In this document: positions 1-64,000 of the stretch, one piece after another
Layout: the number at the start of each line of letters is the position of its first letter
Position numbering within the stretch: the stretch's first letter is position 1
Assembly (NCBI RefSeq): GCF_000739635.1
Contig: NZ_BATQ01000072.1
Coordinates: 1 to 64,000, forward strand
Source of the DNA: Verrucomicrobium sp. BvORR034
GTDB lineage: Bacteria > Verrucomicrobiota > Verrucomicrobiia > Verrucomicrobiales > Verrucomicrobiaceae
Direction of reading: 5' to 3'
DNA length: 64,000 bases
Program-made: the position numbers and the translations under genes
The notes under the pieces: generated by a model
What the model was told of the DNA's origin: nothing
Database searches by the model: none
What the model saw: only the letters and a program-made list of their open reading frames with translations

Positions 1-46
1 AATAAGCCTTGGTGGGGGTCTTTGGAGGAGGATGGTGAAGATCAGC

Positions 47-1024
47 CTACGTGGATGATGAAGGGCGTTGATCGTCGACAACTGATGGCTCGATTTGTGG
101 TTGCGGGTTGTCTTCTCTTGCCTGGAGTTCAAAAAAGTTTCTAGGCAAGCTGCGAGAATCTTCTCCGGTTAGCATTTCCACGGGGCGCTCGCCCCAGGTG
201 CCCAAATCGCTCCAAAAGTAGTTTGCTTTGTAACCTGATGTAGCTAGCCACTTTGCAAATGCGATCCCGCGATCCGTCAGTCCTACTTGACCTCTAAGGT
301 CAATTGTTAGCAATCCCGCATCAGCTAAGCGTTCACTCATTCTTGCCACACTGAAGTAGCCGCCAGCTTCGTTTCGATTCCCGTTTAGGTTGATTGAAAG
401 TTCATAGCGAATTCCCATGTTGAACGAAGCCTCCCGATGGATGCTTGTGCCACTCTCCATCATGAGTATTAGGAACTGCAGTGCAGCATTGTCCAGTAGA
501 CTTGCTATCACTCGAAACTGGTCTTCCGGCCTTATTGGGGTTTCCGCCAAGATTGCAACGCGACGTCCTTGGGCTTGAATAGCAGATCGGATAGCTGTTG
601 TGCACGCTCCAAGTGCCGATTGTAAAGTCCCGGCACTTGGTGGTTGATAGGTTGCGGCGCTCACTCCCGCCAAGTCTGAGGGAAGGCGGATGTTTTTGGT
701 CCGGTCATATACAATAAATGTGCGTGTGCGGCCCAATGCACCCATGAAGAGGCCGAGCTCGAATACTACATTGTCTCGCGGCGAGGCGGATTCGGTGCCG
801 CGGCTCAATGTCAAGTCATCAGCCGTTAGTATGAGAATTGCGAAATCAAACTCGCTCAAGCGACTGACAAGGGTCTCGAGAGTGCCAGTGCTCAGCCCGA
901 ATACCCCTTGGCTCCACAAGATTGCCTCAGCATTATGATCCAAATTGGCCTGGAGTGCCTCGGCAATAGGCAGTCCTTCGCTCGACGAGCCGATAAAGAC
1001 AACTGGTCTGGTGGATGTTCTCAT
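47..1024 (-). CDS. TIR-domain protein (CAP12/Pycsar-effector type), probable NAD-cleaving defence effector
   Basis: The N-terminal ~150 residues match the TIR-like domain found in CBASS and Pycsar effectors and in older annotations named nucleotide-binding protein. Visible motifs are VFIGSSSEGLPIAEAL at residues 9-24, LWSQGVFGLS at 36-45, and PRDNVVFELGLFMGALGR at 82-99. The Glu in FELG (E89) sits where the TIR catalytic glutamate lies. Residues ~160-300 form a different domain that I do not recognise; it has a winged-helix look (GLLTIDLRGQVGLTDRGIAFAKWL is interrupted by no gap) and could be a ligand sensor or DNA-binding part. Known members hydrolyse NAD+ after sensing a cyclic nucleotide and cause abortive infection; that role is inferred here. 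No cyclase is visible on the upstream side; the downstream side is cut by the window edge. G+C is about one half by eye, lower than the neighbours. The start is an ATG. Confidence 0.8.
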   Translation of the reverse strand: MRTSTRPVVFIGSSSEGLPIAEALQANLDHNAEAILWSQGVFGLSTGTLETLVSRLSEFDFAILILTADDLTLSRGTESASPRDNVVFELGLFMGALGRTRTFIVYDRTKNIRLPSDLAGVSAATYQPPSAGTLQSALGACTTAIRSAIQAQGRRVAILAETPIRPEDQFRVIASLLDNAALQFLILMMESGTSIHREASFNMGIRYELSINLNGNRNEAGGYFSVARMSERLADAGLLTIDLRGQVGLTDRGIAFAKWLATSGYKANYFWSDLGTWGERPVEMLTGEDSRSLPRNFFELQAREDNPQPQIEPSVVDDQRPSSST

Positions 1025-1280
1025 CTTGATTCAGGTACTTGCAAAGTGGCGTCGGGAAAAGAAGATCATCAAGGTTTACCCTAAGAAGGTAAACTGGGGA
1101 TAAAGTTGATCTCAAGAGAGGGCTTGTGCATTGAGTTCCGTTAACGGGGGCGTTTGATGTGACCTAGAATCCGAAATATTTGTGCGAGTTGACGTTGATC
1201 GTGTGGTTTTGGGCTAGTCTCGATCTTAGGCATCGAAATTCGGACGTGACCCGAGAGTTTCCTTGTCTATATTGCGCATT

Positions 1281-1310
1281 TGTGACGACGGTTTGGTGCG
1301 CGTCGTCACA
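1281..1310. other. Perfect 10-bp inverted repeat with 10-nt loop
   Basis: TGTGACGACG at 1281-1290 is exactly complementary to CGTCGTCACA at 1301-1310. No T tract follows on either side, so it is not a classical intrinsic terminator. It could be part of a dispersed palindromic element or a protein-binding site. The pairing is certain; the function is unknown. Confidence 0.6.
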
Positions 1311-1334
1311 CTGAAATTGATAACCTCACCTAGG

Positions 1335-1351
1335 GGAGGGAGAGGGATTCG
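1335..1351. repeat. 17-bp copy of the tRNA-Ser 3' end (possible attachment site remnant)
   Basis: GGAGGGAGAGGGATTCG is identical, in the same orientation, to 1677-1693, which encodes the acceptor 3' strand and part of the T arm of the tRNA-Ser. The copies are 342 bp apart. Integrases commonly use tRNA 3' ends as attachment sites and leave such a duplicate. Caution: the sequence is purine-rich, and no integrase is present between the copies. Confidence 0.4.
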
Positions 1352-1487
1352 CCGTAGGGCTTGTAGCGGCATCCTCTTCGAGGAAGAGCTTCGAGTCTGG
1401 TTCGTCTCGGTGGTGATTCTCGTCGTGATCACCCAAGTGGGTGGAGTTGCCTTGATTTCTTCAGGCCGCAAATCCAGGGGGCCGCCT

Positions 1488-1555
1488 GTACCCAGGGTCT
1501 GCGTCCACTTCGTGGCCTTCGCCCCTGGGCTGGGCTCTTTGGGCCTTTCAGGCCC
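1488..1555. repeat. 68-bp dispersed repeat, copy 1
   Basis: This segment matches 13121-13188 at about 64 of 68 positions. It contains CCCAGGG and CCCTGGG, which can pair, and the perfect hairpin GGGCCT-TTC-AGGCCC near its end. The GGCCTTTCAGGCC core recalls the short dispersed hairpin repeats known from Planctomycetes and Verrucomicrobia genomes. Open frames across such repeats are often mis-annotated as proteins. Confidence 0.75.
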
Positions 1556-1672
1556 GGGCGCTTCTGGGCTGGATGGTTCCTTCACGTTGTTCTGCCGTCA
1601 CCTTGAGCATGGTCGCGTCCGCAAGGGTTAGCGATTATCTCGCGGGAGGAGGTGCCTCGTTTTCGGCCACCC

Positions 1673-1760
1673 TGGCGGAGGGAGAGGGATTCGAACCCCC
1701 GGAAACTTACGCTTCAACGGTTTTCAAGACCGCCGCCTTAAACCACTCAGCCATCCCTCC
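1673..1760 (-). tRNA. tRNA-Ser(UGA)
   Basis: On the minus strand the gene starts GGAGGGATGG at 1760 and ends TCCCTCC-G-CCA at 1673, so the CCA tail is encoded. The 7-bp acceptor stem pairs perfectly. The anticodon loop reads CTTGAAA with anticodon TGA. A long variable arm separates the anticodon stem from the T arm (GGGTTCGAATCCC-like), as expected for a class II serine tRNA. Its 3' end points toward the TIR gene, the usual side for island insertion. Confidence 0.97.
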
Positions 1761-1932
1761 AATTGGTGCTTCCCAAACTCGCAGTGCGAACACCGGCGGC
1801 TGGGGCAGGGCGGAGTCTAGCGCAGGTCGTGCGTATGAAAAGCAGAAAAGCAAATTCCTGCTTGATTTTCATTTTGGGGCTGGCATGCTCCACGCCCACT
1901 CATTCACATTCACGTATTCTGTAACGATTACC

Positions 1933-2184
1933 ATGGTTGTCATCCGACTCCGCCGCGAAGGCACGAAAAACCGCCCGTACTACCGCATTGTGGCCGCTGA
2001 TCAGCGGTTCCGTCGTGATGGCCGCTTCCTTGAAATTCTGGGCACGTATGATCCGCTCAAGGGCAAAGACAACGCCGAAGTGGACGTCGAGAAGGCCAAC
2101 GCCTGGATCGCCAAAGGTGCCCAGCCCACGGAAACCGTGCGCAGCATCCTGAAGAAGGCTGCCGCCGCTGCTCCCAAGGCCTAA
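1933..2184 (+). CDS. rpsP: 30S ribosomal protein S16
   Basis: The 83-residue product begins [20 protein letters not shown], the conserved N-terminus of bS16, and has the family's LGTYDP motif near residue 36 followed by an Ala/Lys-rich tail. The length is typical. The start was set at the ATG of MVVIRL because S16 proteins begin there; the open frame upstream runs across the tRNA and is not coding. S16 binds 16S rRNA early in 30S assembly. A strong intrinsic terminator follows 26 bp downstream, so khpA is probably transcribed separately. rimM and trmD, the frequent partners, are absent here. Confidence 0.97.
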
Positions 2185-2209
2185 GCGCTGGCAGTTTTGC
2201 TGTTTTTTG

Positions 2210-2248
2210 TCCGCCGCGCTGGTTTGTCCAGTTCGCGGCGGATTTTTT
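2210..2248 (+). terminator. Intrinsic terminator of rpsP
   Basis: TCCGCCGCG (2210-2218) pairs with CGCGGCGGA (2234-2242), with an inner CTGG/CCAG pairing, and is followed directly by six T residues (2243-2248). It lies 26 bp after the rpsP stop codon. Confidence 0.92.
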
Positions 2249-2292
2249 GCGTTCTGTTTCAGCAGGATGGCGGGAAGGGGAGTTTCGGTTTA

Positions 2293-2320
2293 ACCACAGA
2301 GGCGCAGAGGGCACAGAGGA
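2293..2320. repeat. CCACAGAGG-type dispersed repeat
   Basis: ACCACAGAGGCGCAGAGG is followed by a second CACAGAGG unit. A related copy lies at 37161-37190. A-rich text after it (AACTTCAAACTTCAAG) resembles the stretch at 5719-5740 upstream of the spm gene. These occur only between genes here. Confidence 0.6.
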
Positions 2321-2481
2321 AGGCCAAACTTCAAACTTCAAGATTCAAAAGCCAAAGCTCAAGAGAGAGAACCGAGGCCCTGGGTTTTGGGGCCAAGGTG
2401 GAGTTTGGGAGGCTATAGGGGGCGAAACTGGACTTTCACTTTTTACTATCCGCTTTTAACTTCCCACGCTCCCTTACCCCC

Positions 2482-2757
2482 ATGGACGCCCCTGAAGCCC
2501 TTCGCGAGTTCCTCATGTACGTGGTGGCGAATCTGATCGAGCACCCCCAACAGGCGAGCATCGCCGTGGGGACGACCAGCGCGGGGGCAATTTCGTATCG
2601 GATTCAACTCGCGCCGGATGACGTGCGGCGGGTGATCGGGAAGAACGGGTTCACGATCAGTGCCATCCGCTCCCTGGTGAACGTGGCCGCCCAGAAGCAC
2701 GGCGTGAAGGTGTCTCTGCGCGTGGATGGAGTCAGGGAGGAAGAGGAGACCAATTGA
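2482..2757 (+). CDS. khpA: KH-domain RNA-binding protein (KhpA-like)
   Basis: The 91-residue protein is a single KH domain. It has the GxxG loop VIGKNGFTISAIRSL near residues 51-65, flanked by the DVRRV helix and a C-terminal strand (VKVSLRVDG). KhpA homologues are usually encoded just after rpsP, as here, and bind RNA with roles in translation and envelope or cell-size control. The ATG at 2482 gives the usual length. An A-rich dispersed repeat begins at the base after the stop codon. Confidence 0.88.
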   Translation: MDAPEALREFLMYVVANLIEHPQQASIAVGTTSAGAISYRIQLAPDDVRRVIGKNGFTISAIRSLVNVAAQKHGVKVSLRVDGVREEEETN

Positions 2758-2901
2758 GACAGGATTAACAAGATGGAGTTCAGAAGCTTCGAAGTCTGGG
2801 GCTCGACAGGGTTCAAAGCGCAATCACTCCAGCGTCTTCTGCGGCTGGAAATCTGAAGTCCTAATCCTGTTAATCTTTAAAAAATCTTGTTAATTCTGTC
2901 T
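2758..2901. repeat. GACAGGATTAACAAGAT repeats, inverted pair between convergent genes
   Basis: GACAGGATTAACAAGAT starts at the base after the khpA stop. A near-complement, ATCTTGTTAATTCTGTC, ends at 2901, and another inverted half (ATCCTGTTAATC) lies between. The distal arm overlaps the last codons of the fructosamine-kinase-like gene, whose final residues (DRINKIF) are therefore repeat-derived. Related units occur at 3765-3945 and 37200-37230. Confidence 0.7.
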
Positions 2902-3758
2902 AGAAGAGCCTCAGCCTGAGGGGTATAGGTCCGCCCGAAGAGGTTGAAGTGGTTCAGGATGTGATAGAGGTTGTAGAGGTCGCGGCGCTGTTCCCAGCCG
3001 GGCTGGCGGGGCCAGGTGGCGTCGTAGCCTTCGTAGAAGGAGGGAGTGAAGCCGCCGAAGAGTTCGGTGAAGGCGAGGTCGCATTCCCGGTCGCCGTAGT
3101 AGCTGGCGGGGTCGAAGATGACGGGGAGGCCGTGTTCATCGAAGGCAGCGTTGCCGCCCCAGAGGTCGCCGTGGAGGAGGGAGGGGACCACGGTCGTGCC
3201 TGCAAAGAAGGCAGGAAGATTCTCCAAAAGGCGGTCGGCACCGGGGAGGCTGAGCCCCTTCTGCCGGGCGAGGCGGAGTTGAAAGCCGAGGCGTTGATCC
3301 CGCCAGAAGTCGATCCAGGAATCGGTCCACGCGTTGGGCTGCGGGGTGGTGCCGATGTAGTTGGCGTGTTCCCAGCCAAACTTGCCCTGCGGTGAGGTGA
3401 CCCGGTGGAGGGCGGCCAGTTGCTCGCCCATGCGGCGGAACTGATGGGAAGCGCCTTTCTGGAGGTTGATGTACTCCAGGACCAGGAAGCTGGAATCTTC
3501 CCAGACGTCCCACACGATGGGTCTGGGGACGCGGAGGGTGCCGGTGGCAGCCAGCTCGCGGAGGGCGACTGCCTCAGCTTCGAACAGGTCCACCTGGCTG
3601 GCGGTGTTCACCTTCACGAAGTAGGGCGTGAGGGCTACGAGGACATAACTCTGATGAATGTCCCCGCCAGGGACGGGGCGGATCTCACAGGCGCCGAGGG
3701 GCGAACCCGTGGCGCTCGTGATGGCGGTGCGGACGCGCTCTGTCAGGGAAGATGTCAC
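2877..3758 (-). CDS. Fructosamine/ketosamine-3-kinase family protein
   Basis: The 293-residue product has the family layout of a small protein-kinase-like fold. An N-terminal nucleotide-binding lobe includes GGDIHQSYVL (about residues 27-36) and FVKVN, with a Glu in DLFEAEAVAL. The catalytic loop is HGDLWGGN, and the metal-binding segment is FDPASYYGDRECDLAF. The family phosphorylates sugar-lysine adducts, which then fall off, and so repairs glycated proteins; the bacterial substrate is inferred. The start is GTG; no in-frame ATG gives a full N-lobe. The next gene on the strand (upstream) is a low-molecular-weight phosphatase, and the two are often neighbours in bacteria. The last codons lie in a dispersed repeat. 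Confidence 0.88.
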   Translation of the reverse strand: MTSSLTERVRTAITSATGSPLGACEIRPVPGGDIHQSYVLVALTPYFVKVNTASQVDLFEAEAVALRELAATGTLRVPRPIVWDVWEDSSFLVLEYINLQKGASHQFRRMGEQLAALHRVTSPQGKFGWEHANYIGTTPQPNAWTDSWIDFWRDQRLGFQLRLARQKGLSLPGADRLLENLPAFFAGTTVVPSLLHGDLWGGNAAFDEHGLPVIFDPASYYGDRECDLAFTELFGGFTPSFYEGYDATWPRQPGWEQRRDLYNLYHILNHFNLFGRTYTPQAEALLDRINKIF

Positions 3759-3764
3759 CCTTTT

Positions 3765-3945
3765 AGAGACAGGATTAACAGGATTTTTGTCAGATTAACA
3801 AGATGGGGACTTGGGTTTTGGGGTAAGGGGAGAGGGATAAGGGTTTTTCGACAGAATTAACAGAATTTACGGAATTGGGTTTTGAGATTTCCGGCTGTTG
3901 GTGGAGCTGAGGCAACTGCCTTCTGAATTCCGTTAATTCTGGCCA
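3765..3945. repeat. Cluster of A-rich AGGATTAACAGGAT-type repeats
   Basis: Between the kinase and phosphatase genes lie at least three related units: GACAGGATTAACAGGATT near 3767, GACAGAATTAACAGAATT near 3850, and the inverted GAATTCCGTTAATTCTGG near 3925. The 213-base gap holds nothing else that I can support. The gap would also have to contain the kinase promoter if the two genes are not co-transcribed. Confidence 0.65.
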
Positions 3946-3971
3946 AGCCCTTCTCCCTTGACCCTCTTCCC

Positions 3972-4442
3972 TTATCCCTGGCTTTGCACTTCTTTCACCA
4001 GGTTGGCGCAGCCGTCCTCCAGGAGGTCCAGGACGAGTTCGAAGCCGTCGGGACCGCCGTAGTAGGGGTCGGGGACTTCAGTCTGGCTGTGGCGGGTGGT
4101 GTAGTCGCAGAAGAGCTTGATCTTGGCGGCGTACTTGCCTTCGCGGTCGAGGCGGCGGACGTCGCGCAGGTTGTCTTCGTCCATCACCAGTACGAGGTCG
4201 AAGTCGGCCAGATCCTGGGCGGTGACCTGGCGGGCGCGGTGGACGAGCTGGATGCCCCGGTTCGCGGCGGCGGCGGTCATCCGGGAATCGGGAGGATTGC
4301 CCGCGTGGAGATTGATGGTGCCCGCGGAGTCCACCTCGGCCTTGTCTAAGACGCCAGCGGCGGCGAGCTGGTGCTTCATGACGCCTTCAGCGGCGGGCGA
4401 GCGGCAGATGTTGCCCATGCAGACGAAGAGGAGGCGGTTCAC
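3972..4442 (-). CDS. Low-molecular-weight protein-tyrosine phosphatase
   Basis: The N-terminal active-site loop is VCMGNICRSP, with nucleophile Cys8 and Arg14 in the C-x5-R-S signature. The general acid lies in VPDPYYGG in the C-terminal third. At 156 residues the length is normal. The fold hydrolyses phosphotyrosine or phosphoarginine, or arsenate in related members; the Pro-rich DPYYGG loop favours a tyrosine phosphatase. The start is GTG. It lies between the kinase-like gene and the MerR regulator on the same strand, with 62 bp to the latter, so co-transcription from the MerR promoter is possible. Confidence 0.93.
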   Translation of the reverse strand: MNRLLFVCMGNICRSPAAEGVMKHQLAAAGVLDKAEVDSAGTINLHAGNPPDSRMTAAAANRGIQLVHRARQVTAQDLADFDLVLVMDEDNLRDVRRLDREGKYAAKIKLFCDYTTRHSQTEVPDPYYGGPDGFELVLDLLEDGCANLVKEVQSQG

Positions 4443-4504
4443 TGAAGTAAAAAGTAGTTGGTAAAAAGTGAAAAGTGCTGGGACTGCGTGAGCAGTGGGC
4501 AGCG

Positions 4505-5458
4505 TTACTCGCAGCTGCGGACGCTGATCTCCTCTAGCGCGGCTTCGATCTCGGCCAGGCAGTTCACGAGGCGGACGTCGGGGACGCGGAGGGCCTGGTA
4601 GTAGCCGTAGGCGGCGCGGCCTCCGATGAGGAGGGCGGTGCGGGCGGGCATCATGCCGCGGAGCTTGGTCAGCTCATTGGGGACGTTGGGATCGTCCGAG
4701 GGGTACACCATGCTTAGGGCGACGGCGCGGGCCTTGCGGATCTCCACGCAGGCGGCGATTTCTTCTGCGGGAAGGGAGGGGCCGAGATAGGTGACGCGCC
4801 AGCCCAGATCCCGGGCGGCGGCGGTGGCTAGCAGGGCGCCCACCTCGTGGATCTGTCCAATGGGGGTGGTGACGAGGAGTTCGGGGGCGTTCGGCCGCAG
4901 TTGGTAGTTCCGCGCACCCAGTGCAAGGAAATCCCGCACCACGCTGGTGGCCAGGTGCTCGTGGGAGACGCGCATCTCACCGCGTCGCCACGCCTCGCCG
5001 ACTTCGTTGACCAGAGGGGCAATGATGCGGAGCAACACGGTGCGCTGGCCGTAGCGCAGGCGGGCCTCTTCCAGCAGATCGCTGATCACGGCGGTGTCCA
5101 GCACCTGCACGGCTTCCTTGCAGCGCTGCAGGCACTGCTCGGCAGAGTCGTGTGAGAGATCCTGCGGAAGCGGTGCGGCGGCTGGGGCGGGGGAGACCTC
5201 TTTCTTGTACAGGCCGTAGAGCTCATCCAGGCAGAGGCAGGAGATTTGGCTGATGCGGTGGCCGCAGTCCGTCAGTTCCTTCAGCAGGCGCAGACGCTCG
5301 ATTTCCTCGTCCGAATACAGGCGCCGGTTGGAGTCTGTCCGTTTGCAGCAGATCAGGCCGTACCTCCGCTCCCACACCCGGATGGCGTGGGCCGTCAGGC
5401 CGGTGCGGTGGCACACAACCTTGATGGGGTGGCGGAGTTCTTTAGAAGCGACTACCAT
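4505..5458 (-). CDS. MerR-family regulator with B12-binding sensor domain (CarH/LitR-like)
   Basis: Residues ~10-78 form a MerR helix-turn-helix (GLTAHAIRVWERRYGL, then NRRLYSDEEIERLRLL). Residues ~105-185 match the helical cap of cobalamin-binding regulators, with the W-x9-EH motif made by W157, E167 and H168. Residues ~193-310 form a Rossmann B12 domain with lower-ligand candidate H204 in GQIHEVG and a LLIGGRAAYG loop. CarH homologues hold adenosylcobalamin, repress in the dark and release DNA in light. The residue after the Trp, the upper His in Thermus CarH, is Arg158 here, so light chemistry may differ. It is transcribed divergently from the spm gene. The start is ATG. Confidence 0.88.
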   Translation of the reverse strand: MVVASKELRHPIKVVCHRTGLTAHAIRVWERRYGLICCKRTDSNRRLYSDEEIERLRLLKELTDCGHRISQISCLCLDELYGLYKKEVSPAPAAAPLPQDLSHDSAEQCLQRCKEAVQVLDTAVISDLLEEARLRYGQRTVLLRIIAPLVNEVGEAWRRGEMRVSHEHLATSVVRDFLALGARNYQLRPNAPELLVTTPIGQIHEVGALLATAAARDLGWRVTYLGPSLPAEEIAACVEIRKARAVALSMVYPSDDPNVPNELTKLRGMMPARTALLIGGRAAYGYYQALRVPDVRLVNCLAEIEAALEEISVRSCE

Positions 5459-5803
5459 GCGGGGAATAGAAAAAGGGAGAGTACAGCTAGCGTTTTACGT
5501 GCGGGATTCGGACCGGGAAACAACGGATTTTCCCAGGCGGGGCCCCATGAGAAACGACATCGAACAAAACAGCAAACACCAATATCAGTTTGCGCGGAAA
5601 ACGGGCAAAAACTGTGCTGGTCAGGGTTGGATACGGGTGGGAGAGCTTCTTGGTTCGTAGTTCTTGGTTGGGTGGGGTTGGAGTTTTCAGTTTTCAGCCT
5701 GTCGGGCCCCAGGCACTGAAGTTTGAGGTTTGAAGTTTGGCTTTTGCAGTTTCTCCCACATCCCCGGTTGCTTCCGGGCCTGATCTGCTTTGAGTGCGGC
5801 CCC
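5459..5803. other. Divergent intergenic region between the MerR regulator and the spm gene
   Basis: About 345 bases that must carry both promoters; I could not fix a convincing -35/-10 pair. The part near the spm gene contains simple repeats (GTTTTCAGTTTTCAG, then GAAGTTTGAGGTTTGAAG), like those at 2325-2345. No clear palindromic operator was found. Confidence 0.5.
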
Positions 5804-7291
5804 ATGCTGAACTACGTCTGGTCTTTTCTGCTGCTCACGGGCCTGGTGGCGGGCGCGCTTTTTGGGAAACTGGACGTGCTGGTGGCGGCGCTGCTGGAGC
5901 GGAGCAAGGACGCGGTGCTGGGCATCGCCTTGCCGCTGGCGGGCACCATGATGCTGTGGCTGGGCATTCTGCGGGTGATGGAGAAGGCGGGGCTCATGGA
6001 GGTGGTGGCGAAGCTGCTCTCACCCATCCTGCGCCGCATCTTCCCCGATGTGCCGCCCACGCACCCTGCGATGGGGGCGATCACCATGAACATCGCCGCC
6101 AACATGCTGGGGCTGGGCAATGCCGCCACGCCGCTGGGGCTGAAGGCGATGGGCTACCTCCAGGAGCTCAACCCGCAGAAGCAGAGCGCGACGAATGCCA
6201 TGTGCATGTTCCTGGCGCTGAACACGGCCGGGTTCACGCTCATCCCCATGGGGGCGATCATCTACCTCAGCTCTGGCGGGGTGAAGGATCCGTACGCCGT
6301 CATCGCGCCCACGCTCATCGCCACCGCGTGTGCCTCCATCACCGCCGTGCTCATGGCGAAGTTCCTGCAGCGTCTGCCCTCCTTCCGCGTGCTGCCGGAT
6401 GAAGTGACGGCTGATGCTGCCAGCGATGGCGCGGGCAAGTCTGATGCGACGACCAGCACCACGGATGCCGCTCCTGCGGCCAAGCCCTTCCGCCTTTCTC
6501 CCATGCGGGCCATCCTGCTCTCCATCGTCTGCGCCCTCTTTGCCCTAGGCGGGGCCATGGAGTTCTCCAAGGACTTTCGCGCCTCCGTCTTGCGGGCCAC
6601 TGGCATGGAGGCCGTGATCTCTGCCGCTGAGCAACGGGCAGCCGAGGCCAAACAACGGCAGGAAGTGCTCAAGGCCGAAGCTGCGGCTGCGGCGGTTGCG
6701 AACCCTGCGGAAGCCTCTGCGGTGACCGCCAAGGCCACCGCACCCGCTGACACGTCTGAGTGGCGGAAGGCGCTCAAGTCTGTCTCCGTGCTGGCCATTC
6801 CCATCGTCCTGCTGGTTGCCGTGGTCTGGGGCCTCTTCAAAGGGGTCGCCGTGTACGAGGAGATGGTGGAAGGGGCCAAGGAGGGCTTCGGCGTGGCGTT
6901 GCGCATCATGCCCTTTCTTGTGGTCATGTTTGCCGCACTGACGTGTTTCCGGGAGTCGGGGGCGCTGCTGTTGTTGCAGTCGGCGGTGCGCCCGCTGCTG
7001 GATTTCATTGGCATGCCCGTGGAGCTGCTGCCGCTGGCCATCATGCGGCCGCTGAGCGGTTCCGGCTCCTCCGGCATCCTGAACGAGATCATCCTGCACC
7101 CGTCCTCCACGGACACCCTGCGCTATACTGCCGCCATCCTCTACGGGTCCACGGAGACCACCTTCTATGTGCTGGCGGTGTACTTCGGCAGCGTGAGCAT
7201 CCGCCGCAGCCGGCATGCCCTGGCAGCCGGATTGTGCGCCGATACGGTGGGCATGGGCATGGCCGTTCTGCTGGGCCGTCTCATGTTTTAG
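5804..7291 (+). CDS. Fused SpmA/SpmB nucleoside-recognition (Gate-domain) membrane protein
   Basis: The 495-residue product joins two Gate-type halves. The first (~1-215) has LAGTMMLWLGILRVMEKAGLM and NIAANMLGLGNAATPLG, typical of SpmA. The second (~345-495) has FGVALRIMPFLVVMF and PLSGSGSSGILNEI, typical of SpmB. Between them is a soluble linker rich in Ala, Glu and Lys (~residues 195-340). In Bacillus the two proteins affect spore core dehydration; in non-sporulating bacteria the role is unknown and a transport-linked function is likely. The start was set at ATG 5804 (MLNYVWSFLLL), which puts a membrane helix at the N-terminus. The next in-frame ATG upstream adds a peptide encoded by simple repeats. 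Confidence 0.87.
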   Translation: MLNYVWSFLLLTGLVAGALFGKLDVLVAALLERSKDAVLGIALPLAGTMMLWLGILRVMEKAGLMEVVAKLLSPILRRIFPDVPPTHPAMGAITMNIAANMLGLGNAATPLGLKAMGYLQELNPQKQSATNAMCMFLALNTAGFTLIPMGAIIYLSSGGVKDPYAVIAPTLIATACASITAVLMAKFLQRLPSFRVLPDEVTADAASDGAGKSDATTSTTDAAPAAKPFRLSPMRAILLSIVCALFALGGAMEFSKDFRASVLRATGMEAVISAAEQRAAEAKQRQEVLKAEAAAAAVANPAEASAVTAKATAPADTSEWRKALKSVSVLAIPIVLLVAVVWGLFKGVAVYEEMVEGAKEGFGVALRIMPFLVVMFAALTCFRESGALLLLQSAVRPLLDFIGMPVELLPLAIMRPLSGSGSSGILNEIILHPSSTDTLRYTAAILYGSTETTFYVLAVYFGSVSIRRSRHALAAGLCADTVGMGMAVLLGRLMF

Positions 7292-7619
7292 CTGGGGACG
7301 TCGAGGTAAAACAGGCCGCTCCACCCAGGTGGGGCGTCAGCAGACAGGTGCTGAGGCCGTCTGGTTCCTCGTACATTCATTGTGTTCACGAGGTTTCATT
7401 GAACCGGGTGGAATCTCCTCCGGACTGGTGAAAATGTGATCAAATTAGGCGCGTGGGTCCTGACGGGTTCCGGTACAAATGTGACCATGTGCCGGTACGG
7501 CGGGCAGCACGGCACACGCGGTGCTGACGGGACGTCTCCGTTCCCCCGTGACCAGGTGAAGGTGTGAGCCAGTCGTGCGGTGTGCCGTCGGTGGCGGGGG
7601 GCGAAGCAGCGCCCATCCC
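7292..7619. other. Intergenic; possible spm terminator hairpin, no gene seen
   Basis: A hairpin with 8-bp arms CGCTCCAC and GTGGGGCG (7317-7336, one G-T pair) lies 26 bp after the spm stop but has no T tract. The heptamer CCGGTAC occurs twice around 7470-7497. The rest should carry the promoter of the PEP-CTERM gene; none could be assigned. Confidence 0.4.
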
Positions 7620-10600
7620 ATGAAACACCCTCGCCACCCCCGTGCCTTCCGCCTTTGCCTTGCTCGATACACTGCGCTTCTTGCCGTGGGCCTTGGCCTG
7701 CTGGCCGCCCGGCTCCCCGCCCAGACCCTGACGTGGGACACCGCTCCAGCCTCTGGCGGGGTGCAAAACGGCAACGGCACGTGGAACACCACGGTGGCGA
7801 ACTGGATTGACTCCGTCTCCGGAAACAACGTGCTGTGGACCAACAGCGGCCTGGAGGTGGCGCAGTTCGGCAGCACCACGCCGGCGAACCCCAGTGTGGT
7901 CACGGTCTCTGGCAACATGAACCTGAAAGGGCTGGTCTTTCTGCCGCTGGGGATCACCACACCGGTGGCGGGCAACCAGTACAGCATCAACGGATCGGCT
8001 GCCAACACGGTGCTGAACTTTGGCGATGGCGGCTATATCGAGATGGCTGACTTTTCCTCCGGTGGCTCCCAATTTGCCGCCTTGGGTGCGAACATCGCGA
8101 TTCAAGGAAGCAACCTGACCATCCGCAAGACCGCGGGCAGCGGCACGGTCACGCAGTTCCTGAATCTCAACATGGCGTCCAACCCCAACCTCACGGGCAC
8201 GCTCACCATCGGCAGCTACATCTATCTCGGCGTCACATCGCAGGCCACTATTGGTAATGTCAGCTCCATTGTCGTCCAGACCAACGGCACCCTCACGCTG
8301 GGGCCGACTAATGCGACCTTCAACCAGGCGATCACGGCTGCGGGCTATGCGCACGCTTACGGTGCCATCCGTATCTTGGCCTCAAACGTGACTCTGTCCG
8401 GCGGGATCACCATGACGGGTGACATGGGCATCCTCACTCACTCGTCCAACACCGGCATCTTGATCAACTCCGCCATCACCGACGGAGGGAACGGCTATGC
8501 GTTTCACCGGTACTCCCTGACCAAGAACGATGGCACATTCACTCTCACTGCCGCGAACACCTACGGCGGCAAGACCGTGCTGGGGCGCAACATGGCTGGC
8601 TACACCGGAGGCATCACCATTCTCGACTTTGCCGCCACGGGCGCACCCGTGCAGGACATCCTCTACAACGGATTGACCACGGCCGGGGGCCTGGAGTTTG
8701 CCGGATCTCCCGTGGCGAGTGCCATCGGCAGCTCGCTGCTCATCCTCAATGGCAAGGCGGGGACGGACAATGTGCAGCGTTTTGGCAATGTGTCCGTCAC
8801 CGGATTGAAAGGGGATATCCAGGTGAACTCCGGCGCAGGAGGCAGTATGACGCTCCAGCTCGGCACCATCACCCGCACGGGCGCGGGCATGATCTCCTTC
8901 ACCGGTCCCGTGCAGGGCAGCATCACCACCACCACGGTGGATGGTTTCCTCGGACCCTGGGCTACTTATAAAAGCGGCACGGGCTATGCCACCTGGGCTC
9001 AAGTATCATCCGGCGTTGTCACCGGCTTCACCGGCAGCACCACGCACGCCACGGGAGTGGCCCAGGCCAGCAATGTGGCCACGCATCTCACGATTGGCAG
9101 CACCTCCACGGGAGTGGTCACCCCAGAAGCCGCGGTGAGCTACCTTGCCACGGTATCGATGACGGATACCGCGAGTAATCGCACCGTCGCTATCGGCAAC
9201 GGCAACACGTTGCGGCTGGCGGCTGTGGGCGGCGTGCAGATTGCCTCGGACGCGCGGAATCTCACCATCGGTGAACTTGGTGTCAGCAGTTTCCTTTCCG
9301 CCGGCGGTTCTTCAGCTGGTGCTGGGCAGCTCTATCTGACCAACAACTCCACCACCTCCCTGCTCACCATCCACTCAGGTATCACCAACAACGCCGGGGG
9401 CGGTGCGGTCAACGTCCTCATCAATGGGGCAAGCGGCTCCACCACCGTGCTCACCGGCACGGGCAGCTACACCGGGGGCACCACCATCGCCAGCGGGGCG
9501 CTGGAGATACGCAACGGGGCCGCCCTGGGCACCTCCGGACTCATCTCCGTTCAGGATGGCGCCTCCCTGCGGCTGTCTGGTGGCATTACCTTGAACCGTG
9601 CCGTCACCCTCTCCGGGATCGGCACCTCGGTGGCTGTGGAGGGCGCCCTGCGGAATGTCAGTGGGGACAACACGATTTCCGGGCTCATCACCCAGTTGAC
9701 CTCCACCACCATCAGTTCCGATGCGGGCACGCTGCGGCTTCAGGCGGCCACGGCCGCCACCAATGCCATCACCGGCACCTTTGCCATCGCCTTCGGCGGA
9801 CGTTCCAACATCATCGTGGACGGCCGCATCAATGTCGGCACCGGAGGCGTCACGAAGACCGGCAACGGTACGCTCATCCTGAATGGCGACAACAACTTCA
9901 CCGGCAACGTCACGATCAACGGCGGCGTGGTACGGGTAGGGCATGTCAACGCCCTAGGCAACAACGCCGGCACCTTTAGCCTCACGGATATCAATACCGG
10001 CGGGACGCTGGAGCTGACAGGCGGTTTGACACTCTCGGCAGAACCCATCTCGCTGGGCAGTACGGGATTCAACAACACCGGCGGCATCCGGAATGGCAGC
10101 GGGGACAACACCCTCACAGGACTCATCACGGTGGACAACACCTCGCGCATCGAGTCTCAAAGCGGCACCCTCACCCTGGATGTCGCCTCGGGCAATGCCA
10201 TCATCAAGGACAACAGCGGCAGCAACCGGTCGCTCACCTTTGGCGGGGCGGGAAACATCGTGGTGCTGGATGCGATTGCCCGGCAGAATACCGGAGCCTT
10301 TACCGTCACGAAAGACGGCACGGGGACCCTCATCTTGAAGGCGGTGAACACTTATGACGGAGCCACGACGGTGAATGCGGGCGAGATGCATCTGGACTAC
10401 ACCGGTCTGGCCACGCCCACGAACCTGCTCTACAACGGCCTGTCAGCCCCTGGGGCGCTCCGGCTCGCGGGCGGCACGCTCCGGCTCACAGGCAAGACGG
10501 GCGGCGGAGTCAGCACGTCCCAGCACTTTGGGAACTTCTCCATCGGCATTGGCATGTCGAACCTGAAGCTCGTGCAAAACGGCGGGGCGGGCGTCACGGT

Positions 10601-12734
10601 GGATCTAGGAAACCTCGCGCGGGGCAACTCGGCCAGCATCCTGCAGATCGACGCGGTGACGGATGCGCCTGATACCACTGGCACGGGCGGCCCCATCAAT
10701 CTCACCACCACCGGAGGCGTGGACAACGCCATCATCAGCCACGACGGCATCGTCTCCTTCACCTGGGGGAAGAGCGACTGGGCGGCCACCACGGCCAAGT
10801 CGGGTGACCGCCGGCGCATCGTCGGGCTTTCCAGCATCGAGGACGGCTACACCGCGGGCGCGGCCACCTCCCTGGCTGGCAATGCCGATGTGGTGATGGG
10901 GGCGGGCGTGATCCAGCTCAGTGACTCCACGGACATCACCAGCCTGCGGTTTAATGCAGCGCAGAGCAGCTACCTTGGTATGGGCACCGGGGTGATCCTG
11001 ACCACCGGCGGCATCCTCGTGGGGGAGGGCGTGGGGGCGAATACGACCTACATCGACGGCGGCATCCTCCGCAGTGCCTCCACCGGCACCAGCTTTGACC
11101 TCGCCGATCTCGTGGTCATCCAGAACAACACCCAGGGTGATCTTGTCATCAGCTCTGTCATTGCCAACAACGCCACCGCTGCCAGCCAGACGACGCTGAC
11201 GAAGGCCGGTGTGGGCACCGTGGTGCTGGAGACGGCGGTGCACACCTTCACCGGGACCGTGTCGGTGGTGGAGGGCACGTTGTGGCTGAAGTCGGGCAGC
11301 ATCAACAGCGGCACACAGTTCACGATTGGCGGTGGGGCCGCCAGCGGCAAGCTCAAGGTCGGGAATAACACGGCCAGCCTCACCCTGCAGGGCGACTGGC
11401 TGCGCACGGAAGGCTACGGCACGGCGAACGCTGTGGTCGGCGGTGGCACGTTTGTTTCCAAGATTGTCATCGACTTTGACGCCCTGGTCAGTGACTTCCG
11501 GCGCGGCACCATCGGCGGCACCGGCCTTTATGAAAACAACATCGGTGTCGAGGTGTCTGCCAACGCGGCGCTGCTCCAGCTCGGGGCAAACAATACCTAT
11601 GCAGGCAGGACCACCATTCAGCGCGGGATCGTAGAGGTGGAGACACTGGCGAACACCGGGCAGACCAGCTCGCTCGGGACAGGGGATTTCGGTGGAGATG
11701 CCAGCAACTCGATCATCTATCTGGCCGGTCTTTCGAGTGGATCGGGCCTCACGGTGGAGTCGACCCTGCGTTACGTGGGCTCCACGAACTCCGTGACCAA
11801 CCGTTCTGTGCAGATCAACAACAACGGCACCCAGTCGGCCATTGCCGCTGCAGTGGGCATCATTGAGAACACGGGCACCGGCACGTTGCAATTCACCTCG
11901 CTCTTTACCGCGGCGGGGACCAACACGAACGCCCGCAAGCTCCGGCTGACCGGCACCAATGCGGGTGACAACCGGATCGTTGGCATCAGCGATGTCGACG
12001 GCACGATCAAGACTCAGATTGAGAAGACCGGTGTCGGGACCTGGGGCATCACTGGCAGCAATACCTACAGCGGGGGGACGGCTGTGACTGCGGGGATTTT
12101 GCAGGCGCTCAATACGGCGGCGGTCGGCACGGGCTCCGGCTCTGCGACCGGCACGGGCATGGTCACGGTGGCGGCAGGGGGTACCCTGGCGGGGACGGGA
12201 CGGGTGGCTCCCGCTGCAGGAAATCATGTCACGGTCAGTGGCAAAGTCTCCGTGGGGGATGCGACGCTCGCGGTGGCTCAGGCCAGCCGGTTGGAGATCG
12301 CCACCAGCGGCAGCGGCGTGCTCACCTTCAAAACCGGGAGCACCCTGGCGCTGGACTTGTTCACGGGCGTGGGATTGGGAAATAACGACGGCGTTGCCAC
12401 GGCGTCGGACGTCATGGTGGTGAATGGCTCGTTGGTGATCGAGAGCGGTGCTACTCTCGTGTTGGGGAATCCCAACCAGATGATGGAATGGACGGCCAAC
12501 GATTCCTGGAAACTCTTTGACTGGAGCGGGCTGAGCTCCCGCACCGGGGAGTTTAGTGTCCTGTCGCTGCCAGCCCTGGGTGGGGGATTGTCGTGGGACA
12601 CGAGCAAGCTCTATGTGGACGGGACGATTGCTGTGACGGCCGTGCCCGAGCCGGGGAGGATGATGTTGTTGGTGTTGGCGGCGGGCGTGGTGGGGTGGCG
12701 GCGGAGGAGGGGAGGTAGTTCGGTAAGACGGTGA
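7620..12734 (+). CDS. Giant autotransporter-repeat surface protein with PEP-CTERM sorting signal
   Basis: The 1,704-residue secreted protein has a signal peptide ending near LPAQ (about residue 36). Beta-helix-like repeats follow to ~1600, with many units of the autotransporter-associated strand type, for example TKTGNGTLILNGDNNFTG, TKDGTGTLILKAVNTYDG and TKAGVGTVVLETAVHTFTG. The C-terminus is a PEP-CTERM tag: VPEP, a hydrophobic stretch (MMLLVLAAGVVGW) and RRRRGG. Such tags direct exosortase-dependent export or anchoring, often in exopolysaccharide producers. No beta-barrel translocator is present, so it is not a true autotransporter. The start is ATG 7620; 15 residues upstream are in frame but would precede the signal peptide. 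The last codons (SSVRR) lie in a GGTAAGACGGTGATTCGG-type repeat. Confidence 0.92.
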   Translation: MKHPRHPRAFRLCLARYTALLAVGLGLLAARLPAQTLTWDTAPASGGVQNGNGTWNTTVANWIDSVSGNNVLWTNSGLEVAQFGSTTPANPSVVTVSGNMNLKGLVFLPLGITTPVAGNQYSINGSAANTVLNFGDGGYIEMADFSSGGSQFAALGANIAIQGSNLTIRKTAGSGTVTQFLNLNMASNPNLTGTLTIGSYIYLGVTSQATIGNVSSIVVQTNGTLTLGPTNATFNQAITAAGYAHAYGAIRILASNVTLSGGITMTGDMGILTHSSNTGILINSAITDGGNGYAFHRYSLTKNDGTFTLTAANTYGGKTVLGRNMAGYTGGITILDFAATGAPVQDILYNGLTTAGGLEFAGSPVASAIGSSLLILNGKAGTDNVQRFGNVSVTGLKGDIQVNSGAGGSMTLQLGTITRTGAGMISFTGPVQGSITTTTVDGFLGPWATYKSGTGYATWAQVSSGVVTGFTGSTTHATGVAQASNVATHLTIGSTSTGVVTPEAAVSYLATVSMTDTASNRTVAIGNGNTLRLAAVGGVQIASDARNLTIGELGVSSFLSAGGSSAGAGQLYLTNNSTTSLLTIHSGITNNAGGGAVNVLINGASGSTTVLTGTGSYTGGTTIASGALEIRNGAALGTSGLISVQDGASLRLSGGITLNRAVTLSGIGTSVAVEGALRNVSGDNTISGLITQLTSTTISSDAGTLRLQAATAATNAITGTFAIAFGGRSNIIVDGRINVGTGGVTKTGNGTLILNGDNNFTGNVTINGGVVRVGHVNALGNNAGTFSLTDINTGGTLELTGGLTLSAEPISLGSTGFNNTGGIRNGSGDNTLTGLITVDNTSRIESQSGTLTLDVASGNAIIKDNSGSNRSLTFGGAGNIVVLDAIARQNTGAFTVTKDGTGTLILKAVNTYDGATTVNAGEMHLDYTGLATPTNLLYNGLSAPGALRLAGGTLRLTGKTGGGVSTSQHFGNFSIGIGMSNLKLVQNGGAGVTVDLGNLARGNSASILQIDAVTDAPDTTGTGGPINLTTTGGVDNAIISHDGIVSFTWGKSDWAATTAKSGDRRRIVGLSSIEDGYTAGAATSLAGNADVVMGAGVIQLSDSTDITSLRFNAAQSSYLGMGTGVILTTGGILVGEGVGANTTYIDGGILRSASTGTSFDLADLVVIQNNTQGDLVISSVIANNATAASQTTLTKAGVGTVVLETAVHTFTGTVSVVEGTLWLKSGSINSGTQFTIGGGAASGKLKVGNNTASLTLQGDWLRTEGYGTANAVVGGGTFVSKIVIDFDALVSDFRRGTIGGTGLYENNIGVEVSANAALLQLGANNTYAGRTTIQRGIVEVETLANTGQTSSLGTGDFGGDASNSIIYLAGLSSGSGLTVESTLRYVGSTNSVTNRSVQINNNGTQSAIAAAVGIIENTGTGTLQFTSLFTAAGTNTNARKLRLTGTNAGDNRIVGISDVDGTIKTQIEKTGVGTWGITGSNTYSGGTAVTAGILQALNTAAVGTGSGSATGTGMVTVAAGGTLAGTGRVAPAAGNHVTVSGKVSVGDATLAVAQASRLEIATSGSGVLTFKTGSTLALDLFTGVGLGNNDGVATASDVMVVNGSLVIESGATLVLGNPNQMMEWTANDSWKLFDWSGLSSRTGEFSVLSLPALGGGLSWDTSKLYVDGTIAVTAVPEPGRMMLLVLAAGVVGWRRRRGGSSVRR

Positions 12735-12819
12735 TTCGGTAATTTAGTAAGTCGGCGGGGCGGAGGTAGAGTGACGATGATGGCGGTTCGTGAAAGTGAC
12801 GCTGCAGACGCTTCAGTTA

Positions 12820-12992
12820 GTGCCTCCTCACTTCGACAACTACAAGGGCACTGGGTGGTTGGGAGTCAAAGACCGGTGGGAGTGTGCAGCGGCGGGGGCC
12901 ATCAGCCTGCCTGCTCCCCCGTAAGATGGGCGACGTTCCCTCTGCCTGATCCGCTTCCAACACCGGTTGTAGTTGTCGACGTGAGGAGGCAC
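12820..12992. repeat. 173-bp element with 26-bp terminal inverted repeats
   Basis: The left arm 12820-12845 begins GTGCCTCCTCAC. The right arm 12967-12992 is its complement with one mismatch in 26. The inside carries no frame of interest. The shape fits a miniature inverted-repeat element or a large palindromic repeat. No clear target-site duplication is visible at the ends. Confidence 0.65.
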
Positions 12993-13120
12993 AATTTGCG
13001 GCATCTTGCGGCGAACGTCAGTCAGCGCATGACATCAGGTCCAACCGACGTGGAGGTGTTGATAAAAATGGGCCGATAGCGGGTGCTGTCGGCCTTCCCA
13101 CCTGATCATCCTCTTTGGAG

Positions 13121-13188
13121 GTACCCAGGGTCTCCGTCCACTTCGTGGCCTTTGCCCCTGGGCTGGGCTCTGTGTGCCTTTCAGGCCC
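13121..13188. repeat. 68-bp dispersed repeat, copy 2
   Basis: Same element and orientation as 1488-1555, with about four differences. The terminal hairpin here is GTGCCT-TTC-AGGCCC, so one stem pair is lost compared with copy 1. Confidence 0.75.
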
Positions 13189-13323
13189 AAATCCTCTGAG
13201 GGGACTTACTGGGGGCTGAGCCAGAGTCGGTTCCTTGGCGGGCACAGATTTCCCGGTCTGTAGCGGAGCAGCATTTTTGATGTTCAACCATCCTGTTGGT
13301 CGCGCCCCCTTAACCCTTGCCCC

Positions 13324-14250
13324 TTATTCCTTCTCCTTCACCTTCCTCGGTTCGGCAAAGATCACGTTCTTCACCAACATTTGACCGAGGGGGAGGTTGC
13401 TGCGCATTTGCAGCAGTTCATTGGTCACGTCCTGGGTGAGCGTGATGTGGCCGATGCGGAAGATGCGGAACGTTTGATCGGAGCCCGTGGCGCGATCGGC
13501 GCTGAGGGTGGCGGTGAGGTCGTTGCCATCGAAGAAGGCGCGGATCTCCACGTCGCTGTCCAGCTTGGCGGCTGAGAAGACAATGTTCAGATCATACGTG
13601 CCAGCGGGGAGGCTGGGCACGGTCCACTCGGCCACGCCTAGGGAGAGCGTTTTTGCGGAGGGGTCTGCGGGAACGCCCTGTACCTTGGCCGTGCTGGGAT
13701 GCAGCACCAGACCGGGTCGCTTGCCCATGCCTTGGCCGGGACCGGGAGGGCCTGGAGGGGGAGGCGGTGATCCGGGCGCTGTCACCATAGGGGTGCCGCC
13801 GACCACAGGAGGAGCAGCAGGCTGGAGCGCGGTATAAGGCATGGCGCCACCGTTGGAGATCAACTGCTTCACCTGCTCGATCTCCTTCTCCACCGTCTTG
13901 GCGTCAGACAGGCGGGCACGGGCGCTGAGCTGCTGGCGGAGCAACTCCAGCTGGCGCATGTAATCCTGCAGAACCGGGGCGTGAAGGCGGCGGAGGTTGG
14001 ACTTGTAGGTGGCGTCCAGCGTGTCCAGTCGGGACTGAAGGCTGGGTGATGCGGAGGCTGCGGGAACGGCTGCCGTCGCAGCGGAGGCAGAGGCGGGCGC
14101 GCCAGCCGGTGCAGAAACAGGAGCCGGTGCCGGTGCAGGACTCTGCGCTTGCAGGGCCAGAGAAGGCGCGGACAAGGAAACAACCAATGCCGCCACCCGG
14201 CACAGGCCAGGAAGGTGAGAAGGCTGGGAAATGGAGGAAAGGGGACGCAT
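13324..14250 (-). CDS. Secreted coiled-coil / beta-sandwich protein of unknown function
   Basis: The product has a signal peptide to about residue 36 (SLALQAQ), then a long Ala/Pro low-complexity linker, then a coiled coil (SLQSRLDTLDATYKSNLRRL through VEKEIEQVKQLI, ~70-130). A Pro/Gly segment and a C-terminal beta-sandwich-like domain (~180-300) follow, with AEWTVPSLPAGTYDLNIVF. That last pattern (W-V-x-x-L-x-x-G-x-Y) is typical of galactose-binding-like or DUF5077-type domains and is shared with the next two genes. The start was placed at ATG 14250; a GTG lies one codon upstream. It is the last gene of a three-gene same-strand cluster, 15 bp after its neighbour, so an operon is likely. Function unknown; probably periplasmic or cell-surface. 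Confidence 0.75.
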   Translation of the reverse strand: MRPLSSISQPSHLPGLCRVAALVVSLSAPSLALQAQSPAPAPAPVSAPAGAPASASAATAAVPAASASPSLQSRLDTLDATYKSNLRRLHAPVLQDYMRQLELLRQQLSARARLSDAKTVEKEIEQVKQLISNGGAMPYTALQPAAPPVVGGTPMVTAPGSPPPPPGPPGPGQGMGKRPGLVLHPSTAKVQGVPADPSAKTLSLGVAEWTVPSLPAGTYDLNIVFSAAKLDSDVEIRAFFDGNDLTATLSADRATGSDQTFRIFRIGHITLTQDVTNELLQMRSNLPLGQMLVKNVIFAEPRKVKEKE

Positions 14251-14265
14251 CACGCGGTTCGCTGG

Positions 14266-15894
14266 TCAGTTCGCGGTCGTGTTCGTGTTCGCGGGGGGCG
14301 CAGGCTTTTCCTGGTCGGGTGAGACCGCCCAGGCCCCTGGCGGGATGGGGCGCTGCCGGGCCTGCTTCTCGCGTTCCTTGAGATTGGAGAGGGTCATTTC
14401 CTCGAAGCGGCGGGGATTCTTTGCCCGCGCGGTGGGCGTGTTCACACAGGCGAGGCCGTTGTCCACCAGGACACCGGCGAAGTCGCCCACGCCCTCGAGC
14501 TGCACAGCCACCAGCAGGTGACCGTCCGGGTCCTTGGTGCCGCGGGTCAGGATCTTGAGGGGGCGCCCTTGGAGGAATGCGTCGGTGAAGACCTGTGCCT
14601 GCTTGCCCAGGAGATAGATGTCATCCGGTTCCAGGCCAAAGTAGTCACTGCACATCTTGACCTGTGCCCCACCGTGGACGGAGAGGGGCGGGCAGGTCAC
14701 CCACAGGAGGCGGACGGGCACGGACTCACCCTGATAGCTGACCAGAAATTCATCGCCCGTATTGTTCACGCTGGAGATGTAGGTGGCCCCCTCCCATTCC
14801 TTGAACCCTTGTCCACGCAGGCTGGTGGTGGGGGGGGCCGCATTGCTCACGGCACTGATGCGATCAGGTCGTTCCAGCAGGCGTTGGGCGGCGCGAGTCT
14901 CCACCTGAAGGTCGGCGACGGCCTCTTCGTCATTTCGGGCGTGCGCTTGTTCTGCCAGTTTGTTTACCTTGTCGATGTAGGCATCCACGTACGGCTTGAT
15001 GGACTGCTGGATGCGGGCCACCCGGCTCTCATTGATCTTGGTCACCTCATCCACGGCCGGGGCAGGGGGCGTGCTGCCATCCGGAGGAGCTGCGGGAGGA
15101 GGGGTGTCACCTTCCTTCGCGGGAGTGAGGCGCACTTCCTTCAGCCGCATGACCCCGCCAGAACCGCGCGTGCGGGTGATTTTTACCGCGAACCTGGCAG
15201 AGGTTCGGTTCAGCGTGATGGGGGCGAGCTGGAGGTAGGCAGGCTTGTCCCAGCCTCCAGTGTCGGCTACCTGTCCGGCACGGCGGTTCATGGCCGCACC
15301 TGCCAGACTCGAGTCTTCGTAAAATTCAAATTCGCCTCCGGTGATCTGGTCTTCACTCACCGAGTAGATGCTCATGCGGGTGGGCGGATCGCCCATGGGA
15401 GCGACGGAGTAGGTCACCACCACATTGTACTTCCCTGGGACCATCTTTTGCACATCCCAGACGGCGATGCTGCCCACGGTCTTCCAGTTGGTCAGGTCGC
15501 CCGCGGTCCGGTCATAGGAAACGGTGCCGCTGGGCCGGGCATCGGCCGCCTTTAGCACCACCACGTTTGAGAGGGTGGGATCGTCCAGGGACTTCGCGTA
15601 CAGATCCGCCAGCTCCTGGCGCAGACGCTGAGCGGTTAGGGCCTGCTCGTAGTCGCCCTCCCCACCCACCTCGCGGGACAGATTGCCCAAGGCCACGGCA
15701 TATTGTTCCGCCAGTGTTTTGGAGGACGCCAGGGCGCGCAGGGCATACTGCTGTCGCAACTGGCTCAGTTCTACGGGTTCTCCGGGGATGACGGCGGCGG
15801 GCGGTGTCGGGGCCGCCGTCGGTGGTGCTTGGGCGAGAGAGAGGCTGACGAAAGTCAGGTGCGGCAACAACAGCAGAGCAAGACGCGTTTTCAC
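14266..15894 (-). CDS. Secreted protein: coiled coils, beta-sandwich and C-terminal nuclease-like (SNase) domain
   Basis: 542 residues. A signal peptide (KTRLALLLLPHLTFVSLSLA) is followed by a helical segment and a beta-sandwich with IAVWDVQKMVPGKYNVVV near residues 145-165. Next comes a Pro-rich linker, then a second coiled coil (INESRVARIQQSIKPYVDAY). The C-terminal ~170 residues look like a staphylococcal-nuclease fold: FLVSYQGESVPVRLLWVTCPP, a KQAQVFTDAFLQGRPLKIL helix, and FAGVLVDNGLACVN. The catalytic DGDT and PE elements are NTGDEF and PP here, so activity is doubtful. The start is GTG 15894, 22 bp after the upstream stop, which gives a proper signal peptide. An ATG at 15948 would overlap the upstream gene by 32 bases. 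Confidence 0.75.
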   Translation of the reverse strand: MKTRLALLLLPHLTFVSLSLAQAPPTAAPTPPAAVIPGEPVELSQLRQQYALRALASSKTLAEQYAVALGNLSREVGGEGDYEQALTAQRLRQELADLYAKSLDDPTLSNVVVLKAADARPSGTVSYDRTAGDLTNWKTVGSIAVWDVQKMVPGKYNVVVTYSVAPMGDPPTRMSIYSVSEDQITGGEFEFYEDSSLAGAAMNRRAGQVADTGGWDKPAYLQLAPITLNRTSARFAVKITRTRGSGGVMRLKEVRLTPAKEGDTPPPAAPPDGSTPPAPAVDEVTKINESRVARIQQSIKPYVDAYIDKVNKLAEQAHARNDEEAVADLQVETRAAQRLLERPDRISAVSNAAPPTTSLRGQGFKEWEGATYISSVNNTGDEFLVSYQGESVPVRLLWVTCPPLSVHGGAQVKMCSDYFGLEPDDIYLLGKQAQVFTDAFLQGRPLKILTRGTKDPDGHLLVAVQLEGVGDFAGVLVDNGLACVNTPTARAKNPRRFEEMTLSNLKEREKQARQRPIPPGAWAVSPDQEKPAPPANTNTTAN

Positions 15895-15916
15895 CGGCTT
15901 GAGGGAGGGGAAGGGA

Positions 15917-16651
15917 TTAACGGGCGGCCGGCATGAGTACCAGACCATACACGCGCAGAGAGGCGCTTTTCTCAGGCGCTTTCGCTTTCAAGGTGAGAAT
16001 GCCGCTGCCATCGCGGACACGCAGGGTGCCCAGAGACTTCTCCTCCGCCCGCTTCAGGGGCGGGCGGCAGGTCGCGCTCAGGGAGTAAAAGGACTCCTGC
16101 AGGATCACCTCGCCGTCGTCCGCGGTGTAGCGGAGCAGGACCTCGTAGCCGCCGGGGGGCAGGTCGGGCAGCTTCCACGTGGCGGTAGCCCCTGGGTTGC
16201 TGAAGCCACTCAGGACTGTGCCTTGGGCGTCCAGAGTCAGGCCGTTCAGCATGGCGTCGCTGAGCTTGAACTCAATCTTGTCCGGCAGACTCTTGGCCAG
16301 CAGGCTCAGAGCCTGGGCTTTCAGAGCGGGAAGCTCCTTCTCCAGGGCAGCAATTTCTTTCTCCAGCTTCAGGCGCTCATCCCGGGCGCGGATGGCCCCG
16401 GCAAAGTCCTGGGCAAAAGCCAGTTTTTTCTCCAGAGCGATCAGCTCATCGCGCTGGGTGCGCTTCTCCGGCAGAATCGCGCCGACCAAATCCTGGCGCA
16501 GTTGCAGCTTCATGGACCGCAGGTCCCGCTCGGGAGACGCATCTTGAGCGGCGGAGGAATGCTGGGAAGCAAATAGCAATACCGCCAACAGGGCGGCTGA
16601 GACGGCCCGTGAGGGGAGGATAGAGAGTGAGGAGAACAGTCGGACAGGCAA
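15917..16651 (-). CDS. Secreted coiled-coil / beta-sandwich protein of unknown function
   Basis: 244 residues. The hydrophobic signal peptide (AVSAALLAVLLFASQHSSAA) is followed by a strongly charged coiled coil (~45-120; LIALEKKLAFAQDFAGAI, EKEIAALEKELPALKAQ). The C-terminal beta-sandwich contains WKLPDLPPGGYEVLLRY and ends LRVYGLVLMP. It is the first gene of a three-gene cluster whose products all pair a coiled coil with the same W-x-L-x-x-L-x-x-G-x-Y domain. The only start that keeps the signal peptide is TTG 16651. I do not recognise a named family. A structural or binding role at the envelope is a guess. Confidence 0.7.
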   Translation of the reverse strand: MPVRLFSSLSILPSRAVSAALLAVLLFASQHSSAAQDASPERDLRSMKLQLRQDLVGAILPEKRTQRDELIALEKKLAFAQDFAGAIRARDERLKLEKEIAALEKELPALKAQALSLLAKSLPDKIEFKLSDAMLNGLTLDAQGTVLSGFSNPGATATWKLPDLPPGGYEVLLRYTADDGEVILQESFYSLSATCRPPLKRAEEKSLGTLRVRDGSGILTLKAKAPEKSASLRVYGLVLMPAAR

Positions 16652-16729
16652 AGGAGACGCGCGGGTGCTGATTTGTACGGAATTACTCCTGATCCAGCAT
16701 AATGATTACCATGATGGCGGCAAGCCCAT

Positions 16730-17713
16730 TCAGTGGGAACCGGACGTTCGTTTTTCCACGACCGCCTCGATTTCGAGGTCCAGTTCCTGACGGCAGATGT
16801 CTGCCTGGAGGAAGGTGGCCTGGTGGCTGGCCAAGCCCAGTTCCTCAGTGAGCCAGTCTTTGATGAGCGGAAGCGCCTCGGCGTGACGCAGATAGCACTT
16901 GAAATCCCGGCGGACGATCCCGGCCTTGGCGGCTGCCTCAGGGCCGCGCAGGGCCTCCATCATGTCCATACGATCAAACATGATTTCGATGTTGTGCATC
17001 GTGGTGCGGAACTGGGTATGCCAGTCGCCCTCACCCACGGTGCGATGCCCCTCGATGCTGGCCGTCCCGCTGAGGTATCCGGTGGTGGTCCCGCCCTCGG
17101 TGACCAGCACGGCCCGCGCAAAGCTGGGCGGCTTGGGGCCGTAGTCAGAGGGGTAGTGGTAAGCAGGGACTTGGGAGGGATTCTCCAGATAAACGGGGTG
17201 CGTTTTACCTGCGATGAAGGTGAGGATGAACTGACTGCCCCCAACGCCCACGCCGGAGGCGGCTGGCATGTAGGCCCTTAGATCCCGCCCAAAGCGCTGC
17301 TCGAAGGCCATCCATCGGCCCAGGTTGAACTGCCGGTACCGCTCCAGACCGTGGTCGGTCTCGTTGATGTGTGGCACGTAGTTCCAGATTCGATGAAGGT
17401 AAAACCCGCGGCTGGTGCAGATCTGTAGAAGCTGCGAGTAGGCGGCCTGAATCGGCTCCTCCAGGCGACCGTCCACATTCACCACCACGGCCCCGTGCAG
17501 GTGGTCGCTGGACTCAAGAAAGTAAAATGGCCCCTCCTGACGAGCACTGGCTCCGGCGGTGAGCCACTTTTCTTCGAAATGGCCGTGCAATCCGGGGATG
17601 GGGAGATCCAGGCGGCAGGTGCCGGGAAGATGGCTCAGGGCGCTGGTCTTGGCATCGAAATGAACTTCAAAATGAGGGACATGGGGGCCTGCGAGCACAT
17701 CAGGGAACATCAT
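16730..17713 (-). CDS. FkbO/Hyg5-type chorismatase (chorismate to hydroxybenzoate-type product)
   Basis: The 327-residue product has family hallmarks: RIWNYVPHINETDHGLERY followed by RQFNLGRWMAFEQ, MPAASGVGVG, and the stretch VYLENPSQVPAYHYPSDYGP with PPSFARA. A C-terminal region resembles RidA-type trimers (ADICRQELDLEIEAVVE). Known members split chorismate to pyruvate plus dihydroxycyclohexadienoate (FkbO), 3-hydroxybenzoate (Hyg5) or 3-/4-hydroxybenzoate (XanB2). Which product forms here cannot be read without active-site comparison. The start was set at ATG 17713 (MMFPDVLAG); a TTG at 17746 is also in frame. It is divergent from the MMPL exporter, with under 90 bp between starts, so shared control is likely. 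Confidence 0.83.
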   Translation of the reverse strand: MMFPDVLAGPHVPHFEVHFDAKTSALSHLPGTCRLDLPIPGLHGHFEEKWLTAGASARQEGPFYFLESSDHLHGAVVVNVDGRLEEPIQAAYSQLLQICTSRGFYLHRIWNYVPHINETDHGLERYRQFNLGRWMAFEQRFGRDLRAYMPAASGVGVGGSQFILTFIAGKTHPVYLENPSQVPAYHYPSDYGPKPPSFARAVLVTEGGTTTGYLSGTASIEGHRTVGEGDWHTQFRTTMHNIEIMFDRMDMMEALRGPEAAAKAGIVRRDFKCYLRHAEALPLIKDWLTEELGLASHQATFLQADICRQELDLEIEAVVEKRTSGSH

Positions 17714-17799
17714 GGGGATTAACGCTTTTTTAGGATGAAAAGTCAAACTCTTGCACAGTCACTCATGGACGTATGGATCGGGGTGTTTATTCTCCCGCC

Positions 17800-20226
17800 A
17801 TGCGATTTTGGATGCGACTGGGGCTGCTGATTCTGGTGGCGGTGCTGACCGTCTTTGGGGTCAAGCGGCTGCGCCTGGACACGGACATTCTGGGCACTCT
17901 GCCGGCGGACCTGCCGGAGGCCAGGGGATTGCGCATCCTGCGAGACGGTTTCTCCGGTGGGGATGAGCTGCTGGTGGGATTGGTGGCCCCTGATTCGGAG
18001 GCCGCGGCGGCCAGCGTGGCGGGGCTGGGCGAGCACCTCCGCAGGGCCAGCTACCTCGTCCGGAGCGTGGAGTGGGCCGGTACCCTGGAGAATCCAGATA
18101 CCGCTGCCGCCCTGTTGGCCTGGGCGCTCCAGAATGCTCCGCCGGATCGGATCGCCCGACTGGAAAGCCAGCTCGGGCCGGACAAGCTGGCCGCTCATCT
18201 GGAGCGGGTTTTGGAAAAGCTGGCGAGCTCCCCAGATCCCGCCGAGGTGCAGCGGTGGTCGTATGATCCGTTGGGACTGCTGGATGCGGTGGATCTGGGG
18301 GGGCTGACCTCCATGGAAGATGCGGGGTTCAGCACCGCCTCCGCCGATGGCACGGTGCGACTGCTGCTGGTGGCCCCCAAGGAAAAGCTCACCGGGTACA
18401 AGCGGGCCAGTGCCTGGATGGCGGAGGTGCAGGGGGAGATTCGCAAGTGGCAAAACGAGGGAGACGACGCCCGGCACCAACTGCAGTTCCTCTACACCGG
18501 GGAGCCTTCTTTCATGGCGGAGACCGGCTCGGGCATCGAGCGGGACCTGAGCGGGACCATCGGTCTGGCCACGGTGCTGATTGCTGCGCTCTTTTGGTTC
18601 ATGTTTCGCCGGTGGAAGATCCTGCTCTGGATCCAGGTGCTGCTGGCGCTGGTGGTGCTCTTCAGTCTGGCTCTGGGCGGCTGGGCGCTGGGGGAGCTCT
18701 CCATCATGAGCCTCGGGTTCGCCTCCATCTTGCTGGGCATTGCGGTGGACTACGCGGTCTTCATCTTGCAGGAGGGCATGGATCACCCGCATCTCTCTGC
18801 CGCGGAGCTGCGGCGCAGCGCGTTGCCGCCCATCTTCGGCGGGGCCTGCACCACGGCCACTGTGTTTCTGGCACTGCTCTTCAGCGGCCTGCCGGGTCTG
18901 GCGGACATGGGGCTGATGGTGGCCCTGGGGGTGATGGCGGGCTTCGCCGTCATGGTGCTCATCATGCCGGAGCTGGTGGTTCGAGGAAAAGTGCGCCCCA
19001 CGGCGCTGCCTGATCGCACGTCCGCAGTCTCTCCCCGTACCGGACTGCTGGCCACAGTGGGAGTGCTGCTCGTGATGGTGGGCATCTTTGTCGTGCGCGG
19101 TTTCCCGGGATTCCAGTCCAGCTCGGCCGTGCTGCGTCCCGCGCACAGTCAGTCCATGGCGGGATGGGAACGTTTGCAGCAGGCGCTGGGCAAGCCGGAT
19201 CAGGCCACGGTGCCGCTCATCGCCACCTCGCCGGACTGGCAAAGCGCCCGTGAACGTATGGCTCCGGCTGTGAAGGCACTTGATCAAGCCCGTCGTGACG
19301 AACTGATCCGCCAGCACTCCCTGCCTGTGGCGCTCCTGCCGGATGCGGCGGCTCAAGGAGCCAACCAAACCCGGCTGGTGCAGATGGCCAGTCAAAAAGC
19401 GAGGCTGAATGCCGCGGTGCTGGAGGCGGGATTTACAGAAGATGCGTTGCAGCTCTCCGACCGCACCCTGGCGGTTCTTGAAACTCTGGGAAAGGGGAGT
19501 GGGGAACCACAACCCTTGCCCAGCGAGCCGGTCGCTGCGGGCGTGGTGGGACGTTTTTTCAATCCCCAGGCCCCCCAGGGGGGCTCCGTTTTGCTGGGCT
19601 CTGTCAGCTTCGCGGGGGAACCCGGCAGCCCAGATCTCGCCAAGCTGGAATCGCTGGGGCAGCGCCTCGTGGGGCAGGACGTGCATCTGGCTGGCTGGGA
19701 GACGCTCGGGCCTTCGCTCTCGGCGCGCATCAAGCAAGATCTCACCCGGCTCATGCTGCCGTTGTTGCTCGTCCTCGCCATCATGCTCGCGCTCACCTTC
19801 CGCAACCTGGTGGACTTTGCCCTCTGTCTGCTCATGCTCTTCATGGGCATTGCCGCGCTGGCGGCCACCATGGCCCTGCTGGGCCAGTCGTGGAATCTGG
19901 CGAACGTGGCATCGCTGCCGCTGCTGTTGGGACTGGGGATCGACTACGGCATTCACATGCTGCTCGCCATGAAACGGGATCACAATGATGTCAGCAAGGT
20001 ATGGGCCACCACGGGCAGGGCGGTGTTTTTCTGCGGGGTCACCACCATCATCGGGTTCATGAGTCTCGTCTTTGCCAGCAACGGCGGGGTGGCCAGTCTG
20101 GGGATCGCCTGCTCTGTGGGCAGTCTATGGACGCTGGTCTTCGCCCTGTGGCTGCTGCCCCACTGGCGCGCCTGGCTGGGCGGGAAGCGGGACGGGGAGC
20201 CGTCCGGGCCGACGCAGGGCCGCTGA
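17800..20226 (+). CDS. MMPL/RND-family exporter
   Basis: The 808-residue protein has the duplicated RND plan. A first membrane helix (FWMRLGLLILVAVLTVF) precedes a large soluble loop and a five-helix bundle (TIGLATVLIAALFWFMF onward to ~400). A second lone helix (GLLATVGVLLVMVGIFVV) precedes another loop and a final bundle (LTRLMLPLLLVLAIMLAL onward). GIAVDYAVFILQE and GLGIDYGIHMLLA are the conserved GxxxDY motifs of proton-driven MMPL proteins. Homologues of this size export lipids, hopanoids or aryl-polyene and xanthomonadin pigments. The neighbouring chorismatase points to the last option. The start could also be ATG 17773. Its 3' end overlaps the convergent pbpC by 102 bases. Confidence 0.86.
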   Translation: MRFWMRLGLLILVAVLTVFGVKRLRLDTDILGTLPADLPEARGLRILRDGFSGGDELLVGLVAPDSEAAAASVAGLGEHLRRASYLVRSVEWAGTLENPDTAAALLAWALQNAPPDRIARLESQLGPDKLAAHLERVLEKLASSPDPAEVQRWSYDPLGLLDAVDLGGLTSMEDAGFSTASADGTVRLLLVAPKEKLTGYKRASAWMAEVQGEIRKWQNEGDDARHQLQFLYTGEPSFMAETGSGIERDLSGTIGLATVLIAALFWFMFRRWKILLWIQVLLALVVLFSLALGGWALGELSIMSLGFASILLGIAVDYAVFILQEGMDHPHLSAAELRRSALPPIFGGACTTATVFLALLFSGLPGLADMGLMVALGVMAGFAVMVLIMPELVVRGKVRPTALPDRTSAVSPRTGLLATVGVLLVMVGIFVVRGFPGFQSSSAVLRPAHSQSMAGWERLQQALGKPDQATVPLIATSPDWQSARERMAPAVKALDQARRDELIRQHSLPVALLPDAAAQGANQTRLVQMASQKARLNAAVLEAGFTEDALQLSDRTLAVLETLGKGSGEPQPLPSEPVAAGVVGRFFNPQAPQGGSVLLGSVSFAGEPGSPDLAKLESLGQRLVGQDVHLAGWETLGPSLSARIKQDLTRLMLPLLLVLAIMLALTFRNLVDFALCLLMLFMGIAALAATMALLGQSWNLANVASLPLLLGLGIDYGIHMLLAMKRDHNDVSKVWATTGRAVFFCGVTTIIGFMSLVFASNGGVASLGIACSVGSLWTLVFALWLLPHWRAWLGGKRDGEPSGPTQGR

Positions 20227-22563
20227 GGGCGGCGGGCGTACCTCGATGCGGACCCTCGCCAGGTCCTCGCTGCCGGGCTGGCGGGCCACCAGTTCATGGT
20301 GACCCACGGTGAGCCGGGCGTAGGGCTGGTCTTGGTCCAAGGCTATCTCCAGCGTGGGGGAGGTCCACTGGAGGCCTTCAGGAAAGGCTTCCAGCATCAG
20401 GCGTTGCCCTTGATCACGCAGATCGGGATCGAGGTAAAACACGGTGCCATCCAGCGGGGTGGTGATGCGGGGCGGCGTCATGAGCGGTTCCGGCGGACGC
20501 AGGGTGACCATGCCGGTGAGCCAGTGATCGCTGCGCGCCAGCCAGGCGGAGTACTCCATGGGCAGATAGGCCCGGCCCGTATCCGTCTGGTAGTCTGCAG
20601 AAAGAGCCGGCGGGGGCAGGGTGCCCGGCAGGAAGTATTCCTCCCGGCTCAGGCCCACCAGAGGAGACTGCGCGGTGATGCGGCGTCCATTGCGTGGGTC
20701 CACCTTGGCCCGGACGAGGTCTGCGGGCTGCGTGTACCAGGAGGTGCCGCGGGTGTCATGCAGGTGGGTGAAGATGTCCCGGAAGACCGGGCCCGCACCC
20801 GTGACTCCTGAAACCTGATTCATCGGGGTGTTGTCAAAGTTCCCCACCCACACTCCCACGGTGAACTCCGGGGTGAAGCCCATCGTCCAGTTGTCCCTGT
20901 AGTTGGTGCTCGTGCCCGTCTTCACCGCACACGGGAAGGGCATGCGGATCACCGAGTGGGGGCCGAAGGTCAGCACCCGTGCCTGGTTGTCGGAGAGGAT
21001 GTCCGCAATGAGGAAACAACAGGAAGGCTGGAACAGCGGGGTCGATTCGGCTGTCGATGGGGCAGGGGCGGTCGGCTGGAGCAGCGTCCAGGGCTGGTTT
21101 TTCCCCATGCGGGCGATGCTGGCGTAGGCATTGGCCAGCTCCAGCAGGCGGACCGGCGCATTGCCAATCGTCAGGCCCAGCCCGTAGTGGTCGGCCGCCT
21201 GGTCCAGAGTGGTGATCCCGGCGTTTTGCAGAGTTTCTAGAAGCAACGTCTCCCCGCCCAATTGCTGCAGCACCTTCACAGCCGGGATGTTGAGGGAGCT
21301 GCCCAAGGCTGTGCGCAGCGTCACGGGGCCGTTCAGCTTGCGGTCGTAGTTTTCTGGTCGGTAGAGGCCGGTCGGGGTGTTGTATTCCACCGGCAGGTCC
21401 GGGATGATGCTGGCCGCGGTGAAACCCCGCTCCAGGGCGAGGAGATACGTAAAGGGTTTGAGCGCTGAGCCCGGTGAATGCGGAGCCCAGGCCCCGTTGA
21501 TCTGGCCGCTGTCGGTGCCGAAGAAGTCGCGCGATCCCGCCAGCGCCAGCACCCTGCCGGTGGTGTTCTCCAACACCACGGCCGCCGCCTGGGTGACATG
21601 CTTGCCCTCCAGCAGGCTCAGGCGATGCTGCAGGATCGCCTCCACCCGCCGCTGGAGGTCCGGGGCGATGGTTGTTTGAAAGGTGTTTGGGAGCGATTCG
21701 GTTGCTGCTCCCGTGCTCCGTTGTTGCAACAGCAGCTCCACAGCGTGCGGTGCGCTGAATCCGCCGATGCCGCGTTGCAGCTTCAGCGGCTCTGCGATGG
21801 CCAGTTCATAGGCCTCGCCTGTGAGCCAGCCCGCCTCCTGCATTTTCTTCAAGACATGCTGCTGGCGTTTGCGGAGCGCCTTCAGATTCTTGAAGGGATT
21901 GAGGCGTGACGGGGCCTGGGGCAGGGAGGCGAGGAAGGCACACTCTGCCGGGGTGAGGTCGCGCAGGGGTTTGTTGAAATAACCTTGGGCCGCGCCGCCG
22001 CAGCCGGTGAGCAGGTTGCCGTAACTCACCCGGTGCAGGTATTCCGGCAGGATTTGTTCCTTGGTCCAGGACATCTCCAGCCGGCGGGCCTGCAGGGCCT
22101 CGGTGATTTTGGTGAGCAGATTGCGCGGCTTGCGCTTCTCTGCGGAGATCTTGATGAGTTGTTGCGTGATGGTTGAGGCCCCCGACACCACCTGGCCGTG
22201 ACGCAAGTTGTCCCGTGCCGACCGGCTGATGGCGAGGAGATCGACCCCGCCATGGCTGAAGAAACGCTTGTCCTCCGCCGCGAGCGTCGCGTGCAGCAGG
22301 GCGGGAGGCACCTGGTCAAATGGCACGGGTGCCCCGACGCGTTGCCCATCCTCGGTGAGCAGTTGTCGTAAGGGAGTGCCATCCGCCGCCAGGAAGGTGG
22401 GAGACACGTTTTGGGGTTTCAGTAGTCCTTCTGGGAGGGGGACCGCCCAAGGGAGCACCCACCAGCCGAGGGCGAAGAGAGATGCGCAGCCGAGGGTGAC
22501 ACGCAGGAGTCGGCGTTTGAAGGTGGGGGCTGGTGAGGCTGGGGAAGTGGGTTTGGGTTTCAT
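20125..22563 (-). CDS. pbpC: Penicillin-binding protein 1C (bifunctional transglycosylase/transpeptidase)
   Basis: 812 residues. An N-terminal membrane anchor (~20-42) is followed by a GT51 glycosyltransferase domain with catalytic Glu97 in LAAEDKRFF. The transpeptidase domain has S366-A-L-K369, S423-L-N425 and K548-T-G550. The C-terminal ~90 residues (PRITTPLDGTVFYLDPD onward) are the PBP1C-specific domain. PBP1C polymerises peptidoglycan and is typically paired with a bacterial alpha-2-macroglobulin, encoded here 744 bp upstream on the same strand. The pair is thought to repair the wall and trap proteases after envelope damage. The intervening gap holds repeats and hairpins, which is unusual for the pair. 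The 3' end overlaps the MMPL gene tail to tail. Confidence 0.96.
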   Translation of the reverse strand: MKPKPTSPASPAPTFKRRLLRVTLGCASLFALGWWVLPWAVPLPEGLLKPQNVSPTFLAADGTPLRQLLTEDGQRVGAPVPFDQVPPALLHATLAAEDKRFFSHGGVDLLAISRSARDNLRHGQVVSGASTITQQLIKISAEKRKPRNLLTKITEALQARRLEMSWTKEQILPEYLHRVSYGNLLTGCGGAAQGYFNKPLRDLTPAECAFLASLPQAPSRLNPFKNLKALRKRQQHVLKKMQEAGWLTGEAYELAIAEPLKLQRGIGGFSAPHAVELLLQQRSTGAATESLPNTFQTTIAPDLQRRVEAILQHRLSLLEGKHVTQAAAVVLENTTGRVLALAGSRDFFGTDSGQINGAWAPHSPGSALKPFTYLLALERGFTAASIIPDLPVEYNTPTGLYRPENYDRKLNGPVTLRTALGSSLNIPAVKVLQQLGGETLLLETLQNAGITTLDQAADHYGLGLTIGNAPVRLLELANAYASIARMGKNQPWTLLQPTAPAPSTAESTPLFQPSCCFLIADILSDNQARVLTFGPHSVIRMPFPCAVKTGTSTNYRDNWTMGFTPEFTVGVWVGNFDNTPMNQVSGVTGAGPVFRDIFTHLHDTRGTSWYTQPADLVRAKVDPRNGRRITAQSPLVGLSREEYFLPGTLPPPALSADYQTDTGRAYLPMEYSAWLARSDHWLTGMVTLRPPEPLMTPPRITTPLDGTVFYLDPDLRDQGQRLMLEAFPEGLQWTSPTLEIALDQDQPYARLTVGHHELVARQPGSEDLARVRIEVRPPPSAALRRPGRLPVPLPAQPGAPVGQQPQGEDQRP

Positions 22564-22613
22564 GCGGCACCTCCTGTGGGATGAGGGGCCGCAGCCGTCG
22601 TAGAACGAAGAGG

Positions 22614-22753
22614 CTGCTGGGTGCGACGACTGAGCGCAGGTGGATAGGGCGTGCGGCCCTGCGGCGACTGAGCCGACGGGGACCGTCGGACTACACCCGA
22701 GTATCGCCTCCAGCGTAGTGCGACGGTCCCCGTCGGTCCGGCAGCGGAGGAGA
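22614..22753. repeat. 140-bp palindromic repeat, copy 1
   Basis: It matches 22887-23026 nearly base for base at a 273-bp offset. The core is a large hairpin: CCGACGGGGACCGTCG (22673-22688) against its exact complement at 22721-22736. The 3' flank reads GGTCCGGCAGCGGAGGAGA. One base in the outer arm (22720) breaks the longer pairing seen in copy 2. Confidence 0.88.
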
Positions 22754-22886
22754 GGTATGAGAAATGCGTTGGCGTCTTTGACCGTTCAACGTGTTCGCCT
22801 GCGTTGGCTCGCGCGTTCCTGCGGTAAGACAGAACCCACCAGAGACCTCCGCGAGATGCTTCAGCACGCGGCGAGGGAAGCTCAGA

Positions 22887-23026
22887 CTGCTGGGGGCGAC
22901 GACTGAGCGCAGGTGGATAGGATGTGCGGCCCTGCGGCGACTGAGCCGACGGGGACCGTCGGACTACACCCGAGTATCGCTTCCAGCGTAGTCCGACGGT
23001 CCCCGTCGGTCCGGCAGCGGAGGAGA
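22887..23026. repeat. 140-bp palindromic repeat, copy 2
   Basis: Here the inverted repeat is perfect over 19 bp (22946-22964 with 22991-23009) around a 26-nt loop. A partial relative with the same GCGTAGTCCG...GGCAGCGGAGG frame lies at 38952-38990, so the element is dispersed, not just a local duplication. Confidence 0.88.
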
Positions 23027-23101
23027 TGTGCGGGCAATATCGGCGTGCATGTGACTGTTCAACACTCCCGCCGCAACTGCCTTGAATGGACACCAGTTCT
23101 C

Positions 23102-23134
23102 TGCCCACGAGCCAATCCGGCTCTGCAGTGGGCA
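23102..23134. other. Two-tier hairpin, possible terminator or structured RNA
   Basis: TGCCCAC (23102-23108) pairs with GTGGGCA (23128-23134), and directly inside GAGCC pairs with GGCTC, leaving a 4-nt bulge and a 5-nt loop. Twelve base pairs in 33 bases is unlikely to be chance. There is no T tract. A separate 8-bp hairpin TGCCCGGG/CCCGGGCA lies at 23191-23215. Confidence 0.5.
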
Positions 23135-23260
23135 ACGATGCCTGTTTCATCGAGAGATGTCCTTCGGTTGTATTCTGCCTGGCCACCCAATGCCCGGGCG
23201 GATTACACCCGGGCACCGTGGCCGTTAACCTATACTTGCACCTGTGAACTCAAGTCTTGG

Positions 23261-23299
23261 GTCTTGTGTCTTCCAGTCTTCTATCTCCCGCGGAGCGGG
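23261..23299 (-). repeat. 39-bp stop-proximal repeat (copy after the alpha-2-macroglobulin gene)
   Basis: Read on the minus strand it starts CCCGC-TCC-GCGGG, followed by AGATAGAAGACTGGAAGAC. It begins 8 bases beyond the stop codon of the minus-strand gene ending at 23308. Copies with the same orientation relative to their gene are at 38043-38081 and 46402-46440. Confidence 0.8.
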
Positions 23300-23307
23300 C
23301 GCGGGCC

Positions 23308-26300
23308 TTACCGCGCCACCACATCGCTGCCATCACCCATCGGCAGGGTCATGACGCGCTGGATCTCACCGAGGCCGTAGTGATTGGGTTCATACATGGC
23401 CTCAATGCGGGTGGGGGGCACGATGACGTCGCCTTCTGCGATGACTCGGGCCAGGTACTTCAATTCAAACTGGCCCTGCTCTGTGGCGTCGTTGGTGAAG
23501 AAGAGCGCCCGATCACTGCGGAGTTCGCGATGGTCGCAGAACCAGGCATTGTCTTCGCCCTCATCATTCCGGCGCTGGTTCTGGGTGACGAATTCCGGGT
23601 TCACGGGTTCGAACACGCTGGGCAGCGGATCGTTGATGGCCATGTAGCGGTTTGGCTTGTCCACGGTGATATCGAGGGTCACCACAATGAGGTCACCCAC
23701 GCGAAGGTTCTTGGGAACTTCACGGGTGCCGATGGGCGTGAGCCGCTCGTACTTGCGGCGGATGGTGAATCCCTTGGACACCGGCTGGAAGGTCTTGAGG
23801 TCCGGGTAGGACTTCACTTCCAGGCGCCCCATCACTGGGCGCGTGTCAGGCAGAACCACGCTCAGGGGAGCGGGGCCACCGTTGCGCTTCAGCGGGAACT
23901 GGATGGCCTGGCTGGCCAGGTTGTCTCCCAGAACCACTTGGTTGGGCGTGCCCTGCCAGTTGGCCACCAGCGTCAGCGGGCTGGAGGTGGCGTCCTTGGC
24001 AGGACGTTCCGCCGCGCTCAGCGCCAGCAGGCTCCAGGCATTGCCAAAGGTCGTGCCCCAGTCACCGCGACCGGTGCGAGTGCGCAGGAGTTCCGTCGCG
24101 GCAGCTTGTGCCTCCGCCTTCATGCCCAGGTGGGTGGCCACCAGCAGGCGCAGCGGGTGCGCCAGTTCGGGGGCGGCCCAGTAGCGATGCTGCGGCGTGC
24201 GTTTGGCCGGAGCTTTAATCAACTCCGCAATCTGCCGCGGTGCCCCGTTGTTGAGGCACATGGAGAGCGCCAGATAGAGGCGTGCCGTCTCCGGGAGCTT
24301 CTCACGACGCTGGAAGAGCAGCGTGGAGTAGGCAGGCTCTGTCTTGCCGGCCTTGGCCAGAACGTACAGGCCCATGGCGGCATCCGTCAGCTTCTCGTTC
24401 TCCGTGCTGGCGGCGAGGTCGAACTCCCGCAGCCCCTTGGAGAGGTAGTCGGTGAGCTTATCCAGGGAATCCTGCGGCACGGGCACACCCCATTCCTTGG
24501 CCTTCATCAGAACAAAGGCACCATAAGCGCTGCCCCAGTAAACGGGGGTGTCACCGCCGGGCCAGTAGGAAAGGCCGCCGGAGTCCGTCTGCATGGCCAG
24601 CAGGCGACGCACCCCTTTGCTGATGGCGTCGTTCGCCTTCGCCTTCTGCAGCAGGTCTGGGAACATGGCCTCATAGCGGGACAAGGCCAGCCAGGGGAGG
24701 GTGGCAGAGCTGGTCTGCTCCACACAACCATAGGGATAGTGCAGGGTCTGATCCAGCGCATCGCGGGCCTCATACAGGCGGCTCTGGCTGAAGCTCAGAT
24801 TCAAATCGCCTTCGCTCTCCAGCAGCTGGGGATTGATCCGCTGCAGCAGGTTCTGATTGGCGGAGGCGGAGGTGAGTTCAAAATACTGCACCTCGCGGAG
24901 CGCGGGGATCGGGGAATTTACCTCGAACTTGCTCTCCACCGCATCGCTCAAGGCCGGAGCCCCTGGGGCCCAAGTGGTGGTCCGTACCTGCCACTTCCAC
25001 GTGGTGGTGCCGGTCTTCACAAAGCGCACCGGGAAGGCCACGGCGACGGTTTCGCCCGCCTTCAACGTGATGGGGCGGCGCTCGCTGCGGCTGGCATTCA
25101 TGGTGATGCGGTTCCGTACGCCCACGAGGGCAAACGGACGCTGCTCGGTGATGAGGATGGCATTGTCATCCAGCGTCAGTTCGAGCTCCACGCTGCCATC
25201 GTGCGGCGTGGTGTTGTGGACGATGCCCTTGATGAGGATCTCATCGCCCAGGTGGGCAAAGCGCGGCACCACCGGCTCCACCATGAGGGGCTTGTTCACG
25301 ACAAACTTCGACTCGCCGCTGCCAAAGCGATCTGCATCCTTGGCGGCGACCGCCATCACGCGATAGCGGGTGAGGCTGTCCGGGGCCTTGAAGGTCGCAT
25401 TCACCTTGCCCTGGGCGTCCGTGGTGAGTGTGGCACTCCACAGCGCGGTGGCTACGAAGTTCTTGCGCAGGGCAGCGCTGGGATCGGCGTCATCGCCGCC
25501 ACCACCAATGACAATGCCCTTGTTCCCGCGGTAGCGGTCGTCCATGGCCTCTTCCAGCAGGGAGTCCAGGGTGCTGTAGCTGTTCACGGCCAGCGCCATG
25601 GGCATGTGGAAGAACTCGAACGGCTGCGGCGTGAGATAGTTCATCAGGCTCAGCACGCCCTCATCCACCGCATAGAGTGTGACATCGGCACCGGCCACAG
25701 GTTGTTTCCCAGCATCCGTCACGGTGGCGGTCACGCTCAGTTCCTCACCCGGGCGTACCGTGTCGCTGGAGGGCTTGGCCTCCACAAAGAGACGCTTCTT
25801 GTCCGAGGGCACGGTCAGCTCGCAGTAGCCCACCTTGTACTCCGGCATCGGGTCCGGCTGGGGGCTGTCGGCAGCACCGCGCATCACGATCACGGAGACA
25901 AAGGCGTTCGGGCCGTCTTCGTCTGTCATCTTCAGTTTCACCACCGGATTCTCCGGCGAAACGGGGGCCACCAGATGGCGAAGCACGCTGTTGCGTTCCA
26001 CCGTCACCAGGGCCTGACCGGCAAAGGGGGTCTTCACCACGATGCTGACTTCTTCACCCGGCTTCACCGTCGTCTTGTCCGGCTGCAGGGTGATGCGGCT
26101 GCCATCTTCCCAGGACCAGGGGAAGCCTTGGCCGCCCACGGCGTAGAAGGGCACCCGGGTGAGCACCGTGCGACCCTGCGCATCCGTGGCAGTGGCAGTG
26201 AGGAAATAAGTGCCGCCCTGCTTTGGCGTGAAACTCAGCGTGCCCGCGCTGGCGCGGCCATTGCTGCTGCTGAGCTGCACGGAGGTCTTCAGTTCGTCGA

Positions 26301-29127
26301 TGATCCGGGACTGGTTCTTGGTGGTGATGGCACCGCCTGCGCCTTCCACGCGCACGGTATTCCACTCCATGCGCTCCACCTTCACATCCACGCCGACGGG
26401 CGCGGTGAAGCTCTGGCCCTGGGGTGTGATGGCGGCCAGCTCAAAGGAGAACGGCTTGCCAGCGGTGGCGTACCAGTTCTGCTTCTTGGCCCCTACGATG
26501 AAGTCGGCGCCCGGGAGCTTGAACTCCGTCGTGCTGGAGATCGTCTGCTGGTTCACGTCGGTCACATCCGCATAGATGCTCACCGTCTGTGGCAGGGAGG
26601 CCTTGTGCAGGGGAGGGGCGGGCATCTCGATATCCACCGTGCCGTCGTCATTGAGCGTCAGCTCACCGTTCGCACCCCAGCTGAACTGCGTCTCTTCTTC
26701 GTCGCTCTCGGCTGTCTCGTCATCGCGATCCTTCTGACCATAGTGCCAGAAGGCCGGGGCATCGCCGAAGTGGTAGTCTGCCCACTCTGTAGGGGGCACA
26801 TAGTCCTCGGCCAGGCTGGCGCTCCAGCTCACCTTGGCGGAGGAGAGGGCCTTGCCCATGTAGTACTTGGCCGTGAGCGGCACCTTCACCCGGTCACCCA
26901 GAAGACGGTTGCGGTTGCCTTCCAGTTTTACCTCGAACGTGTTGGGCTTGTAGTCATCCACGCGCAGTTCCAGGTTGGCGATCTGGGCGTCTTCATCGTC
27001 CCCGTTGGCCGCGGCCGGCAGGGGATTGCCCGTGGCATCCGTCTTGGGGTACTCCAGTCGCAGGCTGTACCAGCCCGTGGTGCTATCTGGGAAGGTGATG
27101 TCATCTGCCCAGGTGCCGTTGGCGGTAAAGGTGATCGGCTTCGTCTGCACCGTGCGGTTGCGCTCGTCCGTCAGCACCATGGTGGCGGTGGCGGGCTTGC
27201 CGCCCAGCGTGAGCGAGTCGCCATTGCGATGCCGGGTGATGGCTTTCACGTGCGCCGTGTCACCGGGCTTGTACACGGGGCGGTCGGAGAAGATGAAGGT
27301 CTCGAACCGGTCGCGGAACGGGGATTCCCACGCGATGTTGATCCCGTGGCCCCACATGCCTATGCGATCGCCGCGGCTGCCGAGGTTCATGGAGGTGCAG
27401 TCCTGGTCCTTCGTCGCCAGCACCCACTCTGCTCCTTTGGATGGCACCTTGGCGAAGCCTTGGGCGTCCGTTTGCGCCACCTTCAGGAATCCGCGCTGCG
27501 CATCGGCCAGGGTGAGCTGCACGTCCGTGAGAGGCTGGCCGGTCTTCAGAGAGAATGCGTAGATCAATGCCTCCTGATCCGTGCCCTTCACCAGGAGCCC
27601 GATGTCGGTGAACTCCACAATCGCGCGGTTCACGATGGCACCGCCGGGAGCCTGATCCTGGGCGGTCGCCAGCAACTCGATGAAGACCGGTGCGGCTGGG
27701 CGCTGGCCCAGGATGTCCTTCCACTTCAGCTCCATGTAGGTGGCCTGCTGGAGGGGCTTGTCATTCGCATAGGTCTGGTCGTAGATGACCGTGCCGGGGA
27801 AGTTCTCGAACGGAGTGTCCTTTACCTTCTGCGCGGACTTGTTCGTGTCCGTGGCGTGTGGATCATAGCTCTCGTCATAGAGGGAGCGCGCCTTCAGCAG
27901 TTCGCCGTCGGAGAGCTGCTTTACGCGCAGGCGCAGGTCCTTGTAGTTCGCAGCATAGACATCGAAGATGCCCTTGCCCGAGGCGAGCTGGGTATTGGTG
28001 GTGGCAGTGGTGGAAACATAGACCGGGCTCGGCTGGAAGGTCACGGTGTCCTTCGAGCGCGTCGCCATGGGCAGGCCATCCGCTCCGGGGAATCCGGCCG
28101 CTAGCGTCACTGTGTAGGGCTGGTGCAGGAGGAACTCACCCGTGATAGCGACCGACTGGTAGCTGGCTTCCACCTTCAGGCCCGGCACTGGCGGCTCTAC
28201 GTGAATGAAGGGAGCGATGCGCTGGGCTGCCTGGGCGGGCGGGACTTCATTGCTGCTGATCGCCTTGTTGAAAAGGATGTCGATCGAGTGCGGCCTGTCA
28301 AAATGAGGCTCGGCCACGAGACGCTTGATGCCCAGCGGGAGGATGCTGCCCCAGGTGCGGGTGTCCACCCCCTCCAGCGTGGCGTTGCCAGCAGCGTTCG
28401 TGATGGTTGCGGGCAGCACCAGCGCCCAATCCTGGCCGATGGGCAGAGGAGCTGCGGTTTCAATAACGATCGCGTTGGGGCGGGTATCCGTCAGCCCGAT
28501 CTTGGGCTTCGTGCCAGCGATCTGCTCATCCCAGGTCTGCACCAGCTCCGCGTGGTACTGTTTCTTGAAGTCCTTCCCCGTGGCCAGACGCACTGTGGCG
28601 GGCACCCGGGTCGGGCTGGACTTGCTCACAAAGTAGGCGTGCTTGGCGATCTCGGCCGGATTCACCCGGTCGTTGAACTGCAGGATGTAAAACGGTGTGC
28701 GCTGGGCGGAGTCACCGGAGTAGTAGGGGTAGGCCCGCCATTCGTCGGCCACCTTGAGCCCATCCGTGGCGAATTCTCCCAGGTCCGTCGCTTCCACGGC
28801 GGTCCCTTCGACATCTTTCATCCCCGGGCGCAGGGCAAACTTGTAGCTCGTGGCGAACGAGAGCGGCTGGGTGAACCGGAACTGCCCGCTGCGCGAGCTG
28901 GTCCATCGGAACTCGCCTTTCACCGCCGGGGCGGCCACCAGGGGAGAGGCCTGCTCCACGGAGCCGACGCGATCCTTGCCCACCATGGGCGTGTCGAATC
29001 GCAGCTCGACGGTGGAGGACGGGGACAGGGTGTCAGGCTCGATGACAAGTTCCACGGCGGAGGCCGGGACAGGCGCGAAGCCCGCAAAGAGCGCGCAGAG
29101 CGCAGCAACGAATGCTCGGGTTTTCAT
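23308..29127 (-). CDS. Bacterial alpha-2-macroglobulin (thioester type), PBP1C partner
   Basis: 1,939 residues. The signal peptide ends near PVPASA (residue 24) and there is no lipobox, so it is probably periplasmic. The N-terminal half holds several macroglobulin domains, including an MG2-type segment with FSDRPVYKPGDTAHVKAI. The alpha-2-macroglobulin core carries ATALWSATLTTDAQGKV. The thioester sits in HYPYGCVEQTSS with C1468 and Q1471, followed by the alpha-helical TED domain (YPYGCVEQ to ~1750). Such proteins trap host or rival proteases by covalent capture. pbpC lies downstream on the same strand. The start was set at ATG 29127, which begins the signal peptide; a TTG seven codons upstream is less likely. 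Confidence 0.95.
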   Translation of the reverse strand: MKTRAFVAALCALFAGFAPVPASAVELVIEPDTLSPSSTVELRFDTPMVGKDRVGSVEQASPLVAAPAVKGEFRWTSSRSGQFRFTQPLSFATSYKFALRPGMKDVEGTAVEATDLGEFATDGLKVADEWRAYPYYSGDSAQRTPFYILQFNDRVNPAEIAKHAYFVSKSSPTRVPATVRLATGKDFKKQYHAELVQTWDEQIAGTKPKIGLTDTRPNAIVIETAAPLPIGQDWALVLPATITNAAGNATLEGVDTRTWGSILPLGIKRLVAEPHFDRPHSIDILFNKAISSNEVPPAQAAQRIAPFIHVEPPVPGLKVEASYQSVAITGEFLLHQPYTVTLAAGFPGADGLPMATRSKDTVTFQPSPVYVSTTATTNTQLASGKGIFDVYAANYKDLRLRVKQLSDGELLKARSLYDESYDPHATDTNKSAQKVKDTPFENFPGTVIYDQTYANDKPLQQATYMELKWKDILGQRPAAPVFIELLATAQDQAPGGAIVNRAIVEFTDIGLLVKGTDQEALIYAFSLKTGQPLTDVQLTLADAQRGFLKVAQTDAQGFAKVPSKGAEWVLATKDQDCTSMNLGSRGDRIGMWGHGINIAWESPFRDRFETFIFSDRPVYKPGDTAHVKAITRHRNGDSLTLGGKPATATMVLTDERNRTVQTKPITFTANGTWADDITFPDSTTGWYSLRLEYPKTDATGNPLPAAANGDDEDAQIANLELRVDDYKPNTFEVKLEGNRNRLLGDRVKVPLTAKYYMGKALSSAKVSWSASLAEDYVPPTEWADYHFGDAPAFWHYGQKDRDDETAESDEEETQFSWGANGELTLNDDGTVDIEMPAPPLHKASLPQTVSIYADVTDVNQQTISSTTEFKLPGADFIVGAKKQNWYATAGKPFSFELAAITPQGQSFTAPVGVDVKVERMEWNTVRVEGAGGAITTKNQSRIIDELKTSVQLSSSNGRASAGTLSFTPKQGGTYFLTATATDAQGRTVLTRVPFYAVGGQGFPWSWEDGSRITLQPDKTTVKPGEEVSIVVKTPFAGQALVTVERNSVLRHLVAPVSPENPVVKLKMTDEDGPNAFVSVIVMRGAADSPQPDPMPEYKVGYCELTVPSDKKRLFVEAKPSSDTVRPGEELSVTATVTDAGKQPVAGADVTLYAVDEGVLSLMNYLTPQPFEFFHMPMALAVNSYSTLDSLLEEAMDDRYRGNKGIVIGGGGDDADPSAALRKNFVATALWSATLTTDAQGKVNATFKAPDSLTRYRVMAVAAKDADRFGSGESKFVVNKPLMVEPVVPRFAHLGDEILIKGIVHNTTPHDGSVELELTLDDNAILITEQRPFALVGVRNRITMNASRSERRPITLKAGETVAVAFPVRFVKTGTTTWKWQVRTTTWAPGAPALSDAVESKFEVNSPIPALREVQYFELTSASANQNLLQRINPQLLESEGDLNLSFSQSRLYEARDALDQTLHYPYGCVEQTSSATLPWLALSRYEAMFPDLLQKAKANDAISKGVRRLLAMQTDSGGLSYWPGGDTPVYWGSAYGAFVLMKAKEWGVPVPQDSLDKLTDYLSKGLREFDLAASTENEKLTDAAMGLYVLAKAGKTEPAYSTLLFQRREKLPETARLYLALSMCLNNGAPRQIAELIKAPAKRTPQHRYWAAPELAHPLRLLVATHLGMKAEAQAAATELLRTRTGRGDWGTTFGNAWSLLALSAAERPAKDATSSPLTLVANWQGTPNQVVLGDNLASQAIQFPLKRNGGPAPLSVVLPDTRPVMGRLEVKSYPDLKTFQPVSKGFTIRRKYERLTPIGTREVPKNLRVGDLIVVTLDITVDKPNRYMAINDPLPSVFEPVNPEFVTQNQRRNDEGEDNAWFCDHRELRSDRALFFTNDATEQGQFELKYLARVIAEGDVIVPPTRIEAMYEPNHYGLGEIQRVMTLPMGDGSDVVAR

Positions 29128-29368
29128 GGAAAAAATGGCGTTTGGCAAAGCCTAGCAGAATCGGACGTCGTTGACGATGGCAGACATTCACCCATTTTTG
29201 TCACTTCTGGCCCGGTTGTGACGCGGGTTGTTGGCCTTTTTGCAGCCTGGCTGGGGAGGACATCTGGCAGAGACAGTTCGACACTTGGGATTACGGACAT
29301 CGGCGCGATTTCTTGGGTCAGATCGGAGAGAGATCGCCCCATTGCATTCGCGGTTGCCGGATCACTCC

Positions 29369-29392
29369 GGTTCGATCATCATGGATCGAACC
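29369..29392 (+). promoter_or_regulatory. Perfect hairpin enclosing a start codon
   Basis: GGTTCGATC (29369-29377) pairs exactly with GATCGAACC (29384-29392) around the loop ATCATG. The ATG at 29381 lies in that loop, and a second in-frame ATG follows at 29393. Either the hairpin controls access to the first start or translation begins just after it. No Shine-Dalgarno sequence is evident for either. Confidence 0.5.
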
Positions 29393-29959
29393 ATGCATCG
29401 CGTCTGTGTCTATTGTGGGTCCAGTTTCGGAAACAATCCTGTTTTTGCCGAAGTGGCGGCACAGGTCGGGGCCAAGCTGGCGCGCAGCGGATTGGGCATG
29501 GTGTACGGCGGGGGCAGCGTGGGGCTGATGGGTGTGGTGGCAGATGCCGCACTGGCCCAGGGCGGGGAGGTGATCGGCGTCATCCCGAAAAAGCTGGTCG
29601 AGCTGGAAAAGGAGCACCGCGGCGTCACCCGGCTGATCGAGGTGGAGACCATGCACGAGCGGAAGCAGGCCATGATGGACCACGCCGACGGCTTCCTGGT
29701 GCTGCCCGGCGGCTACGGCACCCTGGAGGAACTGTTTGAAGTCCTCGCCTGGCTGCAACTCGGCTTCCACACCAAGCCGGTTGGGCTGCTCAACGTGGCC
29801 GGTTATTACGATCCCCTCGTGAAGATGCTGGACGCCATGGTGGACAACGCCCTCCTGCACCCAGAACACCACGGCTTGCTGCTGGTGGATCGCGACGTCG
29901 AGGCTTTGCTGGGGCGTATGATGGACTTCATGGTGCCCGATGTGAGCAAATGGCTGTAA
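29381..29959 (+). CDS. LOG-family (TIGR00730) Rossmann protein, putative nucleotide phosphoribohydrolase
   Basis: The 192-residue product has VCVYCGSSFGNN at the N-terminus, GLGMVYGGGSVGLMG near residues 36-51 and the signature PGGYGTLEELFEVL near 108-121. ERKQAMMDHAD precedes the signature. Members cleave the ribose 5-phosphate from nucleotide monophosphates (cytokinin-activating LOG type) and were long mislabelled as lysine decarboxylases. The length is normal for the short subgroup. ATG 29393 is an alternative start. The stop is followed at once by CGGTAATTCAGTAA-type repeats. Confidence 0.92.
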   Translation: MDRTMHRVCVYCGSSFGNNPVFAEVAAQVGAKLARSGLGMVYGGGSVGLMGVVADAALAQGGEVIGVIPKKLVELEKEHRGVTRLIEVETMHERKQAMMDHADGFLVLPGGYGTLEELFEVLAWLQLGFHTKPVGLLNVAGYYDPLVKMLDAMVDNALLHPEHHGLLLVDRDVEALLGRMMDFMVPDVSKWL

Positions 29960-30410
29960 GTCGGTAATTCAGTAAACCGGTAATTCAGTGAGGCGGTAAG
30001 CCGGTGCTGCTCCCGTGGGGAGTGACTCATGGCGTCTGTGGCCGAGTGACGAGCTTTCAGCGGAAAAACGGACATCACCTGGCGACGAAGTCGCTGTGGA
30101 GTGCGTGCGGGAACCGCCGCTTTGGCGCCCCTTGTGATGTTCTTGAACCCTTCGCTCCCCAGCAGGGGCCAGCGTGGTCGGTCGTGGGCTTCGTTGGCGG
30201 TGGAGAGACGTTTGCACGACACATGCCTTCCCAAAGCGGTGATGCTCACCGCAGTCCCAAAATCCTGCTGCGCAGGATCAGGTGTTGGGGGTGTGGAGAT
30301 GGTTTGGGAGTGGCTGAGGCTTGCGATATCGAAGGACGCTGTGTTCCAGCCTGCCCCGGCCCATCTCAGCCAACCGACAGAGCACGACAAATCCCACCGT
30401 ATAGCAGCTC
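29960..30410. other. Intergenic with tail repeats and a hairpin, no gene seen
   Basis: The first ~45 bases repeat CGGTAATTCAGTAA-type text, like that after the PEP-CTERM gene. ATCCTGC-TGC-GCAGGAT at 30262-30278 is a perfect hairpin. Open frames on the minus strand here look like translated repeats. The promoter of the next gene must lie at the right end. Confidence 0.5.
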
Positions 30411-31232
30411 ATGCTTCGTCGCCATTTTCTCAGTAGTGCCAGCGCAGGCACGGCCCTGGTCGTGTTATCTCCTTATGCCCAGGCTCTTGCCCAATCCACC
30501 TCCAGCGCGGCGTTTCATGACGCCAAGTGCGAGGGTGTCTATCCCCGCCACCTACAGGGCATTTGCACCAACGACCGCGGTGCCATCTACTGGAGCTGGA
30601 CGGAGGCCTTGGTGAAGACGGACCTGAAGGGGCGCATCCTCAAGTCTATTCCTGCCGCCGACCATCATGGGGATCTCTGCCATGTGGACGGCAAAATCTA
30701 TGTCGCAGTGAATCTGGGCAAGTTCAACCAGCCCGCGGGCAAGGCTGACTCCTGGGTGTTCGTGTACGATGCGGAGACGCTCGCGGAGTTATCACGTCAT
30801 GCTGTGCCCGAGGCGGTGCATGGTGCCGGCGGCATGGCTTTCCGAGAGGGGAAGTTCTATGTCGTGGGCGGGTTGCCGCCGGGGATCAACGAGAACTACG
30901 TCTACGAGTACAACACGGAGTTTAAGTTCGTGAAGCGTCACGTCCTCGCCAGCGGTTACACGCTCATGGGCGTACAGACCCTGGCTTGGATCAAGGGAGA
31001 GTGGTGGTTCGGCTGCTATGGCAAGCCTCCGGAGCTCCTGCGTGCGGATGCCTCCTTCAACTTCCTCGGTAAGACGAACTTCGATGCTGCGCTGGGCATC
31101 GTGGAACTGCCTGGAGGCAAGGTGTTGCTCGGCGGCAACCAGCTCACGAAGGGCGTGGGGAACACCGGCTTCGTGAGAATTCTGGAAGTGGGGAAAGATC
31201 GCTGGCCCGTGAAATCAAAGACCGGTGCGTGA
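30411..31232 (+). CDS. Exported beta-propeller-like protein of unknown function
   Basis: 273 residues. The N-terminus LRRHFLSSASAGTALVVLSP has paired arginines and could be a Tat or Sec signal, with a likely cleavage after AQALAQ. The mature part repeats strand-rich units such as GICTNDRGAIYWSWTEALVK, GDLCHVDGKIYVAV and GMAFREGKFYVVGG. These fit a five- to six-blade propeller of the kind seen in secreted lyases and strictosidine-synthase-like proteins. No catalytic motif is recognised. It stands alone, with a repeat-bearing gap before it and 177 bp after it. Confidence 0.7.
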   Translation: MLRRHFLSSASAGTALVVLSPYAQALAQSTSSAAFHDAKCEGVYPRHLQGICTNDRGAIYWSWTEALVKTDLKGRILKSIPAADHHGDLCHVDGKIYVAVNLGKFNQPAGKADSWVFVYDAETLAELSRHAVPEAVHGAGGMAFREGKFYVVGGLPPGINENYVYEYNTEFKFVKRHVLASGYTLMGVQTLAWIKGEWWFGCYGKPPELLRADASFNFLGKTNFDAALGIVELPGGKVLLGGNQLTKGVGNTGFVRILEVGKDRWPVKSKTGA

Positions 31233-31409
31233 CTGCCAACCGCGGGATTGGGACCAAGTGCCACTTAACAATGCTGGCGAGGCTCTGTTTGTACTGCGAA
31301 CAGCTTCCTTCGGAGAGGGGCTGTACGCAGTTTGTGGCTGACAAGCAACGAGGCCACAGCCTTTTCCATTGTGCGGGTTTCGTTCGTGAGATAATGGGAT
31401 GGAAGAGAA

Positions 31410-31952
31410 ATGTCTGCTCACTTTTCATCTGCCAAAGTCTGGGCTCGCTGGCTGATCATTGTCAGTCTCGGCGGGCTTGGGGTGACGATTTTGGCGCAGG
31501 GATTGTGGCACGTTCTCTTCTCAGAAACGGCTCACGAAAACACCGCCGCCCGGTGGCTCGGGTTTTCGTTCACGGCTGTCGCTTCGGCTTGGTTCATTGG
31601 CATCGCTCTGGGCGTGTGCTTCCGGTGGTATCGCTTGGTGAGCACGATGCTCATGATGCCGGTAACCTTCGCCGTATTCAGTGTTTGTCAGTCTGGCACC
31701 CGCTGGGTGCGAGGAGCAGTGCCTGAGGAAACGTGGATCGATATCCCAGTTCTTGGTCTGTGCGTGTCCTTTGCGCTGGCTCTGCTGCCACTTGCCATTC
31801 CTGTCTGGCCGTGGTTCAGAGGTCTGGCCGCTATCTTTCGCTACATCGACCGGCTGGAGGCGAGGGGAGCCTATCGGGTCTGGGAGGCTGCCGACAGTTC
31901 ACAAGGCGATGACGAGGGGCTAGACCAAGGAGGAGTCGAGAAAAGACCGTGA
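31410..31952 (+). CDS. Small four-helix membrane protein of unknown function
   Basis: 180 residues with four predicted membrane helices: WLIIVSLGGLGVTILAQGLW (~10-30), FSFTAVASAWFIGIALGVCF (~52-72), MLMMPVTFAVFSVC (~80-95) and VLGLCVSFALALLPLAIPVW (~112-135). A charged C-terminal tail follows (EARGAYRVWEAADSSQGDDE). No family recognised. The ATG at 31410 is preceded by a GGATGGAAGAG purine stretch that could serve as a ribosome-binding site. Confidence 0.6.
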   Translation: MSAHFSSAKVWARWLIIVSLGGLGVTILAQGLWHVLFSETAHENTAARWLGFSFTAVASAWFIGIALGVCFRWYRLVSTMLMMPVTFAVFSVCQSGTRWVRGAVPEETWIDIPVLGLCVSFALALLPLAIPVWPWFRGLAAIFRYIDRLEARGAYRVWEAADSSQGDDEGLDQGGVEKRP

Positions 31953-32066
31953 CGGTAGTCAATCGTTGTCGACGAGATCGTCCAGCGGGGTGGCGGCTGA
32001 TAAGCAAGTGAGTGACGTGTGGGAATTTGGCTTTCTCAAGAGAGACTGACTTGTCATACTTCCAGC

Positions 32067-33290
32067 ATGCGGAGTAGTGCTCTTTCACAGATGCGTGGGC
32101 GGCTGGCGGCGCGTGCTGTCGCCTCAGTGTTTGCGTCCATGGCGATCGCCGACCTGATACAGGCTCAGGCACCGGAGAAGATCGCGCCAGCCCCGACCAT
32201 CGGACCAGTCCTGGAACCGGCGAAGCCAACCGTGACGCCACCGACGTCCGGTGCAGCAGAAAGCTGGCAGGATACGCTTTCCGGTTGGGCCAAGGGCGGA
32301 ATGGACAAGGTTGCCGCCACCGTGAAATCCTGGGCACCTGCCGGAAGTGCCGAAGCAAGCAAGCAGGAGCCTCCGCCTGCCGGTGGGGCAGAGAAGCAAC
32401 TTGAAGCACTGGGGCTGCAGCTCATGCCCGATGAATTGAGCAAACTGCAATCTGCCCTGAAGGACAATGCCTTTAAACAGGCTGAGGAGCATGCGCGAAA
32501 GCTGGACGAACTCCTGGGCTCCGACTCCCTCAAGTACTGTCTGGAAGTGCTCAAGCTACAGGCCACCTCGGGGACCGATGCGGCGGTGGCTGCCGTACAG
32601 AAGTACATTGAGACACCCGGACTGAAATCCGACGCCCGTCGGGTGGGTGAAGAGATCTTGGGAGTGCTCAAATCCGTCAAGCGCGACGATGCGGTGGCGA
32701 TAGTGTCTCTGGTGGTGTATCTGTCACTGGAGAGCAAGATGAGCCATGGGGCGGCCCCTGTCGCGGCCATGGCCGGATTGGTCACCGAAGACTTGTGGAC
32801 CTACATCGCCCGTATTGCCGACGAAAAAGGGGGTGGTGCGCAGTATCAGTGGGACCGGTCCAACCTCAAGGCCATAGGTCTCGGCCTGCTGGCCGTGGCG
32901 CAAGATGCGGTGGATCCTTCCGAGCGTCTGGCGCGTGACGTCACTCCCTCCATGGTTGCCCTGGTCAAATCGTGGTCGGATGCTGTGGCCAAGGGGGATG
33001 CAGAGGCTTGCAAGCAGTTGTTTCATCCTGCGCGTCGGATGGAGGCGGCTTTGCCCCAGGGCTGGGAAACCCGAAAGTCCGACCAGGTGGAATCCTGGAA
33101 CATGGATTTGTTATTTCATCGTGGCGCATTGGTGGGGCTCCGGGTGGAGAGGGGCCCCTTGGTATCCCAACCGGAAGGTCCCTACAGCCAATACTATCTG
33201 ATGGTGCTCCAGCGCGGAGTGGAGCATGACAGCGCATGGCAGCTTTGGGACGTCATGCCTTGGGCGGGATCCGAGTTGCCAAGACGGTAG
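32067..33290 (+). CDS. Secreted protein of unknown function
   Basis: About 407 residues. A signal-like segment (ARAVASVFASMAIADLIQAQ) is followed by a Pro/Ala/Thr linker, a helical region (ELSKLQSALKDNAFKQAEEH, ~115-200) that may form TPR-like hairpins, and a C-terminal ~120-residue domain (MVALVKSWSDAVAKGDAEAC to LWDVMPW). The last domain, with KGDAEACKQLFHP early and YYLMVLQRG later, resembles the cone-shaped NTF2/SnoaL-like folds, but this is only an impression. Several ATGs are close together; 32067 or 32091 both leave a signal peptide. Confidence 0.6.
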   Translation: MRSSALSQMRGRLAARAVASVFASMAIADLIQAQAPEKIAPAPTIGPVLEPAKPTVTPPTSGAAESWQDTLSGWAKGGMDKVAATVKSWAPAGSAEASKQEPPPAGGAEKQLEALGLQLMPDELSKLQSALKDNAFKQAEEHARKLDELLGSDSLKYCLEVLKLQATSGTDAAVAAVQKYIETPGLKSDARRVGEEILGVLKSVKRDDAVAIVSLVVYLSLESKMSHGAAPVAAMAGLVTEDLWTYIARIADEKGGGAQYQWDRSNLKAIGLGLLAVAQDAVDPSERLARDVTPSMVALVKSWSDAVAKGDAEACKQLFHPARRMEAALPQGWETRKSDQVESWNMDLLFHRGALVGLRVERGPLVSQPEGPYSQYYLMVLQRGVEHDSAWQLWDVMPWAGSELPRR

Positions 33291-33321
33291 ACCGGGCATC
33301 TGATATCCCACCACTCACCTT

Positions 33322-33894
33322 TCACCTCTTACCGAATCGCCGCTCCAAAATCGCCTCCCACTTGGTCGCCAGTCTTTGCATGCCTTCACTCAGCGGCAGC
33401 TCCCGCATTTCCTCCGGGGTGAACCAGCGCAGTTCGTGACTCTCATCACTGGTGACGAACTGGGCGTTCTCTGGTGCGATGAACATGTAGCGCACATCGT
33501 AGTGCCAGTGGGCGGGCTCGCCTTTGCGCTCCGGAATGGGGTGAATGTCCAGATCAAACGGGCGCGTTGAGGCCACAATGAGCCCTTCCACACCGGATTC
33601 CTCCAGCGCCTCCCGTTGGGCCACCTGCAGGATGTTGTCATCGCCGTCGCAATGGCCGCCAAACTGGAGCCAGCAGTCGAGTTTGCGATGGTGGGTGAGC
33701 AGAGCGCGGGAGCCGTCTGCACTCACCACCAGAGCGCTGCCGGTGAAATGGGCCGGGTGACAGCTGCGGTGAAAGCAGTCCTCCTGCTCGTCCAGCAGGG
33801 CGATCATCTTCTCCCGATGGGGCACTTCGTCGGCCCGGTGCGGATGGGAGAGGTCGAGGTCAGTGAGTTGTTGGCGGAGGTCCAGGCGAGTCAT
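33322..33894 (-). CDS. NUDIX hydrolase
   Basis: 190 residues. The Nudix box reads GGHCDGDDNILQVAQREALE followed by ESGV, fitting G-x5-E-x7-REUXEEXGU except that the first Glu is Asp. An N-terminal ~45 residues (SHPHRADEVPHREKMIALLD) resemble the helical lead seen in bacterial Nudix proteins of this size. The fold cleaves nucleoside-diphosphate-linked compounds; the substrate cannot be read from sequence. A short gap (38 bp) separates it from the lipoprotein gene upstream on the same strand, so the two may be co-transcribed. Confidence 0.88.
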   Translation of the reverse strand: MTRLDLRQQLTDLDLSHPHRADEVPHREKMIALLDEQEDCFHRSCHPAHFTGSALVVSADGSRALLTHHRKLDCWLQFGGHCDGDDNILQVAQREALEESGVEGLIVASTRPFDLDIHPIPERKGEPAHWHYDVRYMFIAPENAQFVTSDESHELRWFTPEEMRELPLSEGMQRLATKWEAILERRFGKR

Positions 33895-33932
33895 GGGCGG
33901 CGGGCATCTCTAGCACCGCTCCGCCCCGGACG

Positions 33933-34706
33933 CTACCGGGGATCCAGCGTGAAGGCAAAGGTGTCCTGAATCCGGTCTCCCGGGGCGGTGCGGGTAAAGA
34001 GCTCGAACTGCGAGGCCCAGGCGTGAATGGCCTCCGTCGCGTGCCCATACGGGCGGTAGTCCGCCAGACTGTACATGGTCATCCGGTCTGCTTCGTTGTC
34101 GGCGAACTCGAAGACCAGTTCGCCGGTGCTGGAGTTCCTCACCTTGCCTTCGATGGCGACGTTGCCCTTTGTGAACATGCCGCCAATGCTCGCCAGGGGG
34201 CCCACGACGAACTTGGCCGCCGTCTTCACCGCGTTCCCCTTGGGGCTGGTGGGGCTCAGTTCCACCAGGGCCAGTTCCAGAGTGACGGAGCTGGCATTGG
34301 GCTTCTGGGCCAGCACATACCTGGCCTGCTCAGAACGCTGGAAGGCGATGGCGAACTGATTGCGAAGCATCGTGGCCATCTCGCGTTCTTTGCGCTCGAT
34401 GCTGCCCATGGCGATCTCTTTTTCAATGAGTGCCTTATGGATGGGGCGCAGGTATTTCAGCGTCACCGGTGACACGTAGATGGAGGTCTTCTGCGCCACC
34501 CGCTCCCGCACGCCCGGGTCTGGGGACCGCCAGATCTTGTGAAAGGGCACGCGCTTGCGATCCGGCTTCATCTCGTTCGGGTGCTCGACGAAAGCCGACA
34601 AGGGTACAGGCTTCGCCTTGAGCAGTCTGTTCGTGCTGGAGCAGGATATCATGCCCAGCATCAACAACATCAGCCAACCGGTCATCATCCAGCGCGTACG
34701 AACCAT
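33933..34706 (-). CDS. Lipoprotein, possibly DUF3313-like
   Basis: 257 residues. The signal peptide has a lipobox (LMLGMISCSS, Cys near residue 20). The mature protein has TSIYVSPVTLKYLRP, a helical middle (ALIEKEIAMGSIERKEREMA), and GNVAIEGKVRNSSTGELVFEFAD toward the end. That order (a strand with VxPV, a helix, then an E-G-x-x-x-D/N-x-x-T-G-E segment) resembles DUF3313 lipoproteins; I hold this loosely. The start was placed at ATG 34706 directly before the signal peptide. It is divergent from the PQQ-propeller gene. Confidence 0.65.
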   Translation of the reverse strand: MVRTRWMMTGWLMLLMLGMISCSSTNRLLKAKPVPLSAFVEHPNEMKPDRKRVPFHKIWRSPDPGVRERVAQKTSIYVSPVTLKYLRPIHKALIEKEIAMGSIERKEREMATMLRNQFAIAFQRSEQARYVLAQKPNASSVTLELALVELSPTSPKGNAVKTAAKFVVGPLASIGGMFTKGNVAIEGKVRNSSTGELVFEFADNEADRMTMYSLADYRPYGHATEAIHAWASQFELFTRTAPGDRIQDTFAFTLDPR

Positions 34707-34950
34707 AGAGAGATAAAAAGGGGGAGGGGCTAATTTGGGAAGCACGGTCGTGCATTCAACCTCCCTGTCGTGAAGAATTGCCCATCGGGTACCCCCTTGT
34801 TGAAGGCCCGGGCCACCTGGGCTGGAATCGCCATAGCTCGTGTAGCAGGCATAAATGTTCCGCGTCGGCGCTTGGGCGAAAGTCGGCCCGCGGCACGGGC
34901 GTTGTGGACAGGTCGCCCACCGCATTCATCACCACTGCCTCGCCGCTCAC

Positions 34951-36270
34951 ATGACCTTCCTCAAGTTTTACCTCCTCGCCGGTGCTGCCACCATGATGGC
35001 GGCGCCTCTGGCCCACGCGGAGAACTGGCCCCAATGGCGGGGACCCCGGCTCGATGGGACAAGCGCAGACAATGGCTTCCCGGTGGAGGTCCAGGACGCC
35101 AGCATTCGCTGGAAGACGGAGCTGCCCGGCGGTGGGCATGCCTCTCCCATTGTCTGGGGTGACCGGCTCTTTACCGTCGCGGCTGTGGCCGAGGGCGAGG
35201 AGCGTCTCCTCATCAGCCTGGATCGGGTGACGGGCAGGATCCTCTGGCAGGTGCCGGTGATCAAGGCCCCCCTCGAGTCCACCCATCGCCTGAACAGTTG
35301 CGCCTCCAGCACGCCTGCGACCGATGGTGAGAAAGTCTTCACCGCCTTCCTGGACAACACGCCCACCGCAGCATCCCTGAAGGCCAACGAAGGCAAAGAG
35401 ATCCCCAAAGGGGAGGTGGCCAAGGGCACCGTGGTGGTCTCGGCGCATGACTTCAGCGGCAAACAGATCTGGCAGGTGCGGCCCGGCCTCTTCTCCAGCA
35501 AGCACGGCTTCTGCAGCTCACCCATCCTCTATAAGGACAAGGTCATCGTGAACTGCGACCACGATGGAGATGGATACATCGTGGCCTTGGCCCGGGAGGA
35601 TGGGCGGGAGCTCTGGCGCATCCAGCGTCCCAACAACACCCGCAGCTACGTGGTGCCTATCATCCGCGAGCTGGCGGGGCGCACGCAGATGGTCCTGAGC
35701 GGCACCAAGTGCGTGACCAGCTACAATCCCGATGACGGCAGCCTCATCTGGATGATGGATGGGCCCACGGAGCAGTTCGTAGCCTCCTTAGTGTACAACG
35801 AGGAGTCCGGCTACCTCTTCCTTACCGGCGGGTTCCCGGAGAAACACATTCTGGCCATCCGCCCAGACGGGAAAGGGAATGTGACGGATACCCACATCGC
35901 CTGGCGCACCAACAAGGGCGTCTCCTATGTGCCGTCGCCCATCTCAGAAGGCGACTACTGCCTGGTGGTCTCGGATTCCGGCGTGGCGCATTGCTTTGAA
36001 GCCAAGTCCGGGCGCATCGCCTGGGAGGAGAGAGTCCGCGAGCATCACGCCTCCCCGGCGAGCGCGGAAGGGCGGGTCTATTTCATTAACGACCCTGGCC
36101 AGCTGCGCGTCGTCAAGCCAGCCGAGAGCTACCAGCTTGTGGCAGAGAGCAACGTGGGGGAAAAGGTCTTTGCCTCACCCGCCCTGAGTGAGGGGCAGTT
36201 GTTCATCCGTGGCGACAAGTCGTTGATCTGTGTGGGTGAACGCAAGAGCGGAGTGGCCGACCGCAGATAG
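34951..36270 (+). CDS. Secreted PQQ-type (BamB-like) beta-propeller protein
   Basis: 439 residues. The signal peptide ends at LAHA (about residue 23). The mature start ENWPQWRGPRLDGTS is a hallmark of planctomycete and verrucomicrobial PQQ-like proteins. Blades are seen as LISLDRVTGRILWQVPV, VIVNCDHDGDGYIVALARED, VTSYNPDDGSLIWMMDG and AHCFEAKSGRIAWEE. PQQ binding itself is not shown. Homologues may act as scaffolds or as polysaccharide-processing partners. A paralogue of the same plan lies at 42749-44089. Confidence 0.87.
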   Translation: MTFLKFYLLAGAATMMAAPLAHAENWPQWRGPRLDGTSADNGFPVEVQDASIRWKTELPGGGHASPIVWGDRLFTVAAVAEGEERLLISLDRVTGRILWQVPVIKAPLESTHRLNSCASSTPATDGEKVFTAFLDNTPTAASLKANEGKEIPKGEVAKGTVVVSAHDFSGKQIWQVRPGLFSSKHGFCSSPILYKDKVIVNCDHDGDGYIVALAREDGRELWRIQRPNNTRSYVVPIIRELAGRTQMVLSGTKCVTSYNPDDGSLIWMMDGPTEQFVASLVYNEESGYLFLTGGFPEKHILAIRPDGKGNVTDTHIAWRTNKGVSYVPSPISEGDYCLVVSDSGVAHCFEAKSGRIAWEERVREHHASPASAEGRVYFINDPGQLRVVKPAESYQLVAESNVGEKVFASPALSEGQLFIRGDKSLICVGERKSGVADRR

Positions 36271-36327
36271 CCGTCCCGACGTCGTTTTGTGCTCGTACTG
36301 CCTCGTGTAAACTTTCACATTGTCACC

Positions 36328-37131
36328 ATGAACCCATCCTCTCTGCGATCCCGTCGAACCTCGCCGCTGCTCGCCCTCGCCATGTCCGTTGTCGCAGCCA
36401 CTACCTTCATGCCCCAAGACGCCTCCGCTCAAGCCGACGATGATTTCCCGAAGGTCCTGTCACCCGCTCTGGAATCCAAGTCCTTCGAGGGCGAGGTGAC
36501 CCTCAAGGTTGGCTACAAGTACCTCCTTTCCCTGCCGGAAGACTTTGGCAAAGACCCGGCCAAGAAGTGGCCTCTGGTGGTCTTCCTGCACGGGGCAGGG
36601 GAGCGGGGCGATGACCTGCGCCGCTTGCAGAAGCACGGTCCGCCCAAGCTTGTCGCCAATGGGAAGAAGATTCCCGCTATCGTGGTGAGCCCACAGGTGC
36701 CCGCCGGGGAGGTGTGGAACCCCTACGGCGTGAAGGCCCTGACAGACAGCATTGTGGCCAGCTATTCCGTGGATACGGACCGCATCTACCTCACCGGCAT
36801 CAGCATGGGTGGCTTTGGCACGTGGGACACGGTCTTCGCCTACCCGGACTTTTTTGCCGCTGCGGTCCCCATCTGTGGCGGTGCGGGGGTGAAGTTTGTG
36901 ATGGCGCAGAAGATCAAGAACGTGCCCATCTGGGTGTTTCACGGAGCCAAGGACCCCGTGGTGGAGCCCGCCAATTCCCAGCGAATCTACAACTCCTTGA
37001 GCAAGCTGGGCGCGCCAGTGAAGCTCACCATGTATCCCAACCTGCAACATGATTCCTGGACGGTCACCTATGACAGCCAGGAGATGTGGGACTGGCTCTT
37101 CCAGCAGAAACGTGGTGTGGTGGCCAAGTGA
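36328..37131 (+). CDS. Secreted alpha/beta-hydrolase (esterase / PHB-depolymerase-like)
   Basis: 267 residues with a signal peptide ending near ASAQA. The oxyanion region is PLVVFLHGAGERGDD. The nucleophile elbow is YLTGISMGGFGTWD (G-I-S-M-G). The acid is probably Asp in HGAKDPVV and the base His in NLQHDSW. This order matches predicted peptidase/esterase proteins annotated as phospholipase/carboxylesterase, seen in many polysaccharide degraders. The start is ATG 36328, with the upstream extension rejected because it lacks a signal. It lies 57 bp after the propeller gene, so the pair may be co-transcribed. Confidence 0.87.
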   Translation: MNPSSLRSRRTSPLLALAMSVVAATTFMPQDASAQADDDFPKVLSPALESKSFEGEVTLKVGYKYLLSLPEDFGKDPAKKWPLVVFLHGAGERGDDLRRLQKHGPPKLVANGKKIPAIVVSPQVPAGEVWNPYGVKALTDSIVASYSVDTDRIYLTGISMGGFGTWDTVFAYPDFFAAAVPICGGAGVKFVMAQKIKNVPIWVFHGAKDPVVEPANSQRIYNSLSKLGAPVKLTMYPNLQHDSWTVTYDSQEMWDWLFQQKRGVVAK

Positions 37132-37160
37132 AATGAAGTGAGAGAAGAGTGTCTTGAAAC

Positions 37161-37230
37161 AACCACAGAGGCACCGAGGAGCACAGAGACGGAGTTTTTT
37201 AGACAGAATTAACAGAATCAGCAGAATTGA
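37161..37230. repeat. Two dispersed repeat types between the esterase and NIPSNAP genes
   Basis: ACCACAGAGGCACCGAGG (37162 onward) belongs to the CCACAGAGG family also seen at 2293-2320. AGACAGAATTAACAGAATC near 37201 belongs to the A-rich family seen at 2758-2901 and 3765-3945. The two families sit side by side here. Confidence 0.65.
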
Positions 37231-37251
37231 GTTTTGATATCCAAACCGACT

Positions 37252-38040
37252 ATGAAATCACTCTTGCAAGCTGCCGCCGTTGGGCTGGCCATGGCGACAA
37301 CAATGGGTTCCACGACGGCGAAAGCTGCCGAGCCTGAGCCCGTCTATGAACTGCGCATCTACACCACCAACGAAGGCAAGCTGCCCGACCTGTTGAAGCG
37401 CTTTCGTGATCACACTTGCGCGCTCTTTGAGAAGCATGGCATGTCGAACCTGGGCTACTGGGTGCCGGTGGACAAGGAGAACGGCGCGGACAACACCCTC
37501 ATCTACGTGCTCTCCCACAAGAGCCGCGAGGCCGCCAAGGAATCCTTCAAGGCCTTTGGCGCTGACCCCGAGTGGAAGCAGGTCCGGGAGGCCAGCGAGG
37601 CCAACGGCAAGATCCTCGCCAAGCCGCCGGAATCCATCTTCATGACCCGCACGGAGTTTTCTCCTGAACTCAAGGTCTCCGCCAGCGACCCGGAGCGGGT
37701 GTTTGAACTGCGCACCTACACCACCAACGAAGGCAAGCTGCCGGAGCTGCATGCGCGTTTCACGAACCACACCTGCAAGCTGTTTGAGAAACACGGCATG
37801 ACCAACCTCTGCTACTGGACGCCGATTGACGCGGAGCAGGGCCACAACAACAAGCTCATCTACATCCTCGCGCACAAGAGCAAGGAAGCGGGCCTCGCCT
37901 CTTTTGGTACCTTCCGCGCCGATCCGGTCTGGATTGCCGCCAAAGGCGAGAGTGAGAAGAACGGCTCCCTCACCGTGCCGCAGCCTGAGGGCGTGAAGTC
38001 CGTGTACATGAAGCCGGTGGACTTCTCAAAAATCAAGTAA
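37252..38040 (+). CDS. Secreted tandem NIPSNAP-domain protein
   Basis: 262 residues. A signal peptide (to about KAAEP) precedes two copies of the NIPSNAP ferredoxin-like fold. Copy 1 starts VYELRIYTTNEGKLPDLLKR, copy 2 VFELRTYTTNEGKLPELHAR; both continue with a CxLFEKHGM-N-L-x-YW segment. The copies are similar enough to be a recent internal duplication. NIPSNAP proteins in bacteria are poorly characterised; dimeric alpha-beta-barrel enzymes share the fold. The start is ATG 37252. A 39-bp hairpin repeat begins two bases after the stop. Confidence 0.9.
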   Translation: MKSLLQAAAVGLAMATTMGSTTAKAAEPEPVYELRIYTTNEGKLPDLLKRFRDHTCALFEKHGMSNLGYWVPVDKENGADNTLIYVLSHKSREAAKESFKAFGADPEWKQVREASEANGKILAKPPESIFMTRTEFSPELKVSASDPERVFELRTYTTNEGKLPELHARFTNHTCKLFEKHGMTNLCYWTPIDAEQGHNNKLIYILAHKSKEAGLASFGTFRADPVWIAAKGESEKNGSLTVPQPEGVKSVYMKPVDFSKIK

Positions 38041-38042
38041 CG

Positions 38043-38081
38043 CCCGCATCGCGGGAGACAGAAGACTGGAAGACAGAAGAC
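38043..38081 (+). repeat. 39-bp stop-proximal repeat (copy after the NIPSNAP gene)
   Basis: CCCGC-ATC-GCGGG hairpin followed by AGACAGAAGACTGGAAGAC. It starts 2 bases after the NIPSNAP stop codon and ends 7 bases before the next start. See the copies at 23261-23299 and 46402-46440. Confidence 0.8.
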
Positions 38082-38088
38082 TCCAGAC

Positions 38089-38919
38089 ATGAGCAGGAAC
38101 TCCATCTCCGCCGTGGCCATCAGGCGGATTCTGTTGAGTCTTGCTTTTGCCGGAGCCGGTATGATGTGGGCTCCGGTAGCCTGGGGGGCTGAGGTGCAGG
38201 TGGTGCACGTGTACGTGGCCCTCTGCGACAATGCCTCTCAGGGGATCATCCCCGTGCCAGCCAAGATTGGCGATGGTGACAAGCCGGATGCGAATCTCTA
38301 CTGGGGCTGCTCCGATGGCCTGAGATCCTGCTTCCGGGCGAGTAAGTCCTGGAAGGCCCTGCCTGCGGTGGCCTCACCCCGTGCCGAAGTCTTGGAGCGG
38401 GTGGTCTTCCGGCACGCGACGCGGAAAGATGTTTATCTGGTCGCCGACGCCTGGCGAGGGCGTGAGATCAAGCCCTGCCTGCAGGCGTTTGTGGATGCTG
38501 CGGGTGGGAAAGGAGTGGCGGAGTCCATTTCGGTCAAAGGACCAGACGGCGAAGACATCGCGCTGCCGCTTGGGACGAAGGCCCGCTGGCTGGCGTACAT
38601 CGGCCACAATGGCCTGATGGAGTTCGAGGTAACCTGGCCGGATGTGCCGGCTGGTGGCGCGGCTGCGACATCCCGCCGGGCGGTGGTGCTTTGCTGCATT
38701 GGGCAGAGGTATTTCCCGAAACTGGGGATCCCCATGGCCCTGACCACCACGCAGCTGATGTATCCTGGCGCGTTCATCCTGCGTGATGCTTTGGAGGCGG
38801 TTTTCGATGGGAAGTCCGGTGCTGAAGTGAAGGCTGCGGCCGCGCGGGCGTACGCCCGAAACCAGCAGATCTCCGTGAAAGCGGCAGCAGGTGTGTTTGC
38901 GGTGCCCGCCGGAGATTGA
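38089..38919 (+). CDS. Secreted protein of unknown function with a possible clan-CD-like His/Cys pair
   Basis: 276 residues. A signal peptide ends near AWGAEV (residue ~34). The mature protein starts VQVVHVYVALCDNASQG and includes NLYWGCSDGLRSCF, a combination that I have seen in conserved uncharacterised proteins of Bacteroidetes and Verrucomicrobia. A hydrophobic strand runs into His173 (WLAYIGHNG), and a second strand ends at Cys202-Cys203 (AVVLCCIG). That arrangement recalls the caspase-like (clan CD) fold, in which a strand-His-Gly block precedes a strand-Cys block. Whether it is an active peptidase is not known. It follows NIPSNAP after 48 bp. Confidence 0.65.
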   Translation: MSRNSISAVAIRRILLSLAFAGAGMMWAPVAWGAEVQVVHVYVALCDNASQGIIPVPAKIGDGDKPDANLYWGCSDGLRSCFRASKSWKALPAVASPRAEVLERVVFRHATRKDVYLVADAWRGREIKPCLQAFVDAAGGKGVAESISVKGPDGEDIALPLGTKARWLAYIGHNGLMEFEVTWPDVPAGGAAATSRRAVVLCCIGQRYFPKLGIPMALTTTQLMYPGAFILRDALEAVFDGKSGAEVKAAAARAYARNQQISVKAAAGVFAVPAGD

Positions 38920-38951
38920 TGTGGGCGGATGACCCCGACGCGTCTCCCCGG

Positions 38952-38990
38952 GCGTAGTCCGGACGTGCCGTCCGGCTCAGGCAGCGGAGG
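38952..38990. repeat. Partial relative of the 140-bp palindromic repeat
   Basis: GCGTAGTCCGGACGTGCCG is followed by TCCGGC and GGCAGCGGAGG, matching the right half of the 22614 and 22887 elements with a changed palindrome core. It lies 33 bp after the stop of the secreted-protein gene. Confidence 0.6.
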
Positions 38991-39057
38991 GGTGACGCGC
39001 GGCATACCGCGGACCTGCTGACCGTCCTCCCATCCCGCCGCTTCGTCTCTTTTCACC

Positions 39058-39780
39058 TCACCGCGCCACGCCCCACCATTTCTCCATCAACCGCGCCGTC
39101 TCCGGATCGTACTTCTCCAGCTCCTTCCGGTCATACGGGTAAAAATCATTCCGGCTCCAGTACGCCTCACTGCACTCGGCGAAGAACTCCTTGTGATTCG
39201 TCAGCGCGTACGCCTTCCGGAAAATCCGGGGCCGTTCCTTGCCGGGGCGCATCTCCACCCGGTCGTACAGACCCGCTGCCTTGACCCGCTCGAAGGCCAC
39301 CAGGATCTCCGGCTGATCAAATCCCAAGACCAGATCATGATAGGCGTGCGCCAGTTCATGCAGGGCGAAGTTGGGCATGCGGTCCAGTTCCTCTTCAAAC
39401 TTGAGGATGTTGGTAAACTCAATGCCCTTGGCCATGGCGACATCGCGACCGTTGTCCTTCAGCCACCCGGCATTCGGGTGGTACTCGGCCCGTGGCGGCA
39501 CACCGGGGTAGCCGACGGAAAACCAGAGGGGCACTTCACGCAGTCGTTTGACCACAGGGGCGGGCAGCTTCCGGTCTATCTCTGCTAACTGAAGCTCCAG
39601 CAGACCCAGGGCTTTGGCTGTCTCGGCGGGGTGTCTTTCCGCCAGCTCCGATTGCACGTGGACCTTCCATCCAGCCACGTCTTTGATCTCCTCGCCTTTG
39701 GCGATACTTTCGCACCCCGCGATGAGCAGACAGGCAATCGTCCAGAAGGGAAGGCTGAGGAAATGGGTTCTCGTCGGCAT
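39058..39780 (-). CDS. Zinc metallopeptidase-like lipoprotein
   Basis: 240 residues. The lipobox is LLIAGC with Cys23. The zinc motif is HELAHAYHD (His141 and His145, catalytic Glu142), with a third-ligand candidate Glu in NHKEFFAECSEAYW about 55 residues later. NDFYPYDRKEL and DP near the end recur in a family of small gluzincin-like proteins distantly resembling anthrax lethal factor and MtfA; substrates are unknown. Three ATG codons are adjacent at 39780-39786 and the last was used. It points away from clpB. Confidence 0.82.
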   Translation of the reverse strand: MPTRTHFLSLPFWTIACLLIAGCESIAKGEEIKDVAGWKVHVQSELAERHPAETAKALGLLELQLAEIDRKLPAPVVKRLREVPLWFSVGYPGVPPRAEYHPNAGWLKDNGRDVAMAKGIEFTNILKFEEELDRMPNFALHELAHAYHDLVLGFDQPEILVAFERVKAAGLYDRVEMRPGKERPRIFRKAYALTNHKEFFAECSEAYWSRNDFYPYDRKELEKYDPETARLMEKWWGVAR

Positions 39781-39786
39781 CATCAT

Positions 39787-40088
39787 CGGGAGGTGGAAAA
39801 ACGCAGCTTTTTGGCATTTTCACTCGCCGAATCAGACCGGGCATGTCGAATTCTCCGATGAGAGAGTACATCTTCTTCTCGATCGAAAATCAAATGTGTC
39901 TAAATGGCGCAATTGAATCTGAGCCGAGAATGATCTCATGAGACGTATTGTCCCTAATTTTTCACACCTTCTTGGCCCGTGTCAACACACTACGGTGCTC
40001 ATTCTCTACAGGTTATGCCAACCCGGATGAATTGGGCCGGTTTATGCGTACTCCCTTGTAGAAACGATTTTTGCTATCTCCTCAATCT
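39787..40088. other. Divergent intergenic region upstream of clpB
   Basis: 302 bases, A+T-rich for this genome. It should hold the promoters of clpB and of the metallopeptidase gene. I found no CIRCE element (TTAGCACTC with its inverted half) and no promoter that I would defend. Confidence 0.5.
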
Positions 40089-42665
40089 ATGAACCCTGAA
40101 CGAATCACTGTTAAGCTTCAAGAGGCCCTCGCGTCGTCGCAGTCCCTTGCGACCCGCTATGGCCATGCGGAGGTCAAACCCTCCCACATGCTGCTGGCCC
40201 TACTGGAGCAGGACGGCGGCATCACCAAGCCGCTGGTGGACAAGGTGGGGGCCAACGCGGCCGCTCTGCAGTCGGCGGTGGAATCTTTCCTGGCCAAGCA
40301 GCCTCGTATTTCTGGCGGCGGCGGGGCGGACCGGCTTTCCGGCGACCTCCGTGAAACTCTGGCCAACGCCGAGAAGGAGCAAAAGAACCTCAAGGACGAG
40401 TACCTGAGCGTCGAGCACTTCCTCCTCGCCCTCTTCAAGACGCGCACCGATATCGAAGGCGTGCTGAAGAAGGCCGGTCTGAAGTACGAGACCCTGCTAC
40501 AGGCCCTCACTTCCGTGCGCGGTGCCCAGCGGGTGACCGACCAGGACCCGGAAGGGAAGTATCAGACGCTGGAAAAATACGGCACGGATCTGACCGCCCG
40601 TGCACGGCAGGGGAAGATCGATCCCGTGATCGGCCGTGACGATGAGATCCGCCGCGTCATGCAAGTGCTCTCGCGCCGCAGCAAGAACAACCCCGTCCTG
40701 ATCGGCGAGCCCGGTGTGGGCAAGACCGCTATTGTAGAAGGATTGGCCCGCCGCATCGTCGCGGGTGACGTGCCCGACTCCCTGAAGAACAAGCGCGTGA
40801 TCAGCATGGACCTGGGCGGCATGCTCGCCGGGGCCAAGTATCGCGGCGAGTTCGAAGAGCGCCTCAAGGCCTTCCTCAAAGAAGTCACTTCCAGCGAAGG
40901 CGAGATCATCCTCTTCATCGACGAGCTCCACACCATTGTGGGGGCAGGCGCGAGTGAAGGTGCCGTGGACGCCAGCAACCTGCTCAAGCCGCAGCTCGCT
41001 CGTGGCGAACTGCGCTGCGTTGGGGCCACCACTCTGGACGAGTATCGCAAGTACATTGAAAAGGACGCCGCTCTCGAGCGCCGCTTCCAGCCGGTGTACG
41101 TGGGAGAGCCCAGTGTCGAGGACACCATCGCCATCCTGCGAGGCCTGAAAGAACGGTATGAGGTGCACCATGGCGTGCGCATTCAAGACAGCGCCATCGT
41201 GGCGGCGGCCACTCTGAGCCACCGGTACATCAGTGATCGGTTCCTGCCGGACAAGGCGGTGGACCTGGTGGACGAGGCGGCCAGCCGGCTGAAGATCGAG
41301 CTCGACTCCATGCCCACGGAGATCGACGTCATCGAGCGTGACGTCATGCAGCGTGAGATGGAGCGGCAGGCCCTCAAGAAGGAGACCGACCCCGCCAGCC
41401 GTGCCCGCCTGGAAAAGCTGGAGAAGGAGATCGCCGATCTCAAGGAGAAGGGCTCCGGCCTGAAGCTCCAGTGGCAGAAGGAGAAGGAAGTCGTGCAGGC
41501 GAGCCGCAAGGTGAAGGAGGAGATCGACCGCCTCCGCACTGAGCAGGAGCAAGCCCAGCGTCGCGGCGACTTCGCCCGTGCCGGGGAGATCCAGTACGGC
41601 CTCATTCCCGATCTGGAGAAGAGGCTCCAGGAGGCGACCCAGGCCCATACCCAGGGGGCCGCCAAAGGGCAACTGCTGCGGGAAGAGGTGACTGAGGACG
41701 ACATCGCCAAGGTGGTCGCCACCTGGACCGGCATTCCCGTGAGCCGTCTTCAAGAAGGGGAGCGGTCCAAGCTCACCCACATGGAGGACCGTCTGGCCAA
41801 TCGTGTCATCGGGCAGAATAGCGCCATCAAGGCGGTCTCGAATGCCGTCCGGCGTGCCCGGGCCGGCCTCCAGGATGAGAACCGCCCCATCGGCAGCTTC
41901 CTCTTCCTCGGGCCTACCGGGGTGGGGAAGACGGAACTGAGCAAGGCCCTGGCCGAGTTCCTCTTCGACGACGAGAACGCCATGACCCGCATCGACATGA
42001 GCGAGTACATGGAGAAGCACAGCGTGGCCCGACTCATCGGGGCGCCTCCCGGCTACGTCGGCTATGAAGAGGGCGGCCAGCTCACGGAGGCAGTCCGTCG
42101 CCGACCGTACAGCGTGATCCTCTTTGACGAGGTGGAGAAAGCCCACCCGGATGTGTTCAACTCCCTCCTCCAGGTGCTGGATGACGGGCGGATCACGGAC
42201 GGGCAGGGGAGGACGGTGGACTTCCGGAACACGGTCATCATCATGACCAGCAACATTGGCAGCCATGCCATCCAGGAAGAAGCCAACCCCGAACAGCGGG
42301 AGGCTCTCGTTCGCGATGCGTTGCGCCAGTTCTTCCGTCCGGAGTTCCTGAACCGCATTGATGAGGTCATCATCTTCGACCGGCTTGATGCCCGTGATCT
42401 GAGCGAGATCGTCAAGGTCCAGCTCCAGCGGGTGGTCAGCCGCCTGGCAAAGCAGAACATTGGTCTGGTCCTCACGGACGAGGCGGTGCGGAAGATTGCC
42501 GACGATGGTTACGACCCCGTCTTTGGAGCCCGCCCTCTCAAGAGGGCCATCCAGAAGCTGGTGCTGGACCCGCTCTCACTCGATATGCTCGACGGGAAGT
42601 TCGTCGATGGCGATGTCATCGAGGCCCGACTGGAAGGCACGGGGATCCAGTTTGTGAAAAAGTGA
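40089..42665 (+). CDS. clpB: ATP-dependent disaggregase ClpB
   Basis: 858 residues, standard for the family. An N-domain (~1-145, [16 protein letters not shown]) is followed by NBD1 with Walker A GEPGVGKT at 206-213 and Walker [10 protein letters not shown]. The coiled-coil M-domain spans ~400-520, with [12 protein letters not shown] at the start of NBD2. NBD2 has Walker A GPTGVGKT at 608-615 and sensor region [17 protein letters not shown]. It works with DnaK to resolubilise aggregates. The ATG at 40089 aligns with the family start ([14 protein letters not shown]). A strong terminator follows the stop. Confidence 0.98.
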
Positions 42666-42689
42666 ATATGTGAATAAGTGAGCAAGTAG

Positions 42690-42736
42690 AGACCCGGTAC
42701 CCTGTGGGAACAACTCCCCAAGGCCCGGGTCTTTTT
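42690..42736 (+). terminator. Intrinsic terminator of clpB
   Basis: AGACCCGG (42690-42697) pairs with CCGGGTCT (42725-42732), followed by T residues to 42736; an inner TGGG/CCCA pairing supports the stem. Between the stop and the stem lie GTGAATAAGTGAGC-type repeats. It ends 12 bp before the convergent gene. Confidence 0.88.
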
Positions 42737-42748
42737 ACGTTCTAGGCG

Positions 42749-44089
42749 TTATTCGGCTGCGAGGGAAACACAGATCAATTCCTCGTCGTTACGCACATAG
42801 ACGCAGCGATGAGCGAAGGCTGGGCAGCTCCAGATCACCTTGCGGTTGGCATGAGGGGTCGTCGGCTCAAGGACCTTCGCTTTTGAGATTTGTGAATAAC
42901 ATTCTCGATCCAGTTTGGCTGTAATTAACTCGCCCATTTCATTGAAGATGATGAAATTAGAATTTGTTTTCACGAGGAAAGCGGTGCTGCTATTTTGGCT
43001 CCTCCCACCCACGGGATCGGTAGTTGTCCACAATCTGCGCCCTGTGAGCAAGTCCACGCAGCGAAGGTCGCCGTCGCGGTCAAAGCCGTACATCAAGTTA
43101 TCCACAACGACCGGGGTGCTGTTCTTGGGTCCCAGGGAATTGTTCGGCTTGCCTTCCCAATTGAGAGCGGCGGTAGGAGTGTGAGCATCCAGTTTCACGG
43201 TCGCGCTGATCCCCATAATGCCACCAGCAAAAACGAGGTCATTGTGAATAAGTGGCATCATGATGCTCATCGCATACATCGGCTTCAGAGGAACCTGCCA
43301 GTAGGGTTTTCCCGTTTTTGGATTAATGCCGTTGAGAGCATCTGCGTGCCACACGATGAGTTGATCCACCCCACCGGCTTGGGTCAGATTCACTGGAGAG
43401 TACCCTGGCGCAGAGGCTTCCAGTGATCTCCAGACTTCTGCTCCCGTCTGCTTGTTGAAGGCCACGACCACTCCCTTTTGAGTGCCCAGGAGGGTGATCA
43501 CCAGATCATCCACGACCATCGGATGGCTGGAGTAACCCCAGAAGGGTGCCTCGGCGCCGTAGTCTTTGGCGAAGTCCTTGGACCAGATGATTTTCCCGGT
43601 TTCTACGTGAATACAGTGGAGGTTCCCCATCGCGCCCAGGGCGTAGGCGTGATCATCATCGACGGTTACGGTGCAGCGGGGGCCTACCGGGTAGCTCACC
43701 GAGTAGGGGCAGTCGTACTCGACCACCCATTTCTGTTTGCCGGTGGCGGCGTCGAAACACAGCACCCGCTCCTTGCCGGACAGGTTTTGCCGGGCTCCTG
43801 CGCTCGGGGTCGGGTCGCCGTCGCTGCGCACGTAGTCCATCACCAACACGCTTTCGCCCGCCACGGAGGGGCCGCTATAGCCACCGCTGATCGGAGCGCG
43901 CCACAGAATCTTGGGGCCGCCTTCGGGGAACTTCTCCAGCAGGCCGTTCTCCCGCCAATGGCCGTCGCGCTTGGGTCCCATCCACTGGGGCCAGTCATCT
44001 GCAAGCGATAGGGAGGTGAGGCTGAAACACGCGCAAGCCAGGGTGGTGGCCGCTGTCATTCGGCGGGCGATGTGAGAGTAGGGGGTCAT
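42749..44089 (-). CDS. Secreted PQQ-type (BamB-like) beta-propeller protein
   Basis: 446 residues. A signal peptide (TLACACFSLTSLSLA) leads to DDWPQWMGPKRDGHW, the same opening as the paralogue at 34951. Blades include VLCFDAATGKQKWVVEY, LHCIHVETGKIIWSKDF and WHADALNGINPKTGKPYWQ. LIWHADALNG and SLGPKNSTPVVV mark later blades. The end (ELICVSLAAE) resembles the paralogue's last blade. The start was set at ATG 44089, with TTG 44113 the only longer alternative. It is convergent with clpB and divergent from the ArsR gene. Confidence 0.86.
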   Translation of the reverse strand: MTPYSHIARRMTAATTLACACFSLTSLSLADDWPQWMGPKRDGHWRENGLLEKFPEGGPKILWRAPISGGYSGPSVAGESVLVMDYVRSDGDPTPSAGARQNLSGKERVLCFDAATGKQKWVVEYDCPYSVSYPVGPRCTVTVDDDHAYALGAMGNLHCIHVETGKIIWSKDFAKDYGAEAPFWGYSSHPMVVDDLVITLLGTQKGVVVAFNKQTGAEVWRSLEASAPGYSPVNLTQAGGVDQLIVWHADALNGINPKTGKPYWQVPLKPMYAMSIMMPLIHNDLVFAGGIMGISATVKLDAHTPTAALNWEGKPNNSLGPKNSTPVVVDNLMYGFDRDGDLRCVDLLTGRRLWTTTDPVGGRSQNSSTAFLVKTNSNFIIFNEMGELITAKLDRECYSQISKAKVLEPTTPHANRKVIWSCPAFAHRCVYVRNDEELICVSLAAE

Positions 44090-44188
44090 GGAAGTGAGAG
44101 GGGCGATGTTCAAGGAGTCAATCCTTCTACGAAGCCCGGGTTTGATCCGACTGCCTGTTGGGAAAGGGTGGTGAACATGCTTATTTAG

Positions 44189-44212
44189 GCATTGATTTAA
44201 TTAAGTGAATGC
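44189..44212 (+). promoter_or_regulatory. 24-bp near-palindrome, probable ArsR operator
   Basis: The palindrome centres on TTAATTAA and has GCATT at its left end and AATGC at its right, with four mismatched positions (two complementary pairs) in 24. TATTTA and TAAATA lie just outside. It ends 14 bp before the ArsR start codon and is very A+T-rich in a G+C-rich genome. This fits an autoregulatory operator that could also affect the divergent propeller gene. Confidence 0.6.
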
Positions 44213-44226
44213 TTCATAAATAGCCC

Positions 44227-44538
44227 ATGAAGCCGATGGAAGCTCTGGCCGACCCCACGAGGCGCCGCATTGTCGAGATCCTGTCGGAAGGGGAACTCAC
44301 CGCCGGTGCCATCTGTTCCCACTTTGACATGAGCGCCCCAGCCATCTCCCAACACTTGAAAGTGTTGCGGCAGGCGCAGTTGGTGACCGTACGCGCCGAG
44401 GGACAACGTCGAATCCACGGGCTCGACCCCGCGGGCATCCGCGAGATCGAAATCTGGCTCGCCCATATGAAGCGCTTCTGGAACCGCAGCCTGGACGCTC
44501 TGGAGGAAGAGCTGCTCAAGCCCGAGGATCTCGGTTAA
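44227..44538 (+). CDS. ArsR-family transcriptional regulator (SRPBCC-linked type)
   Basis: 103 residues forming one winged helix. MKPMEALADPTRRRIVEILS starts the fold, the recognition helix is MSAPAISQHLKVLRQAQLV, and the wing is VRAEGQRRIHGLDP. There is no CxC metal-binding motif, so it is not a metal sensor of the ArsR/SmtB type. Such regulators are commonly encoded immediately before SRPBCC proteins, as here (41 to 47 bp gap). It probably binds the palindrome just upstream. Confidence 0.92.
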   Translation: MKPMEALADPTRRRIVEILSEGELTAGAICSHFDMSAPAISQHLKVLRQAQLVTVRAEGQRRIHGLDPAGIREIEIWLAHMKRFWNRSLDALEEELLKPEDLG

Positions 44539-44585
44539 ATTCAATCACATAAATAACGTAATAACATAAACCCCCCTGGATGATT

Positions 44586-45155
44586 ATGAGTGCTACCCCG
44601 CCAAATACACAGTCAGTGAATCAGTCCTACGGCGTCCCTCTAGAACCCGGCACCTTGCGGCTGGAGCGTCTGCTTCCCGGCCCCATCGAGCGCGTCTGGA
44701 GCTACCTGGTGGAACCGGAGAAACGCCGGAAATGGTTCGCGGGCGGCCAGATGGAGCGGCGCGACGGCGGCTACATGGAGCTTCAGTTCCGGCATCGGGA
44801 ACTCAGCCAGCCCGGCGAAGAGGTGCCGGAGAACTATCGGACTACCCAGGATATGGAGCCCGCTCCTGGCAAGGTGATCCGCTGCACGCCGCCAACGCTG
44901 TTGGTGTTCGAGTGGCAGTTCTGTGAGGGGATGTCCGAGGTTACCTTCGAGCTCAGTCCAGAAGGGGAGTCCGTCCGGCTGGTTCTGACGCATCGGCGGC
45001 TCATTCATAAAGAGAACATGGTCTCCGTCGCGGCTGGTTGGCATACCCATGTTGGGCTGCTGATGGATCTGCTGGAGAACCGCGAGCGCGGACCGTTCTG
45101 GCCGGAACACGAGCGACTGATGAAGGAGTATGGCGAGCGGTTGCCAGAGTGCTGA
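44586..45155 (+). CDS. SRPBCC (AHSA1-type) protein
   Basis: 189 residues. LERLLPGPIERVWSYLVEPE opens the START-like fold with the usual beta-hairpin and helix. RRKWFAGGQMERRDGGYMEL, PPTLLVFEWQF and SEVTFELSPEGESVRLVLTH follow in family order, and the long C-terminal helix includes AAGWHTHVGLLMDLLENRE. The fold binds hydrophobic ligands in a cavity; bacterial members paired with ArsR are of unknown function. ATG 44580 (MI-MSATPP) is an alternative start. Confidence 0.92.
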   Translation: MSATPPNTQSVNQSYGVPLEPGTLRLERLLPGPIERVWSYLVEPEKRRKWFAGGQMERRDGGYMELQFRHRELSQPGEEVPENYRTTQDMEPAPGKVIRCTPPTLLVFEWQFCEGMSEVTFELSPEGESVRLVLTHRRLIHKENMVSVAAGWHTHVGLLMDLLENRERGPFWPEHERLMKEYGERLPEC

Positions 45156-45481
45156 GGCGCGCCGCCGGGCAGTTCGTGGCTTTAGGGGGAGCGCAGGCGT
45201 CTCGCTCCCGAAGGCTTTGATGGGGGCGTCAGGAAAGGGGGGACTCCTCGGTGGTTTGTGAAGTGAGCCGCGTAAACGCGGTACTCCAACCCTGTTTGCG
45301 GACACGGAAGGGAGGTGGGATGCCTTGAGTGTTGGAGGAGCATTTCCCGCCGGGGAGCGGGAGGGCGGGTGGTCATGGAGCCCTCTGCCTTGAGGCCAAG
45401 TCTCCCTCATCTCTCCCGAACCATTTCCTGTCACAACCAAATCGCCAGCGACATGAAAACCGCAAATACCCCAACCCCCGC
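45156..45481. other. Intergenic with two hairpins, no gene seen
   Basis: GGGAGCG (45187-45193) pairs with CGCTCCC (45203-45209). CCGCG-TAAA-CGCGG sits at 45268-45281 inside GAGCCGCG...GGTACTCC text that looks like a dispersed element. The DKNYY gene frame could extend upstream through part of this stretch, but that extension has no signal peptide. Confidence 0.5.
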
Positions 45482-46399
45482 ATGTCGCTCCGTTCTCTCA
45501 AACTCCCACTCTTGCGATCCGCTGCCTCCCTGACCGTTACCCTCGCTTCCGCCGTCACCCTGGTGGTCTCTTGTGGCTGTGCCCAGGGCAAGCCCTCGGG
45601 CTTCTCGGCCTCTGGCTATCACGTCCGGGGCAGCAAGGTCTATTACCATGGCGGGTTCGGCATCTCGAGTCCGGTCGAGATCCCGGGGGCCGATGGGGCT
45701 TCGTTCCAGAAGCTGGACGATGTCGAGCCTGCCTCGTTCTACGGTCGGGACAAGGCCACTGTCTATTATTGTGGCAAGCCTATCCCCGGTGCTGACCCCG
45801 CTTCCTTCACCCGCCTGCGCAATACCTACGCGTTGGACGCGAAACAGGTTTACTACCAGGGCTACGCCATCTCCAAGGATCCGGCCAACTTCAAGCTGCT
45901 GGACGAGCTCGCGGGCAAGGACAGCCGCCGCGTCTATTGGTGCGGGCATGTGATTTCCGAAGACGCTCCGAACTTCCGCTACATTGGGCACTCCGGGGCG
46001 GTGGCCTATCACCGGGACCGGCAGCAGGTGCTGGCCAATGGGATCAAGGTGGATGGTGCCGATCCGGCCACCTTTCGGCTGCTGAGCCATGCCTACAGCC
46101 GGGATGCCCGCCGGGTCTATCAGCTCACCAAGTCCGTACCCGGTGCAGATGCCAACACCTTCCAGGTAATGACCCGCTGGTACACCCGTGATGCCCGGCA
46201 GGTCTTCTGGGATGGCAAGCTCATCGCTGGAGCCAATCCGGACACCTTTGTCATTCTCAATGAAGACAGCCATTGCAGCCATGACGGCGTGCGGGCCTAC
46301 CATTGGAACAACGTCATCCCCGGCGTGAACCCCGCTTCCTTCCCAGTCGGTAAGAAATGCCGGTCCTGCTGGGAGAACCGGATTCTGTTTGAGGAGTGA
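45482..46399 (+). CDS. DKNYY-repeat lipoprotein
   Basis: 305 residues. The signal peptide has lipobox LVVSC (Cys near residue 31). The mature part consists of about seven DKNYY-type units, each with a D-x-x-x-V-Y-Y-x-G motif followed by PGADPASF-x-x-L, for example DKATVYYCGKPIPGADPASF and DAKQVYYQGYAISKDPANF. DKNYY domains occur in secreted and lipid-anchored proteins of Bacteroidetes and Fusobacteria without an assigned role. ATG 45482 is the only start that gives a signal peptide. A stop-proximal hairpin repeat starts two bases after the stop. Confidence 0.88.
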   Translation: MSLRSLKLPLLRSAASLTVTLASAVTLVVSCGCAQGKPSGFSASGYHVRGSKVYYHGGFGISSPVEIPGADGASFQKLDDVEPASFYGRDKATVYYCGKPIPGADPASFTRLRNTYALDAKQVYYQGYAISKDPANFKLLDELAGKDSRRVYWCGHVISEDAPNFRYIGHSGAVAYHRDRQQVLANGIKVDGADPATFRLLSHAYSRDARRVYQLTKSVPGADANTFQVMTRWYTRDARQVFWDGKLIAGANPDTFVILNEDSHCSHDGVRAYHWNNVIPGVNPASFPVGKKCRSCWENRILFEE

Positions 46400-46401
46400 G
46401 A

Positions 46402-46440
46402 CCCGCTGCGCGGGAGACAGAAGACTGGAAGACAAAAGAC
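46402..46440 (+). repeat. 39-bp stop-proximal repeat (copy after the DKNYY gene)
   Basis: CCCGC-TGC-GCGGG hairpin followed by AGACAGAAGACTGGAAGAC and further AAGAC units. It begins 2 bases after the stop codon, as at 38043. The third copy (23261-23299) is 8 bases beyond a stop. Confidence 0.8.
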
Positions 46441-46520
46441 ATAAGACCTGAGCTGGCTCGGGCTTGTGTGTGCCCGGTGTGGTCCATTGCAGAGGACGTG
46501 CGACTGAGCGGGGCTAGGAA

Positions 46521-46587
46521 CCCCCGCCTCCTGTAAAGCAGGAACAAACGTCAAGGTGACATGGCCGCGGAGTAAAGGAGGCGGGGG
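46521..46587. repeat. 67-bp element with perfect 12-bp inverted ends between convergent genes
   Basis: CCCCCGCCTCCT (46521-46532) is exactly complementary to AGGAGGCGGGGG (46576-46587). Inside, GTCA-AGG-TGAC forms a small hairpin. It lies between the convergent DKNYY and phoU genes, so it could end both transcripts, or it may be another dispersed palindrome. Confidence 0.65.
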
Positions 46588-46682
46588 CTCGGGCCCCGCG
46601 ATCTGTGGGGTGGGCGGAGCGGGGAGAGGATCGAGGGGCGATTGGTGAGTGAACTGCGTTGGGGTATCCAACGTCAGTCCAC

Positions 46683-47375
46683 TTACTCAACGTCCTGTCG
46701 GCGCACCGCCACGAACTCGGGATTGAAGGCGAACTGCGTGTCGGTGCCGATGTCGCGGCTGGTGCCGACGATCTGCTCCAGCAGCTTGGAGATGTGGACC
46801 AGCTCCATGCAGGCGTTGATGGCCTGGTCCAGCTCGTAGGGCATGCGGGCGGCCACGGTATCGCCGTACTCCTGGGCGCGGCGGATGAGGCCGGCGTGGG
46901 CGATTTCCAGAAAGTTCGGGGACAGGGCTTGATGAGTGACAAAGGCCTCCACCACCTGGTGATGAAACTTGCAGCAATCCGTGAAGAGGGCGGCCAGGGC
47001 GGGCATCTGGGGGATGGGCTCCCAGTCCAGCAGCTTGCGGGCGCGACGAGCAATGCTGACGGCATGATCCGCGATCCGTTCCAGGTTCACGCTGATTTTG
47101 ATGGTGGCCACGACGACCCGCAAATCGAGAGCGACGGGTTGGAAGCGCAGGATCACCCGCATGGCCTCGGCGCTCAGCTCGCGCTCCAGGGTGTCGATTT
47201 CGTCATCATCGGCGATGGCGCGATTGCAGCGTTCCGCATCCCTCTGAAACAGCCCCGCCTGGGCATTGGCCAGACTGCGCTCCGTGAGAGCAGACATCAT
47301 CAGGACGTTGTCCCGCAGGGTGCCGAGGTCCCGATTAAACTGGCTGGAAATGTGTCCTTGGGAGGGATCGATCAT
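46683..47375 (-). CDS. phoU: Phosphate signalling regulator PhoU
   Basis: 230 residues in two three-helix bundles, the usual PhoU plan. SSQFNRDLGTLRDNVLMMSA starts the first bundle. DDDEIDTLERELSAEAMRVI and ALDLRVVVATIKISVNLERI with ADHAVSIARRARKL carry the metal-binding E/D-x-x-x-D-type motifs that repeat in the second. PhoU links the Pst transporter to PhoR/PhoB control. No pst or pho gene is adjacent, so this copy stands alone. ATG 47375 starts MIDPSQGHIS. Confidence 0.95.
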   Translation of the reverse strand: MIDPSQGHISSQFNRDLGTLRDNVLMMSALTERSLANAQAGLFQRDAERCNRAIADDDEIDTLERELSAEAMRVILRFQPVALDLRVVVATIKISVNLERIADHAVSIARRARKLLDWEPIPQMPALAALFTDCCKFHHQVVEAFVTHQALSPNFLEIAHAGLIRRAQEYGDTVAARMPYELDQAINACMELVHISKLLEQIVGTSRDIGTDTQFAFNPEFVAVRRQDVE

Positions 47376-47694
47376 GTCACCGAACGGTGGGGATTGGGGG
47401 GAAGCGGATGCCTGTGGAGACCGGTGTCCGTACTCGCCCCGCTGACGACTGAACCCAACCTCACCAGCCTGTCACTGTGGGGCACCTTGCCTGAGTCCAA
47501 AGTGGACTTTTCGTCACATTCGACCCGTCAGCACGAAGTCGTCGAATTCACTGTCCCGGGTCCCTTCGCGAATCTTCTCGCAGGATCAGGCTATTTTCCA
47601 AGATTGCCACGATTTCTCCGTCAGGCCTAGTATGAACGCACTGCGGCGTTTTCGCCGTCTGGTGCCCCGTTTTCGCACTTCCCCCTGCTCGCTC

Positions 47695-50600
47695 ATGAAA
47701 CGCTCTTTCCTGAAACTCCCCTGGTTCGCCACGCTCGCGGCACTCGTGCCGGTGGTGGTGTGGTACTCAGCCTTTTCTCTAGACCTGCTGGGTCAGGGGG
47801 CTGGCGGCAAAAGTGATGGCGACCAGGCCAAGCTGCTGGTGCGGGCCGAGAAACTGCTGAGTGAGGGCAATGGGGCGGAGGCGATGAAGCTGCTCCAGCC
47901 TCTGTTGGACAAGCCCCTCCAGGAATCCGGTGCGACCGATCAACAGGTGCGCAAAGGTCTCGAGCTGGCGTTTTCGGCCCAGCAGGGGCTGGGCACGGCG
48001 GGCACCGGGCTGGATGCGCTGCTGGAAGGCGTGCAAAAGGCTCATCCCCAGAACTGGAGAGTACTGACCCTTTCCGCCAGCATCCTGGAGCGCAGCGCTC
48101 ATCAAGGCAGTGTGACAGATGGCAAGTACCAGCGGCAGAACTGGACAGGCAAGAGAGCTGACAGCACAGATCGCGACCGGGTGCAGGGGCTCGTCTGGTT
48201 GCGCAAGGCTTCCACCCTGGCCTTGCAGGATGCAGGTGCCACGGCAGCGGAGCGGGTAAACGTGCTTTTGACGGAGGCCAATGGGCTCCTCTCCGGCAAG
48301 GCCCCCTGGGAACTCCAGAGCCTGACTGACCTGGAGAAACTGCCAGAGGTGGAGATCAATGAAGGTGGACGAGGCCAGATGATGTGGCCAGGCCGAGGTC
48401 GGGGGCCGTGGGGGAATCCGGCAGACGACACTGGCTATCCCGTGGACGCTGCCGGCAATCCGGTTTATTTCAAAATCCCCGCCTCCTGGGAAACTGCCGC
48501 CAGTGACGGGGAGCGCTGGCGTTATCTCCTGAAGCTGGCTGCGGAAACGGATCCGGCCTCCGCCCATCTGGCGATGTTTGCCTTTGTGACTGAAATCCAA
48601 GGCTGGCTGGATGTGGATACCCTGCAGCGGACCGCCATCTGGCCGCTGATCGTGAAAAGGAGTGAACAGGACGGCAAGGAAGAGGGCAATCTGCGCCAAG
48701 GTATTGTCGATCTCCCCACGCTCAAACCCGAGGAGACCATCACCCGGCTGGCGACCGGGATCCGCCGGCACACACTTCCTGAAGACTACCGCTTCATCCC
48801 GATCCTGCGGGAGCTTGGAACGGGCGGCACCGCGAGCGCCCCGCAGGCCTTGATGCAACTCGGATACATCCACGAGAACCGCCAGCAGCGCGACTTGGCC
48901 GCGGCAGTGTGGAAAGAGGTCATCGAGCGACATGGCAAAGACCCGCAGGTCAAGGAAGTGGCTGAAGGGCGGCTCCGCCAGATTGAGGGCCATCTGGGCA
49001 AGCTTGAAGGCAAGGACACCCTGCCGGCGGGTCAGAAGGCCACCGTGGATCTTGTCTTTCGCAATGCCAAACAGGTGAAGCTCACGGCCAGACCCGTGAA
49101 GGTGGACGCCCTGCTCGATACCCTGCAGGCGGAGTACAAGGCGCGGGCCAATGGGAAAAAGGAACGGGAACAGAGCCAGTGGACGTGGCTGAATCAGGCC
49201 TTTGGCACCCTGCTCTCGGGATCTGTGCCGGTCCGCCAGTCGGAAGTGGAGAAGTACCTGGGCGAGCCTGCCGCCACCTGGGAGGTGGCCCTGGAACCCC
49301 GGGCGAAGCATGCCGACCGGCGTATCACTTTGGAGACGCCGCTGAGCCGGGCGGGTGTCTATTTCCTCGAAGCCACGTTTGAGGGCGGCGGTGTGGCCCA
49401 CTGTATGGTGGAGCTCGCGGATCTGGTGGTGCTGACCAAGCCCGTGCTCAATGGGGCCGGGGCTCATGGCTTTGTGCTGGATGCAACCACAGGACGCCCG
49501 GTCTCAAAGGCCAAGGTGCTGGCCTTCGGATATCGCCACGAGTACCGCAGTGAAGGCAACCGTTCCAAGGAGTACTGGTTCACGCGCGAACAACGCTTCA
49601 CCAGCGGTGCGGAGGGGAACTTCCCAATCAATATGGATGAGGAGAACCGCTACAACTGGCTCTTGAGGGTGGAGTCTCCAGACGGCGGCTTGGCGGTGGT
49701 GGGCTTCAACCCGTTCTACCGGCACTACATGGGCCAGAACCCCGATGGCCAGCAGCTCAAGCTCTACATCACCACGGATCGCCCCGCCTATCGTCCCGGA
49801 CAAAAAGTCTATCTGGCAGGCTGGGCCCGCCGGGCGACCTATGAAGAGGGCAAGAACGGCAATGAATTCGCCAACCAGCGTTTTGTAGTTCGCATCAATG
49901 ATCCCCGTGGGGAGAAGCTGCTGGAGCAGCATGTGGTCGCAGATGCGAATGGTGCCATGAGCCTGGACCTTTCCCTGGCCGATACTGCCGGGTTGGGTCG
50001 CTACTCAGTGAGCTTCAGCAACCACACCCAGCTCGCGGGGCATGCCTTCTTCCAGGTGGAGGAGTACAAGAAGCCCGAGTTCGAGGTCAAAGTGAAAACG
50101 CCGGAGAAGCCGGTGCAACTGGGCGAGCCTTTCACGGCCACGGTGGAGGCCAAGTACTACTTCGGCGGGGCGGTGAGCGAGGCCAAGGTGCACTACAAGG
50201 TGGAGCGCGTGCGTCATGATGCCTCCTGGTTCCCCGTGACCCCCTGGGACTGGCTCTACGGCCCCGGCTACTGGTGGCGGAACAATGACTACGCCTGGCT
50301 CCCCGGCTACACCAGCTGCATCCGCATCTGGCCACCCTGGTGGGGTGTGCGGTCAGATCCGCCGGAAGTCGTGGCCGAGGCCACGGTGGACATCGGCCCG
50401 GATGGCACGGTGAAGATCCCTATCGAAACCGCTCTGGCCAAGGAGCTGCACGGTGACCAGGATCACAAGTACAACATCACTGCAGAGGTGACGGACTCAT
50501 CCCGTCGCATGATCTCCGGCTCCGGCTCTGTGGTGGCCCCGCGCCAGCCTTATCAGGTGTATGTATGGACGCATCGCGGGTTCTATGAAGCCGGCACGGA

Positions 50601-53600
50601 GGCCCGTGTCTCGGTGCAAGCCCGCACGCCGGATGGCAGTCCCGTGAATGGCAAGGCGGTGTTGAAGGTTCTGGCTGTCACGTACGAACCGGGCGGCGCG
50701 CCGGTGGAGACTGAGAAGTCACGGTTCGAGCTGGTGGCTCGCGATGGCAACCCGGCTGTGCAGGTGCTGCAATTCCCCCAGACCGGGCACTATCGCCTGG
50801 CGGTGGAGTTTGATGACGGCGCAGGGCACAAAGTGGAAGGCACGGCGCACACCACGGTGCGAGGAAAGGACTTTGACGGCAAGGACTTCCGCTTCCCGGA
50901 TCTGGAGGTGGTGTCGGAGAAGGCGGAGTATGCGCCCGGCGAAGACGCCTCCTTTGTGGTGAACATTGCCCAGGAGGGCGGCAGCATCCTGGTGTTCGAG
51001 CGTCCTCAGAATGGCGGTTATCCCAAGCCCCGCGTGGTGACGCTGGCCCAGGGCAAGTCCACCCGCATCACCCTGCCCGTCGGTACGAATGACCAGCCCA
51101 ACTTCTTCCTGGAGGTGGTGACGGTTCATGGAGCCAAGATCCACACCCAGGTGGTGCAGGTGCCGGTGCCGCCCAGCAAGCGGATTGCCGAGGTGAAGCT
51201 CACGCCCTCCCAGGAGACTTATAAACCACAGGCCGATGGCACAGTGCAGATCCAGGTGAAACACCCCGATGGCACGCCGGTGCAGGGGCCGGTCATCCTA
51301 ACTGGCTATGACAAGGCGCTCGAGTACATCTCTGGCGGGAGCAACGTGCCCAACGTGAGGGACTTCTTCTGGGGTTGGAAGCGGAATCACTTTATGATAG
51401 GAGTGAGCTCCCTGAACACAGTGAACTCTCAGATTTCACTGCCAGGGCTGAACTGGGAGGCGGTGGGAGTGTTCGGGAACCGCTACCTTGGCATGAGCAC
51501 GCGGATGAACTTTGCCATTGGAGGGAGCGGAGGCGGGTTTGGATACAAGAATGAGTTCAAGCGGAATGGCCGGGTGGACTATGACATGGCCGGCCTCCCC
51601 GCTCCGGCCTCAGCGCCCATGACAGCGGCTGCCGCGCCCATGGAGGCTGCCAAGTCCAAGGCGATCGCCGCGGACTCGATTGATGGTCTGCTGGCTTCCA
51701 ATCAATCGGTGGCAGGAGCAGAAGAGGCCACGCCGATGATCCGGCAGGACTTTGCCGATCTACTGGTGTGGAATGCCGCGGCGACCACGGACGCTCAGGG
51801 CAAGGTCACGCTGCCGGTGCACTTCCCTGACGATCTCACCACCTGGAAGCTTCGGGCCTGGGTCCTCGGGCCCAATACGGAGGTGGGCGAGGCTTCGGTG
51901 GAGGTGATCAGTCGCAAGGACCTGCTGGTGCGCATGCAGGCCCCGCGTTTCTTTGTGGAGCGGGATGAGGTGGTGCTCTCTGGCATCGTTCACAATGATC
52001 TGAAGGAGAAGCAGAACGTGCGTGCGGTCCTCGAACTGGATGGCAAGACGCTTGCGCCGCTGGAGGGGCAGGCCACCGAGCAACGGTTTGAGATTGCCCC
52101 CGGTGGCGAGCACCGGTTTGACTGGCGCGTCAAGGTGATCGCCGAAGGCGAAGCGACTGTCCGCATGAAGGCGCTGGCTGCCGGTGAGAGCGATGCGGTG
52201 GAGAAGAAGTTTCCCGTCTATGTGCACGGCATGTTGCGGCAGGACGCCTGGAGCCTGGCCATTCGCCCGGATCAGGGGCAGGGGACCATTGCCTTTGAAG
52301 TGCCGGACAAGCGTCGCCCCGCCCAGACACGGTTCGAGGTACGCTATAGCCCCAGCCTGGCAGCCGCCATGGTGGATGCACTGCCTTTCCTGGTGAGCTA
52401 TCCGCATGGTTGCACGGAGCAGACGTTGAATCGGTTTGTACCCACGGTGATCACCCAGAAGGTGCTGCTGGATCTTGGCCTGGATCTCAAAGCCATCCGG
52501 GACAAGGGCGTGAACCTGAATGCCCAGGAACTGGGCGATCCCGTCAAACGCGCCCAGCAGTGGCGGCGCTATCGCAAGAACGACCAGGATCCGGTCTTCG
52601 ACGAGAAAGTCGTCAAGAAGATGGCCGCGGCTGGCATTGACCGGCTCGAGTCCATGCAGGCCAACGACGGCGGGTGGGGATGGTGGCCGGGCGCCGCTCA
52701 AGGCTCCTCGCACCTCACCGCCCAGGTGGTGGATGGCTTGCTCCAGGCCCGTGCCGCGGGAGCAGATGTGCCCGCTGGCATGCTGAGCCGGGGTCTGGAC
52801 TGGCTATCCCGTCATGAGGAGGAGGAACTGCGCCGCCTGAACCTGCCAGAGAAGGCTCAGGATCACAAAACCCAGGCGGACAATGAAGACGCCCTCGTGC
52901 ACGCCGCCCTGGTTGCCGGGGAGCGCGGAAATAGAGGCATGCGCACCCACCTCTACAACGACCGCCTCAAGCTTTCGAAATCGATGCAGGCCCTCGTGGG
53001 GCTGGCCTGCGCCACCGTCAAGGAGACGGAGCGCCGGGACATGATCACCCGCAACCTGGAGCAGTTCCAAAAGCAGGATGAGGAGAACCAGACCGCATGG
53101 CTGGACTTCGGCAACGACCAGCGCTGGTGGTACTGGTATGACGACGAGACCGAAACCCTCGCCGCTTACCTGAAGCTACGGCTTATTAAGGACGGCAGGG
53201 ATCCGGTGGCCTCCCGTCTGGTGAAGTACCTGCTGAACAACCGCAAGCACGGGAACTACTGGAAGAGCACCCGCGACACGGCCGCTGCCATCAGCGCCCT
53301 GGCCATGTACATCAAGGCCTCCGGTGAAACCGCCCCGGACCTGATGGTGGAGTTGTGGCTGGATGGCAAGAAAGTCAAAGAGGCTCCCATCAACAAGGAG
53401 AACCTCTTCTCCTTCGACCACGCCTTTGTGATCGAAGGCGAGGCACTCACCGCTGGCAAACACCAGCTGGAGATCCGTCGTAAAGGAGCCGGGCCATTGT
53501 ACGCGAATGCTTACCTCGCCTGTTTCACCCTGGAAGACCACCTCCGGGCGGCTGGCCTGGAGGTAAAGGTGCAGCGGAACCTCTACAAGCTGGTGCCGGA

Positions 53601-54033
53601 GAAAACGCAGGACCTTGTGTCCGGTGCCCATGGCCAGGCCCTGAAACAGCAAGGGTCGCGTTATCGCCGCGAACCCCTGGGACCGGAGGCCACGGTGAAG
53701 AGCGGTGACCTGCTGGAGGTGGAACTCATCACGGAAAGCAAGAACGACTACGAATACCTCATGCTGGAGGACTTCAAGCCCGCCGGATGTGAAGCCGTGG
53801 ATCTACAGAGCGGGTATGTCTGGAGCCAGGGGCTCAATACGTATCGTGAGTTCCGCGATGAAAAGGTGACGCACTACCTGGAGAGGTTGCCTCGCGGGAA
53901 GCAGTCTTTGACCTATCGTCTCCGTGCCGAGATCCCTGGGAAATTCAGCGCGTTGCCCAGCGTGATCGAGGGGATGTATGCGCCGGAGCTGAAGGGGAAT
54001 GCCGAGGAGCGTAGTGTGTCGATTGGCGAGTGA
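47695..54033 (+). CDS. Large bacterial alpha-2-macroglobulin (thioester type), second copy
   Basis: 2,112 residues. A single N-terminal membrane segment (FATLAALVPVVVWYSAFSL) is followed by a helical, TPR-like region (~40-450) absent from the first copy. Macroglobulin domains follow: VVLTKPVLNGAGAHGFVLDA, then LYITTDRPAYRPGQKVYLAG (MG2 type). The core has FADLLVWNAAATTDAQGK, and the thioester is SYPHGCTEQTLN (C1573, Q1576). The TED helices and a C-terminal receptor-binding-like domain (QSLTYRLRAEIPGKFSALPS) close the protein. No PBP gene adjoins it. A start at ATG 47632 would add 21 residues before the hydrophobic segment. The stop is followed by 138-bp repeats. Confidence 0.94.
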   Translation: MKRSFLKLPWFATLAALVPVVVWYSAFSLDLLGQGAGGKSDGDQAKLLVRAEKLLSEGNGAEAMKLLQPLLDKPLQESGATDQQVRKGLELAFSAQQGLGTAGTGLDALLEGVQKAHPQNWRVLTLSASILERSAHQGSVTDGKYQRQNWTGKRADSTDRDRVQGLVWLRKASTLALQDAGATAAERVNVLLTEANGLLSGKAPWELQSLTDLEKLPEVEINEGGRGQMMWPGRGRGPWGNPADDTGYPVDAAGNPVYFKIPASWETAASDGERWRYLLKLAAETDPASAHLAMFAFVTEIQGWLDVDTLQRTAIWPLIVKRSEQDGKEEGNLRQGIVDLPTLKPEETITRLATGIRRHTLPEDYRFIPILRELGTGGTASAPQALMQLGYIHENRQQRDLAAAVWKEVIERHGKDPQVKEVAEGRLRQIEGHLGKLEGKDTLPAGQKATVDLVFRNAKQVKLTARPVKVDALLDTLQAEYKARANGKKEREQSQWTWLNQAFGTLLSGSVPVRQSEVEKYLGEPAATWEVALEPRAKHADRRITLETPLSRAGVYFLEATFEGGGVAHCMVELADLVVLTKPVLNGAGAHGFVLDATTGRPVSKAKVLAFGYRHEYRSEGNRSKEYWFTREQRFTSGAEGNFPINMDEENRYNWLLRVESPDGGLAVVGFNPFYRHYMGQNPDGQQLKLYITTDRPAYRPGQKVYLAGWARRATYEEGKNGNEFANQRFVVRINDPRGEKLLEQHVVADANGAMSLDLSLADTAGLGRYSVSFSNHTQLAGHAFFQVEEYKKPEFEVKVKTPEKPVQLGEPFTATVEAKYYFGGAVSEAKVHYKVERVRHDASWFPVTPWDWLYGPGYWWRNNDYAWLPGYTSCIRIWPPWWGVRSDPPEVVAEATVDIGPDGTVKIPIETALAKELHGDQDHKYNITAEVTDSSRRMISGSGSVVAPRQPYQVYVWTHRGFYEAGTEARVSVQARTPDGSPVNGKAVLKVLAVTYEPGGAPVETEKSRFELVARDGNPAVQVLQFPQTGHYRLAVEFDDGAGHKVEGTAHTTVRGKDFDGKDFRFPDLEVVSEKAEYAPGEDASFVVNIAQEGGSILVFERPQNGGYPKPRVVTLAQGKSTRITLPVGTNDQPNFFLEVVTVHGAKIHTQVVQVPVPPSKRIAEVKLTPSQETYKPQADGTVQIQVKHPDGTPVQGPVILTGYDKALEYISGGSNVPNVRDFFWGWKRNHFMIGVSSLNTVNSQISLPGLNWEAVGVFGNRYLGMSTRMNFAIGGSGGGFGYKNEFKRNGRVDYDMAGLPAPASAPMTAAAAPMEAAKSKAIAADSIDGLLASNQSVAGAEEATPMIRQDFADLLVWNAAATTDAQGKVTLPVHFPDDLTTWKLRAWVLGPNTEVGEASVEVISRKDLLVRMQAPRFFVERDEVVLSGIVHNDLKEKQNVRAVLELDGKTLAPLEGQATEQRFEIAPGGEHRFDWRVKVIAEGEATVRMKALAAGESDAVEKKFPVYVHGMLRQDAWSLAIRPDQGQGTIAFEVPDKRRPAQTRFEVRYSPSLAAAMVDALPFLVSYPHGCTEQTLNRFVPTVITQKVLLDLGLDLKAIRDKGVNLNAQELGDPVKRAQQWRRYRKNDQDPVFDEKVVKKMAAAGIDRLESMQANDGGWGWWPGAAQGSSHLTAQVVDGLLQARAAGADVPAGMLSRGLDWLSRHEEEELRRLNLPEKAQDHKTQADNEDALVHAALVAGERGNRGMRTHLYNDRLKLSKSMQALVGLACATVKETERRDMITRNLEQFQKQDEENQTAWLDFGNDQRWWYWYDDETETLAAYLKLRLIKDGRDPVASRLVKYLLNNRKHGNYWKSTRDTAAAISALAMYIKASGETAPDLMVELWLDGKKVKEAPINKENLFSFDHAFVIEGEALTAGKHQLEIRRKGAGPLYANAYLACFTLEDHLRAAGLEVKVQRNLYKLVPEKTQDLVSGAHGQALKQQGSRYRREPLGPEATVKSGDLLEVELITESKNDYEYLMLEDFKPAGCEAVDLQSGYVWSQGLNTYREFRDEKVTHYLERLPRGKQSLTYRLRAEIPGKFSALPSVIEGMYAPELKGNAEERSVSIGE

Positions 54034-54044
54034 GGCTGTCGGAA

Positions 54045-54440
54045 GAAGCTCGTAGCTGCACTTGTGAAAGTGCGGAAGGGTGGCGTGGCTCAGTGGGGTT
54101 GGCAGCGGGTTCATGGGGGGCAAGCTGCCTGAACGCGTTCTCACGAACGCATCCACGACTGACTCTCATTGACCGCGCAGCGGAAGCTCGTAGCTGCACT
54201 TGTAAAAGTGCGGAAGGGTGTGGCGTTGCCCTGTGGGTAGGCAGCGGGTCATAGGTAGCAAGCTGCCTGAACGCGTTCTCACGAACGCATCCACGACTGA
54301 CTCTCATCGACCGCGCAACGGAAGCTCGTAGCTACACTCGTGAAAGTGCGGAAGGGTGGCGTGGCCCTGTGGGGCAGGCAGCGGGTCCATGGGTGGCAAG
54401 CTGCCTGAACGCGTTCAGACGAACGCATTCACGACTGACA
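54045..54440. repeat. Tandem array: three 138-bp units each with two hairpins
   Basis: Units start at 54045, 54183 and 54321, each beginning GAAGCTCGTAGC; the third is cut at about 120 bp. Hairpin 1 is GCACTT-loop-AAGTGC (54058-54073 and 54196-54211) with loops GTGA and GTAA, both GNRA tetraloops; copy 3 (54334-54349) keeps the GTGA loop but loses two stem pairs. Hairpin 2 is GCGTTC-loop-GAACGC in all three copies, with loop TCAC, TCAC and AGAC. No spacers separate the units, so it is not a CRISPR. The array starts 12 bases after the alpha-2-macroglobulin stop. Confidence 0.92.
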
Positions 54441-54565
54441 CCTCGTTGCCGTCTCTTCTCGCTCACCCAATTCTCTCATTGCCGGGATTTTCTTCCAGCG
54501 GTATGAAAGGGGGCGTCGGGGGCTGGAGTTTTGCCCGTGTCCTCGGTATGCACTGCCCATTTGCC

Positions 54566-55288
54566 ATGAAATCCAATGCCTTGTCATTCCTCACTTCAAT
54601 AGTATGCGGCATGGCGTTGGTAGGTTGCATCGGCCTGCAGAGTCCCAGTGGTCAGGGGCCGCAATGGGCGGCTCGTATGAAGGCCAACTCAGACGCGCGG
54701 AAATCCCAGCAGGCTCAAGCACAAGCAGGTGGGCCGGGAGCCGCGCCAGGCCAGATTGCCCTTGGGCCAGATAGGGTGCCTCTGCCTGGTCAGCCCGCCC
54801 TTCCTCCCGGCGCGGCGGGGGCCGGTGCGACTCAAGACTCCGGTGGTTCAGGCTTCTTTGGCGTGCTCAACAACGGAGATGCCCCCGACATTCCCCAGCG
54901 TCCCAAGTACGACCAGGGGGCGCGACGTCAGCCTATCACGGAGAGTTCTACCACCCTGCTGAGGCAGGAGGTGGCACCGATGGACCCCGTGCACTTTGAC
55001 AAGAAAACGGGCTACCCCATTCGACAGATGGAAACCGGGTACGAAACCCTGCCATTGCCTCGTGAAGGGGCGCAGGTCGGTGCCCAGCTGCCAGCATCCG
55101 CCATCACTCCCGCGTCGGTGGCCCCAGTTGCCATGGACCCCAAGGACATCCGGACGGGCACCCGGAGTACCACCTTCGGCCGGGTGCGCAGCCCCTACCC
55201 ACCGTATTTGGAGCTGGACTCCTCCGGCGTTCTCCCTGGCTCCCTGGCGAGAGACCCCGCCACGGGCAAGGTTTTCCGCATTCCTTAG
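54566..55288 (+). CDS. Lipoprotein with the SPYPPY C-terminal module
   Basis: 240 residues. The lipobox is MALVGC with Cys21. A low-complexity Gln/Ala/Gly/Pro region follows (~45-110). The last ~48 residues include DPKDIRTGTRSTTFGRVRSPYPPYLEL, interrupted by no gap, and end PGSLARDPATGKVFRIP. The same module ends the next gene's product. ATG 54566 was chosen because it begins the signal peptide; frames farther upstream translate the 138-bp repeats. Lipid-anchored; function unknown. Confidence 0.78.
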   Translation: MKSNALSFLTSIVCGMALVGCIGLQSPSGQGPQWAARMKANSDARKSQQAQAQAGGPGAAPGQIALGPDRVPLPGQPALPPGAAGAGATQDSGGSGFFGVLNNGDAPDIPQRPKYDQGARRQPITESSTTLLRQEVAPMDPVHFDKKTGYPIRQMETGYETLPLPREGAQVGAQLPASAITPASVAPVAMDPKDIRTGTRSTTFGRVRSPYPPYLELDSSGVLPGSLARDPATGKVFRIP

Positions 55289-55365
55289 AGACCCAAGGAA
55301 GGGGGAGATTGCGATCCTCAGGTAGATTGAGTTATTTTTGATCTGCTGCGTCCAATCTCTCAACC

Positions 55366-55995
55366 ATGGAGCCCCCCCTTTTTCGATTTTTGAAAATTCC
55401 CGGCCTGTCGGTCCTGTTTCTCGTGACAGGAGTCGGCTGCGTCTATGACCCCTACGACTACTACGAGCCCCCGTCCTACATGGTGGAGCCGGGCCCGGGG
55501 GGCGGCCCGCCCCCCAGTCGCTACAATCAGCGGCAGCGGCATGGTTCAGGCCGCTACTACGACGAAGGCTACCAGTACGGCGACCGCTATGAGCACTCCC
55601 CCCGAAGCAATCGGAGGAGAGATGACTATTACAACTACGGTCCGCGCGGCCCCCGTCATGGCGGGAGGAACGAGTATCTCCGTGACGAGAGGGACGATCG
55701 TGATGAGGAGTGGGATGATGAGCGCCAGCGTTCCACTGGTGAGCCTCAAGAACGCGCTTCGACAGAACCCCAGCCTCAGCCCAGGCTGAGGGATGATGTG
55801 GTGCCCTCCGGTCCCAAGCCGGACACTGGCGCGCCCAAGACGGACCCCAAGGACATCAAGACGGCAACCCGCGCCAAAACCCCAGGCCGTGTGAAGAGCC
55901 CCTATCCACCCTACACGGAACTGGACGTGTCCGGACTCAATCCCGGCTCACTGGCCAAGGATCCCACGAACGGGAAGGTGTTCAGGATTCCGTGA
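55366..55995 (+). CDS. Tyr/Arg-rich lipoprotein with the SPYPPY C-terminal module
   Basis: 209 residues. The lipobox is TGVGC with Cys25. A strongly charged, Tyr/Arg/Asp-rich, probably disordered stretch follows (YDPYDYYEPPSY, RRRDDYYNYGPRGPRHGG, RDERDDRDEEWDDERQR). The C-terminal ~48 residues match the previous gene: DPKDIKTATRAKTPGRV, SPYPPYTELDVSGLNPGSLA, then DPTNGKVFRIP. The two genes are 77 bp apart on the same strand and probably form a unit. I know of no named family. Confidence 0.75.
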   Translation: MEPPLFRFLKIPGLSVLFLVTGVGCVYDPYDYYEPPSYMVEPGPGGGPPPSRYNQRQRHGSGRYYDEGYQYGDRYEHSPRSNRRRDDYYNYGPRGPRHGGRNEYLRDERDDRDEEWDDERQRSTGEPQERASTEPQPQPRLRDDVVPSGPKPDTGAPKTDPKDIKTATRAKTPGRVKSPYPPYTELDVSGLNPGSLAKDPTNGKVFRIP

Positions 55996-56007
55996 GAATA
56001 GGAAGGC

Positions 56008-56052
56008 TAGGAGTTAAGAGTTAGAAGCTCTTCTCCCAACTCCTAACTCCTA
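56008..56052. terminator. Bidirectional hairpin between convergent genes
   Basis: TAGGAGTTAAGAGTT (56008-56022) pairs with AACTCCTAACTCCTA (56038-56052) at 14 of 15 positions, and AGAAGCTCTTCT inside is self-complementary. It lies between two convergent genes. There is no strong T tract, so intrinsic termination is probable but not certain. Its text also resembles the A-rich tail repeats elsewhere. Confidence 0.6.
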
Positions 56053-56062
56053 ACCCTTAACC

Positions 56063-57100
56063 CTATTTCCAAATCATCCCCCAGAGCCGTTTCACCGCTC
56101 CGGGTTCCATTTCCGTGAACTGTTGCCATTCCACCCGGGCTTCAGGGTGGGACGGTTGCAGGTGGATGCCCCAAAGGGGGCGGATGTCATCCGGCAGTGA
56201 GGCGTAGCGGAGGTCGCCCAGCACCTGGGGGTGCTGAGGATGCACGCCCACCCAGTCATCGGAGAAATGGAAGAACCTCTTGATGTCTGAGGCTTGGACC
56301 GAATCTGCCGACAAGCCGAACGCGGCCACCGCGTCGGCCGGGGTGGCAAAGGCGGCATAATGGGGTGGCGAAGGGTTGAGGATCTCAGTCGCGCCCAGAC
56401 CGCAACGAACGGCCATCACCCGCACACCATCGGGATCTCGGATCAATGCCCGCCACACGATGATGTTCGCGATGGAGGGCTTGACCGTGATTTGCACAGG
56501 GGTAGGGGACGTGCCGCCCGATTGCGCAAGCCACTGGCTGACCGCCGTCGATGCCCGATGATGCTGAACGATTGCCAGCCCCAGGTAGAGGCTCACGGAC
56601 GCCAGTCCGAGCGCGGCATGCTTCCGGGCTCCCCTTTGCTTCGTGAGGGCTAGAACTGTCAGCACCAGGAGCGGGAGAGTCAGCAGGGGATCCACCACCG
56701 CCACCCAGTCGAGCGAGACGCGGGCATCGGAAAAGGGCCACCACACCCGGGTGCCGTAGCTGGTCCAGAGGTCGCAGAAAATGTGGCTGAGGCCTGCCAG
56801 CCATGCAGGCAGCAGGAGCGGGGTAACGGCGATGCTGCGACGGGCGACCACCCGGTAGATCAGCCAGACGATGCCAGCCGCCAATGCGGCGATCACGGGT
56901 GAAAACGCCAGGCTGTGGGTGAAGTGCCGATGGTACTCGATGAAAAAGAGCGGATCGGCGGCATTGCGGAGAAAGACGTCCGTATCCGGCAGAAGCCCGG
57001 CCGCCAGCCCCGCCAGGGCGACCTGGCCGCGTGGAGTGTAACGACGTGCGACCACCAGGGCGGTGGCCATGCCAAGAAAGGAGTGGGTGAGGGGATCCAT
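56063..57100 (-). CDS. Membrane-bound metal-dependent hydrolase, YdjM/DUF457 (LexA-binding-like) family
   Basis: 345 residues. MDPLTHSFLGMATALVVARR and a helix with LAAGLLPDTDVFL open the family domain, followed by FFIEYHRHFTHSLAFSPVIA, which carries the conserved HR-x-x-THS motif. Further helices include WLAGLSHIFCDLWTSYGTRV, with conserved His and Asp. The C-terminal ~120 residues are soluble. Members are predicted inner-membrane metal hydrolases; the substrate is unknown. The start is ATG 57100. It overlaps no neighbour. Confidence 0.87.
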   Translation of the reverse strand: MDPLTHSFLGMATALVVARRYTPRGQVALAGLAAGLLPDTDVFLRNAADPLFFIEYHRHFTHSLAFSPVIAALAAGIVWLIYRVVARRSIAVTPLLLPAWLAGLSHIFCDLWTSYGTRVWWPFSDARVSLDWVAVVDPLLTLPLLVLTVLALTKQRGARKHAALGLASVSLYLGLAIVQHHRASTAVSQWLAQSGGTSPTPVQITVKPSIANIIVWRALIRDPDGVRVMAVRCGLGATEILNPSPPHYAAFATPADAVAAFGLSADSVQASDIKRFFHFSDDWVGVHPQHPQVLGDLRYASLPDDIRPLWGIHLQPSHPEARVEWQQFTEMEPGAVKRLWGMIWK

Positions 57101-57338
57101 GGAGCAGGGCGGGGGATTTGCGCTGGGCGCAACCCAAGTCTCGAAACATCTGGAACGAGATTACGCCTTTGCCATCCGTGAAGTGGGAGATTTCGCAGCG
57201 GACGTGCCACCAGCCCCCGGGTGTCACGCGATCTTCAAGCAAACCTGCATGCCCTTGAAGATGAAACGGTCGGATCTTGATCACCCCGCCCTCTGTGGTA
57301 GAATTCAATCATCCGCCCCAGGGAATCCCGGGCATTGC

Positions 57339-58514
57339 ATGTCCCCCCTACTCATGCATCTCCTATCAGGCTGCCCAGCCCTCCATCGTTGGAGTGGTTG
57401 GTCCATGGCTGTGGCGGTCGGAGTGCTCAGTTCCAGTTTGCCAGGGTTGACTGCGGCAGATCTCCCAGCACCTGCCGGGGTGATGGCGTCGTCCACTGTA
57501 TCGCCTACACCACCGCCTCTTACCCTGCTGAGGCCGGATGCTCCTGCCTCCACTCCTGCGGTCGCCCCGGTGCAGCCTCAGGTACCAGCGGCAACCCTTA
57601 CGCCATTTGAGCGCAATCTGCAGCGTGTGTTCGCCAATGACAATGAGGCGGACATCCGGGTGATCTTTGGCTACGACAATTCGGCAGACATCCGCCATGT
57701 GAACGACCCCTTCCGTGCGGAACATTTCATGGACTATCTGAAGAAGGCGGGGTACAAGCCCGTAACGCCGACCGAAGAAAAACGTGAGCAGTTGGGCGTG
57801 ACCGCCGATGCGGGGAATTTGCGTTTGTTTGAGGGTGTCGGCACCAACGGACGCCGGCTCAACATCGCCATGATCTGGAGCGCCCGGACGACGAGCTTTG
57901 CCCGCAACATTGGGGCCGAATATTTGCAGCAGGTGAAATGCAGTGAGGAGGCGCTGAAGTTCATGCAGAAGGCGGCCTCAGAGGCTGAGGTCATGCTGTA
58001 CGTGGGCCATTCCCGCGAAGGCGGCGGCCCCGATACCTTTCCGCCCGAGATCAAGCCGGATGGGGGAAAGTACCTTCACCGGGTGGACTACACTCCGTAC
58101 CGCAACACGCGCCCTGGACTGGCCTCCCTGTCTTCCTCACTTTCCAAGTCCAAGGACAAGCCCTACATCATGAGCTGGGCGTCGTGCAAATCAGACGTCC
58201 ATTTCTCCGGATGGTTTCGCAAAGTGCTGGGGCAGAAGGAGCAGGATACCAGCCTGATCATGTCCACCCGATTTACGACCTTTCACCCGTGGATCGCGGA
58301 GATTGCCGACAACGATGAGGGCCTCATGGCCACCGTGTGCCTGTTGGAAGCTTTCCAGTTCAATCCCTCCCAGGAGGCTTTCGAGCGGCGATTGAAGTTG
58401 TGTGAAATCGACGCAGAGCGCATCTCTGGCAAGCCCGCTTGGCGGGTCAGTTCTGTGCCTGGGGTTTCCGCAGCGACGCCGAATCCTGCTCCCTCAACGG
58501 TGGCGGAGAAATAA
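57339..58514 (+). CDS. Secreted protein with a caspase-like (clan CD) His/Cys pattern
   Basis: About 391 residues. A hydrophobic signal-like segment (WSMAVAVGVLSSSLPGLTAA, ~21-40) and a Pro/Ala/Thr linker precede a globular domain from ~88. In it, VMLYVGHSREGGGPD places His224 after a hydrophobic strand and before Gly-rich text, and KPYIMSWASCKSDVHF places Cys283 after a second strand. This strand-His-Gly / strand-Ala-x-Cys order is the hallmark of caspase-like peptidases. The spacing (59 residues) is within the range of the clan. No named family is recognised, and activity is an inference. The start could also be ATG 57354 or 57405. Confidence 0.65.
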   Translation: MSPLLMHLLSGCPALHRWSGWSMAVAVGVLSSSLPGLTAADLPAPAGVMASSTVSPTPPPLTLLRPDAPASTPAVAPVQPQVPAATLTPFERNLQRVFANDNEADIRVIFGYDNSADIRHVNDPFRAEHFMDYLKKAGYKPVTPTEEKREQLGVTADAGNLRLFEGVGTNGRRLNIAMIWSARTTSFARNIGAEYLQQVKCSEEALKFMQKAASEAEVMLYVGHSREGGGPDTFPPEIKPDGGKYLHRVDYTPYRNTRPGLASLSSSLSKSKDKPYIMSWASCKSDVHFSGWFRKVLGQKEQDTSLIMSTRFTTFHPWIAEIADNDEGLMATVCLLEAFQFNPSQEAFERRLKLCEIDAERISGKPAWRVSSVPGVSAATPNPAPSTVAEK

Positions 58515-58597
58515 CGGGTCGGGCATCATCATGCCTGCGGTTTGAAAATACAAAGGTATGAAACAAACGCCCGGCCCTGCGGCTGGTCAGAGACTTT

Positions 58598-59047
58598 ATG
58601 AAAACCATCGTCGCACTCGTGGACTTCTCGGATCTGACTTTCAAGATCCTCAAGCAAGCCCATAAGCTGGCGCATGCCTTTGGCAGTCACGTCATCGTGG
58701 TGCATGTGGTCCCCAAGGAACCAACGGTGGTGGGCATCGGGGTCGCGTCCCCGACAGTCTTGCGAGAACCCACGGACGAGGAAATAGCGACAGACCGGGA
58801 GAAGCTTGATTCGCTGGGCGAGTCGCTCACCAAGTTCGGGGTGCAGACCACCACCAAGCAACTGCGTGGAGCCACGGTGGAATCCATTGTCGCAGAAGCG
58901 ACCCATCTTCACGCGGATCTCATCTTGATGGGCACCCACGGGCACGGGGCGTTGTACAACTTTCTGGTGGGCACGGCGACGTCAGATGTGCTGAAAAAAG
59001 CGCCGTGCCCGGTGCTCATCGTCCCCTCCACCGCCAAGGATGCGTAG
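58598..59047 (+). CDS. Universal stress protein (UspA family, ATP-binding type)
   Basis: 149 residues, one Usp domain. TIVALVDFSDLTFKILKQAH opens the fold. The ATP-binding motif G-x2-G-x9-G-T is present in GTHGHGALYNFLVGTAT. It ends APCPVLIVPS, the usual last strand. ATP-binding Usp proteins act in stress survival. ATG 58598 gives the family start. The gene stands alone, 83 bp after the caspase-like gene. Confidence 0.95.
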   Translation: MKTIVALVDFSDLTFKILKQAHKLAHAFGSHVIVVHVVPKEPTVVGIGVASPTVLREPTDEEIATDREKLDSLGESLTKFGVQTTTKQLRGATVESIVAEATHLHADLILMGTHGHGALYNFLVGTATSDVLKKAPCPVLIVPSTAKDA

Positions 59048-59079
59048 GGAGCAAGGGTTTCGGCCGGCGGTTTCGAACC

Positions 59080-59694
59080 TCAGGGCTTAGGGGCAATTTT
59101 GGATCCGGTTCGATTGATGATCCGGACCTTCTTCCAATCGGAGACTGACTCGCCAGTCCAGACCAAATACTTCGGCTTGGAGCCAAACAGGCTCTTCTGT
59201 CTCTCGTCAGTCAGCGGGGCCGAACGATAGGTGGCCCTGACTTCCATTTCGCGAATCTCATCGGCCTGCATGGAAAAGGGCAGCACCCACTCGTTGAGAA
59301 AGTCCACGTTCACGAGCAGATCGTCAGCGGGTGCGAGAGCCAAGACCTTGGGGATGCCCATGCCTCCCGTGTAGCTGTAGCCCGTGTGGGCACTGAACAC
59401 CTTGTCGGGTGCGCTGGCCTCTCGAAATTCGATGCACATCGCATCATCTCCTTCCGGGCAGTAGGGACGCCAGAGCAGCAATGCCTGCTGGGTAGTGTTG
59501 GAAATCTTCAGGTGGATGTGGGTGTGCGGCTTAAAGAGGATGATTTCCAGGTGGTGCGCCTCTGCCGATGCGGCGGAAAGCCCGTGGGAATCGTGGATGG
59601 CCACGGTGATGGCGCTTGTGGGAGGCGGCTCTGCGGCGTGGGCCAGCCCTGCTGCACAGATGAGAATGGCGAGGAATCTGGAGGTTGCATTCAT
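59080..59694 (-). CDS. Secreted protein of unknown function
   Basis: 204 residues. A clear signal peptide (FLAILICAAGLAHA) ends near residue 20. The mature part is strand-rich (LEIILFKPHTHIHLKISNTT, LLWRPYCPEGDDAMCIEFRE, LLVNVDFLNEWVLPF) and could form an immunoglobulin-like or bulb-type sandwich. No motif recognised. ATG 59694 was chosen because the signal peptide begins there. It converges with the UspA gene. Confidence 0.6.
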   Translation of the reverse strand: MNATSRFLAILICAAGLAHAAEPPPTSAITVAIHDSHGLSAASAEAHHLEIILFKPHTHIHLKISNTTQQALLLWRPYCPEGDDAMCIEFREASAPDKVFSAHTGYSYTGGMGIPKVLALAPADDLLVNVDFLNEWVLPFSMQADEIREMEVRATYRSAPLTDERQKSLFGSKPKYLVWTGESVSDWKKVRIINRTGSKIAPKP

Positions 59695-59769
59695 GACTTT
59701 GTTATGGGCTTCACGGGCAAGGTTGGGTTCCCTTGGAAGTTTGCTGGAGTGTCGGCTAGACGTTCGCAT

Positions 59770-59901
59770 TGAACATCCCTGAATGAATCGGGCCTACAGC
59801 CCTGAGCATCTCTAGGTCCTGATAACCTGAGGCGATGCCCCCAGGCTGGAATGAAGCCGGGCCGTTGGCCCTCAGTTTCCGCGTTGTTCCAGATAGTGCC
59901 A
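59770..59901. repeat. Dispersed-type sequence between two small genes
   Basis: GGGCC-GTT-GGCCC (near 59864) and GGGC-CTACA-GCCC (near 59794) are small hairpins in text resembling the GGCC-core dispersed repeats known from Planctomycetes and Verrucomicrobia. Not alignable to 1488-1555 over its full length. Confidence 0.4.
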
Positions 59902-60210
59902 CTACTCCGACGGTAGAGTACACCAAACCTCTGTGCCCGGAGGCGCTTCGTCTTTGGAAAGTCCGCGCACGAAAACCGGGAAGTAAGGATTTTGGAGATT
60001 CAGTCCCAGAGCCTCGTCAAAGGCGTTCACGATGAGGTCAGAGCCATTTGGCCGGTGCAGCCGCAACTTCGTTCCGGCAAGAGTGCTCAGTGGTGCTCCC
60101 TCGCGCAGAAAGCCGGGAGTGAGGATGATACCACGCCCTTCGACGACAAATGCCTCCTGCACGACGAAGAGCAGGTGTTCGGGCTCTGGTGAACTTAGGT
60201 TGAACTGCAT
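59902..60210 (-). CDS. Small beta-barrel-like protein of unknown function
   Basis: 102 residues. The core GRGIILTPGFLREGAPLSTL, then TKLRLHRPNGSDLIV and PVFVRGLSKDEAPPGTEVWC, gives a strand order resembling domain 2 of translation GTPases (EF-Tu-like barrels) without a GTPase domain. Stand-alone barrels of this kind are known but poorly studied. The ATG at 60210 is 64 bp from the end of the oxoprolinase gene on the same strand, so co-transcription is possible. Confidence 0.6.
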   Translation of the reverse strand: MQFNLSSPEPEHLLFVVQEAFVVEGRGIILTPGFLREGAPLSTLAGTKLRLHRPNGSDLIVNAFDEALGLNLQNPYFPVFVRGLSKDEAPPGTEVWCTLPSE

Positions 60211-60274
60211 GCTGGATTTTATGCCATTTTGCTGGGGCAGTAGATCCTCCTGCCAATGTCCTCGACGACCTCAC

Positions 60275-63200
60275 TCACACTTCTCCCCATCCGCCACCAC
60301 CGGGAGTTTCCATGATCGTGCGATCGCCCGGTTGGACGGTGAAGGTGGTGCTGGAGGGAAGCTCCTCGGGGGCTCCGCCATCGGCGGGCACCAGGGTTTG
60401 ACGGCCGCACGATCCCGGCCCGCCTCCCCGCAGTCCGTAGGGGGCTGTCACCCGGTGCTGGGTGAGGACGGAGACGGTGAGGGGTTCGAGGAACTCAAAC
60501 TCCCGCACGACGCCGTCTCCGCCGGAGTGAATGCCATGACCGCCTGAGCCGCTTCGGATGGCAAACTGATGAAGCCGCACGGGGTAACGGCGCTCAATCA
60601 CCTCCACATCGGTGATGGCGGTGTTGGTCATGTGACTGTGCAGGGCGCTGCCGCCTGCGTGGCCTTCTGAAGCTCCGGTGCCGCCGCAGAGGGTTTCATA
60701 GTAGCCGAAACGGGTGTTTCCAAAGAGGAAGTTGTTCATGGTTCCCTGGCTGCAGGCTTGCCCGCCCAGCGCCTTCAGCAGCGTGTCCACTACGCGCTGG
60801 CTGACCTCCGTGTTGCCTCCCACCACGGCTGGCGGGGGGCCGTCATTGAAGTTGGGATTAAGGAAACTTCCCTCCGGTAGGATCATTTCCACATCTTCCA
60901 GCAGGCCTTCATTGAGGGGCAGATCCTCCTGCAGCACGAGCCGCAGGACATAGAGCACGGCGCTGCTGACGATGGCGGGCGTTGCATTCAGATTTCCTGG
61001 ATGCTGTGACCCTGAGCCGCTGAAGTCCAGTCGGAGCCTGCCATCCTCCATTGAAAGTCGTACTCGGATGGTGCGCCCGTCATCCAGAGGTTCCTCCGCC
61101 TCGCCTGCGGGGATGCGGTCCAGAAAGGCCCGCATGATGCGGCTGGACTGGTCCAGGATGAGCTGCATCTGCTGCGGCAGGACGGCAGGGGCTGCACCGT
61201 CAGGAATCAGGCCCAGCAGACGCTCCGCCCCCAGTAGATTGGCAGCCAGTTGGGCCTGCAGGTCGGCCAGATTGTCTTCCACCGAGCGCGTCGGGTGGGG
61301 GGCCGTCGTGAGCAGACTGCGGATCTCCTCCCACAAAACCTCTCCGTCCCGCCGGAGGTACTGGGGGAAGATGACCACCCCTTCCTCGGGGAGCGTGCGG
61401 GCATTGGCCGGCATGGAGCCTGGGGAAAGCCCGCCAATTTCTGCATGGTGGGCGCGGTTGGCCACGAAGCCAAGCAGGTTCGAGGAGGCATCGAACACCG
61501 GGGTGATGAGGGTCACGTCTGGCAGGTGAGAGCCGCCGAATGCAGGGTGATTCGTGATGATGGTGTCCCCAGGTTGCACGGGGCAGATCTTCAGCACCTC
61601 TCGCACACACACACCCAGGGCACCCAGATGGACGGGGATATGGGGGGCGCTGACCACCAGACGGCCTTCAGGTGAAAGCAGGGCGCAGGAGTAGTCGAGC
61701 CGTTCACGAATGTTGGTGGACAGGGCGGTGCGACGCAGCAGGGCTCCCATGTCCTCCACGATGCTGGTGAAGCGATGCCGGAACAGGTCCGAAGGAACGG
61801 ATCCTGAGCCGCTCTCTTCCCTGGTGGCCTCCCGCTTGAGCACCCAGCCCAGAGCAGGCTGGTCCTGAGCTGTCCAGCCCGATGCCACCAGCAGGGTGCT
61901 AAAGGCGTCCTGCACCAGCGCCGGACCGGTCACGGGTGCGAGCAGGGCAGCGCGATCAGACGACTTGGCGGGAGCGGGGACCGCACCCGTGGCAATGACG
62001 CGCAGGCTGACCAGTTCCACCGGCTTGGTGGAAGGCGGAGCATAGCTGAAGAGGTGGGTGTATCGGATGGCGAAATCTCGTGCCAGGTTTGAGGAGTCCA
62101 CAAACTCGATCTGCAACGGGGTGTCCTGGCCTCGCAGGCGCAGCTCGGCCAGTTGGCGGAGGGTGCTTCCCTGGCCTCCATCCGGGAGCTCGGACCGGGC
62201 GTCTGCCGCCAAACTGGCCAGCAAATCGGGCAAAGTAGTGGCCATGTCTTCCAGTGGTTGCAGTACTTGTTTTTCCGCGAACTTCTCTGGCATCGCCTCC
62301 TGCAGGCCCACGGCGCTCAGGATCCCGGCGTGGTGTGGTGCGAGCACGGTGGTCATGCCCAGCCTCGCTGCGACGTCGCAGGCGTGTTGGGGGCCGGCAC
62401 CGCCAAAGGCGAGCAGCGCATATTCCGCCGGATCATAGCCTTCCAGCACGGAGATCTTCCGGATCGCATCCGCCATGCGCTCGGTGGCGAGCGCCAGCAA
62501 CTGGAGCAGCAATTCCTCCCGGGTGATCGGATCTTGAAGCTGGGCCTGACTGGCGGCCAGCAGTTCCTGCAGCCGGGCCTCCGCAGCATCCAGACTGAGG
62601 GGGATGGGAGCCCGGGAAGGGTCAAAGCGTCCCAGCAGCAGATTCACATCCGTGATGGCCAGAGGGCCACCTTTGCCATAGCAGGCGGGGCCGGGATCAG
62701 AGCCCGCACTTTGCGGACCCACCGCCAGTCCTTGCGGAGTGAGGTGGCAAATGGATCCGCCACCCGCGGCGACGGTTTCTATGGCCACGCTGGGGCTCAG
62801 CAACGTGATGCCACCCACCGACTGGGTGAAGCGGTAGGCCACCGCACCATCCAGTCGCGCCACGTCGGTGCTGGTTCCGCCCATGTCGAAGGTGATGATG
62901 CGGGAGTAGCCCAGCCTCTGCGCGGCATGCAAAGCCCCGAGCGCGCCCGCGGCGGGGCCGCTCAGCAGCAGGTCCTTTGGCTGAATGGTGGCGGAGGGCT
63001 CCAGTGCTGCCGCACTCGTCATGAGGGACAGAGGCACAGTGTCGTGTCCCTCTGCGATGGGTGTGGCCACATCGCGAATGAACTGCTCGACGGGTCCCGT
63101 CAGATAAGCATTGGCCACTGCGCTCTGGGCCCGGGGGAGAATGCGGATGAAGGGGGCGAGGCGGCTGCTCAGGGAGACGTGTTGAAAGCCGCACTCCAGC

Positions 63201-63958
63201 AGGATCTTCTCCACGGCCAGTTCATGCTCGGGCTGGATGTCGCTGTGCAGCAGGCTGACGGCGGCCGTGACCAGACCCGATCGCACCAGTTCCAAGGCGC
63301 AGGCTCGCAGGGCCTCTTCATCGAGGGGCTTGATGACAGTGCCATTGGCCCTCAGGCGTTCTTTTACCTCGCAGACCGACGCATAGTGCACCTCACGCGG
63401 GGCATGATGAAGGGCAAAGAGATGGGGGCGGCGCTGGTCTCCGATGCGTAGGAGATCCGCAAACCCCTGGGTGATGAAGAAAGCCACCGGCGTGCCCTTG
63501 CGCTCCAGAAGGGCATTGGTGGCGCGTGTGGTGGCCAGACGGAACTGCAGAGGCGGAAAGGCTCGTCCCAATTCTGTGCGGGTCAGAAGCCGCGCTCCCA
63601 GCACCGGAGCAGCCTCGCCAGAGGTGAGCTCTACCAGCGCCCCCGGCAGGGCCAGTCGGGGTGTTTCATTGAACTCAAGGTGCAGCCGTCCTTGATCGAC
63701 CCTGGAGCACCGGATGATGCTGCCTGCTCCTGCGCCTGAGGCAGGGCGCAAGGTCCACCCATTGAAGAAACCGTCCGGCATGTCCCAAGTCTGCGCCAGC
63801 ACCGCGCCCTGCTCATCCCACCCCTCCACCCGGGCGCGCAGCACCCCTGAAGACAGGACCTTGACCCGACGCTCCTCACCCGAAGGCGTGAGCGCATGGC
63901 AGTCCGTGAATGTCCCGCCGGTGTCGGCGGCAATCTTCCAGGTAGGGGGCGGAGTCAC
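60275..63958 (-). CDS. 5-oxoprolinase / hydantoinase A-B fusion protein
   Basis: 1,227 residues covering the HyuA part (~1-690) and the HyuB part (~720-1227), as in full-length ATP-dependent 5-oxoprolinases. HyuA motifs are D12-TGGTFTD-19 near the start and FDMGGTSTDVARLDG later. HyuB has FTSIVEDMGALLRRTALS, RLDYSCALLSPEGRLV and GDTIITNHPAFGGSHLPDVT, and ends RTIMETPGGGGWG. The enzyme opens 5-oxoproline to glutamate with ATP, or hydantoins in related forms; sequence alone favours oxoprolinase by size and order. The start is GTG 63958. The promoter would lie mostly beyond the window edge. Confidence 0.94.
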   Translation of the reverse strand: MTPPPTWKIAADTGGTFTDCHALTPSGEERRVKVLSSGVLRARVEGWDEQGAVLAQTWDMPDGFFNGWTLRPASGAGAGSIIRCSRVDQGRLHLEFNETPRLALPGALVELTSGEAAPVLGARLLTRTELGRAFPPLQFRLATTRATNALLERKGTPVAFFITQGFADLLRIGDQRRPHLFALHHAPREVHYASVCEVKERLRANGTVIKPLDEEALRACALELVRSGLVTAAVSLLHSDIQPEHELAVEKILLECGFQHVSLSSRLAPFIRILPRAQSAVANAYLTGPVEQFIRDVATPIAEGHDTVPLSLMTSAAALEPSATIQPKDLLLSGPAAGALGALHAAQRLGYSRIITFDMGGTSTDVARLDGAVAYRFTQSVGGITLLSPSVAIETVAAGGGSICHLTPQGLAVGPQSAGSDPGPACYGKGGPLAITDVNLLLGRFDPSRAPIPLSLDAAEARLQELLAASQAQLQDPITREELLLQLLALATERMADAIRKISVLEGYDPAEYALLAFGGAGPQHACDVAARLGMTTVLAPHHAGILSAVGLQEAMPEKFAEKQVLQPLEDMATTLPDLLASLAADARSELPDGGQGSTLRQLAELRLRGQDTPLQIEFVDSSNLARDFAIRYTHLFSYAPPSTKPVELVSLRVIATGAVPAPAKSSDRAALLAPVTGPALVQDAFSTLLVASGWTAQDQPALGWVLKREATREESGSGSVPSDLFRHRFTSIVEDMGALLRRTALSTNIRERLDYSCALLSPEGRLVVSAPHIPVHLGALGVCVREVLKICPVQPGDTIITNHPAFGGSHLPDVTLITPVFDASSNLLGFVANRAHHAEIGGLSPGSMPANARTLPEEGVVIFPQYLRRDGEVLWEEIRSLLTTAPHPTRSVEDNLADLQAQLAANLLGAERLLGLIPDGAAPAVLPQQMQLILDQSSRIMRAFLDRIPAGEAEEPLDDGRTIRVRLSMEDGRLRLDFSGSGSQHPGNLNATPAIVSSAVLYVLRLVLQEDLPLNEGLLEDVEMILPEGSFLNPNFNDGPPPAVVGGNTEVSQRVVDTLLKALGGQACSQGTMNNFLFGNTRFGYYETLCGGTGASEGHAGGSALHSHMTNTAITDVEVIERRYPVRLHQFAIRSGSGGHGIHSGGDGVVREFEFLEPLTVSVLTQHRVTAPYGLRGGGPGSCGRQTLVPADGGAPEELPSSTTFTVQPGDRTIMETPGGGGWGEV

Positions 63959-64000
63959 AGCAGATGGGGAGCGAAAGAATTCTGTTTTTTGGGAATATTC

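Follow-up and report, generated by a model that had tools for sequence, protein, structure and literature searches.

The hairpins repeated behind an alpha-2-macroglobulin gene in Verrucomicrobium sp. BvORR034 raise the question of whether they belong to a new structured RNA or to an element that folds as DNA. The window analysed is a stretch of 64,000 nucleotides of contig NZ_BATQ01000072.1. A sequence-only reading of its positions 54,045 to 54,440 had seen in the conserved stems the mark of selection on an RNA fold, had matched them to no known repeat family and had offered a transcribed repeat RNA, a 3' UTR processing array or a mobile palindromic unit as possible identities. The last of these options is the one supported by the present analysis. 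The array is most likely a bacterial repeat of a kind already known and not a new RNA. We are confident that it represents a BIME, in which REPs (repetitive extragenic palindromes), here of the GTAG type, are paired in inverted orientation, within a non-autonomous REPIN population most likely spread as single-stranded DNA by the type of RAYT (REP-associated tyrosine transposase) found in a sister species and described below.

As the earlier reading had stated, the array consists of three tandem units with 138-bp spacing, located at 54045-54439 (TRF: 2.9 copies, 89% matches, score 635). The upstream open reading frame, which encodes the 2133-aa alpha-2-macroglobulin, ends at 54033, and the adjacency of gene and array therefore stands while the spacing is corrected from 12 to 11 bases. 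The downstream neighbour is an ORF at 54356-55288 on the same strand as the alpha-2-macroglobulin gene, which has no Pfam match and whose true start is likely to be the in-frame ATG at 54566. Each unit carries two hairpins, referred to here as REP A and REP B, and the features of the array are as follows.

54045..54439, no strand: tandem array of three probable BIME units, starting at 54045, 54183 and 54321
54052..54075, + strand: copy 1 REP A, GTAG CTGCACTT GTGA AAGTGCGG, 8 of 8 pairs, pair 2 being T.G
54101..54129, no strand: copy 1 linker with a possible GGCAGC/GCTGCC stem, present in the folds of copies 2 and 3 and not in that of copy 1
54133..54156, - strand: copy 1 REP B, GTGG ATGCGTTC GTGA GAACGCGT, 8 of 8 pairs
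54190..54213, + strand: copy 2 REP A, loop GTAA, 8 of 8 pairs
54271..54294, - strand: copy 2 REP B, loop GTGA, 8 of 8 pairs
54328..54351, + strand: copy 3 REP A, decayed, pairs 3 and 8 lost
54409..54432, - strand: copy 3 REP B, decayed, tag GTGA, loop GTCT, stem with 8 of 8 pairs

The second hairpin (B, - strand) is an inverted version of the first (A, + strand), and both share a GTRG tag directly before an 8-bp stem, a T.G wobble at pair 2 and a GTGA or GTAA loop. The loops of hairpin 2 that read TCAC, TCAC and AGAC on the + strand are GTGA, GTGA and GTCT on the - strand; its stem is indeed intact in all three copies, but is 8 bp long and not the six pairs originally described. Four of the six hairpins are intact, and the second hairpin of copy 3 has kept its stem without the tag and loop. 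Folding as DNA gives -6.1 kcal/mol for REP A of copies 1 and 2 and only -1.5 kcal/mol for that of copy 3; the B hairpins reach -6.7 kcal/mol in windows shifted by one base, in which only 6 of the 8 pairs could form. Whole units folded as RNA and compared with shuffled sequences give z values of -3.52, -1.38 and -1.77 for copies 1-3, a clearly better fold for copy 1 only. The GGCAGC/GCTGCC stem of the linker lies outside the shared REP motif.

Counting copies genome-wide and in relatives, as had been suggested for this locus, reveals a large family. A DNA search with unit 1 returns 36 matches in the window's own genome, some of which span only one half of the unit (e.g. 5-41 or 84-117), and the pattern GTRGCYGNNNTYGTRARA occurs in 118 copies there against 0 for the reversed pattern. 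Among 95 relatives scanned with GTRGCYGNNNTYGTRARA, the count is high in two: G003, a member of the same genus which we take to be Verrucomicrobium spinosum and whose assembly is one contig of 8,220,857 bases, has 230 copies (control 1), and G007, of the same family, has 116 (control 0). G065, G006 and G002 follow with 14, 11 and 9 copies (controls 0, 0 and 2), and the remaining relatives have 0 to 4, which is within the control range. The copies in G007 are a close variant, GTAGCCGCGTTCGTRAGA.

The anatomy of the family was examined in 38 regions of the own genome (268,497 bases) using a loose anchor that prescribes the tag, the loop and a portion of the 5' arm and places no constraint on the 3' arm. 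This anchor finds 130 copies (reversed control 7), and the free 3' arm pairs in 118 to 126 of them at each of the 8 positions. Two-sided swaps are common at pair 1 (CG 111, AT 7), pair 4 (CG 108, GC 8), pair 5 (GC 71, AT 50), pair 6 (TA 95, CG 22) and pair 8 (CG 77, TA 37, GC 6), and 119 of the 130 copies have a T.G wobble at pair 2. Uncompensated stem changes, which the sequence-only reading had named as evidence against a conserved fold, do exist (4 to 12 unpaired cells out of 130 per stem pair), yet the stems covary overall. For the own regions combined with 20 G003 loci (319 REPs in 71 clusters, with 89 distinct 24-mers), pairs 4-8 are formed in 0.890 of cells compared with 0.709 after shuffling (sd 0.012; maximum 0.746 of 2000) and with 0.33 to 0.52 when slid out of register, these script-based statistics being ones that ignore the relatedness of copies. 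Stem conservation with compensation, as first noted in the three units, is thus real genome-wide.

Loop composition was assessed by a scan, with no condition on the loop sequence, for GTRG followed by 8 paired positions around any 4 bases, with GRTG as the control tag. The 38 own regions yield 118 hairpins (control 4), of which 113 have GNNA and 109 GNRA loops, counts that lean to GTRA because the regions were mostly picked via a GTRA-loop pattern. In the 20 G003 loci, 214 hairpins are found (control 1), with 212 GNNA loops, 170 GNRA loops and 40 GTCA loops. The GTGA and GTAA loops of hairpin 1 and the loss of two pairs in its third copy were correctly read at the outset, but GNRA as the rule for the family was dropped in favour of GNNA on account of the GTCA loops and of GCCA, the commonest loop near related RAYT genes.

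The copies are arranged in inverted pairs and small clusters located mostly between genes. A partner on the opposite strand is present within 130 bp for 103 of the 130 copies in the own genome, and in 95 cases the two are tail to tail with tags outward. The copies form 48 clusters, comprising 16 singletons and 32 groups of 2 to 8. Only 5 of the 130 fall in predicted genes, compared with 0.737 of random places, according to an author-made hexamer gene model for which 147 long ORFs served as the training set. Relaxing the loop to GTVA (GTAA, GTCA or GTGA) gives 54 clusters, of which 10 lie inside predicted genes, 12 at region edges and 32 between two genes. The flanking genes of these 32 are convergent in 14 cases, co-directional in 15 and divergent in 3, compared with 24, 69 and 24 for all gaps of more than 50 bp in the same regions, array gaps included. 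The convergent enrichment has a Fisher p of 0.011; the divergent depletion is not significant (p 0.20). According to PMC3733652, REPs are found preferentially downstream of genes, and the placement of these arrays agrees with this.

A transposase gene of the kind associated with REPs lies inside an array of this family in G003. In the own genome there are 15 PF01797 (Y1) matches, and the motif occurs in the flanks of 0 of the 15 (about 1.5 kb on each side where the contig allows); a link to an own-genome Y1 gene was rejected for this reason, and some of these genes adjoin other palindromes. The G003 gene is a Y1 ORF of 201 aa (G003:C1:4876698-4877300; 1499-2104 of the extracted locus L133, also contained in L191), with the + strand motif at 603 to 1358 of L133 before the ORF and at 2137 to 2444 after it, and with a - strand partner, GTGGATGCATTCGTGAGAATGCGT, that has the A-T foot of window hairpin 2. 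Its protein carries MPDHAH and YIADNP. It matches NF047646 (REP-associated tyrosine transposase) with an E value of 1.8e-16 and 60.3 bits, below the curated cut-off of 80, and PF01797 with 29 bits; two further proteins, as partial translations, score 40.7 and 32.5 bits against the same NF047646 cut-off of 80. A clade profile of 15 rows has TnpA-REP 4er8 as its sole PDB match at E<=0.01 (E 5.5e-9), and in 50 distinct proteins the HUH and Y...NP residues H75 (50/50), H77 (49/50), Y138 (48/50), N142 (47/50) and P143 (48/50) are near-invariant. Judged by its sequence, the G003 protein is a divergent RAYT.

It resembles TnpA-REP/RAYT, class 2 of the TnpA-Y1 family, in its HUH motif (MPDHxH), in the tyrosine of YIxxNP, which corresponds to the Y---NP signature (passages of PMC6006769; PDB 4er8), and in having REPs on both sides of the gene. 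Among the class 2 subclasses laid out in PMC6006769, its motifs match no row exactly in the portions of the paper covered, 2.5 and 2.7 being nearest by eye, and 'Verrucomicrobi' occurs 0 times in those portions. Strong relatives (E 3.6e-32 or better) are present in 12 of 96 genomes, and the 37 named loci of the clade are nearly all from Verrucomicrobiota or Planctomycetota, with 3 from unnamed bacteria and 1 from Armatimonadetes.

Hairpins of the same design are concentrated beside the genes of this clade. Fifty clade loci, picked by protein similarity alone with the exception of L191, were scanned for GTAG or GTGG followed by 8 paired bases around a loop of 4-5 bases. There are 132 such hairpins in 66,515 bases within 700 bp of the clade genes and 2 in 128,634 bases at distances above 1200 bp, and the control tags give 2 and 3. 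At least one strict hairpin lies near the gene at 25 of the 50 loci, and 21 of these 25 have some loop of the form G..A; by copy, the loops of the 132 hairpins include GCCA (46), GTGA (21), GCAA (19), GTCAA (18), GTAA (5) and GTCA (4). No strict hairpin was found beside the gene at the other 25 loci, including L176, the second G003 member, and L183 from G006. In an inspection, made without a control, of 24 of these (all but L268), 21 share a repeat between their flanks and 3 share none of at least 13 bases. Several of the shared repeats are GTAG-tagged with another fold, e.g. GTAGGAGACGACGTGAGGAG, a type seemingly representing a second REP design within the RAYT clade. No fewer than two REP designs thus exist within the clade, only part of which follows the GNNA rule. 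Flanking repeats of the GTAGGAGACGACGTGAGGAG type are seen at L234, L241, L248, L250, L257, L267 and similar loci.

The own assembly yields no strong member of the clade, the best matches having E values of 1.2e-6 and 8.5e-9 compared with 1.5e-72 or better for members. The sequences on either side of the RAYT array of G003 (L191) match the start of own contig C123 (L227) and the end of own contig C125 (L213), at most about 320 bases from the contig ends, and both places carry REPs. Because the two contigs break at the RAYT locus, an own RAYT, if present, would lie in the gap, and its absence as a biological claim was dropped. Ten contig ends of the own assembly lie within 500 bases of a copy; REP arrays break draft assemblies exactly where the transposase gene may lie. 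A clade RAYT was likewise not found in G007, a draft that is 92% complete and in 220 contigs, despite its 116 copies.

The place orthologous to the window array holds 4 units in G003. Units 2 to 4 there are 96-99% identical to one another and 89-94% like the window units, and unit 1 is 79-86% like the other units. In G002 this place lacks REPs and is occupied by an ORF of 869 aa that has a macroglobulin MG2 domain (L280 3039-5648). In a non-random set of 20 G003 loci, 9 have both flanks in common with an array locus of the own genome, the RAYT locus doing so across two contigs, and no recent jump is therefore seen. Shared loci with changed unit number indicate that the arrays are often old and evolve by gain, loss and homogenisation of units.

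REPs, BIMEs and RAYTs have already been described (PMC2817692, in part), and GTAG repeats have been reported from Verrucomicrobia (Opitutus terrae) and Planctomycetes in passages of PMC3733652. According to the portions of PMC3733652, PMC2817692 and PMC8049555 considered here, the window family shares with GTAG-type REPs and with BIMEs/REPINs the GTAG/GTRG tag, a short stem-loop, more than 100 copies, inverted pairs, tandem clusters, sites that are intergenic or at gene 3' ends, compensatory stem variants and a RAYT inside an array; the sequences of its stem and loop differ, with a GNNA tetraloop and T.G at pair 2. REPtron Sm of Stenotrophomonas maltophilia (group 3) is also alike in having GTAG directly before an 8-bp palindrome with a small loop starting with G, but has a 3-nt loop and a perfect stem where the window family has a 4-nt GNNA loop, a wobble pair and a different RAYT (passages of PMC8266576). 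The same passages report that the first loop base, G, is essential in the S. maltophilia REP, that the REPtrons described there use REP DNA in single-stranded, folded form and of one strand only, and that the enzyme reads tag and hairpin. Little was found on REPtrons in Verrucomicrobiota or Planctomycetota, and no description of the window family was found in the portions covered of the literature on REPs and RAYTs in these phyla and in Verrucomicrobium spinosum, although PMC3733652 may contain it in its figures or files. It is therefore regarded as a new family of a known kind, which may yet coincide with one of the 24 published GTAG families.

Under the proposed mechanism, the tag-bearing strand would become single-stranded during replication or repair, and each REP would fold as a DNA hairpin. 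The cognate RAYT, a single-strand HUH/Y1 transposase, would read tag, stem and loop, cut nearby and move or copy the pair of REPs to a new and usually intergenic site, where units could multiply or shrink by local recombination or slippage and decay by mutation. We infer the cutting and mobilisation steps, and likewise that this RAYT type serves, or formerly served, the copies in the window.

Set beside this explanation, a transcribed RNA element, such as a 3' UTR stabiliser, a processing site or a terminator whose hairpins are kept for the 3' fold of the macroglobulin mRNA, is very improbable. In its favour are the covarying stems and the location of arrays near gene 3' ends, as in the convergent enrichment above, and REPs elsewhere are reported to be active at the RNA level in passages of PMC3733652. 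The array, however, has no Rfam match at gathering score, for which reason an RNA family was rejected, and a promoter or intrinsic terminator was rejected because neither was found in 53900-54700; the divergent depletion is not significant, and the loops depart from GNRA. The GNNA hairpins of a unit are on opposite strands, and one transcript therefore cannot carry both. The same hairpin design also surrounds RAYT genes in other genera and in another phylum, which a function at mRNA ends does not predict. The features first taken for selection on an RNA fold and for the absence of a known repeat family are better read through the GTRG tag, the inverted pairing, the intergenic arrays and the RAYT inside the sister-genome array, which are marks of REP/BIME DNA. 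The array may have a secondary effect on RNA or on the ends of mRNAs, but its features do not require selection on an RNA fold.

Two other DNA-based explanations fare no better. That the units are a MITE, or what remains of the end of a different transposon (a DNA transposon or classical IS200/IS605), and not a RAYT-linked REP has a marginally lower probability still: many other Y1 genes exist in the own and related genomes, including forms of 350-370 aa, but the motif is missing from the scanned flanks of all 15 own Y1 matches and, among the scanned Y1 loci of other genomes, lies on both sides only at the L133 RAYT. One motif copy is present about 2 kb from a Y1 gene at L106. A plain local tandem duplication, that is, an immobile satellite, can be practically dismissed. 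Units within an array are the most alike, and the identity of G003 units 2 to 4 means that local duplication does happen; the motif nevertheless occurs at dozens of separate places (the 48 clusters and 118 copies noted above), and its stems covary. Integron attC sites and CRISPR were set aside by anatomy.

Reading the array as a BIME offers a well-founded explanation in terms of DNA where a new RNA had seemed possible, and it links a further REP population with a likely transposase. It also carries the caution that repeated hairpins with compensatory changes and GNRA-like loops are alone no proof of RNA. A broader proposal, which we advance tentatively and judge somewhat less probable than its negation, is that an unnamed RAYT clade of Verrucomicrobiota and Planctomycetota reads single-stranded DNA hairpins by a fixed rule of GTRG tag, 8-bp stem and GNNA tetraloop, in which the stem drifts by compensation and the loop acts as a strand label. 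Under the same proposal, arrays in the window's genus would have kept their positions at gene ends from one sister species to another and may have been put to use there. Loops of the GNNA type are favourable for hairpins made of DNA. Together, the loop rule and the divergent clade provide a substrate and enzyme pair for studying how RAYTs discriminate strand and hairpin.

Further repeats were observed in the same genomes. Three more Y1/RAYT loci of G003 (L126, L128 and L193) are full of other hairpin tandem arrays with GTAG or GGAG tags, and G003 therefore has several REP populations. The Y1 genes at L034 (own contig C142), L102 (G003) and L125 (G002) are flanked by inverted GTAGCCGGTGGTGAMAACCACCGG, a different REP of the same design, with a tag, 8 bp and a 4-nt loop. 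Within the window itself, a tRNA gene at 1676-1760 on the - strand is the sole Rfam match, and a short tandem repeat of 15 bp in 2.1 copies is located at 41325-41356.
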